64,000 bases of DNA. Origin: Steromphala cineraria. Lineage: Eukaryota; Mollusca; Gastropoda; Trochida; Trochidae. The position numbers were made by a program, and so were the translations under genes. This document shows positions 1 to 64,000 of the stretch, piece after piece. The notes under the pieces were generated by a model. The model made no database searches. It was not told where the DNA came from and was given only the letters and a program-made list of their open reading frames with translations. How positions within the stretch are numbered: the stretch's first letter is position 1; each line of letters starts with the position of its first letter. The stretch is from the NCBI GenBank assembly GCA_916613615.1, contig OU744736.1:9001724-9065723 (forward strand), written 5' to 3'.

Positions 1-435
1 GATGCGTTTACGCGACTTTTGGGCTGTGTGACCAGGCCTTGAGATGAAACTTTTGAAGCAAGTTACCTCGCCTTTGTAGAATCAAAGTTGCAACATTAGA
101 GCAGTTGTAATTCAAACTCACTGTCGGGCAGTTTGAAAAAATAGATTTAAATTTGCATAAAATAATTTTCTGAAATTCCGTATATTTGTGACATTTTCCA
201 AACACTCACATCTACGTGGGTTGTCTTGAAAGTTCCCTGCTAAGTTTGAACACATTTCCAAATCGCAAACATATTGTACAGTCACAACGAATATCCAATG
301 CAGTGTAAATGACACGAAAATCACGAGATAAATATCCGAGGTTTGGGCAATATGCATGTTGAATTACTCAGGATGAACATTGAAAACTGGGTTCAATATT
401 TTGACCCTGAGATAAATATTGTGACAAAAGGACTT

Positions 436-571
436 TAAGTCGCGATCATGCTCGAAAACCGGACAATGAATCGCGTCAGAAAGGCGAACGTAGTTTTTGA
501 AACTTGCCTAAAGCAGCCAGAATGACAGCTAGGAGTTGATAATGTTTGATAGGTCATATAACTAGCTTTTA
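436..571 (+). repeat. Dispersed repeat fragment, copy 1
   Basis: This stretch matches 3689-3805 on the same strand and about 59,030-59,115 on the opposite strand. Shared words include GAAAACCGGACAATG (copies 1 and 3) and GTTTGATAGGT..ATATAACTAG (copies 1 and 2). No ORF is conserved among the copies, so it is most likely an old transposon fragment of unknown class. Confidence 0.6.
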
Positions 572-826
572 TTAATTTGACGTATTATTTCGGCATCTGT
601 GAATATAACTTTATATTTCTTCATGGAAAGTATTTTCCCCACATTAACCATTTGGTGAGATAATTTCAATTTATGCTTTCTTGGTTTGTAAAGCTAAACA
701 ATATGTGATGAAAACCACGGAGTGAGAATGAGATGACTACAGGCAAGCCCATATTGTTCTACAGACTACAGATAAGTTATACCACGTGATCATTTATGAT
801 GAACAATAAACGTTCTGTCGGTGTCC

Positions 827-834
827 TGACGTCA
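827..834. promoter_or_regulatory. Perfect CRE palindrome (TGACGTCA)
   Basis: The full 8-bp cAMP-response element is present about 1 kb upstream of the predicted start of the neuropeptide transcript. CREB/ATF factors bind this palindrome in animals. Function here is inferred only from sequence and position. Confidence 0.4.
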
Positions 835-934
835 AATCATCAAATAATAAATTACTACCCCATAATAACATCCGTTTGTTATCGTTTGTAAAACTGACAT
901 CGTACGTGATATATGAACCTTATATGCCAATTAG

Positions 935-1222
935 TAGGGGTACAACCACACAGGAGGGTCGCGATACGATACGTAACTAGATATTTGGGGTACGATACGA
1001 TACGTATTTCGATACGTATTACACAGGATAGTGAAACTGTAAACATTTACTTTATTTGTCCATAATAAACACTGTTGACACTGACAGGGTAACAAATTAA
1101 AATTAAGAAATTTAATTCCACTGTAGGTCGTATCGTAGTGTATCGATTCAGAGGCAAAACGTATCGTGTATCTTATCGTCAGCCATATAATCGCGATGCA
1201 CCGGTGTATCGTTGCACCCTTA
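935..1222. mobile_element. hAT-like MITE with 8-bp target duplication
   Basis: A 288-bp non-coding element starts TAGGGGTACAACC and ends GTTGCACCCTTA, an imperfect terminal inverted repeat. It is flanked by exact direct copies of CCAATTAG at 927-934 and 1223-1230. The interior is built of many degenerate GATACGATACG/CGTATCG words, so the whole element can fold back on itself. An 8-bp duplication plus a (T/C)AGGGGTG-type end fits the hAT superfamily. There is no transposase, so it must have been moved in trans. Confidence 0.82.
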
Positions 1223-1239
1223 CCAATTAGTGACTATCA

Positions 1240-1345
1240 TCAACTCATGATTCTTCTCTATGCACGACGCTTAGTCGCTTAAATTATGGCTTTAATTTTG
1301 CCCAAGCGGCGTTAAACTCCAACTCACTCACTCACACACTTATTC
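1240..1345 (+). repeat. SINE-like repeat tail, molluscan type
   Basis: A short segment ends with CCCAAGCGGCGTTAAAC followed by a CTCA-rich simple tail. Such tails are, from memory, widespread in gastropod genomes as 3' ends of short interspersed repeats. Only the tail is visible; no tRNA-derived head was found next to it. Confidence 0.5.
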
Positions 1346-1394
1346 TTGGTGCCAGTTTACTAATATTTTATCACCCAGTGTGGTACACAGGTTG

Positions 1395-1402
1395 TGACGT
1401 CA
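1395..1402. promoter_or_regulatory. Perfect CRE palindrome (TGACGTCA)
   Basis: A second exact 8-bp CRE lies about 400 bp upstream of the predicted neuropeptide transcription start. This is the likelier functional one because it is on the promoter side of the inserted MITE. No binding data are available. Confidence 0.45.
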
Positions 1403-1789
1403 CTTCCCGTTTGACAACATCACGGTGGCTAACAAGCATGGACACATCCCAGATTTTAATGATTCTAATAAAAAGGCGCAACCAACCTTCTCAATATTTC
1501 ATAGAGACATTGACAATGACAATGTTGGACTGTAGTGATCATAACGTCAATTACTCGGACAGTTTACCCGAAGGCTTGGCCCGTGAATAACTGCAGATCT
1601 GTGCATGATAAACTGGTCTGTCTGGGTAATGTCATTCTAAGCCTCCTCCAGGCAATTGTCCCTCGTCTGTTTGCACGCTGTCCATGTTGTCGCCGTCAAT
1701 ATGACACACGACGTCGCATCTACCCCACATTGACGCTGGATCCGTGAAATATGTGTTTGTTCACCCTCCCATCTTGTCGAGCAGACGGC

Positions 1790-1796
1790 TATATGA
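1790..1796 (+). promoter_or_regulatory. TATA-like box of the neuropeptide gene
   Basis: TATATGA lies roughly 30 bp before a possible initiator (around 1818-1830) and 70 bp before a good splice donor at 1861. Spacing and position suit the core promoter of the gene coding at 2072-2584. The start site itself is inferred. Confidence 0.5.
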
Positions 1797-1819
1797 ACTC
1801 GGCGCCGCCATTACTGTCA

Positions 1820-1860
1820 GCAGTTAGCAGTCATAGAACACAACATCCGGGCTAGCAAAG
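1820..1860 (+). other. Predicted non-coding first exon of the neuropeptide gene
   Basis: The segment ends GCTAGCAAAG|GTAGGATC, a plausible splice donor. An acceptor with a pyrimidine-rich tract (TTTCTCATTACAG, ending 2064) follows 204 bp later and precedes the start codon by 7 bases. A small 5' UTR exon followed by an intron just before the ATG is common for neuropeptide genes. The 5' boundary is a guess from the TATA position. Confidence 0.55.
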
Positions 1861-2071
1861 GTAGGATCTCTCTAGTACTGAATGTGATATTCAGGAGTTT
1901 GTCGATATGATTTTCGAGATGAAAATATTATTGATTTTTCTCATTAGGAATTGAATAATGATCCAAATTTTCAGAGCTATGTCTATAATCAGTTGCTTAA
2001 AATAATTCGTTAGAATTCCATGGATATAATGTTTCATTAGGCAAACTTGTATTTCTCATTACAGACCAAAG

Positions 2072-2584
2072 ATGCCTTCTACGGGTGATGCAAGGATTCT
2101 GACTTTATGTGCCTTATTGACAATGTGTTTCGTCTGCGCATGGGCAGCACCATGTTCCGGTCCGGAATGTTACCGTGACTTGTATGAACCTGACGATCAT
2201 GATTCATTATGGTTGAACGTCATTTCCGCCCTCCGCTTTTTGTTTAATGATAATACCGGAAGTAACCAAGCAGGCGATCAGGGTCCCGAGAATCTCCCAG
2301 AAAAGAAACTATGGACGCCGCATAGTCGGTTTTTAAGAATAGGCCGGGGTTCAAGTCCTAATTTCGAACCTGAGAAACGGATGTGGCATCCCTACAGCCG
2401 GTTTGTAAGAATTGGCCGGAGTTCCGGTAACGAGTTTGTACCTGGCACCGAGAAACGGAACTACGTACGGATCGGGAAAATCCCTTCTTCCGCTTTCCGG
2501 CACTTTCAGGGTGGTTCCGGTACAGCCAATGTCGGCAGCGGGATCCGACGTCTCAACAAGAGCGGGGTCATCATTGCCGGATAG
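2072..2584 (+). CDS. FxRIamide-type neuropeptide precursor
   Basis: This 170-residue prepropeptide begins with a signal peptide (about residues 1-25, hydrophobic core TLCALLTMCFVCAWA), then a short spacer with two cysteines (28 and 33). Three amidated peptides are bounded by dibasic sites: after KK78-79, LWTPHSRFLRI with amide donor G91 and cleavage R92; after KR102-103, MWHPYSRFVRI with G115-R116; after KR128-129, NYVRI with G135-K136. Mature products would be RIamides secreted from neurons and acting on G-protein-coupled receptors. FxRIamide (FVRIamide) precursors are known in molluscs and annelids. The start is the first ATG, 7 bases after a splice acceptor, and the whole coding region is in one exon. 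The tail (137-170) lacks further processing sites. Only three copies are encoded, few for this family. The exact family name is the less certain part; that it is an amidated-neuropeptide precursor is clear. Confidence 0.9.
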   Translation: MPSTGDARILTLCALLTMCFVCAWAAPCSGPECYRDLYEPDDHDSLWLNVISALRFLFNDNTGSNQAGDQGPENLPEKKLWTPHSRFLRIGRGSSPNFEPEKRMWHPYSRFVRIGRSSGNEFVPGTEKRNYVRIGKIPSSAFRHFQGGSGTANVGSGIRRLNKSGVIIAG

Positions 2585-3200
2585 ACAGACTTGAGAGGTA
2601 TGTTGAACAAGTAAGATTGATAAAGAGACGCCTTTCAAAGATTGTAACATACTCACATAAAAAGGCAACTTCCATATGTGTAAAATGATCTTTTACCTCC
2701 CATATGCCAGGGTGCCTTCTGTCCTAGTGCCAACTGGTATTTGTGTAACGGTACGAAGCGGATGCTCGCTAGGATCTGTTAGAAGGCATTTGTTGTATCA
2801 TAGGTGTAAAGTCTGTGAATGTTCTACTGTTGACGTATCAAATGAGTATGTATTCAAAACGCTCCCTCTCTCTAAAGCATATCAACATATATCAAGTTAA
2901 TATACAATACAATATTGTGATGGTTTGTTTGATGATACACGTAAAACTCATCCTGAATAGTATCATGTTTAGTTATTTGAAATATAAGACAATATGTTGT
3001 ATGTTGTATTTGAAAAGAACTGATGATGCAATTATTAACACCTTCAAAATAAGTAACGAATTTAAGCAAGACACCCCTCTTAAAACCAGATTTTTTCTTA
3101 CTATCAGATCCTGTCATTATTAAAGTTGTTTTAAGTGGTTATTTTTAGTTTTGTGATAGTGACTCTATATCAATAACTATTAATAAAGGGATTAAATTCA
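2585..3200 (+). other. Predicted 3' UTR of the neuropeptide gene
   Basis: No ORF with coding character follows the stop codon. The first well-placed AATAAA is at 3182-3187, about 600 bases downstream, and would give a transcript end near 3200. This is an inference from the signal alone. Confidence 0.4.
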
Positions 3201-3688
3201 ACGACCAAATAATTTATTTATATGGAGGTAATGCCCAAATCCTTGGTTTTTTTCGTGACAAATATTTGACACTAATCCGTATTCCTTATCTTAATCCCCT
3301 TTATGGGAACATAATTTCAAAACACGCGACATATTGATTCAAAGTGGAAAAACAATAGAAGCCGAAATTATGTGTCCAATCTGTTTGAGAATACCCTATC
3401 TTACACTATATATTCTGTGTTTGGTAATGTTTAAATATAGTCAAAAATTACGTTTTACTAAATGGAGCGGGAAATTGTCAGGTATCAGACTAAAATCGTC
3501 AATCATTACTCTGACTTTGTCACATAACTAAACTGATAGGCATGTCAATGAAACTTTTCAGACCTTTCGCATATGCTGCTCGAATAGATAACAAAGCGTT
3601 TCTTAATTTAAAGTGAGTGAGGAATCCCCCTGACTCCTTGACCGTAATGTAACCAGGGATTCATGAATAAAATATTGATTAAAACAAA

Positions 3689-3805
3689 ATCGAACATTGA
3701 CGCGCGTCAATAAGTCAAACGTAATTTTTGAAACTCATCTTAAGCAGTCAGAATGGAAGTTACGAGTTAATCATGTTTGATAGGTTATATAACTAGTATT
3801 CATAT
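3689..3805 (+). repeat. Dispersed repeat fragment, copy 2
   Basis: Same strand and order as 436-571, with many substitutions but shared words such as GAAACTC/GAAACTT, AAGCAG.CAGAATG and ATATAACTAG. Together the two copies bracket the neuropeptide gene as distant direct repeats. Confidence 0.6.
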
Positions 3806-4162
3806 AACGTGTAAATGTTTGTATTACCAAACGATTAACATAGGTATCAAAATAAGTCAGTAATTATTTCCATGAAATTTCCAAACCCAACGACAAACGG
3901 TCAAGTATACCTTGCCAACAGATGCAGTATTTAGTATTGACGAAACAGCAGAATCCTTTTTAGGTTACACAGTGAGTGAAGACATCGATTTTTTGTTCCA
4001 ATAGGGATTGCTCTTTATCATTGCGAAAATAGCAATCAATGTCCAACGTGGTTGATGACCAATGTTGTCGTATTAATAGAACCATATTCTGGTTATAAAG
4101 TCCCTGTATAAGTAATCCCTCAGCAAGATTGAAGGTGAATGGAACAGAGGAGTGGGCACGTG

Positions 4163-4170
4163 TGACGTCA
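4163..4170. promoter_or_regulatory. Perfect CRE palindrome (TGACGTCA)
   Basis: A third exact CRE within 3.4 kb, about 1 kb past the predicted polyadenylation signal and next to a CACGTG E-box-like word (4158-4163). Its relevance to the neuropeptide gene is speculative. Confidence 0.3.
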
Positions 4171-4642
4171 TTCCTTACCAATTCGCATGCGTTTTCATGA
4201 TCAAAGATTCAAATGTGGGTGCCAATCTACGTGTTTGTAAAATATATACTCTAAGATGAAAAAAAACCCCATGGAAATCATGAAGAATATTGCAAAAACA
4301 CCATTTTAACGAAAATACGTGTGCTTTAAAGTAACTGATAAGACATTGTGAAATTCACCAGTTCTTTTCTTTTTTATCATTGTCTTGTTTTTGAATAAAA
4401 AAATTGATCTGAGGAAAATTTTCATGTGACTTTCATGCAAACATTAAACATATTTTTGTCAATGGATAAATTGCAGGTTGTGCAGTTCATAAGAAAAATG
4501 TCTTTCAATGTCCCTCTATTGTTACGTTGTCTTTATTACCTATGTTGTTCATGGGTGTATTGGAAATATATCAACAGTATAAAATAGTAAAATATAGAAT
4601 AGAATAAATTATGAAATAGATGAATATCATGAATATAACTAT

Positions 4643-5385
4643 TTATTATATGATCAGAGATGAAATACTGGGTTTTATCAGTGAAATAAACAGCCTATCA
4701 GGCAACAATGACGATATATTATATTTTCACTGTGACCAGTGACGATATATTATATCGTCACTGGTCAGGTGCCGGAACTACTTTCATCCATGTGAACAAA
4801 AGGGGTTAACTTTCCAGTTTTAAAGTCATTTTAATTACACAATTCATTAAAAAATCATATAATAAATAGAATACTTAATGCAAATTTTCCAAATACCAGG
4901 TTTATTTCATCTCGAGACATGGGTAAAATTGATATTTCACTCGTGGCTGCACCACTCGTGAAATATCAACTTTACCCATGACACTTGATGAAATAAACCT
5001 GGTATTTGGAAAACAACATTAAGTATCCTCTATTTATTATATGATCCGTGATGAAATACTGGGATTTATCAGTGAAATAAACTGTCTATCAGGCAACAGT
5101 GATGATATATTATATTTTCACTATGACCAGTGACGATATATTATATCGTCACTGGTCAGGTGCCGGAACTACTTTCAGCCATGTGAACGAAAAGGGGCAA
5201 CTTTCCAGTTTTAAAGTCATCTTAATTACATATTTCATTAAAAATCATAAAATAAAAAGAATACTTCATGTATTTTTCCAAATACAAAGTTTATTTCATC
5301 TCGTGATATTTCAACTTTATCCATGACACTCGATGAAATAAACCTGGTATTTGGAAAACAACATTAAGTATCCTCTATACAGTAT
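4643..5385. mobile_element. Tandemly doubled composite palindromic element
   Basis: Two units spaced 391 bp apart. Each has module 1, bounded in the first unit by the 12-bp inverted repeat TTATTATATGAT (4643-4654) and ATCATATAATAA (4854-4865), and module 2, a long hairpin whose arms (about 4887-4948 and 4957-5015) both carry TTCCAAATACCAGG or its complement. Module 1 also contains a perfect 32-34-bp palindrome around GTGACGATATA at 4733-4766. The second unit starts at 5034 with the same 12 bases, and its hairpin has lost most of one arm. No coding capacity. It resembles MITE-type fold-back elements of molluscs, class not determined. Confidence 0.75.
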
Positions 5386-5389
5386 ATCA

Positions 5390-6289
5390 TATATTTAGAT
5401 CTAGGGGACCTCAACCCTTTTTAATTCTTTCATATATACAATATCATCTCCCTCCAGCTATGGTTTTGTAAAAATGAACAAATGACCACGTACATTGTTT
5501 TCAGATAATCGCATTGTAATAAATCCTATTTATATTGATATGATTTCTCGAAAGACAGACATGGTTGTATTTGCACAATTTGCCCGCTGGCTAAAAGAAC
5601 AAACACAATTTATTATTCTGATTGGAAGCTTGTATAAATATGCCTCGACGTCGATTAAGTGGAAGAGTCGGCTGTAAAATCACCATGGAATCTCCGTTTT
5701 GATCAAAATCTTAGTCTTCGTCCCTTTATACTAATGGTTGGATTCAAATATTAATAATCAGTAATTTGAAACAGGGTTAAGAGGATCAAAATGCGTGTGT
5801 TATGTTAGGATTATAAACGAATTCATTGTGATCGACTTTCTATAATCTATTGGTGATGACGTTTCCACGCAGAGCAATGTCTTAATCTCATACTATTTGA
5901 CGTCGCACCGGCGTTAATATTATATTCAGCAGTTCATGTATTTGTTCTTTCTTTATATTTATAACCAGTGAAATATCTACAGAGAAACTATAGTTTCTTG
6001 TTGATGCCAATATGACAATACCAACGATACTCAAAAAGAAAACTAATAGAGAAAGATTAATAATTTTTTGAAAATACTCCCATTAGATGTTTACATTATA
6101 CAGTTGCAAATATTTGCATCTCCATATTTGTATACAAAACCATCATATTAATAGATTTTGCAGATAATTAGTGTTAATTGCAAGATTTACATCATTTCAT
6201 CATCTTCAATTTTAAGGATAATTAAGATAAAGTACCAATGTACAATGCTTTTTTGTTTATTTTGTATCGATTGTCAACTTTGTTATAGT
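5390..6289. other. Intergenic sequence, no gene seen
   Basis: AT-rich, with only short unremarkable ORFs. No repeats shared with other parts of the window were recognised. Confidence 0.45.
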
Positions 6290-7683
6290 TAACACTTACA
6301 GACAGTTCAATACGTTCTTCTACCATATCGAACATATATTTTACATGTTAAAAACACCATCAATCTTTGTCTAATGTCCCTTACAGATCTCCGTACAACA
6401 TCCATTGCGTGATACTTCTGGTACTTCAAACATCTCTTGGTGCTGTCAATCCTCCGGTTGGTCAAATCACATTGGATCAGTTCGGATCACATCGGATAAT
6501 CTCAGATTGGCCTGGATTAAACTCTGATCTTGTATGCTTTTACCCGTGAAGCGACAATCACTCAACCGCGCCCCTTCAGATGCTTAGGTAACTATCTGGA
6601 TTGTGGCCCAAAGACTTTTGCTTCAAATGACTTTGCCCTTTCTGGATCCATAGTAAGAGAAGCACTAAACCTTGCTGCAGGACTCCTCTTACTCTAGATC
6701 ATTGGTGTAAGTAGAAATAGTCCTCGCTCTAAGTCTCAAGTCCAAGGGTTTCTTCGGCCAATGCTCAAAGTTTCACGGAAACAGGATTAGCATCTCGATT
6801 ATTAGAATCTTCTTTTTACCATAATACTTCTGTTTCAATCCAACTATTTCAAAATCAATTTTCTTAATGAGTTGTAATCATAAACCACTGATTTGCAACT
6901 TGTCACAATATATCAAACAATGTTTCTATCTATAAATAATACTATGAAAATGATCATTTATATCAAATTCAATTAAATGTTGTCTATATCACTCTATGTA
7001 TTCTGTGAGAACACATTCTGTACTGTTCTGTTCTTTAAGCTATGATCATCGCTAGGACGAGACAAGAGCTTTTGTCTTAGTGCTCAGCAAGTTGCACTAT
7101 ATGTCAAGATTCTATGGTCAGTGGGCACTTCAAAATGTTTTATGTGAAATAAAACTATTTGCTATTTCAATGGTTCTTTGTTGAATCTGAATATTTGAAT
7201 TGATAGTCAATGACTATTTTAAACATTCATGCTCACTGCTTTTATAGTAATGAAACTTCGAGATTAACTAATTATTAAGATGATTTATGCAAGATAGATC
7301 TTATCCGAGCATAATGAACATATGAATTTGTTAAAACACATTTACTGTTAATTGTTACCAATACTTACCAAGCGTATATGTCACTGAGAAACTTTATAAT
7401 AAACGACATGATATGTTAAATTGATAATTGATGCTCATAACAGACTGATATTTTATGTTTCGTAAAGGAAATGTATAATAATTTGATCTCATTTTGGAAA
7501 ATCTTTTCATTTTTGAAAATTGAAGCTGCTAAATATAGATAATTGTAGAAATGATGTATGTGTCATGTCAAGATAAATTCTAACACACTACTAATCAATA
7601 TTCAATCTCTTTGGTCAGCTGTGTGTACGTGATTTCTAGCTTCCAAGTACGAAGTATTGTGTATGTCTAGAAAGGAGACCAGC

Positions 7684-8100
7684 TATTTAAGGACAAGATA
7701 TAACAATGTACCAGAATAAAGCACAATGAAGCACATCAAGATGTTATTTGCAGCATGAGTGAAAAGGTGTTGGGCCACTTCTAAGGATTTTCACAATGAA
7801 TCAGGTTCTGAAGAATACAGACATCAGCTGATTGCTGAAGGACCAGACCAAAACACTTTATTAAATACATTCAGTGAAAGAGTTTGCAATCTGTAAATGA
7901 AAGTGTCTTCAAATAATACAAACTATATGTAGTGCCGGGAACATTTTCATCTGTCATATGACTTAACGATCAGGCCAGGAAACTGCTTATATCAAACTAT
8001 TATTGGACTCCGTGCACCAACCTGTCACACTGAGGCGTTATTTGTTCTGTCCTCTTTGTCCTAAACCTGTCAGACTGCCTTCTACCTGTATTGAAATAAA
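7684..8100 (+). other. Possible short transcription unit (duplication copy 1)
   Basis: A TATTTAAG box at 7684 is followed about 30 bp later by an ATG-containing stretch (ATGAAGCACATCAAG at 7727) and ends with AATAAA at 8095-8100. The same order occurs at 19,026-19,450 and 41,505-41,897. The short reading frame starting MKHIKMLFAA stops at once here, has lost its ATG in copy 2, and is shifted in copy 3. It is therefore a decayed small gene, a non-coding transcript or chance. A shared frame ending in SLY with a stop appears only in copies 2 and 3. Confidence 0.25.
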
Positions 8101-8954
8101 ACACGACTTTCCATAACTGTTTTGTTATATTTTTTGTGATCTTTATAAGAAGAACCTATTGAGTCTTCTCACTTCAAACCCGCCTATGTGAACAATATGC
8201 TTTGAAATTGTTTGAATTGTAGGAACTTGACATGATGAATGATGAGTCTCTGCAAGTGTTAAAAACATCTTTAGAATAGTGACGAAATTTTACCTTGCCT
8301 TTTCAAAATCTAAGTTCAATATCCATTACAGTTTATTTTTCACCACTGAAATCTCTTGAATGCCAATTGAAGAATGTATTTGAATTGAAGCTGTATAGAT
8401 ATCATGTATTATCTCTGTAATATGTATTTATGTTTACATTTATGTAAAATCTATAGTTTAGTTGTGTACTATAGGCGTGTGGCCTTTTCAGTATGAATAA
8501 AGATTGATTGACGAATGATAGAATAACTTTGTTTCCTTACATTGTCCTTCAAAAAATAATTGTTGATATTATGTTGTATTCAGGATATGTTTTAAGTTTT
8601 AAAAGCGTGTACACCATGATTTAAGTTAAAAACTGCTTAAAACATCGTAAGAAACAATGTTGTATAAAGAGCGGAATCGTGGTAAAATATACTTTTTTGT
8701 CGACATACATAAATCAATGCTCAATGAAGTAAAATGTTCCTTATTCAGAATCGCCTATATTCCTATCTTTATGACAAAGATAGTAGTTTTAAAGCAGTTT
8801 TTTACCCTTAACGACATTGTAAGTTTATCAGATTTATCTTACCCAAGATAGTTGTTTATAATCTTTTACTGGCCCAACAAACTGTAACTTGTTTGATGAT
8901 GTATATAACCAAACAGTCTGTAGAAGGCATTACTATGCATGATACTTGTTTCTG

Positions 8955-9310
8955 AATCTTTAGGTATACTTGTCACAACCTAAAAAACCTATGTTCATCT
9001 TTTTCTCCATTTCCAAAAGGCCTAGAGAGCTTAAACGTTATGTACAGACTCCTTGGCTAATGGGTATTCTAAATTGTAGATGTCGTGACCCCCTAACCGT
9101 AAATGGGGTCACAGGGGTCACTACCTTAAAAAGCTTTTTTCATCTTCTCCTCCAGTTCAAGAATGCCTAAAGAGCTGAAAAATTATGTGTAGACTCCTTG
9201 GCCAATGAAGATACTAAATTGTAGATTTGATTACCCCATGACCCCGAATGAGGTCATAGGGGTCAAAACCTTAAAAAAAGTGGGATGAGCTACAGAGCCC
9301 ATGACTCGTT
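8955..9310 (-). mobile_element. Modular hairpin-ended repeat, partial copy
   Basis: Contains two decayed modules of the family seen complete at 46,964-47,735 (AGCTTAAACGTT..GTACAGACTCCTTGGC, then a GGGGTCA/TGACCCC stretch) and ends with GATGAGCTACAGAGCCCATG, the family terminus. It is absent from the matching place in duplication copy 2 (about 20,600-20,670), so it arrived after the duplication. Non-coding. Confidence 0.6.
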
Positions 9311-11335
9311 TTCGACTTCTTGTTCAGAAAGAAATTTCCAATTTGTAGTTATGTTGAAGCAGCCTTTAAGAAGGGCAGAAATTGAAAGCCCCAAAATATA
9401 TGATTATTGCTCCATAACTCCGTAACTAAAATACCCAACCAACCTTAAGTTTGACTTTGCTTGGACATGTGGCGTGTGAGACCATGGTCATTAAATGTAC
9501 TGCTTCAAATATATATCGTGGACGTGTATATTGTTTATCTACTCACGCACATGCACGGAAAATCGAACATCTGCATGTGACTTTAACATGTTAAGTCTGA
9601 CAGAAATTTTAGATCAATTAGGTTGTTATAACGGCTACAAGTAGTAAAGGTATCTGTTATATTGGATGATGACAATATTGTCTTATAGTTTGAGAAGATA
9701 TATTCGAGTTATACAGGGCATAAAATACAACATAAAGGGTAACGAGTCTAGATAATCAATTAGTGGGAATCTTTGATTGTTTGATCTTAGACTCTATGTG
9801 TCTATTAATTGAAGGTATTCTCTTGTCATGTCAGACATACATTTACTTCTTTGCTCTTTCTGAAACGTTGGGCTTATGTACTCGTTTTTTTTTCTCATTT
9901 AGATTTTCTTTCTTTTGAAGAAAAAAACACATTTGATTTAGTTACAAAGTCAATCTTTAGTTACCTTTGATGACAACATTAGCACATTTGCGGCTGGCAC
10001 AGCACTTTTTATTGATAAAGATAGCAAACGAACAAACTAATCAAGAGGTCGAGGCCCTAGGGGATTGGCTTTTCTGAGAACTGAAAGATTTAAGAATAAT
10101 AGTGATTCAAACTCGCAACAATCTGTATAGAAATATAGTTTTAATCAAACTGCCTGTTAGTGAATGTGAAATGTAAATGGTTTAAAGCCATAATGTATAG
10201 ATTACAATAGATCACTGGGTTACAATGCAACTGACAGTAAAATAACAGTATCAGATTTCGCTATGCCAAAGAAAGGAACAATAAATAGTTGCCTCATTTA
10301 TTCTCAATCTTGTTAGTGTGAAAGGATTTCTATAATTTCTAGAACCAATTATAGCCTTATCGCCTTTAAACTGTTTTGTAAACGAATAAAACAAATCTGA
10401 AGTGACTTGTTACTTCGGATCGCTTGGGCGATAATTCAGCCATGAGGGGCAATAATCTGAATACTTTTGATACATTATGTATTTGAGACAAGAACGGCCA
10501 ATGATTCATTCATTGTAATATAATCATTACTTTAATACAAATGAGTGAGAGTGTCTTTGAGTGGCCAATGATTAGGTTCCTGTGATAAAGACAATATTTT
10601 GATTAGAATGAGTGATTGAATGAGTCCAAGTCTACGTCGCTCATATTTCAGCCATTAGCAGTTGTGTCAATGAAATCATGTAATAAACTTAGCTCATCTT
10701 TTGTTCTTGATTGTAGTTAACTTCAGTATTGACTCGTCCCAATCCTTGATTACATGTCATTCAATTTACGTGCCCTTTAACTATATATTAACATGATGTG
10801 GGTGATACCCAAGTGGTCCTACTGCAGTAAAACTACAACGTCTAGACACTGCCTGTAACAATCGATTTTCTGAGAGTCGAGTAACATTTTACTACCTGTT
10901 ATATTCATCAATCACTTTGTTCTCAAGTCAGTGTCGTTAAATTTAATGTTAATTGGTATTTCAAACAAAGAAATGCAAAAGAAAACCCTTCACAATGCTT
11001 CCCATAACTTAAATATAGAAGATATTTTAGCGATTTGTGTGCTTTTAATGCGTGAAAAGATTATAATATCTTGTATCAATGAGTTTGTTAACCCCCTATT
11101 TCTACAGGCTAATAGGATTCTAAACAAGCTTATTCAACATGTTTAAGGATGTGCAATCATGTACTGGGTAACACTTGATATTATATGCATGGCCTATTTG
11201 ATAAAGTGAATACATTAATGTTGGGAGCCATCAGTTTATTTTCGCCATCATTCATCTGGAACATAAGAACAATCAGATGTGCTGAATATCACCTACTTGT
11301 GAGTTCAATACACAACAAGACACAACCAAAAATGC

Positions 11336-11520
11336 TATTTAACAACCAAAAGAGAGGAGATAGATCATCAAGAAATGTATGTGAAAGGATGAAGGAACAG
11401 ACGGCAAGAAAGGCATTTCGAGAATTCAGCAATAGATTTTACATCGAATCATATTTGGTTTGGCTTTTACCTGGCGACCTTTCCGGGGAAGTGATCCTAC
11501 AAGAAGCATGTAAGCTCTGA
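11336..11520 (+). pseudogene. Reading frame preserved in three duplicate copies (copy 1)
   Basis: The open frame here, at 22,709-22,895 and at 44,756-44,935 encodes related peptides sharing KEQT.RKA.R.FSNRF.IES and VWLLPGDLS, all ending EACKL and a stop. In copies 2 and 3 an AG acceptor-like site (TTCAG) precedes the block, lost here, and a donor-like GCAT|GTAAGC overlaps the stop. By eye, copies 1 and 2 differ by at least eight amino-acid changes against about three silent ones, which argues against constraint. I do not recognise the protein; the frame may be a dead exon or chance. Confidence 0.25.
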
Positions 11521-13133
11521 CAGACAACACTATCAGGGTCGTGAACCAACCAAATCACTAAACAATGGGTACTGTTGGCCTTGTAAATAATCCTTACCCT
11601 TACCAATTACTAAACCCACATTGTAGCCGAGAGACACGTATTAAATACACACTGCAAAGAAACAATCATTTATACCGGAACCCACTCAGACTCCGTAGCT
11701 GTGAGCTCTGCAGATTTCTGTTTTCTGCCCCTGTAAATCAGCCCAGTTGCCAGCAGTCAACAAGGAACAATGAGATTGTAAGTTGAGGAAGTCTGAGGAA
11801 TTGGTCACCTAGTTTGGATTTCAATCTATCAAGCAATCATTTTTAAATCATGAGTATCTTTTCGACATAATTACAAATGATTTATAAACTACAGTTATTT
11901 TTTCCATAAACACAGCTATTTTTTGACATGCTCTGTAATGATGGAAAATCGTTTTTGACTGGTTATGGATCTGAACTTTCTTTATTCCACAATTCAATCA
12001 TGTAATTAATGTCAAATGGGTATTGCACATATTATTTATATTAAAAGAATTAAAAGGTGAACGTATAGACTCTCCTCATGTCCCAGAGTTATTTTTTTGA
12101 AGCTCAATACAATCAAATTTGTCCTGTATCAATTGTGCATATGGAAAAAAATGTCAGTAAGTGTCCAATTATTTCGTAAATTTCCAAAGCATCGCATTTC
12201 AGTTTACAAAATAAGTGGTGCTCAATAAGTTGTTTCTGTTGTTCCTAGTTGCATGAAATATCAACAGCAAAACGCAAATTACTTAAAAAAAATAAAGCTA
12301 TTTTAAGATAAACAAGATAAGAAAGATTTTAAACATAAAAAAATGCCATTATACAACGCAATGAGGCGTTTTTATTCTGATAATCCAAACAGGTTGACAT
12401 AAAAATGAGTTTTTTTTGTCACAGGGACTGAGAGTTTAAACCAATTAGAAGATGATCAAGGTAACATGTCAATATGGTATATGGCACTGATCTCAAAAAG
12501 ATATAAATTAATTGTTCTGCAAGATACCAGTGTAACTTAAGAGGAAGTCATCAACTGAACTTGAACTTCAGGGCAACTTTCTTTGTCATTTATTTTCATT
12601 ATTTTGATACCATGAGTGCCATCGGCGATAACATTTGCAAGGCAATTAATGCTTTTGAATAATTCTTAGTTTTCTCTTATTGAATCTGCATGTGGACACA
12701 GTCTTAACATCTGAAATAACCTACACACATGTTCATTTTATCACAAAGAGTTGACAGATAAGGGAAAAAGATAACCGAAACCGATAACAAAAAGACAGAA
12801 AGACAGGCAGCATGACAGAAAGACAACAGGTTTTGGATTCAAATGTGGTCTGGCTTCTATTAGTCGACCTGTCCAGCTTGGGTGAGCATGACAGCAACAG
12901 GTGACATAGCTTCTATGGTCGCCGAATCACACAAACCAGCACACCACAGTATGGTATTGAGCCAAGAAGGGGGAGAAACCAGGGTATGTTAGAAGATACC
13001 AGGATAAAATACTCTGTTGTAGTAGGACGACTCTTATCGTTCTGAGCTTAGTCAGAAAGTTACCATCTTCCTTCTGTAAAGATTTAATATTCACAAAATC
13101 ATTCTCCCTGAAAACAGGTTTGCCATCTATAAT

Positions 13134-15055
13134 TAAGGATTCAGCTTTCAAGCTGAATCCTTATTGTTATTGGCGTGTTTATTATTATTATTAAGGATTC
13201 AGCTTTCAAGCTGAATCCTTATTGTTATTGGCGTGTTTATTATTCTTTTTCTTTCTAGAAACTTTGGACCAGGGTACAGCCAAAACGGCTGAAGCAAATA
13301 CAACTAAACTTTACAGACTTTTAGACCTTACCCTGGAATCGCGACGCGAAGCTTTTCAGCCTGATTGGTTGAAGCATTAAAGGTCCAGTTCGATTCCAAA
13401 ATTAAAAATTTAACATTGATTTTTTTTTCAAAATGCACTTAGAGACCTAAAACTTTTTTTAAAAGATGCGCAATCAAAAATAATGCAAAAAAGCATATCG
13501 GGACAAATTTGTAGGTCACGTGATTTGGCCGCCATCTTGATTTTAAGCACTTTTTACAATAGTCCGACCCCATGCACCTTTGCCGATTCGGTTCTTTTTA
13601 AATATTTGTACTAGAGAGCTGACATTTGCACATGATATAGCCAAGACCCTGGTCTATAACAAGTTTGTTTAAAAATTGGAAAATTCAAAATACTTTTTGC
13701 GAAATGACCTTTCAAAGTTTGACAATTTTTCAAAAATATCAATTTTAAAGGGCAGATTACTCGAAAACCTGACCGACGAATTATATGATTTTTGCATGAG
13801 AGCTAGCCCGAAATATGGTCTTGAAATTAAAAAAATAAAATCGCTCGCGAACAGTCATTTCCGGCCGCCATGACACATTTTCCTAACATGGGGTCAGCAC
13901 CAACAGAATAATGTAAATGATACTTTCCAATGCTGCTATAGCTTATTGCTTCACGGGATTTTCATGAAACTTTCAGGAATGATTACTTACATTACTATCT
14001 TTATGATGAATATGTTAGATTTACGGCTGAATCCTGTTTTCGTCGCTTGCGACTATATTTATTATTATTTTTCTTTCTAGAAACTTTGGACCAGTGTACA
14101 GCCAAAACGGCTGAAGCAAATACAACTAAACTTTGCAGACTTTTAGACCTTACCCTGGAATCGTGACGTTAAGCTTTTCAGCCTGATTGGATAAAGCATT
14201 AAAGGTCCAGTTCGATTCCAAAATTCAAAATTTAACATTGATTTTTTTTTCAAAATACATTTAGAGACCTAAAACTTTTTTTAAAAGATGCGCAATAAAA
14301 AATAATGCAAAAAAGCATATCATGACAAATGTGTAGGTCACGTGATTTGGCCGCCATCTTGATTTTAAACACTTTTGAAAAAAGTCCGACCCCATGCACC
14401 TTTGCCGAAGCCGTTTTTTAAAAATATTTGTACTAGAGAGCTGAAATTTGCACATGATATAGCCAAGACCCTGGTCTATAACAAGTTTGCTTCAAAATTT
14501 GAAAATTCAAAATACTTTTTGTGTAATAACCTTTCAAAGTGTGACAATTTTTTAAAATATCAATTTTCAAGGGCAGATAACTCAAAAATTTTGACTCAGA
14601 ATTATGCCAATTTTTCAGGAATGTTAGACAGTGTTATATACATTAGGAATATATCAAAACATCGATCGCGAACAGTCATTTGCGATTACAAAATAGAGTC
14701 AAAGATGACCGAACGTAAGGGTGAACAAAATTTACATGGGGAATTTTTTTTAAATGCACCTAGAGACTTGAAATTTTACATAGAGGTGGACAATGACATT
14801 CTAAGCAAAAAAGTCAATCATGACAAAGTTGTAGGTCACGTGGTTTCGGCGCCATTTTGATTTTTTGTGCTTTTTAGAATTTCCGGACCCCTTGGATTTA
14901 GCGAATCTTCTCCTTTAAAGTGCTCCTAAATCTTGATGCATAAAGATAAATAAATGAAATTTTCAGGACTCATTCCTGACATGTTTAGCTTTGTACTGAA
15001 TACGCTGTTAATGCGGCTGAATCCTGTTGTCGCCGCTTGCGGCTATATTTATATT
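13134..15055 (+). mobile_element. Two tandem modules of an unclassified repeat
   Basis: The block starts with two perfect palindromes around AAGGATTCAGCTTTCAAGC (13,135 and 13,190). It is followed by two long similar modules whose shared start, TTTCTTTCTAGAAACTTTGG, occurs at about 13,248 and 14,077, giving a period near 830 bp. Each module ends with CGGCTGAATCCTG and a small CGCTTGCG hairpin (14,025-14,050; 15,013-15,043). Frames inside (for example 14,375-14,860) do not match between modules, so it is non-coding. It is missing from the other two duplication copies and so is a later insertion. Confidence 0.65.
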
Positions 15056-18000
15056 TCTGTTTTACAATAGTGGATCCCTAAAGAAGTATTCACAATTGTG
15101 GATATTTATCAATGTATATATTTTAAACAATATTGTTTTATACATGTACATGAAAGATTTGCTGAAATGGTCAAAGTTCGAAGGTCATGGACATCTTAGC
15201 AGGGGCATAAAACAATCTTAGGTCAAATAGTGTGTAGAATATGACGAATGGTTTCGGAATAATGATAAATATTTTGTATAACAGCTTGCTTTGACAGTTC
15301 TGTTAACTCAAATTAGTTAGTAAATGCTTTTGACATTGAAATGAGCATACGATCCATCATGATTTATAAGGCGGATAAAGTGGAAGCTGATCATGACTTT
15401 TGACTTTGCACATGATTATTGTAGAAAACAAAACCTTCAATTCTCCTAACTTCACAATGCACTTTCCATAACATACAGCATAACACAGTGTACAGACATA
15501 CACCTGTGAGTAGTGCGATAGTTTAAGTTTCAGAAAATCATTTATAGTTACATAACTTTGCACCAACCAATCTCAATTTTATAAAGAAAATGGCATGCTG
15601 AAACCCGACACTTTAAGCCAGAGATAAAACTGTTAAACAACAAGAAACCTCATTATTTTTTCAATGTTAACTGATGAATATGTAAAAAAAATACTGTCAG
15701 CTTTAAAATACACCAAAAACAGTTTTCATCGGTCCTCTAATAACAAAGATATCGCCCTTCAAAGTGCGCGAATTTTAGGCTTCTCAATTTGACAGTCTGA
15801 AAGGGGATTCTACCGGATGAACGATATTGCCTTTACTGCGCATGCCCGGAGTATTTTATGACATCATATACAGAACGGAAATGGGCCTGCTCAATGTAAA
15901 TATAACAGACAATGATGGTAAATAAACAGATAAAACAGGTTTTAGCAGCTCAGTTGTCCGGCAATAAAACATGAGAGTAGTAATTTAACAGTTATGACAC
16001 ATCGTAACTGATTGTCTAATTACGGGCAGTCGCGTTTGGGGTATTAGACGCTCTTTGACAATGTTATAACAAGAATTAGAGAGAGGATGTAGTTTGTCTG
16101 TCCATCCCTGTGACGCCCAGGTGTCAAAGCACTAGTCATTCATTGGTCAACAATAGGTCAAACTAGATCCAATCAAAATTGAATTTTCAGAATTGATCAT
16201 TTGCAATGTATGAGGCTTGAGATGAACACATTGAGCACTGACATAGTAGATGGAGTATTTGGCATTGACTACAGTAATTTCGACAAGGTAAGTTTTCTTC
16301 ATTTTAACACTTATATGTATACATTTTATCATGTCAGACAGTTGTTTTGCGTAAGAAGTTGAGAATTTAAAAACAACATAATCTCGAAAATACATGATGA
16401 ATAATGGTGTCAAAAGGTGTATCGAATTGTATTAGTTTGCGAACAGGATAATCGGCTACAATTTCATGACAAGATGCCAAAACGACATTCATTGTTTTGC
16501 AATTATTCGTAGTGTGATAAAGCAAACCTCATTCGCATAACATAAATCACTTCAGTATTACTCATTATTTCTTAAAAATATTATTTATTTAAAGTGTTTA
16601 ACGTGCTTTCAACTTTATATGGCCACCCAGTAACTGGTTCATCACAAAATGTAAACGTAGAGCTAAAGTCAGTACACCATTATATCGTAATATCTAAGAT
16701 ATTTTCAGATTTGACATGACTACATATTGAGATTTTGCGGTGCTGAAATATCCTTATGTTTACACCATCTTATTTTAACATGAGCAGGAGTCTAAATTTC
16801 AATGTCTTCTTTTCAAAATCAATTCTGTATCTTATGGTGACCGATCTGTCCATAAGTACGGTACGTCACTATTATAATTATATAATAACTGTTTTTTTTG
16901 GCTAGGGAGCGGCATTTATATATGCATTATTTGCTTGTTTGCTAATCCTGCTTCTTTGTTTTAGATGATTATGTTTAAATCACATTTTCTTTTATAATGA
17001 TAAGTTTTCTTTAGAGAAGAATAGGCTATCTAATCATTTGCGAAATAAAGAACCAAGACATACCATGTAGTTTCATATTGAGTAAAGACAAACCATGTAG
17101 TTTCATATTCAGTAAAAGCCATGAGAAAGCTGTCACCAGTCTTAACAAATCAACAAAAATAAGTAAATACCTTTATTATATGTCTCACTTTCTAACTGTC
17201 ATACTGTCAAGTTGTGTTCCTTGTTTGTGTATTAATTAAACACAAAGTAAGTAAGTGTCCGCTTGACTTATTACTGTAAACACTAGCAACAGCCTGACCA
17301 GTAAGGGCGATGTGATGTGGCAGGCTGTGATTGGCTGAAAGAAGTTTTCACGACTTAAAATATGACGTTTGTTTTTAAAACCATTAAATAACCATTTTTC
17401 GCATGTTTTTGAACAAACAAAGTATCGATGTTGTCTAATCATATCCTTTTGAATTCATTTCTGCATTGTGTACCCCCTCGGGGTTATCTGTTGTTTAAAG
17501 CAATCACCCTTGAAGTTCGCTTCACCTATGAATGCAACAGCATATGCTGCAAGGTTAACAGTACATATATCTTACGTAGAATGTCACTAAAATATATATA
17601 CAGTGTAGTATTAAAAGCCACTCCGTGAGTTGTTTTAAGTCATAATTTATCGATCATGGCATTTGATAATGGGATATCCTCGATTGCAGGAAGTATCAGT
17701 TTACTATTATAATTACCATTTAAGGATGAATTTGTGAAACGTTAATTTATATTAATACTATTATATAAATACTTTAAAGACACTCTCAAGAAGGTGCTCC
17801 TTACTGTTTAAAATTCAATCTTACAGATTTAGGGTTGTGGTTGCACAAGCGTGAGAATGGAATCAAATTCATCATCCTTTAGACCAACGCCACCTGACTA
17901 GGAGAAAGTAATATCTCACTAATTCATCTTGCAACATCCATTGAAAAACGTAAATACTGTTGAAAACACGTTAGATTTCAGCTCACACAATATTTAAATC

Positions 18001-18099
18001 ATGGTGAAAGTTTTTGTGACAGGCGGTTGTTATTAAGTTCGCCTATCAATGCAATGAGTGTCGTTAGACTTGAACATGTACGGCCAATTTACGAGATGA
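15056..18099. other. Non-coding end of duplication copy 1
   Basis: No gene seen. Subsegments match other copies: 15,225-15,535 matches 37,555-37,830 and 47,880-48,170, and 17,595-17,990 matches 48,230-48,940. The stretch 15,600-17,590 has no recognised counterpart and only chance ORFs. Confidence 0.55.
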
Positions 18100-19864
18100 C
18101 ATGCAATGCACATGCAAACAGTTCAATACTTCCTTAATAATTCTCAACTTTCATATCAAACATATATTTTATATGTTTAAAACATCATCTACTTTGGTCT
18201 AATGTCCCTTACAATTCCATTGCTTGATACCTCTGGTATTACAAAAATCTTTTTGTGCTGTTCAGATGACATTGGATCAATCTCTGATTGGCCTGGAGTT
18301 ACTCTGATCTTGTATGCTTGAATGGGACAATCGCTCAACCGCGCCACTTCAGATGCTTAGTTAACTGGATTGTAGTCCAGAGAATATTGCTTCAAGTGAC
18401 TTTGTTGGTCGCAAGAACGATACGTTAGATGTTTCTTAGTAAGTGCGTCCTCAGAGAGATTCAAGATATATTGTGTCAGTATATTTTGGTCGGTTTGCAC
18501 TTCAATATCGTTTATGCGTAATAAAACTATTTGGTATTTTAAAAGTTCTTTGTTTAATCTGAATATTGTAATCAATGACTTTTTAAAAAGTTTTGATCTT
18601 GTCTGAGCATAATATATGCACAATTAAAGCACATATTTATTTGTAAGAACATAATTGTTACAGCACTTTCAATACTTACCAAGCATACATATCACTAATA
18701 AATGAAAGGCTCTTTCTTGAAACTTTATTACAAACTACATGATATGTTTAATCGATAATTGATGCTCATTACAGAATGATATACGTTATGTATAGCAAAT
18801 AAGGAAATGTTTCCTTTTTCAAAAGTTAATTTCTTTTAAGGCTTGATTTTCTGGTAATTAGGGTATGTTTGTTCAATGAAGATAAAGGTTTAAATGGTGT
18901 ATGTTTCATGTCATGATAAATTCTAACATACTACTAATCAATATGCAATTGCTACGGTCTGCTGTGTGTACATGATTTCTAGCTTCCAAGTACGGAGTAT
19001 TGTGTATGTCTAGAAAGGAGACCAGTTATTTGAGGACAAGATATAACAATGTACCAGAATAAAGCACATATACAATAAAGCACATCAAGTTGTTATTTGC
19101 AGCATGGGTGAAAAGGTGTTGGGCCACTTCTAAGGATTTTCACAAGGAATCAGGTCCTGAAGAATACAGAAATCAGATGATTGGTGAAGGACCTGACCGA
19201 AACATGTTACCATCACTTTATTAAATACCCTCAGTGAAAGAGTTTGTCAATCTGTAAATGTAAGTGTCTTCAAATAGTACTACCTCTTTGTACTTTTCAT
19301 CTGTCATATGACTAAACAATCAGTCAAGGAGACTGCTTATATCAAACTATTATTGGACTCCGTGCGCCCACCTGTCACACTGAGGCGTTATTTGTTCTGT
19401 CCTCTTTGTCCTCAACTTGTCAGACTGCCTTCCATCTGTAATTAAATAAATAATGTCTTCTAACCAACACCGTTTTTTTATGTTTTTTTAAAAAATTTTA
19501 TAAGAAAAACCTTTTATTTTAGGATGGACTGATAAGAAGGAACATGAAACGATGAGTAATGAATATTTGCAAGTGTTGATAACACTGTAAGGATTTATAT
19601 CACTTATTTAGAAACAAAGAGTTGTATATCCATGACAAATAGTTACATTTGTCTCCACTGAAATCTCTTGAATGCCAAATGTCTTTCAATTGATAACTGT
19701 TGATATTATGTTATATCCAGGATATTTGTTAAAACCATGTACACTACGATATAAGGTGTAAACTGTCTAAAAAACGTTAAGAACAATGTGGTATAAAGAC
19801 ATGAATCGTGGTAATATATTTGTTAATTGGAAACATAACATTAATCAATGGTCAATAAAGTAAA

Positions 19865-20241
19865 TTATTATATGATGAACGAGTGATCTGTCTTCTGATT
19901 GGTCGAGGAAGGTGGTCACCGACAATGATCAAACCTCATGTTGACCGCGGGAAACGTCACGCTAGGTCAACATAAGAATTCAATGACCTGGAGCTAAAAA
20001 TAGATCTCCACTACGAGGAGCGCCGTAAAGAGTTGCTTCCAAAAAAAATTAAAATAATTGAATAGTTTTCAAAATAACTGAAACTTTCATAAATCATATA
20101 ATAAAACAGTTGTTGACTTCAGTTATCGGTGAATCCAATGGTTTATTGACCTCGAAAACTTATGTTCACCTCGGCTGTCGCCTCGGTGAACATAACTGTT
20201 CCGAGGTCAATAAACCATTGGATTCACCTCAACTGAAGTCA
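19865..20241. mobile_element. Composite palindromic element, second type
   Basis: Module 1 is bounded by exactly the same 12-bp inverted repeat as the element at 4643: TTATTATATGAT (19,865-19,876) and ATCATATAATAA (20,093-20,104), but its interior differs. Module 2 is a near-perfect hairpin with arms at about 20,114-20,170 and 20,185-20,241, carrying GGTTTATTGACCTCG and its complement around a small GC-rich loop. The matching places in duplication copies 1 and 3 lack it. Non-coding. Confidence 0.7.
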
Positions 20242-22708
20242 ATAAAGTATAATGTCACCTTTTTAATATAAATACAAATAAGCAGAACGAGTCAGTTACA
20301 TCAATATCTTAGTGGTAATGACAAAGTGTCATACGTATTGGAGAGTAATTTTATAATGGTATTCCTTAGTAATTTTTCTTTTTTTATAATCTTAAGCTTC
20401 ACTGCCTCATAAACTGTATTGTAAATTATGTTTTGTTGGATACAACCAAACATTTTGTAGAAGTCATAATTATACATAGTAACTGTTTACCTAACTAATT
20501 TAAATGAGCTAGATCTTATTTTGTTTGAGTTGTCATCCATTAACAAGACTTTAAGCTGTGTCATGATGGAAATAACCCAAAATAAAGTATTTTAAAAAAC
20601 CCAAATGATGATGATTGTTCTATATACAAAATTTCAATGATGTAGTCCTTACATTTTTCATGTTCAGAAAAGAAATTTCCAATTTGCATTTCCGTTGAAG
20701 AAATTGAAAAAAACCGATTTGTTCAATACACTAATGCGCTAGACCAAGCATATTTCGAGTTCTGGTCAAATTACTTAGTTTTGTAAAAGTAAGAAGAGGT
20801 TTAAAGTCTCTAAAAACCTATACTGATGACACATGATGATTCGTAACTAATAAACCCAAACAACCAGAAGTTTGACTCCACTTGGATTCTAGCTCTACTT
20901 CACTTGACATGTGGCTTGTAAAACGTATCGTCATTGAATATACTGCCTGAGAAAATACTTCATGGACTGATTGTATTGTATATCAACTTACTCAGATGCA
21001 TGAAAACTTTAATCCGTGTGTGACTTTAACATGTTACGTTAACGGAAATTTGGACAACTCATTGCTATAATGGGTATAAAAGTAGTAAAGATATCTGGTA
21101 TATTGGATGATGACAAGATTGTCTTATATTTCGAGAAGATATATTCGTGTTACACAGGGCATAAAATACAACATAAAGGGTAACGAGTCTAGATAATCAA
21201 TTAGTGGGAATCTTTGATTGTTTGATCTTAGATTGTATCTATCAATTGAAGGTATTGTCTTGTAATGGCAGACAAACATTTCCTTCTTTGCTCTTTCTGA
21301 AACATTGCGCTTATATAACCATTACATTTATTCTCATTTAGATTTTTTTTGTTATTTTTAAAAATAGAAAAAAAGACAAAATAATCAATAGGACGAGACA
21401 CTTGGGAAGTTTTTGTTTGAGAACTGAAAGAAAGATTAAAGAGCAATAAGGATTCAAACCCGCGACAATCTGTATGAAAAATAGTTTTAGCTGTTAATAC
21501 ATGTAAATATCCTTAGATAATGTTCATAGTTTAAAGCCAAAATGAAGAGATTACCTTAAATCACTGTTTTACAATGCAACTGACGGTAAAATAAATCAGA
21601 TTTCTCTATGCCAATAGAGAGAAATTTATATAGTTTTTCTTGATCTTATAAGTGTGAAATGAGTTCTCAATTTTCTAGAACCAATTATAGCTATCTGCTA
21701 TAAATTGTTTAGTAAATGAATAAAACAAATCTGAAGAAATGAGTTACTTAATACTTCCGATCGCTTGGGCAATAATTCAGCCTAAGGGGCAATAATCTGA
21801 ATACTTTTGATGCATTAAACATCGGAGAAAAGAACGAACAATGACTCATTCACTGTGATATAGTCATAATTTCATAACAAATGAGTGAGAGAGTCAATTT
21901 TGATTATAAAGAGTGATTCAACGACCCCTCTACCCCGCTCATATTTCAGCCATACGCAGTTGTCAATACCAATGATAATGTTGTGTCAATGCAATCATGT
22001 AATAAACTTATCTCACCTATTGTTCTTGACTGTAGTTAACTGCAGCACTGACTCGTCCCAATCCTTGTTTACGGGGTCATTCAATTGCCGTGTAACTATA
22101 TGTAAACATGATGTGGGTGATATCCAAATGGTCTTACTGCAGTAAAACTGCAACGTCTAGACACTGCCTGTAACAATCCTGTTTCTGATAACAGGGTAAC
22201 ACTATACTACCCGTAATAATCATCTATCACTTTGTTCTCAAGGCAGTGTCGGTAAGTATAGTGTTAATTGGTATTTTAAGTGTTAACTGGTATTTCATTC
22301 AATGAAATAAAAAAAAACCACTTCATAGTGCTTCCCATACCTTAAACAGAGACGATATTTTAATGAAATAGCGATTTGTATATTGTTAATGCGTTAAAAG
22401 ATTATAATGAATTATCTTGTATCAAGAAGTTTTTAACCCCCTATTTCTACAGGCTAATATGATTCTAACCGAGCTTATTCAACATGTTTAAGAATGTGCA
22501 ATCATCTGCTGGGTAACACCTGATATTATATGCATGGCCTTTTTGATAAAGTGAATACATTAATGTTGGGAGCCATCAGTTTGTGTTCGCCATCATTCAT
22601 CTGGAACATAATAACAATCAGATGTGCTGAATATCACCTACTTATTGTGAGTTCAATACAAAACAAGACACAAGCGAAAATGAATGACATTTTGTCAGCA
22701 ATGGTTCA

Positions 22709-22895
22709 GCTATTTAACAACCAAAAGAGAGGAGATAGATCATCAAAAAATGTATTTGAAAGGATGAAGGAACAGACGGTAAGAAAGGCAATGCGAGAAT
22801 TCAGCAATAGATTTAACATCGAATCACATTTGGTCTGGCTTTTACCCGGCGACCTGTCCGGGAAAGTGATCGTACAAGAAGCATGTAAGCTCTGA
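22709..22895 (+). pseudogene. Reading frame preserved in three duplicate copies (copy 2)
   Basis: Counterpart of 11,336-11,520. The frame is open upstream to 22,530 and ends in the same EACKL stop. A TTCAG acceptor-like site ends at 22,708 and GCAT|GTAAGC follows at about 22,885. Protein family not recognised. Confidence 0.25.
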
Positions 22896-24448
22896 CAGAT
22901 AACACTATGGGGGTCTTTAACCAACCAAATCACTAACAATGAGTACTGTTGGCCTTGTAAATAATCCTTACCCTTACCAATTACTAAACCCACATTGTAG
23001 CCGAGAGACACGTATCAAATACACACTGCAAAGAAACAATCATTTATACCGGAACCCACTCAGACCCTGTAGCTGTGAGCTCTGCAGATTTCCGTTCTCT
23101 TCCCTGTAAATCAACCCAGTTGCCAGCAGTCAACAAGGAACAATGAGATTGTAAGTTGAGGAAGTCTGAGGAATTAAGCAATCATTTTAAATATTGAATA
23201 TTGATATATTTGAATATCTTTTCTATATAATCACAAACGATTTATAAATTACAGTTGTTTACATAAACACAGCTATTTTTTTACATGCTATGTAGTGATG
23301 GAAAATCGTTTTTTACTTGTTATGGATCTGAACTTTCTTTATTCCACAATTCAATCATGTAATTAATGTCAAATGGGTATTGCACATATTATATATATTA
23401 AAAGAATTAAAAGGTGAACGTATAGACTCTCCTCATGTCCCAGAGTTATTTTTTTGAAGCTCAATACAATAAAAATTTTCCTGTATCAATTGTGCATATG
23501 GAAAAAAATATCAAATAGATAAGTCAATAAGTGTCCAACTATTTCGTAAATTTCCAAAGCATCGCAATTCAGTTTACAAAATAAGTGGTGCTCAATAAGT
23601 TGTTTCTGTTGTTCCTAGTTGCATGAAATATCAACAGCAAAACGCAAATTACTTTTAAAAAAAAGCTGTTTTAAGATAAACAAGATAAGAAAGATTTCAA
23701 ACATAAATAAAAAATAGAGCCATTGGCTCTGTAGCTCATCAGGCTTCATATTTAATTTTGCGCTGGCCAATGTGGTTTCCCATTTGTAGGGGCCACAAAG
23801 TCTCAAATCCTAAACTATATGTGATGTGATTTCAGACACCTGTAATCAATACAGAAATGGAAATATTTCATATCAGGATATTGGGATTATATTTTAACTG
23901 CAAACTTAGTTTGCAATGTAAGCCCATTGTGTTCTTTATGTGAAGACTTATTTCGCCATACTTGTGTAGACACTTGACATTGATTGAAGCTGCCTTAAAA
24001 TATAATCTTTCAACAGTAAACCTTTCCTTGTCAGAAATTTTCTAGGGAAGCACACATAAAATATCTCTTAAAATTGATACTTGTGACTTCTGTTGGTAGT
24101 TTTTAACTCTTTGATCTTTGATTATTCTATATTTTTAAGTGTAATATTTTCCTAATTTGGGTATTTTCTTTACTTTGCAGTGTTTTACCCCTTAAGAAGC
24201 CATACCATGGCCAGGATTACCTGTTCGACAGAACAAAGATGAAAATAGTTTTTTAGGGTGTGGTCCCTGGGGCCCTTATTAGGCACCACAGGACTACCAA
24301 AGCTTCAGTTTAAAATCCTCACTAGTCAAGGAGTCTGTACACAAAGTTTCAACGTTCTGGGCCTTGTGGTTCTGGAGAAGAAGATGAAAATAGGTTGTTA
24401 GGGCTTGGTCCCTGTGGCTCTTATTAGGGGTCACAGGGCCATCAAAGC

Positions 24449-24500
24449 GGCGAAACCGCATTATCGGTGGTTGGGCCTTTTCTAAGGGAAGTAACTCTGT
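24449..24500 (+). repeat. Left terminal inverted repeat of the fold-back element
   Basis: Pairs with 36,172-36,222. The first 15 bases are identical in complement, and a GGGAAGTAACTCTG core near the inner end is also identical. Similarity falls off after about 52 bp, until the satellites. Confidence 0.85.
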
Positions 24501-24726
24501 TTTCCCACTTTCATGCGGAGCTACGGCCGTTATTGACGTAGTCACGCGCGCAATGGATACTAATGGCGTGTCTGTATCCTATCTCCGTTACATTTTCCTT
24601 GATTTCTGGGTAAAATAGCACTTACAGTCGACAATAAATGTGATATAGGGTGAGTAGTTTTCCTAAGATTATGAGTATGTTTTGGGATAGTTCGTGTGAC
24701 AATTCCTAACTGAAGAATGATTGTTT

Positions 24727-24785
24727 CAAATGTGGGCCCACTGATTTTCATTTCCCTTATGCTCAGTCGACAGTGGGACCACAAT
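24727..24785. repeat. GTGGGCCCAC hairpin unit, left arm
   Basis: AATGTGGGCCCACTG at the left and CAGTGGGACCACA at the right form a hairpin of about 60 bp. Related units occur at 35,580-35,642 and 35,959-36,020 in the right arm, and a half unit at about 35,447-35,464. They look like tiny MITEs or an arm sub-repeat. Confidence 0.6.
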
Positions 24786-25178
24786 TACAGAATTCGAATT
24801 TTTCGAAAGGTTCAACGATTCTGTAATACTTGTGATGTATTGACATTCTATATATTTCCCATCAAGTAATTTTGATGGAAAAGGTTCACAGATATGCAAT
24901 ATTTCTGATGAAATATTAACGTGACTAATTCAAATAGTATTGTTGGAAAAGATTCAACATTCTAAAATATTTATGATTAAATACTGACGAGGCAATTTCA
25001 AATAGTTTTGATGGAAAAGGTTCATATCATTCTATGATATTTTCCATCATGTAATTTTGATTGAAAAGGTTCAACCACTGCATGAAAAGAAGTTCTTTAC
25101 AAGATATTTACAAAGGATTAAATATCTTGTAAAGTACTTATTTACAAGATATTTACAAAGATTAAAGTACTTATTTAC

Positions 25179-25323
25179 AAAAATAATCAAGGTAATAAAT
25201 ATCTATTAAAGATGATATTTACAAGATATTTATTATTTTGTAAATGTTTGTAAATGTTTGTAAAGGTTTGTAAAGTTTTGTAAATATCATCTTTAATAGA
25301 TATTTATTACCTTGATTATTTTT
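25179..25323. repeat. Perfect 44-bp inverted repeat hairpin
   Basis: Bases 25,179-25,222 and 25,280-25,323 are exact complements, separated by a 57-bp loop of TTTGTAAATG-type words. It lies at the outer edge of satellite A. Similar but less perfect TTTACAA-rich sequence lies at 35,090-35,250, the matching position of the right arm. Confidence 0.85.
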
Positions 25324-26270
25324 GACTTTGAAAAGTGATAATTGGCAAAATGTTGACTTTGAAAAGTAATAATTTGAAAAATGTTGACTTTGAAAAGTAA
25401 CACTTGGTGAAAAGTTGACTTTGAAAAGAAATAATTTGGTGAATGATGACTTTGTAAATAAATGATTTGTGAAATGTAGACTTTGAAAGAAATGATTTGA
25501 TGAAAGGATGTCTTTTGAAAGAAATAATTTGATGAAATGTTGAGTTTGAAAAGAATTAAGGTGAAATATTGACTTTAAAAGGTATTAATTTGAAGAAATG
25601 TTGGTTTTGGAAATTAATGATTTGATGAAGTGTTTACTTTCAAAAGTAATAATTTGGTGAAATGTTGACTTTGAAAACTGATATGTTTGAAGAAGTGTTG
25701 ACTTTGAAAAGAAATAATTGATGAAATGTTGATTTTAAAAAGTTATAAGTTGATGAAATGTTGAGTTTGAAGAGAAATAAATTGTGAAATGGTGACTTTG
25801 AAATAAATATTTTTTTTGAAATGTTGACTTTCAAAATAAATAATGGTGAAATGTTTACTTTCAAAAGTAATGATTTGGTAAAATGTTGACTTTGAAAACT
25901 GATATGTTTGAAGAAGTGTTGACTTTGAAAAGTAATAATTGGTGAAATGTTGACTTTGAAAAGAAATAATTTGAGGAAATGTTGATTTTAAAAAGTTATT
26001 AGTTGATGAAATATATTGAGTTTGAAGAGAAAAAAATATGAAATGACTTTGAAATAAATATTTTTTTTGAAATGTTGACTTTCAAAAGAAATAATGGTGA
26101 AATGTATACTTTGATATGTAATAATTTGATGAAATGTTGACTTTGAAAATTAATAATTTGATGGAATGTTGATTTTGAAAAGAAATAATGGTGAAATGTT
26201 TACTTTGATAAGTAAAAGTTCGGTGAAATGTTGACTTTGAAATATATAATTTGATGAAATGTTGACTTTA
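25324..26270 (+). repeat. Satellite A, left array (31-bp monomers)
   Basis: About 30 degenerate tandem monomers whose core is TGTTGACTTTGAAAAG. Successive GACTTT positions at 25,324, 25,355, 25,386, 25,417, 25,448 and 25,479 give a period of 31 bp. Non-coding despite short ORFs on the minus strand (25,640-25,864) made of repeated motifs. Confidence 0.9.
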
Positions 26271-26630
26271 AAAGGGGCAGAAGCACGTTTTTAGGGGGAA
26301 TATAAGGTGATGTCACGAAAATGAAAATTAATGGTTGCAATTGAAAAACAATGTATTTAAACTAAATGAAGTAGTAATAATTCAAATGTATAAGGTCAAG
26401 TTTAGCCATGCGACGACATTTTCTTACACAAAATGAATTAAAGGTGTTCACACAAAAATGGCCGCCAATGGATTTTATATGAAACTTCATACTTTGTCCT
26501 CTGACTATGGATGACTGGCTTTTGTAATGAGATTTTTGGCACTGTCAATATAATACATTTAGCAATAACTCACAATTATCAGTGAAATATCTTAAATATG
26601 AAATTATTAAAAAAGTGCTACTGCCCCTTT
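26271..26630. mobile_element. Small MITE nested between satellites A and B
   Basis: The inverted ends AAAGGGGCAGAAGCAC (26,271) and GTGCTACTGCCCCTTT (to 26,630) differ by one base, and the flanks share TTAA(A). About 360 bp, no ORF. It interrupts the left arm only, so it landed after the fold-back arms were formed. The TTAA-like target suggests a piggyBac-type or other TTAA-specific mobiliser, but this is tentative. Confidence 0.7.
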
Positions 26631-26639
26631 AAAAAGAAA

Positions 26640-28030
26640 TAACATTAATCTCAAAGACTATACCTGAATAAACAAACATTTATAAAGCAACTACCCGACA
26701 AATAAACTTGGCAAGTTTTCAAAAAATGTTTATCTTGGAGCATAAAATAGAAATCATCAATCTATCATCTGCTACCTGCTCTGACTCCAATACCCTCCTC
26801 GGTAAGTTAAACTACATCCAATTAACATAAATCTCAGATGACTAACCTGAATATACGAACACTTAACAAACATCTACCCGACAATTAAACTTGGCGAATT
26901 TTCAATAAATGTTTATCTTGGAGCATAGAGAAGAAATCATCAATCCATCGTCTGCTACCTGCTCTGACTCCAATACCCTCCTCGTTAAGTTTAACGACAT
27001 TCAATTAACAATAATCTCAGATGACTAAACTGAATATACAAACGCTTAACAAGCAACTACCCGACAATTAAGCTTGGCGAGTTTTCAATAAATGTTTAAT
27101 TGGAGCATAAAATAGAAACCATCAATCTATCTTCTGCTGCCTGCTCTGACTCCAATAATCTCCTCGTTAAGTTAAACTACATCCAATTAACATTAATCTC
27201 AAAGACTATACCTGAATATGCACACATTTAAAAAGCAACTACCCGACAATAAAACTTGACGAGTTTTCAATAAAGGTTTATCTTGGAGCATAAAATAGAA
27301 ATCATCAATCTATCATCTGCTACCTTCTCTGACTCCAATACCCTCCTCGTTAAGTTAAACTACATCCAATTAACATAAATCTCAGATGACTAAGCTGAAT
27401 ATACGAACACTTAACAAGCATCTACCCGACAATTAAACTTGGCGAGTTTTCAATAAATGTTTATCTTGGAGCATAGAGAAGAAATCATCAATCCATCGTC
27501 CGCTACCTGCTCTGACTCCAATCCCCTCCTCGTTAAGTTTAACGACATTCAATTAACAATAATCTCAGATGACTATACCTGAATATACAAACAACCAACA
27601 AGCATCTACCCGACAATTAAGCTTGGCGAGTTTTAAATAAATGTTTAATTGGAGCATAAAATAGAAATCATCAATCCATCATCTGCTACATGCTCTGACT
27701 CCAATACCCTCCTCGTTAAGTTAAACTACATCCAATTAACATTAATCTCAAAGACTATACCTTAATATACAAACATTTAAAAAGCAGCTTCCCGACAATT
27801 AAACTTGGCGAGTTTTCAATTAAAGTTTAATTGTAGCATAAAATAGAAATCATCAATCTATCATCTGCTATCTGCTCTGACTCCAATACCCTCTTCGTTA
27901 AGTTAAACTACATCCAATTAACATAAATCTCAGATGACTAACCTGAATATACAAACACTTAACAAACATCTACCCGACAATTAAACTTGGCCAGTTTTTA
28001 ATAAATGTTTATCTTGGAGCATTGAGTAGA
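26640..28030 (+). repeat. Satellite B, left array (183-bp monomers)
   Basis: About seven and a half monomers. The word CTGACTCCAA occurs at 26,781, 26,964, 27,146, 27,329, 27,512, 27,695 and about 27,877, giving a period of 182-183 bp. Alternate monomers share variants (for example GCATAGAGAAG versus GCATAAAATAG), suggesting growth by dimers in part. Non-coding. Confidence 0.92.
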
Positions 28031-29689
28031 AGTTAACACTCATACAGAATGACAATATGAAATTCCGACTTTCATTTTTTTTTTTAAATTCTTAAAATGT
28101 TCTGAAATTGATCAAAGTTTATTTTCAATTTATTCTAATATCAAATTATTATTGAATTATTGGCTATTTTGGGAGATGATAACTTTCATGAAATATTTAG
28201 TTTGAAGTTTAGTTTGATGTTGTTTAAAAGTTAACTTTGATAAATATGAAAAGTATGTTGTCTCTTTTTAATGTTTTTAGAATATATTTAAAGATATTCG
28301 AATTCAGTTAACATTCCCAATGAAAAATAATCCTTCATTGAGTATATTATTGTAAGTGTACAGTTAAACAATACGCTATACTCATTAGTGAATGAATGGT
28401 TTATTACCATGAAGATCACACAAAATGACATAGAAAAAAACAAAACAAATAAACATGTTTGATTATGGGAGCATGCGTAGACAGGTTTTGACACTCTTTC
28501 AAAATATCCACTGCAGTTGTTTATGTTCTTATGATAACAGTGATATAAACGTATCTAAAGATGGAAGTAATGAATATTATACATTGCTAAAAGATGGACA
28601 AACCATAATAAGATGAGCCACTTTGTCTTTTTAGCGAGCAAACAATGCTATTTTCATCAATCTATGGATTGTTATTCACCCTCTCTTTCTCAAATACCTG
28701 AACAACATGCAGTTAGCATAGTCTTAGATGACTTTTTCTGAATGAACAAATAATAACAATGCATCCGTCAATATTCATTTATTTACTCATTACCTCCGAA
28801 ATATATGTGGCAAATTAGGGTGATCCTCCTCGTGAGGGCCACATATCTCTCAATAAGAAAGTTCACATATATAAGTCGCTTGAAAGCACTTCTTGTCTTA
28901 TCGCTTCTACTTGTATTGCAATGAGGTCGCTTCGGTGATGTAGTTTGATGTATTTACCACATCGTCATCAAATGAATTCAGTGTCTTTTGACCAATCATC
29001 ATTAAAAGTCGAATCTAGATTTTACTACGGGTTTGATTCTCCCGCGAATAAATATCTAATCAGGCTCTAAAAATTAAATCACTATCATAATAGATTGACC
29101 TTGAAATAACACTGTCTCAAGATGCACGCCACTGATTGAAGCATAGCAATCGTAGAACAAACACGTGCATATGCTTTCATCGGACAAAAGTCTTCATGTA
29201 GCCACACCCCTGTTCAATACCCATTGAAACACCGTCTATTCCATGCCCACAGTTTGCTTTTTTTACTTAATATTTGCGTTTTTGCACAATATCCTCTTTG
29301 CATCTGTTATTCTGTCATGTGAAGGTGGAATGTTGTTTTTGCATTCTGAATTTATTTTTCAAAGTTGAGATTTAAGTACGTAAAATGTATCATAAAGATT
29401 CCCTTTTAAGTTGAGTATGTAATAATGTGACGTACTACATAAAAGGTTTAATAAGATGTTTGTGGGTTCAATAACATTTCAATAGGTCAATTAGAGCAAA
29501 ATTTTGTTTTTATCTTTGGTTGAATGTCTCACACCATCTCGGATCTGACATTACTAATACAAAATACATATTTTACATCATATGCAAAATTCATACAGGG
29601 ACAAAAGGGTATAGATATAACTACAATAAGTCAATCTGTTTAATCTGTAAAGTTACAGGACTTGCTCACCAGAAATATAGAACACGCCC
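28031..29689. other. Unique core of the fold-back element, left part
   Basis: No gene seen. AT-rich, with short chance ORFs only. The first part (to about 28,080) is inverted relative to 30,880-30,955, so the arms extend at least this far. Confidence 0.5.
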
Positions 29690-31190
29690 ATCACGTGTAA
29701 ACAGATTTAGGATATATTTACAAGCATTCGTATATAACAAGATATTTTTCAAAATTAGCATGTCAACCACATCAACAAAGTAACCAATTCATCAAAAGTA
29801 TCATCTCTCAATATAGCCAATAATTATGATGCATCTACTTTGGAAATCACTTGTGAACAATATAACAACTTCAGTGTCAACAACTTCCTAATTTCAAATA
29901 TATTTGAAAGTCAGAACTCATATTTTCATTTTGTATGAGTATTGATTTTTACTCTAAACCCCAAGATATACATTAAGTGAAAACTCGCCAAGCTTAATTG
30001 TCGTGTACTTGCTTGTTAAGTGTTTGTATATTCAGGTATAGTCATGTGAACTTTATGTTAATTGAATGTCGTTTAACTTAGCGAGGAGGGTATTGGAGTC
30101 AGAGCAGGTAGCAGAAGATAGATTGATAATTGTTACTCTATAATCCAAGATATACATTTAGTGAAAACTCGCCAAGCTTAATTGTCGGGGAGTTGCTTGT
30201 TGATTGTTTGTATATTCAGGTATAGTCATCTGAGATTATTGTTAATTGAATGTCGTTTAACTTAACGAGGAGGGTATCGGAGTCAGAGCATGTAGCAGAT
30301 GATAGATTGATGCAAATAGCATTGATTGCCCTTGAACAGGACGAAGGGGCCTAAAATAGTATATGGTAACATTTGAATTGGTAGATTTTACACAATAATG
30401 AATATTTCTATCAAGGTCAAAATGTTTTTGACGCTACATATTTACAAAATAAAATAATCCAAAGTAAACTTTCTTTCAGAAACATTGCAAATAAAAAGTC
30501 TCATTGAGAATATTTTTCTCAAAAATATGCAGTCATGAAATGAAAATTACTCAATACGTTTGCCCATGAAGCTGAACTTTAAAAAATACATCATCAATAT
30601 GTTCACAAAGTAGTTATCACAACAATTGTAATACAGACAAACTGAAAGACAATGATATCTATTCAACTTGCACTCGCTGGTTACATAATAAAAATAGATA
30701 ATAAAAATAGATTAAACGTTCACAAATAACAATTTTTTCTGAACTAGCATGTCAACAACATCAAACTATACTTCAAAGTAAACACTTCATCAAAATTATA
30801 AACCCTCCAAATAGCCCTTTTTCATACGGGCTATACTTTGGAAATAACCTTTGAACAATATGACAGCTTCAGAGCCAATAATGTACACCAAATTCAATTA
30901 TATTGGAAAGTCAGAATTTCAAATTTTCACTTTGTCTAAGCGTTAACTTCTCCAAGATAAACATTGATTAAAACTCTCCATGCTTGATTGTCAAGTAGTT
31001 ACATTAAATTGTTTGTATATTCAGGTATTATCATCTTATATATTGATTGAATGTCGTTAAACTTAACAAGACAGGTATTGGAGTCAGAGCAGGTAGCAGA
31101 CTATAGATTGATGCTAAGAGCATTGATATCCCTTTGACGGGACAAAGTGGCCTCAACTTTATATTGTTGAATTTGAATTGGTAAATTTTA
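29690..31190 (-). repeat. Satellite B, right side, inside a roughly 1-kb doubled block
   Basis: Reverse-orientation B monomers lie at about 29,960-30,310 (two copies, 184 bp apart at GGAGTCAGAG: 30,095 and 30,279) and 30,950-31,110 (one copy). The surrounding sequence is itself duplicated: 29,690-30,410 resembles 30,710-31,190, sharing AGCATGTCAAC.ACATCAA, TTGGAAAT, TATTGGAAAGTCAGAA-like and TTGAATTGGTA words. The right B array is thus much shorter than the left one. Confidence 0.75.
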
Positions 31191-32099
31191 CACATGAAGC
31201 AGTATGTCTTTCATAATCAAAATATCAGTGACACCATGATGTACATGGTAACATGATATAGTGTAATATACTATCAATGTGAATATGTCACCCAGACAAA
31301 GACAAGTACTACAGTATATCTTGCTGATCACTAATTTTAAACAACACAGAATCAATACCCTTACTATGATTAACAATAACATAAACAATAAGTTAATATT
31401 CAACTGAACCTAATTGCTTTCAATGTCAACATTTCAATAGAATCTTTTTTTACGAAATTAGGATTTATCTCCTCATTTTTTGTGTGTGTGGCAAATAAAG
31501 GATGTTTGTACAATACATTCGATGAGCCTTTAATGGGTAAAGATATTTGATTCTCATTATTTAGTTTATTGCACTAACAATAACATAACAGGTGCAGTGA
31601 CACACTGTGTTTATTAGGTAGTAAAGTGGTATGCATGCATGAAGACTTAACGAGCCTTTGGCTGAATCCTTGACATGTAGAATCTTGGCAATGTTTGATT
31701 GTCATTGCTTCTTTTTTCATTGTCAGTGAGGTCATGGGTTGCGCTTTTTTTGCAAATATGTTATAAATATATTATTTAAAAGTGTAAAGCTACATGTAAA
31801 AACCTTTTACATTGAGGATAACTGATTGGAACATAAAATCTTGAAATTCTATTTCTTATGATTATATCTAAACAATCAACAATTACGGTTGATTAATTAA
31901 TTAACAAATATGTTGTATTAAGTAGATGATTTGATTAAATGAAATCATCAATTCATTGATTCAACCTATTTCTCAAAATCATTAGATAAATCATGTTAAC
32001 TATTTAATACTTGGTTTTTCTAACAATAGGTCTACATCAGGTAGAGAATGCACCAAATGACGAAAAACCTTTCATTCTTTCATTATTGTCTACTCTTAT
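31191..32099. other. Unique core of the fold-back element, right part
   Basis: No gene or repeat was recognised. Very AT-rich, with only short unrelated ORFs. Confidence 0.45.
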
Positions 32100-32335
32100 G
32101 CCTGGGTGAGGATCCGGTGGGGTATCCGGCGCCGTATCAACTTTACAATCTTAATTCATTAGTTACTACTTAGTAAGTATTTAAAATAACAATGTACATT
32201 CTCCATATGTATCTACGCTGCAATCACCGTCCACCTGTATCACTTTTTGTATCACTTTATGTAACCGCCGATAAGTTGTGTAACTTAAGGTTAATAAAGA
32301 ATTGAATTGAATTGAATTGAAATTGACAATTTCTA
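32100..32335 (+). mobile_element. Probable 3' end of a LINE
   Basis: The segment begins with a GC-richer run (GGATCCGGTGGGGTATCC at 32,111) and ends with AATAAAGAATTGAATTGAATTG, a pentanucleotide tail typical of 3' ends of some non-LTR retrotransposons. No reverse-transcriptase sequence is attached, so only a 5'-truncated stub is present. Clade not determined. Confidence 0.5.
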
Positions 32336-32344
32336 ATACCTACT

Positions 32345-33242
32345 ATATATTTAACGTTTAAACACATTTAGACTAAAACAAGTTTTAAAGATCTATTGCA
32401 GTATTAGGTGTTTTATGTATCCGTCAAGAAACTAATGATGGACACCTCGCCGACAGGAAATTAAAAACTGCAACAACCGCTAACCTCAATCACTTTTCGA
32501 TTTACTTTCAAAGATATTTCAACTAAATAAGAACTGGGTGTGCTTTTTGTCAATTTGTCCAATAAACACCTTCAATTAGCTTTTTATTAACACTGCGTAG
32601 TTAACGGCTGTAAAAAACCTACCTGAGATAGGGGCCATAAAACTCGCGCGGGTGTGACGTAATAAACAGACTATATAGATTAGCGCATCATTAATTGAAC
32701 TGAAATACCGCCTTAAATAATTGTTTATTTACAAGTGATGTTGATATCTTTATTACTTCAAACGCTTAATAGTGTTACATCGTCAAATGACTAATCCAAC
32801 TGAGTGTTTAACATTTTCTGAAAACCGTTAATGAATTGGTTTATTTGGTGATCTCGTTAAGATATATGTATAGAGCTCGTTGTAATCATTCTGTATATAT
32901 GACGTCTCAAAAATGGCGTGTGACCAGTCATGCATTCACGGGTCTGTCGCGAGACAGATCTAGCTGCCCATCAAGTCGGCATTCAAAAACGGTTTTAGTT
33001 ACTAAACTGAACATAATTGAGTATCAACCTTTGACACACTATAAAATATTTAATCAGACATACTTATATTCAAAAGAAAATAGCAACATATGTTGTGGTT
33101 ATATGATGTTTAACATTTAAACACATTTACACTCAAACAAGTTTTAAAGATCTATTGCAGTGTAAGGTGTTTATATTTTATGTAAACGTCAATAAACTAT
33201 TGATGGACACCTCACCGACAGGAAATTAAAAACTGCAATGAG
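32345..33242 (+). repeat. Pair of direct repeats about 760 bp apart
   Basis: Segments 32,351-32,475 and 33,107-33,237 share AAGTTTTAAAGATCTATTGC and GATGGACACCTC.CCGACAGG. Between them is non-coding sequence with a short ORF (32,836-33,120) of no recognised type. Confidence 0.75.
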
Positions 33243-33407
33243 ATATTTTTTTAATTATTGTATTATTGTGTCACGCAAATGTTGACATGTCGTATACATA
33301 AAAATTAGCACCATATACATAAAACAACATTTGCCCGGCATACAAGATGGTCGATCCCAATGAACAGTGCTAGGGTAGGCTTTTACGCTGAGAGTTGATC
33401 CAGGCGT

Positions 33408-33965
33408 TGAGCCATGAAGCATATCAAGCATGAGCTAACGGCATTGCCATTCAATACACAATCAACATCTTAATTAATGAGATATTCCAACAGGTGTATT
33501 CGTTAAGCTACCTACAAGTGAGGGGAATTTAACTTCTAGTAAGCTGTTTGGATTCCTCAAATCAGTGATTAGTTTTTCTTTTTCTTATGAAAATGAGAAA
33601 ATATTTCACAAACTAAAGACAACAGTAAACATTTCCAGTATCTCATGATTAATTTTTCATCAAAAATTGTTTCAACGAAATCACCATTACAAATCTTCAT
33701 TCAACAACACAATGGATTTTATAAGTCTATGTTTTACAAAAGGTCAACATTTGAAATTATCAAATTTTCCTTAAAAGTTAATATTCCATCTGAAAAATCA
33801 ACACCCATTAAATGCGTAATGAATACATCGAACTGATTATGTAACAGCATTGTCACTCAATAGACAATCAACACCTTGACTAATGAGTTATTTAGCAAGT
33901 GTATTCGTTAAGCTACAACCTAATGAGTGGAAATAATTTCCAACAAGCTGTTTTCATTTTTCAAC
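33408..33965 (+). repeat. Pair of direct repeats about 390 bp apart
   Basis: 33,455-33,560 and 33,848-33,955 share GTGTATTCGTTAAGCTAC and an AAGCTGTTT word. They lie just outside the right satellite A array. Confidence 0.65.
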
Positions 33966-34009
33966 ACTGTATTTATTATTCATATTAGTTAAAATAAGGA
34001 AATTATCAA

Positions 34010-35095
34010 ATTATATCTTTTCTAAGTCATCATTTCACAAATTTCACAAAATATTTCTTTTTTTAAGTCAAAATGTCATCAAATTATTACTTTTCAAAGT
34101 AATTATTTCACCAAACTTATACGTTTTCAAAGTCTTCATATCATTCATTATTACTTTCCAAAGTCAACATTTAACAAAACGTATAAGTCAACATCTTATA
34201 AAATGTTCACGTTTCAAACTAAACATCTAATAAAATAATCACTTTTCAAAGTCACTATTTCATCAAATCATTTCCTTTCAAAGTCATCATTTCACCAATT
34301 ATTTCTTTTCAAATTCAACATTTCATCAAATTATTACTTTTCAAAGCATTTTTTCACTATTTCACCAACCTATTAGTTTCCAATGTCATCATTTCACTAA
34401 TTATTTCTCTTCAAATTTATCATTTCATCAAATGATTCCTCTTCAAGTCATAATTTCACCAAATTATTCCTATTCAGAGTCATCATTTAAACAAATTATC
34501 TCTTTTCAAAGCCCACATTTCGAAGAATTATATTTCTCTTCAAACTCAACAAATTCATCTTGTATTTCTTTTCAAAGTCAAAATTTCATGAAATCATCAC
34601 TTTTGAAAGTGAACATCTCATAAAATTTGTACTTTTCAAAGTTACCATTTGATGAAATTGTTGATATTTAAAGTAAAAATTTCATCAAATTATTTCTTTT
34701 TACAGTCAACATTTTACCAATCATCACTTTTCAAAGTCAAAACTTCACCAAACATATTAGTTTTCAAAGTCATCATTTCACTAATTGTTTCTCTTCAAAG
34801 TCATCATTTCACCAAATTATTACTTTTGAAAGTAAACATTTAATCAAATCATTAATTTCCAAAGCCAACATTTCTTCAAAATAATACCTTTCAAAGTCAA
34901 TATTTCCAACTTAATTTCTTTTCAAAATCAACATTTCATCAAATTATTTCTTTCAAAGATATCATTTCACAAATTATTTCTTTCCAAAGTCATCCTTTCA
35001 CAAATTATTTCTATCCAAAGTCAACATTTCATCAAATATTTCTTTCAAAGTCAACATTTACCAATTTTTTTACTTTCAAAGTCTACATTACAGAT
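34010..35095 (-). repeat. Satellite A, right array (reverse orientation)
   Basis: Tandem 31-32-bp monomers with core CTTTTCAAAGTCAACATTTC, the complement of the left array. The outer end grades into TTTACAAATATTTAC repeats (35,095-35,250), matching 25,100-25,330. Sparse, degenerate monomers reach back to about 33,640. Confidence 0.88.
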
Positions 35096-35446
35096 TAAAG
35101 ATGATATTTACAAATATTTACAAAAATTTACAAATATTTACAAATATTTACAAAAATTTACAAAGGATTAAAGATGATATTTACAAAGAAATAAATATCT
35201 TGTAAAGATGATATTTACAAAAAAATAAATATCTTGTAAAGGTAATAAATATCTTCATTTCACCCAGTGAACATTCTAAAATATTTTTGATTAAATACTG
35301 ACGATGCAAATTCAAATAGTTTTGATGGAAAATTAAGGTTCATGTTATTCTATGATATTTTCCATCAAGAAATTTTGATGGAAAAGTTTCAACAACATCA
35401 CTAGAACATTTCAGAGAAATTGATCATAAAATATAGTATTTTGGTA

Positions 35447-36020
35447 AATGTGGGCCCACTCGTTTCGACCTCTATAAGGAGCTCCCGAAGTGGTTAAATT
35501 TTGACTAAGCAAATTTAATTAGTTTTGATGGAAAAGGTTCAACATTCAAGATGATATTTCCCATCAAGATCAATAATCTGAAATGTGGGCCCACTTCGGC
35601 CGCTCCCTATAAGAGACCAAACGAGTGGGCCCACATTTACCGAAAGACATTATTTGGTGATCAATATCTCTTAACATGGTCGATCAATGTCACGACCCTT
35701 GACCTAGGTCCTGACCTTTGATGTGACCAATGACAGGACATCACTCATTAATATGCATGAGCTGTGTCTTCTTTTCGCGGAGAATTTTAATGTCGTTTCT
35801 GATGGGAAAAAAACAAGAATAATATTCATTGGTAATGTTTATTTCGTATGAAAACATAAGAGTACTGTTTCTAGAATGTTTCCCCTCCAAATAAGTTACT
35901 TTTTCTACTGATACACGCTTGTCAAATATGCGAAATCGTCGGTAGACCGTGATGATAACAAATGTGGGCCCACGTATCTCGGCTCTATAAAGGAACCAGT
36001 TCAAGTGGGCCCACATTTAC
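35447..36020. repeat. GTGGGCCCAC hairpin units, right arm
   Basis: Two complete units at about 35,580-35,642 and 35,959-36,020, each opening AAATGTGGGCCCAC and closing GTGGGCCCACATTT around a loop with a TATAAAG/TATAAGAG word, plus a half unit at 35,447. They are the only GC-rich islands in this part of the element. Confidence 0.7.
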
Positions 36021-36171
36021 GATTACCCAGAAGATGAGGGAACTTTGCTGATAAAGTCACTATTACTAAAACATGATAAACGTACTTAGTACTAGCATGT
36101 CTTAATTTACTTGTAATCAATTATTTAATTGTGAATACGGAACTAAGTGGCATAGCTTCCATAGGTTCAAT

Positions 36172-36222
36172 CAGAGTTACTTCCCTTAGAAAGTCCCCAA
36201 CCACCGCTAATGCGGTTTCGCC
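36172..36222 (-). repeat. Right terminal inverted repeat of the fold-back element
   Basis: Complement of 24,449-24,500; ends TAATGCGGTTTCGCC directly against the duplicated target ATCAAAGC. Confidence 0.85.
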
Positions 36223-36761
36223 ATCAAAGCTATAATTCAAAATGCTCTCTAGTCAAGGAGTCTGTAAACACAATTTCAGCTTTCTAGGCCTCATGGTTCT
36301 GGAGAAGAAGATGAAAATAGGTTTTTAGGGCGCGGCCCCTGTGGCCCTTATTAGGGGTCACAGGACCACCAAAGCTACAATTTATAATCCTCACTAGTCA
36401 AGGAGTCTGTACACACAATTTCAGCTTTCTAGGCCTCATGGTTCTGGAGAAGAAGATGAAAATAGGTTTTTAGGGAGTGGTCCCTGTGGCCCTTATTAGG
36501 GGTCACAGGGCCACCAAAGCTACAACTTTTAATCCTCACTAGCCAAGGAGTATGTACACAAAGTTTTAGGTTTCTTGGCCTCATGGTTCTGGGGAAGAAG
36601 ATCAAAATAGGTTTTTAGGGTGTGGCCCCTGTGGCCCTTATTAGGGGTCACAGGGCCACCAAAGCTACAATTTTTAATCCTCACTAGCCAAGGAGTATGT
36701 ACACAAAGTTTTAGGTTTCTAGGCCTTATGGTTCTGGAGAAGAAGTCGAAATTCCACAAAG

Positions 36762-36806
36762 TTTACGGACGGATGGACGGATGGACGGACGGACGGACGG
36801 ACGCCG
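36762..36806 (+). repeat. GGAC/GGAT microsatellite
   Basis: A run of GGACGGAT and GGAC units close to the right end of the modular element. A complementary GTCC-rich run lies at the same place in the opposite-orientation copy (about 47,006-47,050), so it is an inherited part of the family. Confidence 0.8.
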
Positions 36807-36856
36807 GACACCATGCCATGCCATAAGCCCATCGGGCCTTACAGGCCAGATGAGCT

Positions 36857-38654
36857 AAAAATGCCATAATACAACGCAATGAGGCGTTTTTATTCTTGAT
36901 AATCCAAACAGGTTGACATAAAAAATAAGGTTTTTGTCACAGGGACTGAGAGATTAAACCAATTAGAAGATGACCAAGGTAACATGTCAAGATGATATAT
37001 GGCATTGATCTCAAACAGATACAAATTCCCGTTTCTGCAAGATACCAGTGTGACTTAAGAGGAAGTCATCAACTAAACTTGAACTTCAGGGCAACTTTCT
37101 TTGTCATTTATTTTCATTATTTTGATACAGTGAGTGCCATCGGCGATATCATTTGCAAAAACGCAATTGATGCTCCTCTCCATGAAATCAACATGTGGCC
37201 CAATATTATCTTAATACATACCTTTCATTAATACTGAGTGGGATGGTTCATATAAGTAAAATAACGAGTCTTGGATGATGAAACAAATATATGCAATCCA
37301 TGAATTCAAAGTTGTTCACTAGTCCTGCTAAACGACTGTGTAGAAACTAGGAAACCTTCTTACTATTTAGGGTTTTATTCAGCAAATCATATTCAGTTTA
37401 ACAACAAGACAAAGAATTTGCTATTAAAAAGCATTTAGATAACTTCACGAAACTGAGGATTGACATTAACATCTGAACCCTATGTGTATGCTGTAAGAAA
37501 GGCTCGGAAGGCTTCCAAACACAGTCATGTGTTTTAATCTCACCAATGCCAGGGCAAAGGTAAATGTTTTGTATAACAACTTGCTGTGACAGTTCTGTAA
37601 ACTCAAATTAGTTAGTAATTGTTTTTGACGTTGAAATGTTCGAACCATACGATCCATCATGGTTTAAAAGGCGGAATAGGTTGAAGCTGATCATGACCTC
37701 TGACTTTGCACATGATTATTGTAGAAAACAGAACATTCAATTCTCCTAACTTCACATTGCAATGTTCATAACATACAGCATAACACAGTTTACAGACATA
37801 CACTTGTGAGTAGTGCAATAGTTATATTAATAAATGATAATATATATAGTTATAAAATCTGGCGACATACCAAAATCATTCAATTACCTTCTTACTGTTC
37901 TGTGTTTTGTTATTGGTGAGTTGTATAAGAAAAACGTTTTGCTCAAAACAATGAAGTCCTCTCATGGAGACACATGTGACCTTCAAACCTGCCTATGTGA
38001 TTTTCCTTGAACAATATGTTCCTTCAACAAAATGGTTTGATAAGTAAGAACATGACATGGTGAATGATGACTATCTGCATGTGTTGATATTATTCACCCT
38101 TTTGACGTCTCCTTTCAAAATTTACTGTTAGTTTATTAACCACTCAAAGCTTTTGAATGCTATTTGAAGAATAATAGAAAAACAGCTGATTCCTAACATC
38201 GTGATTCATGCTACACCCTATCCCCTGATATCCTCCTATAGTCTTCTGTCGTATCGCTGACGTGTGGTTGCTCAGCGCTATTTATAGCTTGTCTGTTTTC
38301 AGTCAAACTATTTCAAACTCCATACACTGTTGTCTAGTGATGTCGCACGTGGAAATCTAAGAGCGCGTGATTTGGAGCTTAGCGAGAGACTGCAATGTAG
38401 CATTAGCAGAGACATATACGCTGATGTAGCAGGATGACTAAAAACCAGAGAAAAATATTTACTAAGCGGAGTGACCAGTCAAGTGATTTTTGTTACCCAC
38501 AGCAAGGACAAGGCAATATCGTACTAATTAATACTTGAAACATCCATGTGTTGAATAAATGAAATATCGTTGAAAATACATAAAATGTCAACTCACTATT
38601 TAAATGATGGTTAATGAGTTTGAATGAGGAATAAAGCAATTGATATTTATGTTT
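36857..38654 (+). repeat. Large tandem duplication, copy 2 (second part)
   Basis: Resumes copy 2 after the 13.1-kb insert: ATGCCATAATACAACGCAATG at 36,861 continues as at 12,342. Further landmarks are 37,555-37,830 (as 15,225 and 47,880) and about 38,560-38,640 (as 48,920-49,010). No gene seen. Confidence 0.75.
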
Positions 38655-40765
38655 CTGTTCTGGAGGAGGATTTCGATCTGCTATGTTTAACTGAACTTTG
38701 TTAAAATCAACTGGTGATGAGGCCACCATAGCAGCTTTAGTCCCAGATGGATACGGCTTCAAACATACTCCCCGATCAAACAGGGTTCGAGGGGGAGTTG
38801 CTGTCTTGTATAAGCAGAACCTTAACATTGAATTCTGCCCAGTGTCTGCGGTTTTGGAATCTTTTGAAGTGATTCAGATGCTCATAACAACAGCCAGTAG
38901 ACAAACAAGGTTGGTTTGCATTTACAGGCCTCCACCTTCAAGAGCCAATAAGCTAAGTGTTTCTCAGTTCAACGTTGACTTGGCAAATATAATTGACACC
39001 CTGAACAGCCATACGGTTTCTATTGTTCTTCTTGGTGACTTTAATATCCATTTTGATCAACCCGAGAAGCCTGATGTCAGGAAGTGCATATCTGTACTTG
39101 AGGCTAATGACTTGAAACAACATGTATCCAAGCTGACTCACAAAAGTGGTCACACCATTGACTGGATCATCACAAGAGACTCTGATCTTATGGTCGAGAA
39201 TGTTGATGTTGAAGATCGCATGCTTTCTGACCATTTTTGGATTACTTTTTCACTTTGCTTGACTAAATCTCAAGGATCTTTTGGAAAGTGAACTAGTGAC
39301 AAATCCTCCAGCTGATATCCATAATATAACTGAACTTCACAACAAAACATTAATTGATCTCCTTGAAAAACATGCACCTGTTGTTTTAAAGACTGTACGC
39401 TGTAGGCCAAAAAATTCCTGGTATTGTGATGAAATTCACATTGCTAAACAGGCACGACGTGTGGCGGAATGGAGATGGCGCAAATCCAGGTTACATTTTG
39501 ACAGGGAACTCTACAAGCAAGAGCGCAACAATGTCAGAAACATCATCCCTATTACTAAGAGAAAGTTGCACAATGAAAATATAATGCGAAATCTAGATAA
39601 CCCCAAGTCTCTGTGGTCTCACATGTTCAAACTTCTGGGATGTGAGAAAGACCACACTCTTCCTGACGCTGCGTCTGATGATGCGTTGGCAGAAGATTTC
39701 AACCGTTTCTTCATGGCCAAGGTATCATCTATCATGAACAGTTTCACACCAACCACTCTAGCTCCGTCGACAGAAGAGCAAGTTCGTGATTGCCCCAAGT
39801 TCAGTGAATTTCAGCCAGATGAACAGGTTCTGCAACTGAAAAGAGACTCAAAGCGAACCACTTGTGAATCGGAACCAATCCCAACTGACCTGCTACTACG
39901 TGTTTTGGATGTCCTTCTTCCAACTATTACCAACATTATCAACACCAGTCTGGCTCTTGGGGAAGTACCGCAATCCTTCAATACTGCTTTTGTCAAACCA
40001 CATATTAAGAGATCTAATCTGGATAAAAACATTAAGAATCACTACAGACCTGTGTCTAACTTGAGCTTCTTATCAAAGATTCTTGAGAAGGCGGTGAATA
40101 TGCAACTTTTGCATCACTTAGAAGAACACAATCTTATAGCCAAGTTCCAATCTGCATAAAGAAAAGCCCACAGCACTGAACCGGCTCTCCTTAGAGTATT
40201 GAATGATCTCCAATAGGCTGTAGATAGAGGGCAAGTCGCTGCACTCGTCCTCCTTGATCTCTCTCTGCTTTTGATACGGTGGACCATGGCAAGCTGATGC
40301 AAAGGTTGGAATTCGACTATGAACTCTCTTACAAGGTGTTATCGTGGTTTCTGGGCGACAACAAGCTGTTGTGATCAAGAACTCGCACTCGTCGACTATC
40401 GCAGTAGACTTTGTAGGCTCTGTTTTGGGACCCCTGTTATTCTCCATGTGCACCAAGAAACTGGAGGGCGTCATCCAGAGTCATAATGTTCTTCATCATA
40501 TGTATGCAGATGACACCCAGATGATTGACAGCTTCAAGCAATACATGGACTCTCCACTGACAAACATTAAGAACTGCTGTGCATCTGTCAAGGCATGGAT
40601 GAAAACAAATCACCTCAAGCTCAATGAGGACAAGACAGAGGTGATGTTTGTCGGCCCTGTCTCTCGCCTATCAAGAATCAACACATCTTCCCTGCAAATC
40701 AGTGGTGTACCTATTCCTCTCTCACCAACAGTCAAAGATCTTGGTGTCTTCCTTAATATAATGTC
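38655..40765 (+). pseudogene. LINE fragment (endonuclease plus reverse transcriptase), decayed
   Basis: A CR1/L2/Jockey-group non-LTR retrotransposon. The AP-endonuclease part (38,660-39,270) shows LCLTE, RGGVAVLY, LLGDFNIHFD, SGHTIDWIITR and LSDHFW. The linker and RT fingers (39,281-40,159) include SLWSHMFKLLG and NHYRPVSNLSFLSKILEK. RT motif C is at about 40,500 (HHMYADDTQ), then KDLGVFLN. It is broken by frameshifts near 38,695, 39,275 and 40,262 and by in-frame stops at 40,157 and 40,216. Both ends are missing: it starts inside the endonuclease and stops before the RT tail, so no 3' end is present. Flanking sequence on both sides resembles 48,920-49,150 of the large duplication, so it sits inside a copy. 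Confidence 0.88.
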
Positions 40766-43700
40766 TGGTAATGGTGATAGCAGTTATATGGGTATTTGAC
40801 GTTTCATTTGGTGTTTGAAAACCATTGATACACGAGTTGGAGCTTGAGAGAATATATCCACTTAGAGTTGTAAGTTTATATTTGTCAATGAGTCGAGGTG
40901 TTTTTGAATATTGCTAATTTGCTAAGGTATTGTGTGTTCGACAGCACTGGACTGACTTGCTATTCGTTATACCTGCTGTTTCTTAATTCTTAAGTTCATT
41001 GTTAGGTCTCAATATTTAAACTAATAATCAATTGTAATTCAAAACATTGATGCTATTTGTTTTTTATGAATGCTATTTTTAGATCAAGATGTTTTATGCA
41101 TGCTAGATCCTATCAGAGAATAAGTAACGAGTTTATTTTTTAGAACATATATTTTTGAGAATGTTTACAGATACTAACAAACATGTCATTCAGACAAGTA
41201 AATACTCTCTCTTGGGACTTTATATTTAACGACCTGATAGGTTAAATCGGCAAGTAATGCTATTTACAGATCTCATATTCAGTTGAAAAGAACGAATTCT
41301 ATTTTATTAGGCATTAATATCCTTACTGTTACTCTTTTACATCAGGATTTCTGGTAATTAAGTCGTTTCTGTTGAATGTAGATAATTGTAGAAATGATGA
41401 ATGAGTCATGATCAATTCTAACATTCTCAATATTCAATTGTCATGGTACGTTATTTCTAGCTTCAAAGGACCAAGTATAGTGTATGCAAAGAAAGGAAAC
41501 CAGCTATTTAAGGACCAACGATAACACTGTGTCAGAATAAAATATACACACAATGAACCGCAACAAGATGCTAGTTACAGCCAGAGGGAAAATGACTGCT
41601 GGACAACTTTTCACAATGAATCAGGTTCTGAAGAATACAGACATCAGCTGATTGTCAAAGGACCAGACCGAGACACGTTACTGTCACTTTATTAAATACA
41701 TTCAGTGAAAGAGTTTGTAAATCTGTAAATGAAAGTGTCTTCAAATAGTAAAACCTCTTTGTAGTGCCGAGAGCATTTTCCTCTGTCATATGACTGAATT
41801 ATTATTGGACTCCGTGCACCAACCTGTCACACTGAGGCGTTATTTGTTTTTTCCTCTTTGTCCTCAACGTGTCAGACTGCCTTCCATCTGTAATAAAAAA
41901 TGACTTTCCATATGATTTCCCTGGAACCATATGATTTGGAATTGTTTGATTAGTAAGATGATGACACGATGAATAATGACTCTATGCAAGTGTTGATAAC
42001 ATCTTTAGAATAGTGTCGAATTGTTACCTTGCCCTTTCAAAATCTAAGTTTAATATCCATTGATATTATGTCGATATCTTTTGTTGCCCATTCAGAAACA
42101 AAGAGTTGTATGTCCATTACAAATAGTTTCATTTATCACCACTATATCCATTGAATACAATTGAAGATATTATGTTGTATCCAGGTAATTTGTTTAGTTT
42201 CAAAAGCATGTACAGAATGATTTAAGGTGTAAACTGAAGCAAACATCAGGAACAATGTTGTATAAAGAGCACATTCGTGGAAACAACTACATGTCGACAT
42301 ACATAAATCAATGGTCAATGAAGTACAATGTTCCTTATTCAGAATCGGCTATATCCCTATCTTAATTACAAATATAGTAGTTTTAAAACGGTATTTCTTA
42401 GTTTACCCTCAACAACATTGTAAGTTGAAAGCTATTATGAGCAGATTTATCTTACTCAAGTTTCACTGCACCACAAACTGTATTGTTACTTGTTTAATGA
42501 AGTATACAACCAACATACTGTTATGACATAAATATACTATATGATACTTGTCATCTTAACAAGTATAAATGAGCTTGATCTTATGGTTTTTGAGTTGTCA
42601 TCCAGAAACAAAATTCGAATTTGTGTCTCGATCGAAACAACCAAAACATAAAAAAACCCCGAAAAACCCAAACGTTACAAAGTCTCAATGATATAGTCCT
42701 TACATTTTTAATTTTTCCATATACCAAGATTCAATGAGCTAGACCTTGTGATGTTTGAGATCTGGTCCGGAAAGGAACACTTAACTTATTGGATGACTAA
42801 CTAATATACTAAACCAACAGGAAGTGTGCCTCTGCTTGGATGATAGCTCTAGGTCACTTGAATCGACGTGGCTTGTGAAACGCATGAATTTACTGCTTGA
42901 AATAATAAATCATGGACTTGTAAATTGTATATCTACCTACTTACATGCATGGAAAATCGAACATCCGCGTGTGGATTTAACATGTTGAGTTTAACAGGAA
43001 TATTTGGGACCAAAGTAGTAAAGGTATCTGCTATATTGGATGATGACAAGATTGTCTTATAGTTCGAGAAGATGGATTCGAGTTATACAGGGCATGAAAA
43101 ACAACATAAAGGGTAACGAGTCTAGATAATCTATTAGTGGGAATCTTTGATTGTTTCATCTTAGACTGTATGGGTCAATCAATTGAAGGTATTATCTTGT
43201 TATGTCAGACATACAGTTTTTTCTTTTCCCTTTCTGAAAGACTGTGCTTATATAACCATTCCATTTATTCCAATTTAGATTCTTTCTTTTTTTGTTTAGT
43301 TACAAAGTTAATGTTTAACTTTGCTTTGGTAATATTTCAACCATTCAACTTGTACATTAGAGGCTGGCACAGTACTTGTTATTGTTAAAGACAGAAAAAA
43401 AGACAAAATAATCAATAGGACGAGACACTTGGGAATGTTCTTTTTTTTGGAGAACTGAAAGATTAAAGAGTAATAAGGATTCAAACCCGCAACAATCCAT
43501 ATGAAAAATAGTTTTAATTAAACTGCCTGTTAATGCATGTAAATATCCTTAGATAATGTACATGGTTTAAAGCCATAATGGAAAGATTATAATAGATCAC
43601 CGCTTTACAATGTAACTGGCGGTAATATATATTAGATTTCTCTATGCCAATAAAAAGAACATTAAATCGTTGCCTCATTTATTCTTTATCTTGTTAGTGT

Positions 43701-44755
43701 GAAAGGAGTTCTCAATTTTCTACAACCAATTATATGATTTCATTTCCGAATAAAACAAATCTGAAGAAATGAGTGACTTGTTACCTCGAATCGATTTGGC
43801 AATAATTCAGCCTTAAGGGGCAATAATCTGAATACTTTTGATACAATTTACATAAGAGACAAGAACGACCAATGATTCATTCACTATGATATCGTCATAA
43901 TTTCAATACAAATGAGTCAGAGAGTGTATGAGTTGCCAAAGATGAAGTCCCTGTGATATAGTCAATATTTCGATAAATAAAAAGTGATTAAATGCGTTGT
44001 CTAGGAACGATGTCGTTCCAATGGAATCATGTAATAAACTTAGCTCATCTATTGTACTTGATTGTTGTTAACTGCAGTATTGACTCGTCCCAACCCTTGA
44101 TTACAAGTCATTCCATTGACAAGTCGGTTAACTATATATTAACATGGTCGTGGGTGATATCCAAATGGTCTTACTGCAGTAAAACCTAAATGTCTAGACG
44201 TGGCCTGCTACAATTTTCTGACTGTCGGATAACATTATACTACCTGTAATAATCATCTATCACTTTGTTCTCAAGGTAGTGTCATTAAGTATAATGTAAA
44301 TTGGTATTTTAAGTGTTAACTGGCATTACAAACAATGAAATGCAAAAAACAAACATCATTATGCTTCCCATAACTTAAACAGAGAAGACAATAGCGATTT
44401 GTGTTTTGTGTATGTGTGAAAACATTAGAATGAGTTATCTGCTATCAATAAGATTTTTAACACCTTATTTCTACAGCCTAATAGGATTCGAATCAAATTG
44501 GTTAAGCTAATATAACTTGTTTAAGAATGTGCAATAACCTGCTCGGTTACACTTGATATGATCTGCATGGCCTATTTGATAAAGTGAATACATGAATGTT
44601 GGGAGCCATTGGTCTGTTTTCGCCATCATTCATCTTGAACATAAGATCAATTAGATGTGCTGAATAACACCTACTTCTCGTGAGTTCAATATTCAACACG
44701 ACACAACCCATAATGAGTGAGTGAGTTGGGTTTAAACGTGTTGTATGCAATATTT

Positions 44756-44935
44756 CAGCTATTAAAGAGAGAAGATAGATCATCGAGAAATGTATGTGAT
44801 AAGATGAAAGAACAGACGGTGAGAAAGGCATTGCGAAAATTCAGCAATAGATTTAACATCGAATCATATTTGGTCTGGCTTTTACCCGGCGACCTGTCCC
44901 GGGAAGTGATCCTACAAGAAGCATGTAAGCTCTGA
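44756..44935 (+). pseudogene. Reading frame preserved in three duplicate copies (copy 3)
   Basis: Third counterpart of 11,336-11,520, preceded by TATTTCAG (a good acceptor-like site ending 44,758) and ending with the same EACKL stop, which overlaps a GCAT|GTAAGC donor-like site. If it is an exon it would run from the acceptor to the donor, about 170 bp. The family is not recognised. Confidence 0.28.
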
Positions 44936-46963
44936 CAGACAACACTATCAGGGTCGTTAACTAACCAAATCACTAAAGCATGAATACTGATGGCTTTGTA
45001 AATAATCCTTACCCTTACCAATTACTTAATATACGTTGTAGCTGAGAGACAAGTATCAAATACACACTGCAAAGAAACAATCATTTATACCGGAACCCAC
45101 TCAGACTCCGTAGCTGTGAGCTCTGCAGATTTCCGTTCTTTGTCCCTGTAAATCAGCCCAGTTGCCAGCAGTCAATGAGATTGCAAGTTGAGGAAGTCTG
45201 AGGAATTGGTCACCTAGTTTGGATTTCAATCTATCAAGCAATCATTTTGAAATCAAGAGTATCTTATCTACATAATTACAAACGATTTATAAATTACAAT
45301 TGTTGTTTCACATAAACACATTTTTTTGAAACTGCTCTGTAATGATGATAGAATCGTTATTTACTGGTTATGGATCTGAGCTTTCTTTCTTCCACCATTC
45401 AATGATTTAATGAATGTCAAATGGGTATTGCACATATTCATTATATTTAACGAATTAGAAAGATGAAATTGTAGCTTTTCCCCATACCCCATAATTATTT
45501 TTTGTCAATCTCAGCACAATTCAATGTTTGTGTATATGGATGAACAAATCAAATGAATTAGTAAACAATGAAGTTTCCAATTATTTCGTAAATTTCCAAA
45601 GCATTGCAATTGCAGTTTTCAAAATAAATGGTGCTCAATAAGTTGCCTCTGCAGTTCCTAGTTGCATGAAATATCGACACCAAAACGTTTATTACTTCTT
45701 CAATAAAATAGGCATTTTAAGTTTAACAAGATAAGAAAGATTGCAACTTACAAAAGCCATTATACAACACAATGAGGCGTTTTCATGTTTGATAATCCCA
45801 ACAAGTTGGCATATATTACCAGTTTCTTGTCACAGGGACTGAGAGTTTAAACCAATTAGAGGATGATCAAGGTAACATGTCGAGATGATATGTGGCATTG
45901 ATCTGAAAAAGAAATAAGTTCATTTTTCTGCAAGAGGAAGTCATCAACTGAACTTGAACTTCAGGGCAACTTTCCTTGTCATTTATTTTCATTATTATGA
46001 TACCATGAGTGCCATCGGCGATCTCATTTACAAAGCAATTGATGCTTTTGAATAATTCATAGTTTTCTCGTCATTGAATCTGCATGTGGGCCCAGTAGTA
46101 ACATCTTAAGTAGCCCAAGTACACACAAGTACATTTTATCCAAAGGAGTTGACAGATAAGGGAAAAATAAGACCGAACGGATAAGAGAAAAGAAGGAAAG
46201 AGTGAGAAAAAGACAGCATGTTGATGATTCAAGTCTGGTCTCTCTTCTATCCCTCGACCATGACCATGTAAGCTACAGGCGAAGCACACAAACCACCATA
46301 CCACGGTATGGTATTGAGTCATTGATTGATGGGGGTAAATATCAGGGTATTGTAGAAGTTACCAGGAGAAAAATAATCTGTTGTAGTAGGTCGACTCTTA
46401 TCGTATTCTTTGTAATCACAAGAGAAATTCACATTTCCACCCTCTCATAACTTTACAGGTGATATGTATGGATAAATTAGGTAAGCTTCAGGAACTTTTT
46501 AGTAAGAGTTTCATCTCACTGGGGTATCAGTGTTACACAATGATAGTTCTATAGGGAGGTTTACAGCTCGTGATTGCACGCCCTGATCAGACTGTGGCAA
46601 TGTCATGTGTCTGCAACACGTTCTTATATTAATTAATAAATCACCATTTCCGGCTCGTTCTTTCAACTTTACTTACCTTTTTAGTCCACTCATGTCTGTA
46701 CATTCTTTGTCCACGTGTTGCATAACTGAACTGATATTGAAGGCACGTAAATCCTTTACTGACTCGCTCACAATGAATGACGTTTGATTCACACGATTCC
46801 AATTTTAATATAAGATAAACCGTTTAACATGACCACGAAAATCAGTTGACACGTCAGGGTCAATGTCGAAGGTTATTATTAACAGAGCGTCTTTTTAGTT
46901 CACAAAATATGCTAACTGATTGGATATGTTAAGGGAGACACTGTCAAGGATTAGGACAGTTTT

Positions 46964-47735
46964 TAGCTCATCAGGCCTGAAAGGCCAGATGGGCTTATGG
47001 CATGGCCCGTCGTCCGGCGTCCGGCGTCCGTCGTCCGTCCGTCGTCTGTAAACTTTTGACACTTTCGACTTCTCCTCATAACCCATATACACTTGAGAGC
47101 TGTACACTTGAGAGCTTGAGAGGTACCTTGGCATGTGGGGATTCTGATTTGTAACTTTGGTGACCCTGTGACCCCAATTTAGGGCCACAGGGGCCACGCC
47201 CTTAAAACTTATTTTCATCTTCTTGTCCAGCAGCAGAAGCCCAAGAGAGCTGAAATTTTATGTACAGGCACCTTGGCATATGGGGATTCTAATTTGTAAC
47301 TTTTGTGACCCTGTGACCCCAATTTAGGGCCACAGGGGCCACGCCCTTAAAACTTATTTTCATCTTCTTCTCCAGAAGCAGAAGCCCAAGAGAGCTGAAA
47401 GTTTTATCTTTTTCTTCAGAAGCATACGGCCTAGAAAGCTAAAACTTTGTGTACAGACTCCTTGACTAGTGAGGATTATAAATTGTAGCTTTGGTGGCCC
47501 TGTGGCCCCTAATAAGGGCCTAAGGGACCATGCCCTTAAAACCTATTTTCATCTACCTCTCTAGAAGCAGAAGGCCTAGAAAGCTGAAACTTTGTGTACA
47601 AACTTCTTATCTAGTGAGGATTATAAATTGTAGCTTTGGTTGCCCCATGGCCCCTACTAAGGGGGCACCACATTGGCCACACCTTATAGCGAAATCAAAT
47701 GTAAAGCCTGATGAGGTACAGAGCCCATGGCTCTA
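46964..47735 (-). mobile_element. Complete modular hairpin-ended repeat
   Basis: Bounded by TAGCTCATCAGGCCTGAAAGG (hairpin) at 46,964 and GAGCCCATGGCTCTA (hairpin) to 47,735. Four or so degenerate modules each carry a CTTAAAAC.TATTTTCATCTTC run, an AGAAAGCTGAAA..GTACAGACTCC run and a GGGGTCACAGGG-like run. A GTCC/GTCG-rich microsatellite lies near the left end. No ORF. Such modular repeats are, from memory, abundant in molluscs; their mobilising enzyme is not evident here. Confidence 0.75.
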
Positions 47736-48999
47736 TTTTTTTAAAATTGTTTAGATTGATTTGTTGAACATTTACTTTAAAATGACGAATAATTTTCAAT
47801 ATAAATAAATATATAATACAATATTGTTTTATACAGTATATAAAAGATTTGCTTAAATGGTCAGGTCAGGACAATAAAAAACGATCTAACGTCAAATATT
47901 GTGGGGAATATGATGAATGGTTTTGAAATAATGATAAATGTTTTGTATAACAGCTTGCTTTGACAGTTCTGTTAACTCAAATTAGTTAGTAATTGCTTTT
48001 GACATTGAAATGTGCGAACCATACGATCCATCATGATTTATCAGGCGGATAAGTTGGAAGCTGGTCATGACTTCTGACTTTGCACACGATGATTGTAGAA
48101 AACAGAACATTCAATTCTCACTTCAATGCACTTTCCATAACATACAACACAACACATTTTAACAATGCAACAGCGCATTCTTGAGGGTTTACAGTATATA
48201 GCGCTTGCATAAATAACACACAAGATATATACAGTAGAGTATTAAACAGCCACTCCGTGAGTTTGGAGTCCTAATTTATTTATCATGCCATTTGATAATG
48301 AGGCATCGATTGTTGAAGGAAAGTATGATTTTATTATATAATTACCATTTAGGGATGAATTTGTTAAATGTTACTTTGTATAATTAATTATGCCATCTAC
48401 GTTCATTTCAAAGTATATGGGTTGTAAATCAGTGGCTCTTTAAATATGCACCTTTAAATTCGAAATACCCAAAGCATGCGATTTACCTTGAATAGGCCTC
48501 TTAATGGATTTTGCACATTTTATTGGCTTGCCAGCCAATTAACATAAAAACAATGCATATAAATGATCCCTTCATAAGAGAAAGGGTCAACTATAAAGGC
48601 TTACCAGCCAACGATATAAAACTTTGAACATGACTTTATGGTATATTGCACTGTTTTGCCAGCTCATTAATATAAAATTATTGCGCAAACCATTCGTGCT
48701 CATTTCTCTGTCATATTATTACATTTTGAAACAGGAGAATACGTTAAAAAACCCTCAAGAAGGTGCTACTTATAGATTAAAATACAATTTTACAGATTCA
48801 CGGTTGTCCTTGCACAAACGAGAGAACAGATTCAAACTCAAATTCCTTAGATCACCCCTACCTGAATAGGAGAAAGTAATATCCCATTAATTCATCTCGC
48901 AACATCTATTGAATTTCTTAAATACTGTTGAAAACACATAAAGTTTTTAACTCACTAACTATTTGAATAATGACGACAGCTGTTGAAAGTTTGGTTAAT

Positions 49000-49400
49000 G
49001 AACTAGAATCAAAAACCAACATTTCCATTGATTGTAAAGGTCGATGATAGTAATTCAATGAGTAATCGACGTTTCAACATAGATGTTGTTTGAAAGCCAT
49101 TGATCCACAATTAGGAGTTTAAGAGATATAGTCACATATAGTTGTAAGTATAAATGTGTTAATGAGTTGAGTTTTTCAACATGAAGTTTAGTTGTTCGGA
49201 TATGTTTATATGTATGTATGTTTGCAAATTGCTTTACTTGGCTGATGTCTCTATGCTGTTTTGTGCACTGGTTTCTCTGTTGATGTCAAACCAATTAATC
49301 ATAGACATTAGTTCCTATTTAACTTGATGGCTGAAACGTTTGCAACATGTAAAATCCTTGAGTAGCTTTAATATTTGCGTTTTCTGAAATATATTCAAGA
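49000..49400 (+). repeat. Start of a fourth, truncated duplication copy
   Basis: 49,035-49,180 parallels 40,785-40,910 (GACGTTTCA..TGTTTGAAA.CCATTGAT.CAC and AGTTGTAAGT.TA.AT). Similarity fades after about 49,400. Confidence 0.5.
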
Positions 49401-49599
49401 AGATGATTATTCAAAGTGCGTTAAATAAATTTTAAACCCTTTTAGATACACCACTTAGCGTTAAAAGGATAAAACCATAACTCATCCCAACGCAATTCAA
49501 CTTAATTTTTAAAGCTTATAAAGGGCTTCAACAACACCATAGGCAGTCAATGCCCGCATAAAAGATTGGAATATCCATTTTACGCCGCATCGGTGGTGT

Positions 49600-49835
49600 G
49601 CAACAATACGCCATCTATTGAAGTGAAGTGGTTTATTTTGTGGAACAATTCATCAGTCAATACCACCACTTGACTCACTACCTTATCGTGGTGTGGTGGG
49701 TTGATTGCTTCGGCTATACCAGGTGGCGCTAACGTGCTCCTTCTTGGGTCATCCAAGCTCGGCAGGTCGATGGATAGAAGCTAGACTAAATGTGAGATCG
49801 TCCCTACACCAGTTGTCTTTCTCACAAACCTATCG
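49600..49835 (+). mobile_element. Possible 5' fragment of a LINE
   Basis: CCTTATCGTGGTGTGGTGGG at 49,681, GGTGGCGCTAACGTG at 49,723 and CTCGGCAGGTCGATGGATAG at 49,759 resemble the structured 5' leader of certain animal non-LTR retrotransposons, as I remember them. No endonuclease or RT follows. Weak call. Confidence 0.35.
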
Positions 49836-52510
49836 TAAACTAGTTATAATCATCTAAAAACTACAAAATAGCATCAGTCAGGCGATTCAGCAATTTATCA
49901 TGGCGCAAAATGAAACACTTCCACTTTTACTTTAACTCTTTTCTTTGATAAGCTTGTATCTACCGTATACCTTTAGTTTCTATGGCAACATCAATGTGTT
50001 TGATAACTGAAATATTGTTGCAAACACGATAAACCCCAATTGACTCTTTCAGTAATTGCTAATGTAAGCCGTAAAACAGCAACAGGGTCAACATGGTTTA
50101 TCTATTAAGCCATAAGAGATTAATGACAAAGATGTCAAAAAGTTATCTTCGTAATGACAACAGTGGGAGGGGAGTTATTCGACTATAATCACGACAACGC
50201 GTTAATGAGTCTTTGTCTGGGTAGCAGATATAACTAAAAGAGGAATAAATTACATATTTTACGATGCTTTAATCCATTGGATGGGTCTGAAACAGATTCA
50301 ACATTAACGTTGTAAAAATATCCAGAAGCTTCCCAAAGGTATTTATAAGCACCTTAATACATGCTTAATCAGTTTGTTACTCGATCATGTAATAGTGTAT
50401 TGGAATGTTGAAATGCGCGCATATCCATAAATTCGTGGTTCCTCAAGGCGCTTCGGCATATGGACAAAACTTTTCTCTATTGACGACAAATGTTTGTACC
50501 GCCCTATTGGCCTAACTGAAAACCTAGTTTAGCGACCATAACGCTTTATGAATGAGTGGTAAACATTACACTTCTGTCGCACTAGCAAATGATCATAAAC
50601 CTTGTGAATGATTTGTCATCAAATTTTCCTTTTTTTATCTATTCAGACAACACTTGTTAAATATATATTACTTACAACACATTCCATTTATAAGGAATTT
50701 CGTACAGAATCTTCAATTTCTTGTCAAAGCAGTAATTCGTGTAAGTGAAAGAAATTTCAATAATTTATGGATGACAACTTCTTTGTTCATAATTTAAATT
50801 TGTAAATTTGTAGGTTAGAAAAAACAATTTAAAGTCAATAGGTTTAAAAGATCATAATTTTAAGGTAATTCTGTGTTGATTCTATTTGAAATAAACATGG
50901 TGTATTTAATCACTCTTAAACAAATCCCACGATTAATTGAAAGGTCCTGCTCCACAATATAAATCAGGTTTGATTGAGCATCTAATTTTCACTATGATTG
51001 ACTAAGATACCCTATTTTTCAAGGTGGGTGTTTTGGCAGATAGCACGTTTTTTATATGGAAAACAAGGAATCACACGAACAAGATAAATTTTAATATTGA
51101 TTCTGTATTGTACTATCGATGCCTAATAACAAAAGCATCATCTAGTTCTAGTAGATTTAATCCATGCATTAAACAAAGCTCTTTCTATGAGAAATCATAC
51201 GTTTCGCGAAAAGCTGATTTCTTCCATCAATAATATGCAGAAGTGACAACACATCTGAGTTTGATAATCAACCTGATTGAGAACAAATCAATCGGAATGT
51301 TGTTATTCGTGATTTTCTGCCAATATTAATAACCTTTATTCTCTCTGTAAATACATCAGAGAGACTCCAAACGCCTACACACAGAATATAATGTAATTAA
51401 TGCTGGAGAGGCCGATAGATGTGAATTTCATGTATGTGTATTAATCTAATACCTATTTGAATTCTGTGTTACTGTGACGTTGAACAGTTTTGCCACTAAG
51501 TGTATGCTGTTAAGCGTTTCGGTGCGTAAGTTCTAAAACGTCTTGAATATAGAATTGTCGAGCTTCATTTATAACACATTATGCTGATTCCATGCCAGAT
51601 GAAATTCATTGACTATGTCAATTTTAATAAATCCACTGAACTTGAGATGATATATTTGCAAGCAATTAGTTTATTTCATCAATGTCATAATACATTGTGA
51701 CAGTAAAACGAAACTAAACTTAGGTGTAAATTTAAAAATAATTGGCAATAACGGAGACCGATAGAAGGTGTAGTTTCAAAAGCATGTCACATATATACAA
51801 GGAAACAAGGGAATTCCATAGGAAAATGGTTACAGTTTACAATTTGACTCTAAGATGATGCATGATGCTATTTTCCAATGAATATTCTTTCGTATGGAAG
51901 AGTTGTTCTGAAAGACTTCAGATTCGACATGAAACGAAAACTCATTCACCCAGTCACTGATATGTTGCGTAGTTGTCGAACACAAGAACAAATGCTTTAT
52001 CGAGGTGTGACGGTTCTGGCGCTCACAAGTTCCTAAGTCACGTTAATTACGATAACTCACACACTCTGTATATGTATTTATACGAACACCTTTTGAAAAC
52101 ATGATATTACTACTTAAACTGTATGACATATGATTTAACATTCACTTATATTTTAAGAGATTAAATTGATGTTGAATTTGGATGAAATGTCCATGAACGG
52201 ATCCTCATTACTAGCATGGTCTTCAACCTTGTTTTTCAAGTCGATAGACAGTCAATGGCGAGTTGGAGAGAGTAAATTTGCCAACCATGCTACTTATTTG
52301 CCGATACACCTCAAACAAGAGATCATCCTGCTTAAATACCCGAATACAGTGGTAAGAAAGTCGGTTAAGGGCCTTGGTCATCGATACTTGACATGCGGGG
52401 ATCAACACACTAGAAATTGAGAATAATAAGTATTTAAACGTTTAAAAATAACATACCCGCTTCGCTGCCACACAAAGTGTTCCTTGAACGTTTCAAAGGT
52501 GAAGATCACG
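49836..52510. other. Intergenic sequence, no gene seen
   Basis: AT-rich, with short chance ORFs (51,024-51,233; 52,166-52,420) that show no family motifs. No repeats shared with the rest of the window were recognised with confidence. Confidence 0.45.
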
Positions 52511-52711
52511 TTTAACTTTCTCAACATCGTTGTCATAAAGCACAAAAAATTTAATAAACAGATGGGAGAATTTTAATGCAGCTTGCAGAATGTTAAAAAT
52601 ACAAAATACATATTAATGTACGTGACATATAATACATAGCAATGTATAATAACAATATTCTATGATCAGCATGCGGTGATCTCACAAAGAAACTATGAAA
52701 ATAGTAACTCC
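52511..52711 (-). repeat. Ngaro-like element, terminal repeat B2
   Basis: 201 bp that appear identical to 52,900-53,100, in direct orientation. In the element's own direction (minus strand) this is the last segment and marks the 3' end. Confidence 0.85.
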
Positions 52712-52899
52712 AATTATAGCAAATGCAATAGAAAAGACTAAGCGAATAAAAGTTAACACCACAAGCCAGTAAGCCTACTGGGAGGGTGGGCGGGGCAAGC
52801 GTGCCGCCGCGTAACGCTCAAACTAGAAAGACAGCGACCCCTAGCAAAGGGGCCTAACTCGTTCCATGTTAAACACATTTTTAACCACTAAAAATTAAT
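52712..52899 (-). repeat. Ngaro-like element, segment A2
   Basis: 188 bp between the two B repeats, including a GC-rich run (GGGAGGGTGGGCGGGGCAAG at 52,780). In Ngaro/PAT-type elements A2 is a copy of the 5' terminal A1. No A1 match was found at the other end, so the 5' end appears to be missing. Confidence 0.65.
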
Positions 52900-53100
52900 T
52901 TTAACTTTCTCAACATCGTTGTCATAAAGCACAAAAAATTTAATAAACAGATGGGAGAATTTTAATGCAGCTTGCAGAATGTTAAAAATACAAAATACAT
53001 ATTAATGTACGTGACATATAATACATAGCAATGTATAATAACAATATTCTATGATCAGCATGCGGTGATCTCACAAAGAAACTATGAAAATAGTAACTCC
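52900..53100 (-). repeat. Ngaro-like element, repeat B1
   Basis: Direct copy of 52,511-52,711, beginning 75 bp after the recombinase stop codon. The order B1-A2-B2 is the split direct repeat used by tyrosine-recombinase retrotransposons to recombine a circular DNA into the genome. Confidence 0.85.
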
Positions 53101-53175
53101 CATCCCAGTAATGACTTATATGTAAGTTATTTAATACAGGTAAGAATAGAAACTAAAGTTGAGGGAAATTAACTA

Positions 53176-54129
53176 TTAATGGCGGGGAAGTGAGGTACCA
53201 AATTGCCTCAATGCCTGAAAGCGAGAAGATTGCTTAATGTTGAGGTATCTTAGATATGCTTGTGATTTCCACAGTCCAATGTCCTGGATTACCTCGCCAG
53301 GTAATCCGATGCTAAAAGCCCAGCACGCACCGCCTCTACGAAAGGAATGACCAGTAATGTGCTCCTGCACACCTTCTCTTTTCAGAATGTACTGGATAGT
53401 GTTCATGAACATATCATGCTGCAGTGGAAGATGCTGGTTATCGCAAAGGAAAGGTGCAGTGTCGCTGCTACCCCTCTGTGAATGCAAAGTTAGCAGCCTA
53501 GCCACAGGATCAGCTGGATCTAGAGGGTGGTCCTCAATAGAAGGCATCAAAACTTCCATCGTACGCTCTCTAAACTGAAGAGTCTTTGATGTTTGAAATT
53601 CAATGGAAAAACCTCCATCAATAGATTTGACATCTCTCACACATACATTTCTGTTTACATCAAAGGCGGACTTGCAAACAAAGTTATTAGATCTGAGCAT
53701 GCCATAAAAAGCAATAAGGCAAGATGCCCAAATAGACATGCCCAATACACTATCCAATTTTAAGTTGTTTCTAATCATCATCAACATATTAGGGGTGACA
53801 GGAGGTACCCCCTTTTGCTCATCACCAAGTTCTCTCCGCACACCTTTTAACAAGTGTTGTATATGCCAAGAATTAACAGGGTCTGAACAGTCATTTGCTC
53901 TATGTACACTTGAAACAATGGATAAGTATTGACGAACAGTTGCATACTTAAAATTCTTAAAATCCACCAAGAATGCAATGTACAATTGCATATTTCGCAC
54001 AGAAAAAGGGAAAGGATGAAAGTTAAATTCATCGCTAAAGTTAAGGAAACACTTTAACTGGCACTGATAGGTTGACTTGGTTGACTCTGCCCATCCCTTA
54101 CTACTGAGTCTAGTGTAGTGTTGCCCCAT
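53176..54129 (-). CDS. Tyrosine recombinase of a Ngaro/DIRS-like retrotransposon
   Basis: 317 residues, complete. Catalytic residues are visible: R146 (GMLRSNNF), K182 (QTSKTLQ), H261 and R264 (GHSFRRGG), W287 (GLWKSQ) and nucleophile Y295 (AYLRYL). The N-terminal SAM-like core-binding half spans about residues 10-105. It joins a circular cDNA to the genome by strand exchange instead of using a DDE integrase. It overlaps the end of the RT-RNase H frame by 76 bases in another frame, the normal arrangement in this group. There is no methyltransferase domain before it, which favours Ngaro over DIRS1 or PAT. The intact catalytic set contrasts with the broken RT upstream. Confidence 0.88.
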   Translation of the reverse strand: MGQHYTRLSSKGWAESTKSTYQCQLKCFLNFSDEFNFHPFPFSVRNMQLYIAFLVDFKNFKYATVRQYLSIVSSVHRANDCSDPVNSWHIQHLLKGVRRELGDEQKGVPPVTPNMLMMIRNNLKLDSVLGMSIWASCLIAFYGMLRSNNFVCKSAFDVNRNVCVRDVKSIDGGFSIEFQTSKTLQFRERTMEVLMPSIEDHPLDPADPVARLLTLHSQRGSSDTAPFLCDNQHLPLQHDMFMNTIQYILKREGVQEHITGHSFRRGGACWAFSIGLPGEVIQDIGLWKSQAYLRYLNIKQSSRFQALRQFGTSLPRH

Positions 54130-55700
54130 CTGTAATCGATATAAGCCTTTGTCATGAAGTTTTCAAGGAAATCTCTATTGAAAGGCATATAATGTAAACT
54201 AGCAAGCATATCATACAAATTTGACAGTTGACCTGGCTCATCCAGTCTGGAAATACAGTCAGCTAGAATATTACATTTACCGGGTACAAAAATGGCTTTC
54301 AGTACAAAATTAAAGTGAACTTGTAACCAAAACAACGTCCTTAGAAAACATAGCACAACTGGAGATTTGGCAGTCATTTTGTTGATTACAGCCTTTGCTG
54401 TCATATTGTCAGTTCCAACCACAACAACTTTGTTTCTCCACATGTGGCACCAACGAATTGCAGCTAATATAACTGTCATTGTTTCCTTATAATTGATGTG
54501 GAGTCCTTTTGCCCATGGCAAGTCTATCTCCCAATTATATATAATAAACAAAATCTCCATCAAAATAGGCCCCTGCTCCAGAATTGCATGCATCAGTCTG
54601 CAAGCTAGTTAGTGGGCGATCGTCTAAGAAATGTCTAGTGCCATTAAACAATTCCATATAATTCCTCCACCAAGAAATGTCTTCTTTCACTTCCATTGTT
54701 AGCAATACCTTATCACTCGATGAAGATAAGGTACATTTTAGATCTATTAAACGTCTCCAGAATGTTCTGCCACCATGTATCACACCACAAGCCCAGTTCA
54801 GTTTGCCTATTAAACTTTCTAACTGTTTTTCACTAGCACGTTTTTTGAGTGAAAACTCACACAATACCTCTTTGAATTCACTGAGCTTGTCTGCAGGAAG
54901 TTCTAGTACATAAAGACTAGTGTCAATAACAACACCTAAAATGTCAATCTTGTTGATGGGCCTTCTACTTTTGTCCAATTTATGTCAAACCCTAAACGTC
55001 GCAAAACATTTATCAACTTTTCTAAAGCATAGGCACAAAATTGAAAGTCATCTGAAATTATCAAAAAGTCATCTAGATATGCAATTACACAAATATCATA
55101 GACTTGCTTCATAATTCTACAAACCGCGCTTGAAAGGGTTTGAAAAATCTTTGGGCTTTTGGAAGCACCAAAAGGTAGCTTACTATCATACATATATGTC
55201 AATTCTGAGTCATTATCAAACTTCCACGCTAAACCGGTATATCTGAAATTGTCAGGATGTATTCCTACACTGCGATATGCACTCTTGAGGTCCACTTTAG
55301 CCATGTAACTGCATTTCTTCACAAACTTTAGAGCTTGACGAAGGTCCATATAGGAACACTCTGTATCAGTCATCATACTATTCATGCTATTTCCATTTGG
55401 TAGACTGCCATCATGAATTAATCTAACACTGTTATCACTTTTAGGAATAGCGCCTAACGCGCTCACAATATGAGGTACATTGTCTGTAATAACATAGTTT
55501 CCCTTATCTATTTCTTCTTTAATCTGACTTTCAGTTTCTCTTTTATTCATAAAAGCTGATCTATGATTTTTTGTCCTTACATTAATATCACTATCCATAA
55601 TAACACTATCATGTTCTATAAGCCTAAAACCATCCCGTACACCTGACAGTATGTAGTTCCTATCTGCATCTCCCTCGGGCAAAAGTTCAGCCCAGGCATC
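54054..55700 (-). pseudogene. Reverse transcriptase-RNase H of the Ngaro-like element, frameshifted
   Basis: RT in frame 1 (from about 55,700): GVRDGFRLIE, VDLKSAYRSV, LPFGASKSPKIFQ and catalytic AYLDDFLII, ending ..GPSTRLTF. Frame 2 (to 54,535) continues LGVVIDT, a thumb region with LIGKLNWA, and starts RNase H at LTSLQTDACNSGAGA. Frame 3 carries NYKETMTV, GTDNMTAKAVIN and ADCISR. Breaks lie at an A/T-run near 54,938-54,941 (one base apparently lost) and in a TATATA run near 54,537-54,545. Without these it would be one long frame. A stop just upstream of the RT start and the lack of gag show that the 5' part is missing. It converts element RNA to DNA when intact. Confidence 0.85.
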
Positions 55701-55884
55701 TTAGCTTAATGATCTAGAAAGTTTTTTGCTTCCGGTTTCGCTTGGTCCCCTGTCGAACTCTGTCGTGGTTGTTGGATTCCATGCGGTGAATGGGAAACGC
55801 TGCTATGGCCTCTTTGAAAACAGGTCCCACATACATGGGCCATCTTGCAAATGTCCTATCGCAAAACACACGTTCCGACGTTGA

Positions 55885-57245
55885 AGCGTCGGCATATATA
55901 TTTTTCAATTTTGCAAGTAATCTTGAGACAATTTACAAATCCCTCAAAAGAAAGAGCATGTTGTTTTATACTTGAGACATAGATAAATCGCTTGGCCAAA
56001 AGAATGATATGATTAGTTAATTTATCATTTGAACAGAGTCCCAAAAAAATAGTAAATTTTGTAAGTGCCATATTTGATTGAAGATAGGCATTTAGAAATA
56101 GCTCCAAATCATACCAAAATTTCTTAACAAGTTCACAATCAAAATATACATGAGAAATATCTTCTGAGGTATTTTTACAAAATGTGCACACATAATTGTC
56201 AACAAGATTCATCTTCATTAATTCTTTTTTGGTATAAATTATTCTATAGATAAATTTGTATTGAAAATCTAACAGTTTACAGTCATTAGTGCATTTCTTA
56301 AAGATTCTAAACACATCATTCCAAATTATATCCTGTTGAAAGACATTATTCCAATGCTCAAGTACTTTTGGAACAGTGTTGTTCGCAATCAATTTGTCGT
56401 AGAATATCCTTGAACCTTTTACATTAGAGATCATATCAAGATGGACAATATTAGTGGTTTCATTGTTCAAGCATATATTTCTTTCTCCCAAAAGCTGTCT
56501 CCAACATTTTGGAATATTATTTAACAAACGCTGATAGTCTAAAAATGTTCCTCTTATTTTATATTTCTGTTTTAGATTATCAAAGTTGAGTAATCCATCT
56601 TCAACATAAATATCACTAATGCAATGTATACCCTGGTCATACCAATATCTTATTATATATGAAGATCTAAACAAATGATTTAACCAAAGAGGTTGGGCCA
56701 AAATTTGGTCTATGTCATCAATGTCAAAAGTATGTTTTTTATAAAACACTCTCCAGGCTAATAAAACATCTCTCCAATAGGGGTTTAAATTGTCAGATAA
56801 AATGTCAATAGCATTAGAACCAAGAGAAAATAGATTACCTAATGGAAAGATGTTGTTAGAGCTGGAGTTTTTCTTCAAGTGCCATTTAAGTGATGATAAT
56901 TTCAAAGCATTGATAAAGGAATTTATATCAATCATCAAGACCTCCATCTTCATGAGTCCTACTGATATAATTTCTTTTGATTTTATCATTTTTATTATTC
57001 CAAAGGAATTTGTAAAATATTTTGTTTAGTTCATCAATGAATGCTTTAGGGGGGTTAGGGAGAGCAGAAAAGATATGTACCAGGGTAGAGATTGCTAGAG
57101 TTTTAATAACAGTGATTTTCCCAATAAGAGTCAAATTTCTTCTTCGCCAACTGGCCAGTAATCTGTTTATATGTTCCAAGCGTTTTCTTGTGTTTATTAC
57201 CCATAGATCTTTAAGAGAAGCATTGACAGTTAAATGTCGGGACTG
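55885..57245 (-). pseudogene. L1/Tx1-type LINE, 3' fragment of ORF2
   Basis: Frame 1 (from 57,245 or beyond to about 56,930) has RNLTLIGKITVIKTL and FIDELNKIFYKFLWNN, the post-RT region of L1-like ORF2. Frame 2 (to about 55,885) has INSFINALKLSSLKW and the C-terminal zinc knuckle CTFCKNTSEDISHVYFDC (C-x2-C-x8-H-x4-C). The junction near 56,935 is a frameshift. RT, endonuclease and ORF1 are absent, so this is a 5'-truncated copy. It lies in the same direction as the Ngaro-like element and just upstream of it; the 180 bp between them (55,700-55,885) carry a 64-residue frame I do not recognise. Confidence 0.8.
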
Positions 57246-60089
57246 CCATGCTTTTGCGTGTGTACCGCAATTACTAATCTAGCCTTCCATGGAGTTATTG
57301 CCCTTAGTTTGTGATTTTCGACTCTGATACAGGAACATGGCGTGACCTAGAAGGAAAACCAATTTGGCGGGGTCGTGTCATTTTACTGCATTCAATCTAT
57401 AAGATATATATTCCTGAAAGAAAATTCACTCTGCATCCTCTAAAAAATAAGAACACATCAACACATACATTATTTGTAAAATTCCATCAAATTTCAGATG
57501 AAGCAATGAAAATGTTATCTTCTTGATGACCAATATGAAATAAGAATGATAACTTTGATAATATATCTGTATGAAGTAGCAGACACATTCATGATCAAGT
57601 CTGAGCTCATGTATAAGTTAATCAGATTGTCTTGAACATACTTCGTAAGTGGTTGGAGTCATATATGTGGAACTCTTTAATTGGTGTAATTAAATCAGGA
57701 AGAAATAACTATCTTTGTAAAGCGTCAGCAACACTATGAAGGTATAAGGTAGCAATTTTGAATGAAAGTGGACAGTGAAGAGTGTCTATTTGTTACACGA
57801 CATTCCAGAAACTTTCTAACAGGACAGGACATCTTGAAATTGATAGGGTTTAATAGGTAATAAATACAATAAAATATAATGTAGTTTTCATGTGTACAAG
57901 ATGGAATTTATGATGAAGATTAATAAGTTAAGTTAAGATTGGTTTTGAATTTTTCACGTTATTTTCTTATCATTTCATTAATCATTTTGATCTTTTAACT
58001 TGAGATTGCCTTTAAAACCACTACTGATCGTAAATTCAGCTCTTATGATGAGCGAAATATTGTCTCAGTCGAAGTCACCACTTGGTACTATTTACACAAA
58101 ATAGAGGTCACCACATCCCTTTCAGTAATGTTTCTATGCTGGTTTCATCAGCATTACTTGTGATAGACACTGGCTCAATAAAGCTACAGCAAACCAATAA
58201 GACACCAACTATACACATACAGCTGTATAGCAGACATGTGCACTTGTGCTATATATTGGAGTTTTCCTGAAACCTGTAAGGTTTGGAGCACACTTGGTCC
58301 GGTTGTTCTTTCGATGATTGTGTAAGTTGTATATAAATGTTCAACGTTCTGATATGAAATTTATCGATGGTTATTTTATTTATGCCCTTAAAAAAAGTTC
58401 GGGGCCAACAAATTGTAAAATTGTTTTTGGACTCTTTTCCCACCTTTTTGTCTTTCTGAACACCGCAAGAATACTTCTCTGGCAACAATAAGTCGCATTA
58501 GGCATGATTTCCATTCATTAGGTCAGGTTTCAAAGACATTCATCAAATTTAGCTTTGTGCTTTCTGTTGAATCACTAGATCCATAGGAGAGACTGTGTGT
58601 TTGCGAAGCTATGTTGAGTAGGGCAGTTCAACACTTGTGCACTCTACAATGTGTTCCTTCTCCCTTAGACATGTATCTTTAAGATCTTTGACTAAGAATA
58701 CTGCCAAATAACTGGCACATTGTACAAATTTGTTCAAGCAGATGACCCATTGATTTCCTTTTGAGAATCTTTTGTTCGAGACGGTCCTAAAATTTTATTT
58801 GGTTTTGATAAGCTACAAAATATCTAATATGCTGATAGAAGTTTATATCTCATCACTGGACTTGCAAATATATCCACTTATGCATAATATCTCTAATATG
58901 CTTGATTTTATGGAAAAATCAAGAAAACATCTCAAATACGTTTAATATTCGAAATTATTCATCCAATTAATCTACCTATTAGTTACAATACCTAATAAAC
59001 ACTATCGAATCTAATACATCTTCCTGTCAGCTTTTGACAAGGTTTCAAGATTACGTTTGGCGAATTTGCGCGCGCCACTCGAGTCACATTGTCCGGTTTT
59101 CGATCAAAATCCCGACTTTGAATGGCCGTATTTTCGCTCTAATGTACTGATTGACCTTTAACTTGTTATTCTCAGTAACAGTTAGTGGTTCCCGATGTAA
59201 TAACATCGATTTCAAAATTTGACATATGTGATCCTATCAACATACTCTGTGTCTCTTTAACGTCTAGAATCGTACAAAAAAAATATTGTTCAGTGTGAAT
59301 AAATGCTTTTCATTAAAATATAAACCTTTAAGATTGTTTGAGGCCCTGGTAAATATTTGAACAGTGGCTTTACAATATATGCCTTCAAATTGGAAATTAG
59401 TGGGAAATAGGTTAATTGTTGTTTCCATATGTTTAAGACCCTATTATTGTGCACTGATTTTCGAAATTTAAATGGATTTTAAGGCTGCATATCTAACCAA
59501 GGTTTTTAACAACTAAGGTAATGTTGGGGACAACCACTAAAAACACACAGGAAAATTTGTTGCTACCAACCGAACACGCATTGACGCATACCTTATTTTG
59601 ATGTGGTGGTTTGCGTGGTATTTGTTTTAGGAATTAAGTTATATTTTAACATATGATGATCGGCAAGCTGAGGTGATTTGGGGTTCAACGCCGTTTTCAA
59701 GAATATTTCACTAATACCCGGTTGCTAATATTATTGCAGGGAAAAAGCCTGTAACACTATTGTGGCTATGCATTGCGGTAAAACCTCGAGCATCGGCTGG
59801 AATATGGCAATTCATTCACCGTCAATGTAACCATGTATTGGAAGGAAAACCTGACCTTACATGTTCAAATCTGCAATTATTTCATGCATGGGTCTTTTAT
59901 CTTATTGGGATTAATCTCAGAGTAATTTACATAATGAAACCAACGAGGGTTGAGTTTGCGTAAAAGTTGACAACTTATAATATAACATTTTTTCTTCTTT
60001 TCTACATGTTTGAAGTAATAAAGAAAAAGAGTTGTTAAGGCTTCAGAACCAGAGGATTACTCTTATTTTTGTGGTTTCTGCCTGAATCA
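57246..60089. other. Intergenic sequence, no gene recognised
   Basis: One frame at 57,311-57,526 (71 residues, preceded by an AG acceptor-like GATACAG at 57,327-57,333) is of unknown meaning. The third copy of the dispersed repeat lies at about 59,030-59,115 in reverse. The rest is AT-rich with chance ORFs. Confidence 0.45.
59030..59115 (-). repeat. Dispersed repeat fragment, copy 3 (inverted)
   Basis: The complement shares GAAAACCGGACAATG and an AACGTA.T.TTGAAAC word with 436-571. It is more diverged than copy 2. Confidence 0.5.
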
Positions 60090-60195
60090 ATAGACCGATC
60101 CATTAGGCACCGCCCCTTCAGCCTTTCGACCAATCGGCGCGCCGTATTTCTGACTTCCTGCCCAGCGATCGCTTCCTCGGACATCGACAAGCAAC
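60090..60195 (+). promoter_or_regulatory. GC-rich promoter-like island
   Basis: In an AT-rich setting this stretch has CACCGCCCC (GC box, about 60,110), GACCAATCGGCGCGCCG (CCAAT box, about 60,128) and several CpGs. It ends at an ATG in a good context at 60,196. The minus strand also has an ATG frame (to 60,035), so a bidirectional promoter is possible. Confidence 0.4.
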
Positions 60196-60264
60196 ATGGC
60201 AGGCTGTCTGCTTGACGAAAGGAATGTCGCCGATACATTTTTCCGACGTAACGAGTCCTTCAAA
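60196..60264 (+). CDS. Possible first coding exon of an unknown gene
   Basis: ATG in the context CAACATGGCA opens a frame beginning MAGCLLDERNVADTFFRRN. It runs 23 codons to AAA|GTGTAA, where a GT (60,265) could be a splice donor; without splicing the frame stops at 60,270. The island upstream (60,090-60,195) supports a promoter. I do not recognise the peptide, and no second exon could be assigned in the AT-rich sequence downstream. It could also be chance. Confidence 0.22.
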
Positions 60265-60270
60265 GTGTAA

Positions 60271-62040
60271 TATATTCCATGACAATGTAAACAACTTGAA
60301 AAACGGGTCCTACCTTCCGGGAATCTTCATTAACAACGGCATATCTGATTAATTGGACACGAATTTTCGTGAGGCGAGGGCATGATTCTCGGTTTGTTTA
60401 CATTGAAAAACATGTGCTGCAGAAGGCCTATATATCTGTTTGTCTGATTTTCTTCAAAGAATTTTTTTTTAGTAGGCCTACATGAAAAAATGTTGAAAAA
60501 TTTCGTTTCAGAGATTTAAAAACCGACGCAAAGACATATTTGCATATAATAAATGATTAATAGTTATCAAAATGGAAATTAAGTATAAAAGTCAAGGTAA
60601 AATGCCACATTCAGGTTTGAACTATAAATATATAGCTTAATTAAAAAACTTTATCATAATCAACACAATAATTATAATGATTTTATCAAGATTTATGAAA
60701 TTTATTTATGTTTACTTTTAATATCAATATTTACTTGTTTAAATGTTATTATTGATTTTAGATAATATATATTATCAGGTTTTGAAATTAAGTCAGAGCT
60801 AGGTTATTTTATGAAAATAAAGAGATTCATGAAATGTGGACATATATTCAGTTATATCTCATCTAATTAAATATCTTCAGATATCAAATATTTGAATGAC
60901 AGGGAAGAGCCAATATCTCATCCATAAGTTGATTTTCTTACTTTTAGATGACTATAACATTAGAAAATAATCATCCAGTACCTTAAACATTTTGAAAATT
61001 ATTTAAATTGATATGTGTAATAAAATATAATTATGGCTGTAGTGTTATGTATTGTATTGGGTAAGAAATTTACGAGACATCTAAGTCAAATAACACTAAA
61101 ATGTTCAAATTCAAATCATTAAATATGTTAATGGTTTCTATAGATATCTTGAACAGTTTGGTTCTGCATAGGTTGTTTTGCATTATCATAAATTCATATT
61201 ATTTTTTATTCATGAAATTGTGCAGACCATGTTTTGGTTTATTTTACATTTGGAAGAGGGGGTTTATAAATACTTTCATGATAAATAGTTAGGTTTTTTC
61301 TTCAGACTGATAGAACAAAGGATTTAAGGGAATGGGTAAACCATCCAGAGAACTTGCATATTAATTAAAGATGTAAAAAAATGAGCTTTGAACAATAAAC
61401 CAGCAGGGCATATGGACTTTATTAAAAACAATTAAATTTTGAATAGAGTAATTTGAGCCTAAAGGTGAAATCATTGTTTTCATTTTATTTAAATATATCA
61501 TTTCTTAAAAAGTAGTTTCACAGTTTAACTGAAATAATTTAGCATATCTAAGTTAATTGATATCATGCATCCACATGAAAATGTATATTTTACAATCATG
61601 TTTGCTAATTATTTAGGTTATCATGTAGGTTATTACAACTGTCAATTTGTTTTGGATTTTTGAATAATTTATGAAATAACTTTTTTTTTTCAATATTCTG
61701 ATTTTAATGTTAATAATTGAAATAAATTAAGTCTGTTTGACTTATTATTGAATCAAATTATATTGTATTATTATAAACATTTCCAAAACAAAATAAACAA
61801 ATTACATATGGTCTCCATCTGTTCCATATTATTTATTATTAATATTTTTACACGGTAGATGAGTAACCTTGGTGCTGTACAGCAACATAAAGAATACTTT
61901 TGTTCTGTATTTTGAAAATATTTTAAACTGTCAGATGAACAAGATGACTGAACACTCAAGGGAGACAATTGACAGGTAGATCTACATCTGTGTCCCTGAA
62001 CTTGATAAAATTATTGAGGCTCATACACTGTTGCTGGGCT
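60271..62040. other. Very AT-rich sequence, no gene seen
   Basis: Long runs of A and T with only short ORFs. It could be a first intron of the candidate gene upstream, but there is no positive evidence. Confidence 0.45.
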
Positions 62041-62044
62041 ACAT

Positions 62045-62150
62045 TTAGGATTACACCCCTTGGGCGGTTATATCCCTTCTTTTTTTAATTGGTTTTAACT
62101 CACAACTACCTTCTTATAAGTGTTTACCCTTTACACCCCTTGGGAAGTTA
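62045..62150 (+). repeat. Short direct repeat with TTACACCCCTTGGG core
   Basis: TTACACCCCTTGGGCGGTTAT at 62,051 and a close copy (TTACACCCCTTGGGAAGTTAT) at about 62,131, 80 bp apart. It may be the edge of an unrecognised repeat. Confidence 0.55.
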
Positions 62151-62318
62151 TTGCCTTTATTTAAGTTGAATGTTATATGGCGTGAGCTCCATCCGCGTAG
62201 GTTGGTTATAGCATAACCACCTTGGTCGGTTATAAGATTGTAAACAATCGCAAACAATTGGACTTGTAAAATTTGGAGTTTTAATCAAACAAGAAAGTTA
62301 AGATTTACAATCAACGAA

Positions 62319-62387
62319 AGTGGGATTCGAACCAGGGACCTCTATGTTGTCACGCAGCGCTCTTACCTGTTGAGCTACCGAGGATCC
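62319..62387 (-). tRNA. tRNA-like sequence, degenerate (pseudogene or SINE head)
   Basis: On the minus strand it has an A box (GGTAGCTCAACAGGTAAGAGC) and a B box (GGTTCGAATCCC) at tRNA spacing. The T stem does not pair beyond two bases, the anticodon stem is poor, and no acceptor stem can be drawn. It is therefore not a functional tRNA gene; a tRNA pseudogene or the head of a tRNA-derived SINE is more likely. Confidence 0.45.
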
Positions 62388-62821
62388 ATGCTAGTTGATG
62401 TACATTTTTGTGTGTCATGTTTGGCTTTTCATGTTTCCCTATAAATATATATTAATATTGCAATAAAACCTTTTTTAATGTAAGGAATCAGGTCTTTCGT
62501 TCTAAAACCCTAAGCAGGGGGTATTGTAAGTAGTCTAAAATAGTATTCTTATAAAGACATATCAAACCCGCAAAATGGATCACTAAAACGTTTTTCAATT
62601 ATTTGTATGTCAACCAATTTAGTTAAAACACCGTAATTAAAAAGTTTTTATTGTAAGAAATCAAGCGTTTATTTCTAAAACCATAATCTGGTGGTATTTT
62701 AATTATTTTTTCTAATCAAAACATGATAAACCCGCGAATGATATCAGTAAAACGTTTTAAAATTAATTGCATATAAACAAATGAGGATGAAACCATTGAA
62801 GGAATCTTCCGCGGGAGTGTA

Positions 62822-62930
62822 AGTCAAATAATAACCCGTTTGCCTCGGGTTATGGAAATAACCTCTGCTCGGGCTACGCCCTCGAGAGGTTATTTTCCAT
62901 AACCTCTCGGTACCGGGTTATTATTTACTA
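62822..62930. mobile_element. Palindromic element with GC-rich loop
   Basis: AAATAATAACCCG at 62,826 pairs with CGGGTTATTATTT to 62,926, and an inner hairpin pairs GGTTATGGAAATAACCTC with GAGGTTATTTTCCATAACC around a GCTCGGGCTACGCCCTCG loop. The style matches the hairpin modules at 4887-5015 and 20,114-20,241 although the sequence differs. Confidence 0.65.
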
Positions 62931-62944
62931 CATAACTTGGACAA

Positions 62945-64000
62945 CCACATTTTAGAGGGCATTTCTTATATTGTTAGAAATTTGACCTTGATATGAAAAT
63001 GTTGAAAAACATCACGTCGACTCTATATGGTCCGTGTGTTGCTATTTATAGACTGAATGTGTATGGTAGCTTGTGAGACTTCTTCGGGGTCATATATTTC
63101 TTAGTGTCATTAAATAATTACATGTAAGTATCTAACCACCATTTAGGCAATGTAAACATGCAGTCAACCAAGGAAACTGTCGGAATATTCACTGGGTTTG
63201 ACAAAGAATAATGTTGAATTTTATCGTTGGCCCTTGGCCCCACTCCTGCCGTTCTCCTTGTGTTAAAATAATTTCTGACAGTGATTTTGTTCGAAATTCC
63301 TCAGTTTCATTATCAGTAGACCTTATTTTCATAATTTCAATCCTTTCTGAGGCATGACAAATCTGTAATTAGCCATAGTCATCAACAAACTACTCTGAGT
63401 CGACAAAGCGGGACTACGTCGAGGATAAAAATGTGTCTCATACTTATCGACTGAGGCTTCGTTAGCTCGTTAGCAAGTCGGCTAGCTCAGCTCAGCGCAG
63501 CGCTAATGAAAACCAACGCGGTAAGGAGCTTAGAGCTCGTCATCGCAAGGGGCTTGATAGGGTTAATTGTCGTCGATTGATTGAATCAGCTCTTAGACAA
63601 TGAGTTGCTTTTATAACTAAACACTTCAGTGTGTAATCTTTTATGAGTACACAGGAGATTATTCAATCAAGATTGAGTCATCTCAATAACTTTGACAGTG
63701 ATCATGAGTTTAATTTCGAAATACTTAAAAGCGTCAAAGGTGTATAATTATGAACCCGTTTTTGAATTTTCGCCAAACTCTTGAGGAATTGGGAGGGGGT
63801 CAGACTCGGCAAAAATGCGTGGTATTCGGGAAACGGTCACGAGAAGAGACGCTTCAAAATCAACATTTATGAACAGTTGCAAAGGTGCATGTGTCAGTGC
63901 AGGTACAGTACATAATTCAAAAAGAATTCGCCGCTTTACGATATTTCCATTGACTATTAGTTATTATAGTGTAGTCTAAATAGTTTTAATTGCTATCGTA
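62945..64000. other. Intergenic sequence, no gene seen
   Basis: Moderately AT-rich with a slightly GC-richer patch at 63,400-63,560. No ORF, RNA gene or repeat was recognised up to the window edge. Confidence 0.45.

Follow-up and report, generated by a model that had tools for sequence, protein, structure and literature searches.

Among the closest described systems, Jozin, a plant CACTA transposon from Chenopodium, is characterised in the consulted sections of its report (PMC8978399) by mirrored terminal tandem repeats, a 3-bp target duplication and a transposase gene, with some copies carrying a single satellite array near the 3' end whose monomers, at 171 bp, are nucleosome-sized (an element of 16.5 kb contains 32.5 of them). 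Tetris, a fold-back element of Drosophila virilis, is a non-coding transposon which, in the portion of its report available (PMC4079207), has long true terminal inverted repeats (TIRs), 8-10-bp target duplications, and inverted arms composed of tandem repeats of roughly 220 bp, which differ in copy number and act as a source of satellite arrays. In the Pacific oyster, satellite-like arrays are scattered across the genome by Cg_HINE, a group of non-autonomous Helentrons with central repeats (PMC7492417, in the sections consulted). SmTRC1 and other animal members of the CACTA superfamily possess a transposase gene and generate 2-bp duplications (7 of 14 copies), and the consulted part of their report (PMC1636069) describes no satellite arms. 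A literature search limited to titles and abstract openings of open-licence papers returned no molluscan CACTA element whose satellites are mirrored.

Here we describe a locus of the gastropod Steromphala cineraria, contained in a window of 64,000 nucleotides (the whole stretch of DNA analysed; coordinates refer to its forward strand unless noted), which we interpret, with a probability of about 0.9, as a nest of two transposons. In this reading, the inner one measures 10,194 bp, ends in CACTG...CAGTG, is flanked by 3-bp target duplications and is likely a non-autonomous member of CACTA/EnSpm; the 1.6-kb host element that it interrupts has GGCGAAACC ends, is flanked by duplications of 8 bp and is likely related to Merlin. 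Both families are dispersed, and each has its own separate ends and duplications. The inner element resembles Jozin in its mirrored terminal tandem repeats, 3-bp duplication and nucleosome-sized satellite (183 bp), and differs from it in that no gene was recognised and in the mirroring of the 183-bp satellite in both halves. As in Tetris, it is non-coding and has inverted arms of tandem repeats, but its duplications are of 3 bp, its tips are short, each arm contains two different satellites, and it is known from dispersed copies rather than from free satellite arrays. The scattering of satellite-like arrays is a feature in common with Cg_HINE, from which the inner element is distinguished by having inverted ends and mirrored arrays and by duplicating 3 bp of its target, and SmTRC1 and its kin would be fellow members of the proposed superfamily. 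The locus is a clear example of a non-coding, CACTA-like transposon whose nucleosome-sized satellite is carried to numerous sites across a genome of 1.27 Gb, so that the seeding of satellites by a cut-and-paste transposon becomes open to test through comparison of array sizes and of empty sites among individuals.

The outer element is flanked by the 8-bp duplication ATCAAAGC at 24441..24448 and 36223..36230, which are the two occurrences found in a search of the forward strand of the window, with none on the other strand. Its left part (24449..25075) starts with a 54-bp inverted end, GGCGAAACC..., its right part (35270..36222) closes with ...GGTTTCGCC, and the inverted ends are 90.7% identical. 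A copy of the outer element located elsewhere, L019 (1,596 bp), aligns to the window in two pieces, with bases 1-627 corresponding to 24449-25075 (97.9%) and bases 625-1596 to 35270-36222 (95.9%), the pieces sharing a 3-bp overlap at the insert. This split alignment indicates that between them lies an insertion of 10,194 bp (25076..35269) with its own AAC duplication, placed at 25073..25075 and 35270..35272 by the L019 alignment and a search of the window. All of the arrays that form the arms are confined to this insertion, with none in the 1.6-kb outer element, and sequence from arrays A and B (described below) or from the inner ends was found in 0 of 27 other extracted outer copies. Among the 64 outer and 80 inner places listed, the two sets of ends occur together only in the window.

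Other copies with GGCGAAACC ends and 8-bp duplications, anticipated by the original prediction made for this DNA, are readily found: the duplication is exact at 21 of 24 other flanked sites and has one mismatch at the remaining three, and in a control none of 552 mismatched pairings agree. This tally left out L005, L012, L013 and L015, in each of which one flank is shorter than 8 bp; L005 is the same element as L020, which was counted. The empty site that the prediction presupposed is also present, and at both levels. For the inner element it is provided by outer copies that are uninterrupted; for the outer element, the joined flanks match neighbouring monomers of its target, a 145-bp satellite (36220..36745), over 150 of 150 bases and free of gaps, so that this empty site is a satellite paralogue, namely the other 145-bp monomers of the array. 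The order of events, as read from the sequence, would begin with the 145-bp satellite, into which the outer element would have entered, duplicating ATCAAAGC, followed by entry of the inner element into the outer one, duplicating AAC. Target duplications and satellite arms that seem to form a single unit would in fact belong to two unrelated transposons, which corrects a tempting reading of the locus.

The end searches yielded 376-421 candidates each, of which 40 were scored. For the left end of the inner element, where the genome contains 418 candidates, all 40 scored matches start at 25076, and for the right end 39 of 40 cover all 180 bases from 35269, with the remaining one covering 179. In one tabulation of element ends, a match from base 1 and the presence of both ends within the locus were required, through which L006, L010 and L024 were lost, and other cut loci were refetched whole. 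In each of the 10 other paired copies checked, an exact 3-bp duplication flanks CACTG...CAGTG, and among these duplications are eight different sequences. Absence of any further copy with the same ends, which would have told against the prediction, is observed for neither element, and the proposal of a dispersed family of satellite-armed transposons holds as regards the family itself; the ends, the duplication and probably the superfamily (CACTA/EnSpm) differ from what had been proposed.

The two satellites, of 31 and 183 bp, were correctly predicted to be mirrored in the order A-B...B'-A', as confirmed by the tandem arrays found and their inverted order. Array A (25322..26274; 31-32-bp monomers, left subterminal) precedes array B (26640..28022), which comprises 7.6 copies of the 183-bp monomer, a repeat located at the 40 scored places of 418 candidates. 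These are followed by a core (28023..29940), in which no coding frame was recognised, and, on the reverse strand, by array B' (29945..30311; two inverted 183-bp monomers), with a third, degenerate unit at about 30950-31113, and array A' (34212..35089; inverted 31-32-bp monomers, right subterminal), the similarity of which continues more weakly out to about 34007. A and A' share about 75% identity over 1 kb, and B and B' about 85-88%. The layout A-B-core-B'-A' is carried by the family: at 6 of the 7 further loci that have the 183-bp repeat the sequence continues from A into B, and the core and B' are present again in a further copy, L067, at 95-97% identity (97% for the core from 29295 onward).

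The original prediction had combined these features into a single fold-back element of 11.8 kb, reminiscent of FB and Galileo, with the 8-bp duplications and GGCGAAACC ends as its limits and the arrays as its arms; on such a reading, the 1.6-kb copies would be derived from it by internal deletion. Exact 8-bp duplications, inverted ends and mirrored satellite arms do exist here, and fold-back elements with tandem-repeat arms are known from Tetris (PMC4079207, in the portion available), but the arms, instead of sharing the 8-bp type of duplication of the GGCGAAACC ends, lie in a separate element whose junctions in the window show a 3-bp duplication and CACTG/CAGTG ends, and this same 10-kb unit, with 3-bp duplications of its own, recurs at 10 of 10 other loci, whereas outer and inner ends together are seen at this locus alone among the places listed. 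The division of L019 by the AAC-flanked insertion and the ten independently duplicated inner copies refute a single element, which we consider highly improbable. CACTG/CAGTG ends with 3-bp duplications in all of these copies lead away from the supposed likeness to FB and Galileo and towards CACTA/EnSpm. Within the nested arrangement, the affiliation of the outer element can be argued in two ways, since duplications of 8 bp are compatible with hAT, P and Mutator as well as with Merlin. Assignment to hAT, P or Mutator is a lesser yet appreciable possibility, to which the lack of any transposase linked to the outer ends at the 64 places listed lends weight; against it, the GGCGAAACC ends, 54-bp TIR and 8-bp duplications agree with the published description of Merlin (5'-GG ends, TIRs of 24-462 bp and 8-9-bp duplications, in the sections consulted of PMC8101967), and Merlin transposases exist in the genome, with 82 matches to PF12762 (DDE_Tnp_IS1595), the profile looked for being that of Merlin. 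The outer element is likely a Merlin relative; it differs from Merlin in that no transposase gene was recognised in the outer copies extracted, as far as seen.

The tips of the inner element read CACTG, a variant of the start of the CACTA terminal inverted repeat, and not CACTA itself, in the window and in all 10 paired copies. Its duplications do not fit the TWA target of PIF/Harbinger, and their length also disagrees with the 5 bp of Transib and the 4 bp of Chapaev. That it is a true transposon of another CAC-ended or new superfamily is quite unlikely in our judgement: the CACTG ends, the short and imperfect tips (14 of 17 bases agree), the lack of a linked transposase among the 80 inner ends listed, and the 2-bp rather than 3-bp duplications of the animal CACTA elements covered in PMC1636069 (in the part consulted) would favour it, whereas a 3-bp duplication and subterminal repeats are CACTA traits, with mirrored terminal tandem repeats being ordinary (PMC8978399, in the sections consulted), and the inner element shows both, in its AAC and the 3-bp duplications of the paired copies and in the direct and mutually inverted repeats A and A' beside its ends. 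We therefore regard it as likely a non-autonomous CACTA/EnSpm element, which would be mobilised in trans. The transposase-coding relative envisaged by the original prediction did not emerge near the ends of either element among the places listed: of 60 matches to PF02992 (Transposase_21, CACTA) the closest is 110 kb from an inner end, and the closest PF12762 match is 201 kb from an outer place. No inner-element sequence was found in 6 kb at one PF02992 locus (L066, with a 419-aa frame), and when 9 of the inner element's open frames were scanned with Pfam, the single match (E 0.049) fell below the cut-off. The two longest paired copies were considered as autonomous and rejected on the 8 kb seen of each, about half of the copy, so that a gene elsewhere in them is possible: six open frames gave retrotransposon domains and sub-cut-off matches alone, the 16.0-kb copy containing a non-LTR retrotransposon (a 1,264-aa frame with reverse transcriptase and endonuclease domains) and the 17.6-kb copy having 2.6 kb of extra sequence inserted into its core, as well as a further, partial reverse transcriptase.

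A and A' would be subterminal repeats that serve as binding sites for a CACTA transposase or its accessory protein. The motif TGAAA(A/T)G, a short form picked after inspection, is present on both inner tips and occurs 26 times in A and 19 times in A' (shuffle maxima 11 and 9), pointing inward, with no occurrence on the other strand of either array; the fuller motif common to both tips, TGAAA(A/T)GAAG, has 0 occurrences in A and A'. The 183-bp array would travel as cargo of transposition and shift in length within dispersed copies through unequal exchange or slippage. A bolder and rather doubtful proposal is that the family is an animal CACTA transposon in which the tip motif was amplified into 31-bp arms, oversized candidate platforms for transposase binding, and in which a second, nucleosome-sized satellite, mirrored in both halves, is re-sized by locus. 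If true, one transposon would both spread a satellite and keep altering its length. Change of array B by whole monomers was dropped as a claim, since a two-monomer query forces whole-monomer match units; what stands is the spread itself, with lengths of the 183-bp array, which are lower bounds, differing among dispersed copies (34 of 40 scored places).

The block carrying the mirrored arrays is read here as two transposons, one inside the other. The 8-bp duplications, the GGCGAAACC inverted ends and the mirrored arrays of the original prediction were all found in the sequence, and their assignment to a single transposon gave way on comparison with an uninterrupted 1,596-bp copy of the outer element elsewhere in the genome (L019). 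Against the window this copy splits into two aligned segments, its positions 1-627 with 24449-25075 and its positions 625-1596 with 35270-36222, and the 3-bp overlap between the segments, AAC, is the target duplication left by another insertion, 10,194 bp long (window 25076-35269). Among the places listed for each element (64 for the outer, 80 ends for the inner), the two occur together only in the window, the next nearest pair being separated by 83 kb.

Other genome copies with GGCGAAACC ends and 8-bp duplications, the check proposed alongside the original prediction, were sought in the 1.27-Gb genome (281 contigs) using 101 bp from each outer end, yielding 376 and 362 candidates, of which 40 were scored per end. 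From the fetched loci we obtained 27 distinct outer copies besides that of the window, ranging from 1,515 to 2,780 bp (19 of them 1,515-1,613 bp) and 92.4-99.5% identical to its outer parts; all 27 lack arrays A and B as well as the inner ends. Where enough flank was available, the 8-bp duplication was exact at 21 of 24 sites and carried one mismatch at the other three, compared with exact agreement in 0 of 552 mismatched pairings. Two identical copies (L029:3720-5481 and L029:8032-9793), 4.3 kb apart, share the same 8-bp duplication, a pattern that suggests one insertion copied by local segmental duplication, not two separate events. The outer element also contains an imperfect palindrome of ~270 bp (~70%; window 35404-35674) with repeated GTGGGCCCAC motifs.

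When the outer flanks are joined across one ATCAAAGC, 150 of 150 bases align without gaps to three neighbouring 145-bp monomers (91, 87 and 85% identity), an empty site that is paralogous rather than allelic. Given this match, the 145-bp satellite came first, followed by the outer element and then the inner one. Short arrays of one related 145-bp satellite lie at 8972-9277, 24236-24440, 36220-36745 and 47121-47661.

The inner element is a transposon family in its own right. Searching with the leftmost 255 bp of the insert returned 418 candidates, and all 40 scored, the window's included, start exactly at its first base; the last 180 bp returned 421, with 39 of 40 scored matching all 180 bases at 100% and the remaining match covering 179 bases from the tip. 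Left and right ends could be matched up for ten further copies: the two end lists supplied nine, and C38 was assembled from a right-end entry and locus L042. By end coordinates these copies span 8.1-17.6 kb. All ten have CACTG...CAGTG ends and an exact 3-bp duplication (ATT, TAT, TGG, TAT, AAT, AAT, GGG, TGT, ATA, AAA). One inner copy holds a non-LTR retrotransposon (L065:62-3853) with a 1,264-aa open frame encoding reverse transcriptase and endonuclease, a further layer of nesting.

Self-comparison of the window places A (25322-26274) in inverted orientation to A' at ~75% identity across 1 kb, and B (26640-28022, 183-bp monomers) at ~85-88% to B' (29945-30311). Both satellites belong to the inner rather than the outer family. 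Eight best-matching loci with the 183-bp repeat were fetched, the window's own included; in six of the other seven the alignment starts in the left subterminal region, crosses A and continues into B (in overlapping pieces in L039), the inner tip lying within the locus in L039 and L041, while the seventh, L038, diverges at window 25965. No free 183-bp array was seen among these eight. The core and B' recur within 8 kb of one inner copy (C2, 95-97% identity), and the core within 8 kb of another (C39, 96.7%). Array B ranges from ~4 to at least 15 monomers across 34 places, these lengths being lower bounds from a two-monomer query from which whole-monomer steps cannot be read. Two arrays of equal length and scores, 115 kb apart on one contig (G000 C37:13320995-13323558 and C37:13435621-13438184), suggest a larger segmental duplication. 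Between A and B lies a ~370-bp MITE-like stretch (26268-26636) with inverted ends AGGGGCAGAAGCAC / AGGGGCAGTAGCAC; as it is common to other inner copies whose alignments cross the region, it is either an insertion of long standing or a constant component of the element.

The heptamer TGAAA(A/T)G, picked after inspection of the sequence, occurs in both inner tips and, always pointing inward, 26 times in A and 19 times in A' (shuffle maxima 11 and 9), with no copy on the opposite strand of either array. This enrichment makes a role for array A as a candidate binding platform plausible, but neither array contains TGAAA(A/T)GAAG, the longer motif of the tips.

Components of this arrangement are already published: passages of PMC8978399 describe Chenopodium CACTA copies with mirrored terminal repeats and an internal 171-bp satellite, parts of PMC4079207 describe fold-back arms of tandem repeats feeding satellites in Drosophila virilis, and parts of PMC7492417 describe satellite-like arrays carried as transposon cargo in the Pacific oyster. 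Within the literature searched, what appears to be new is the combination: two satellites, each of them mirrored, in one CACTA-like element that is non-coding.

The outer element fits Merlin as described in part of PMC8101967; the genome holds 82 matches to Merlin-type transposase, none near the listed outer places. By the CACTA/EnSpm traits taken from sections of PMC8978399, the inner element is compatible with that superfamily in that it duplicates 3 bp of target, ends in CACTG/CAGTG and has subterminal repeats in mirror image, although the animal CACTA elements in the relevant portion of PMC1636069 have 2-bp duplications, a point against this assignment. The whole block lacks open frames above 129 aa and none of nine inner-element frames scanned has a Pfam match above cut-off; with no recognisable gene, the inner element would be mobilised in trans. 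Comparison of the listed inner ends with the 60 genomic matches to Transposase_21 (PF02992) found no transposase tied to them, none lying within 110 kb, a second point against the CACTA/EnSpm assignment, and closer inspection of one match (L066) revealed no tie to the inner element. The ends of the L066 family, which has a 419-aa open frame, were looked for and not found. Its score is identical at 18 places and near-identical at one more, which suggests recent CACTA movement in this genome.
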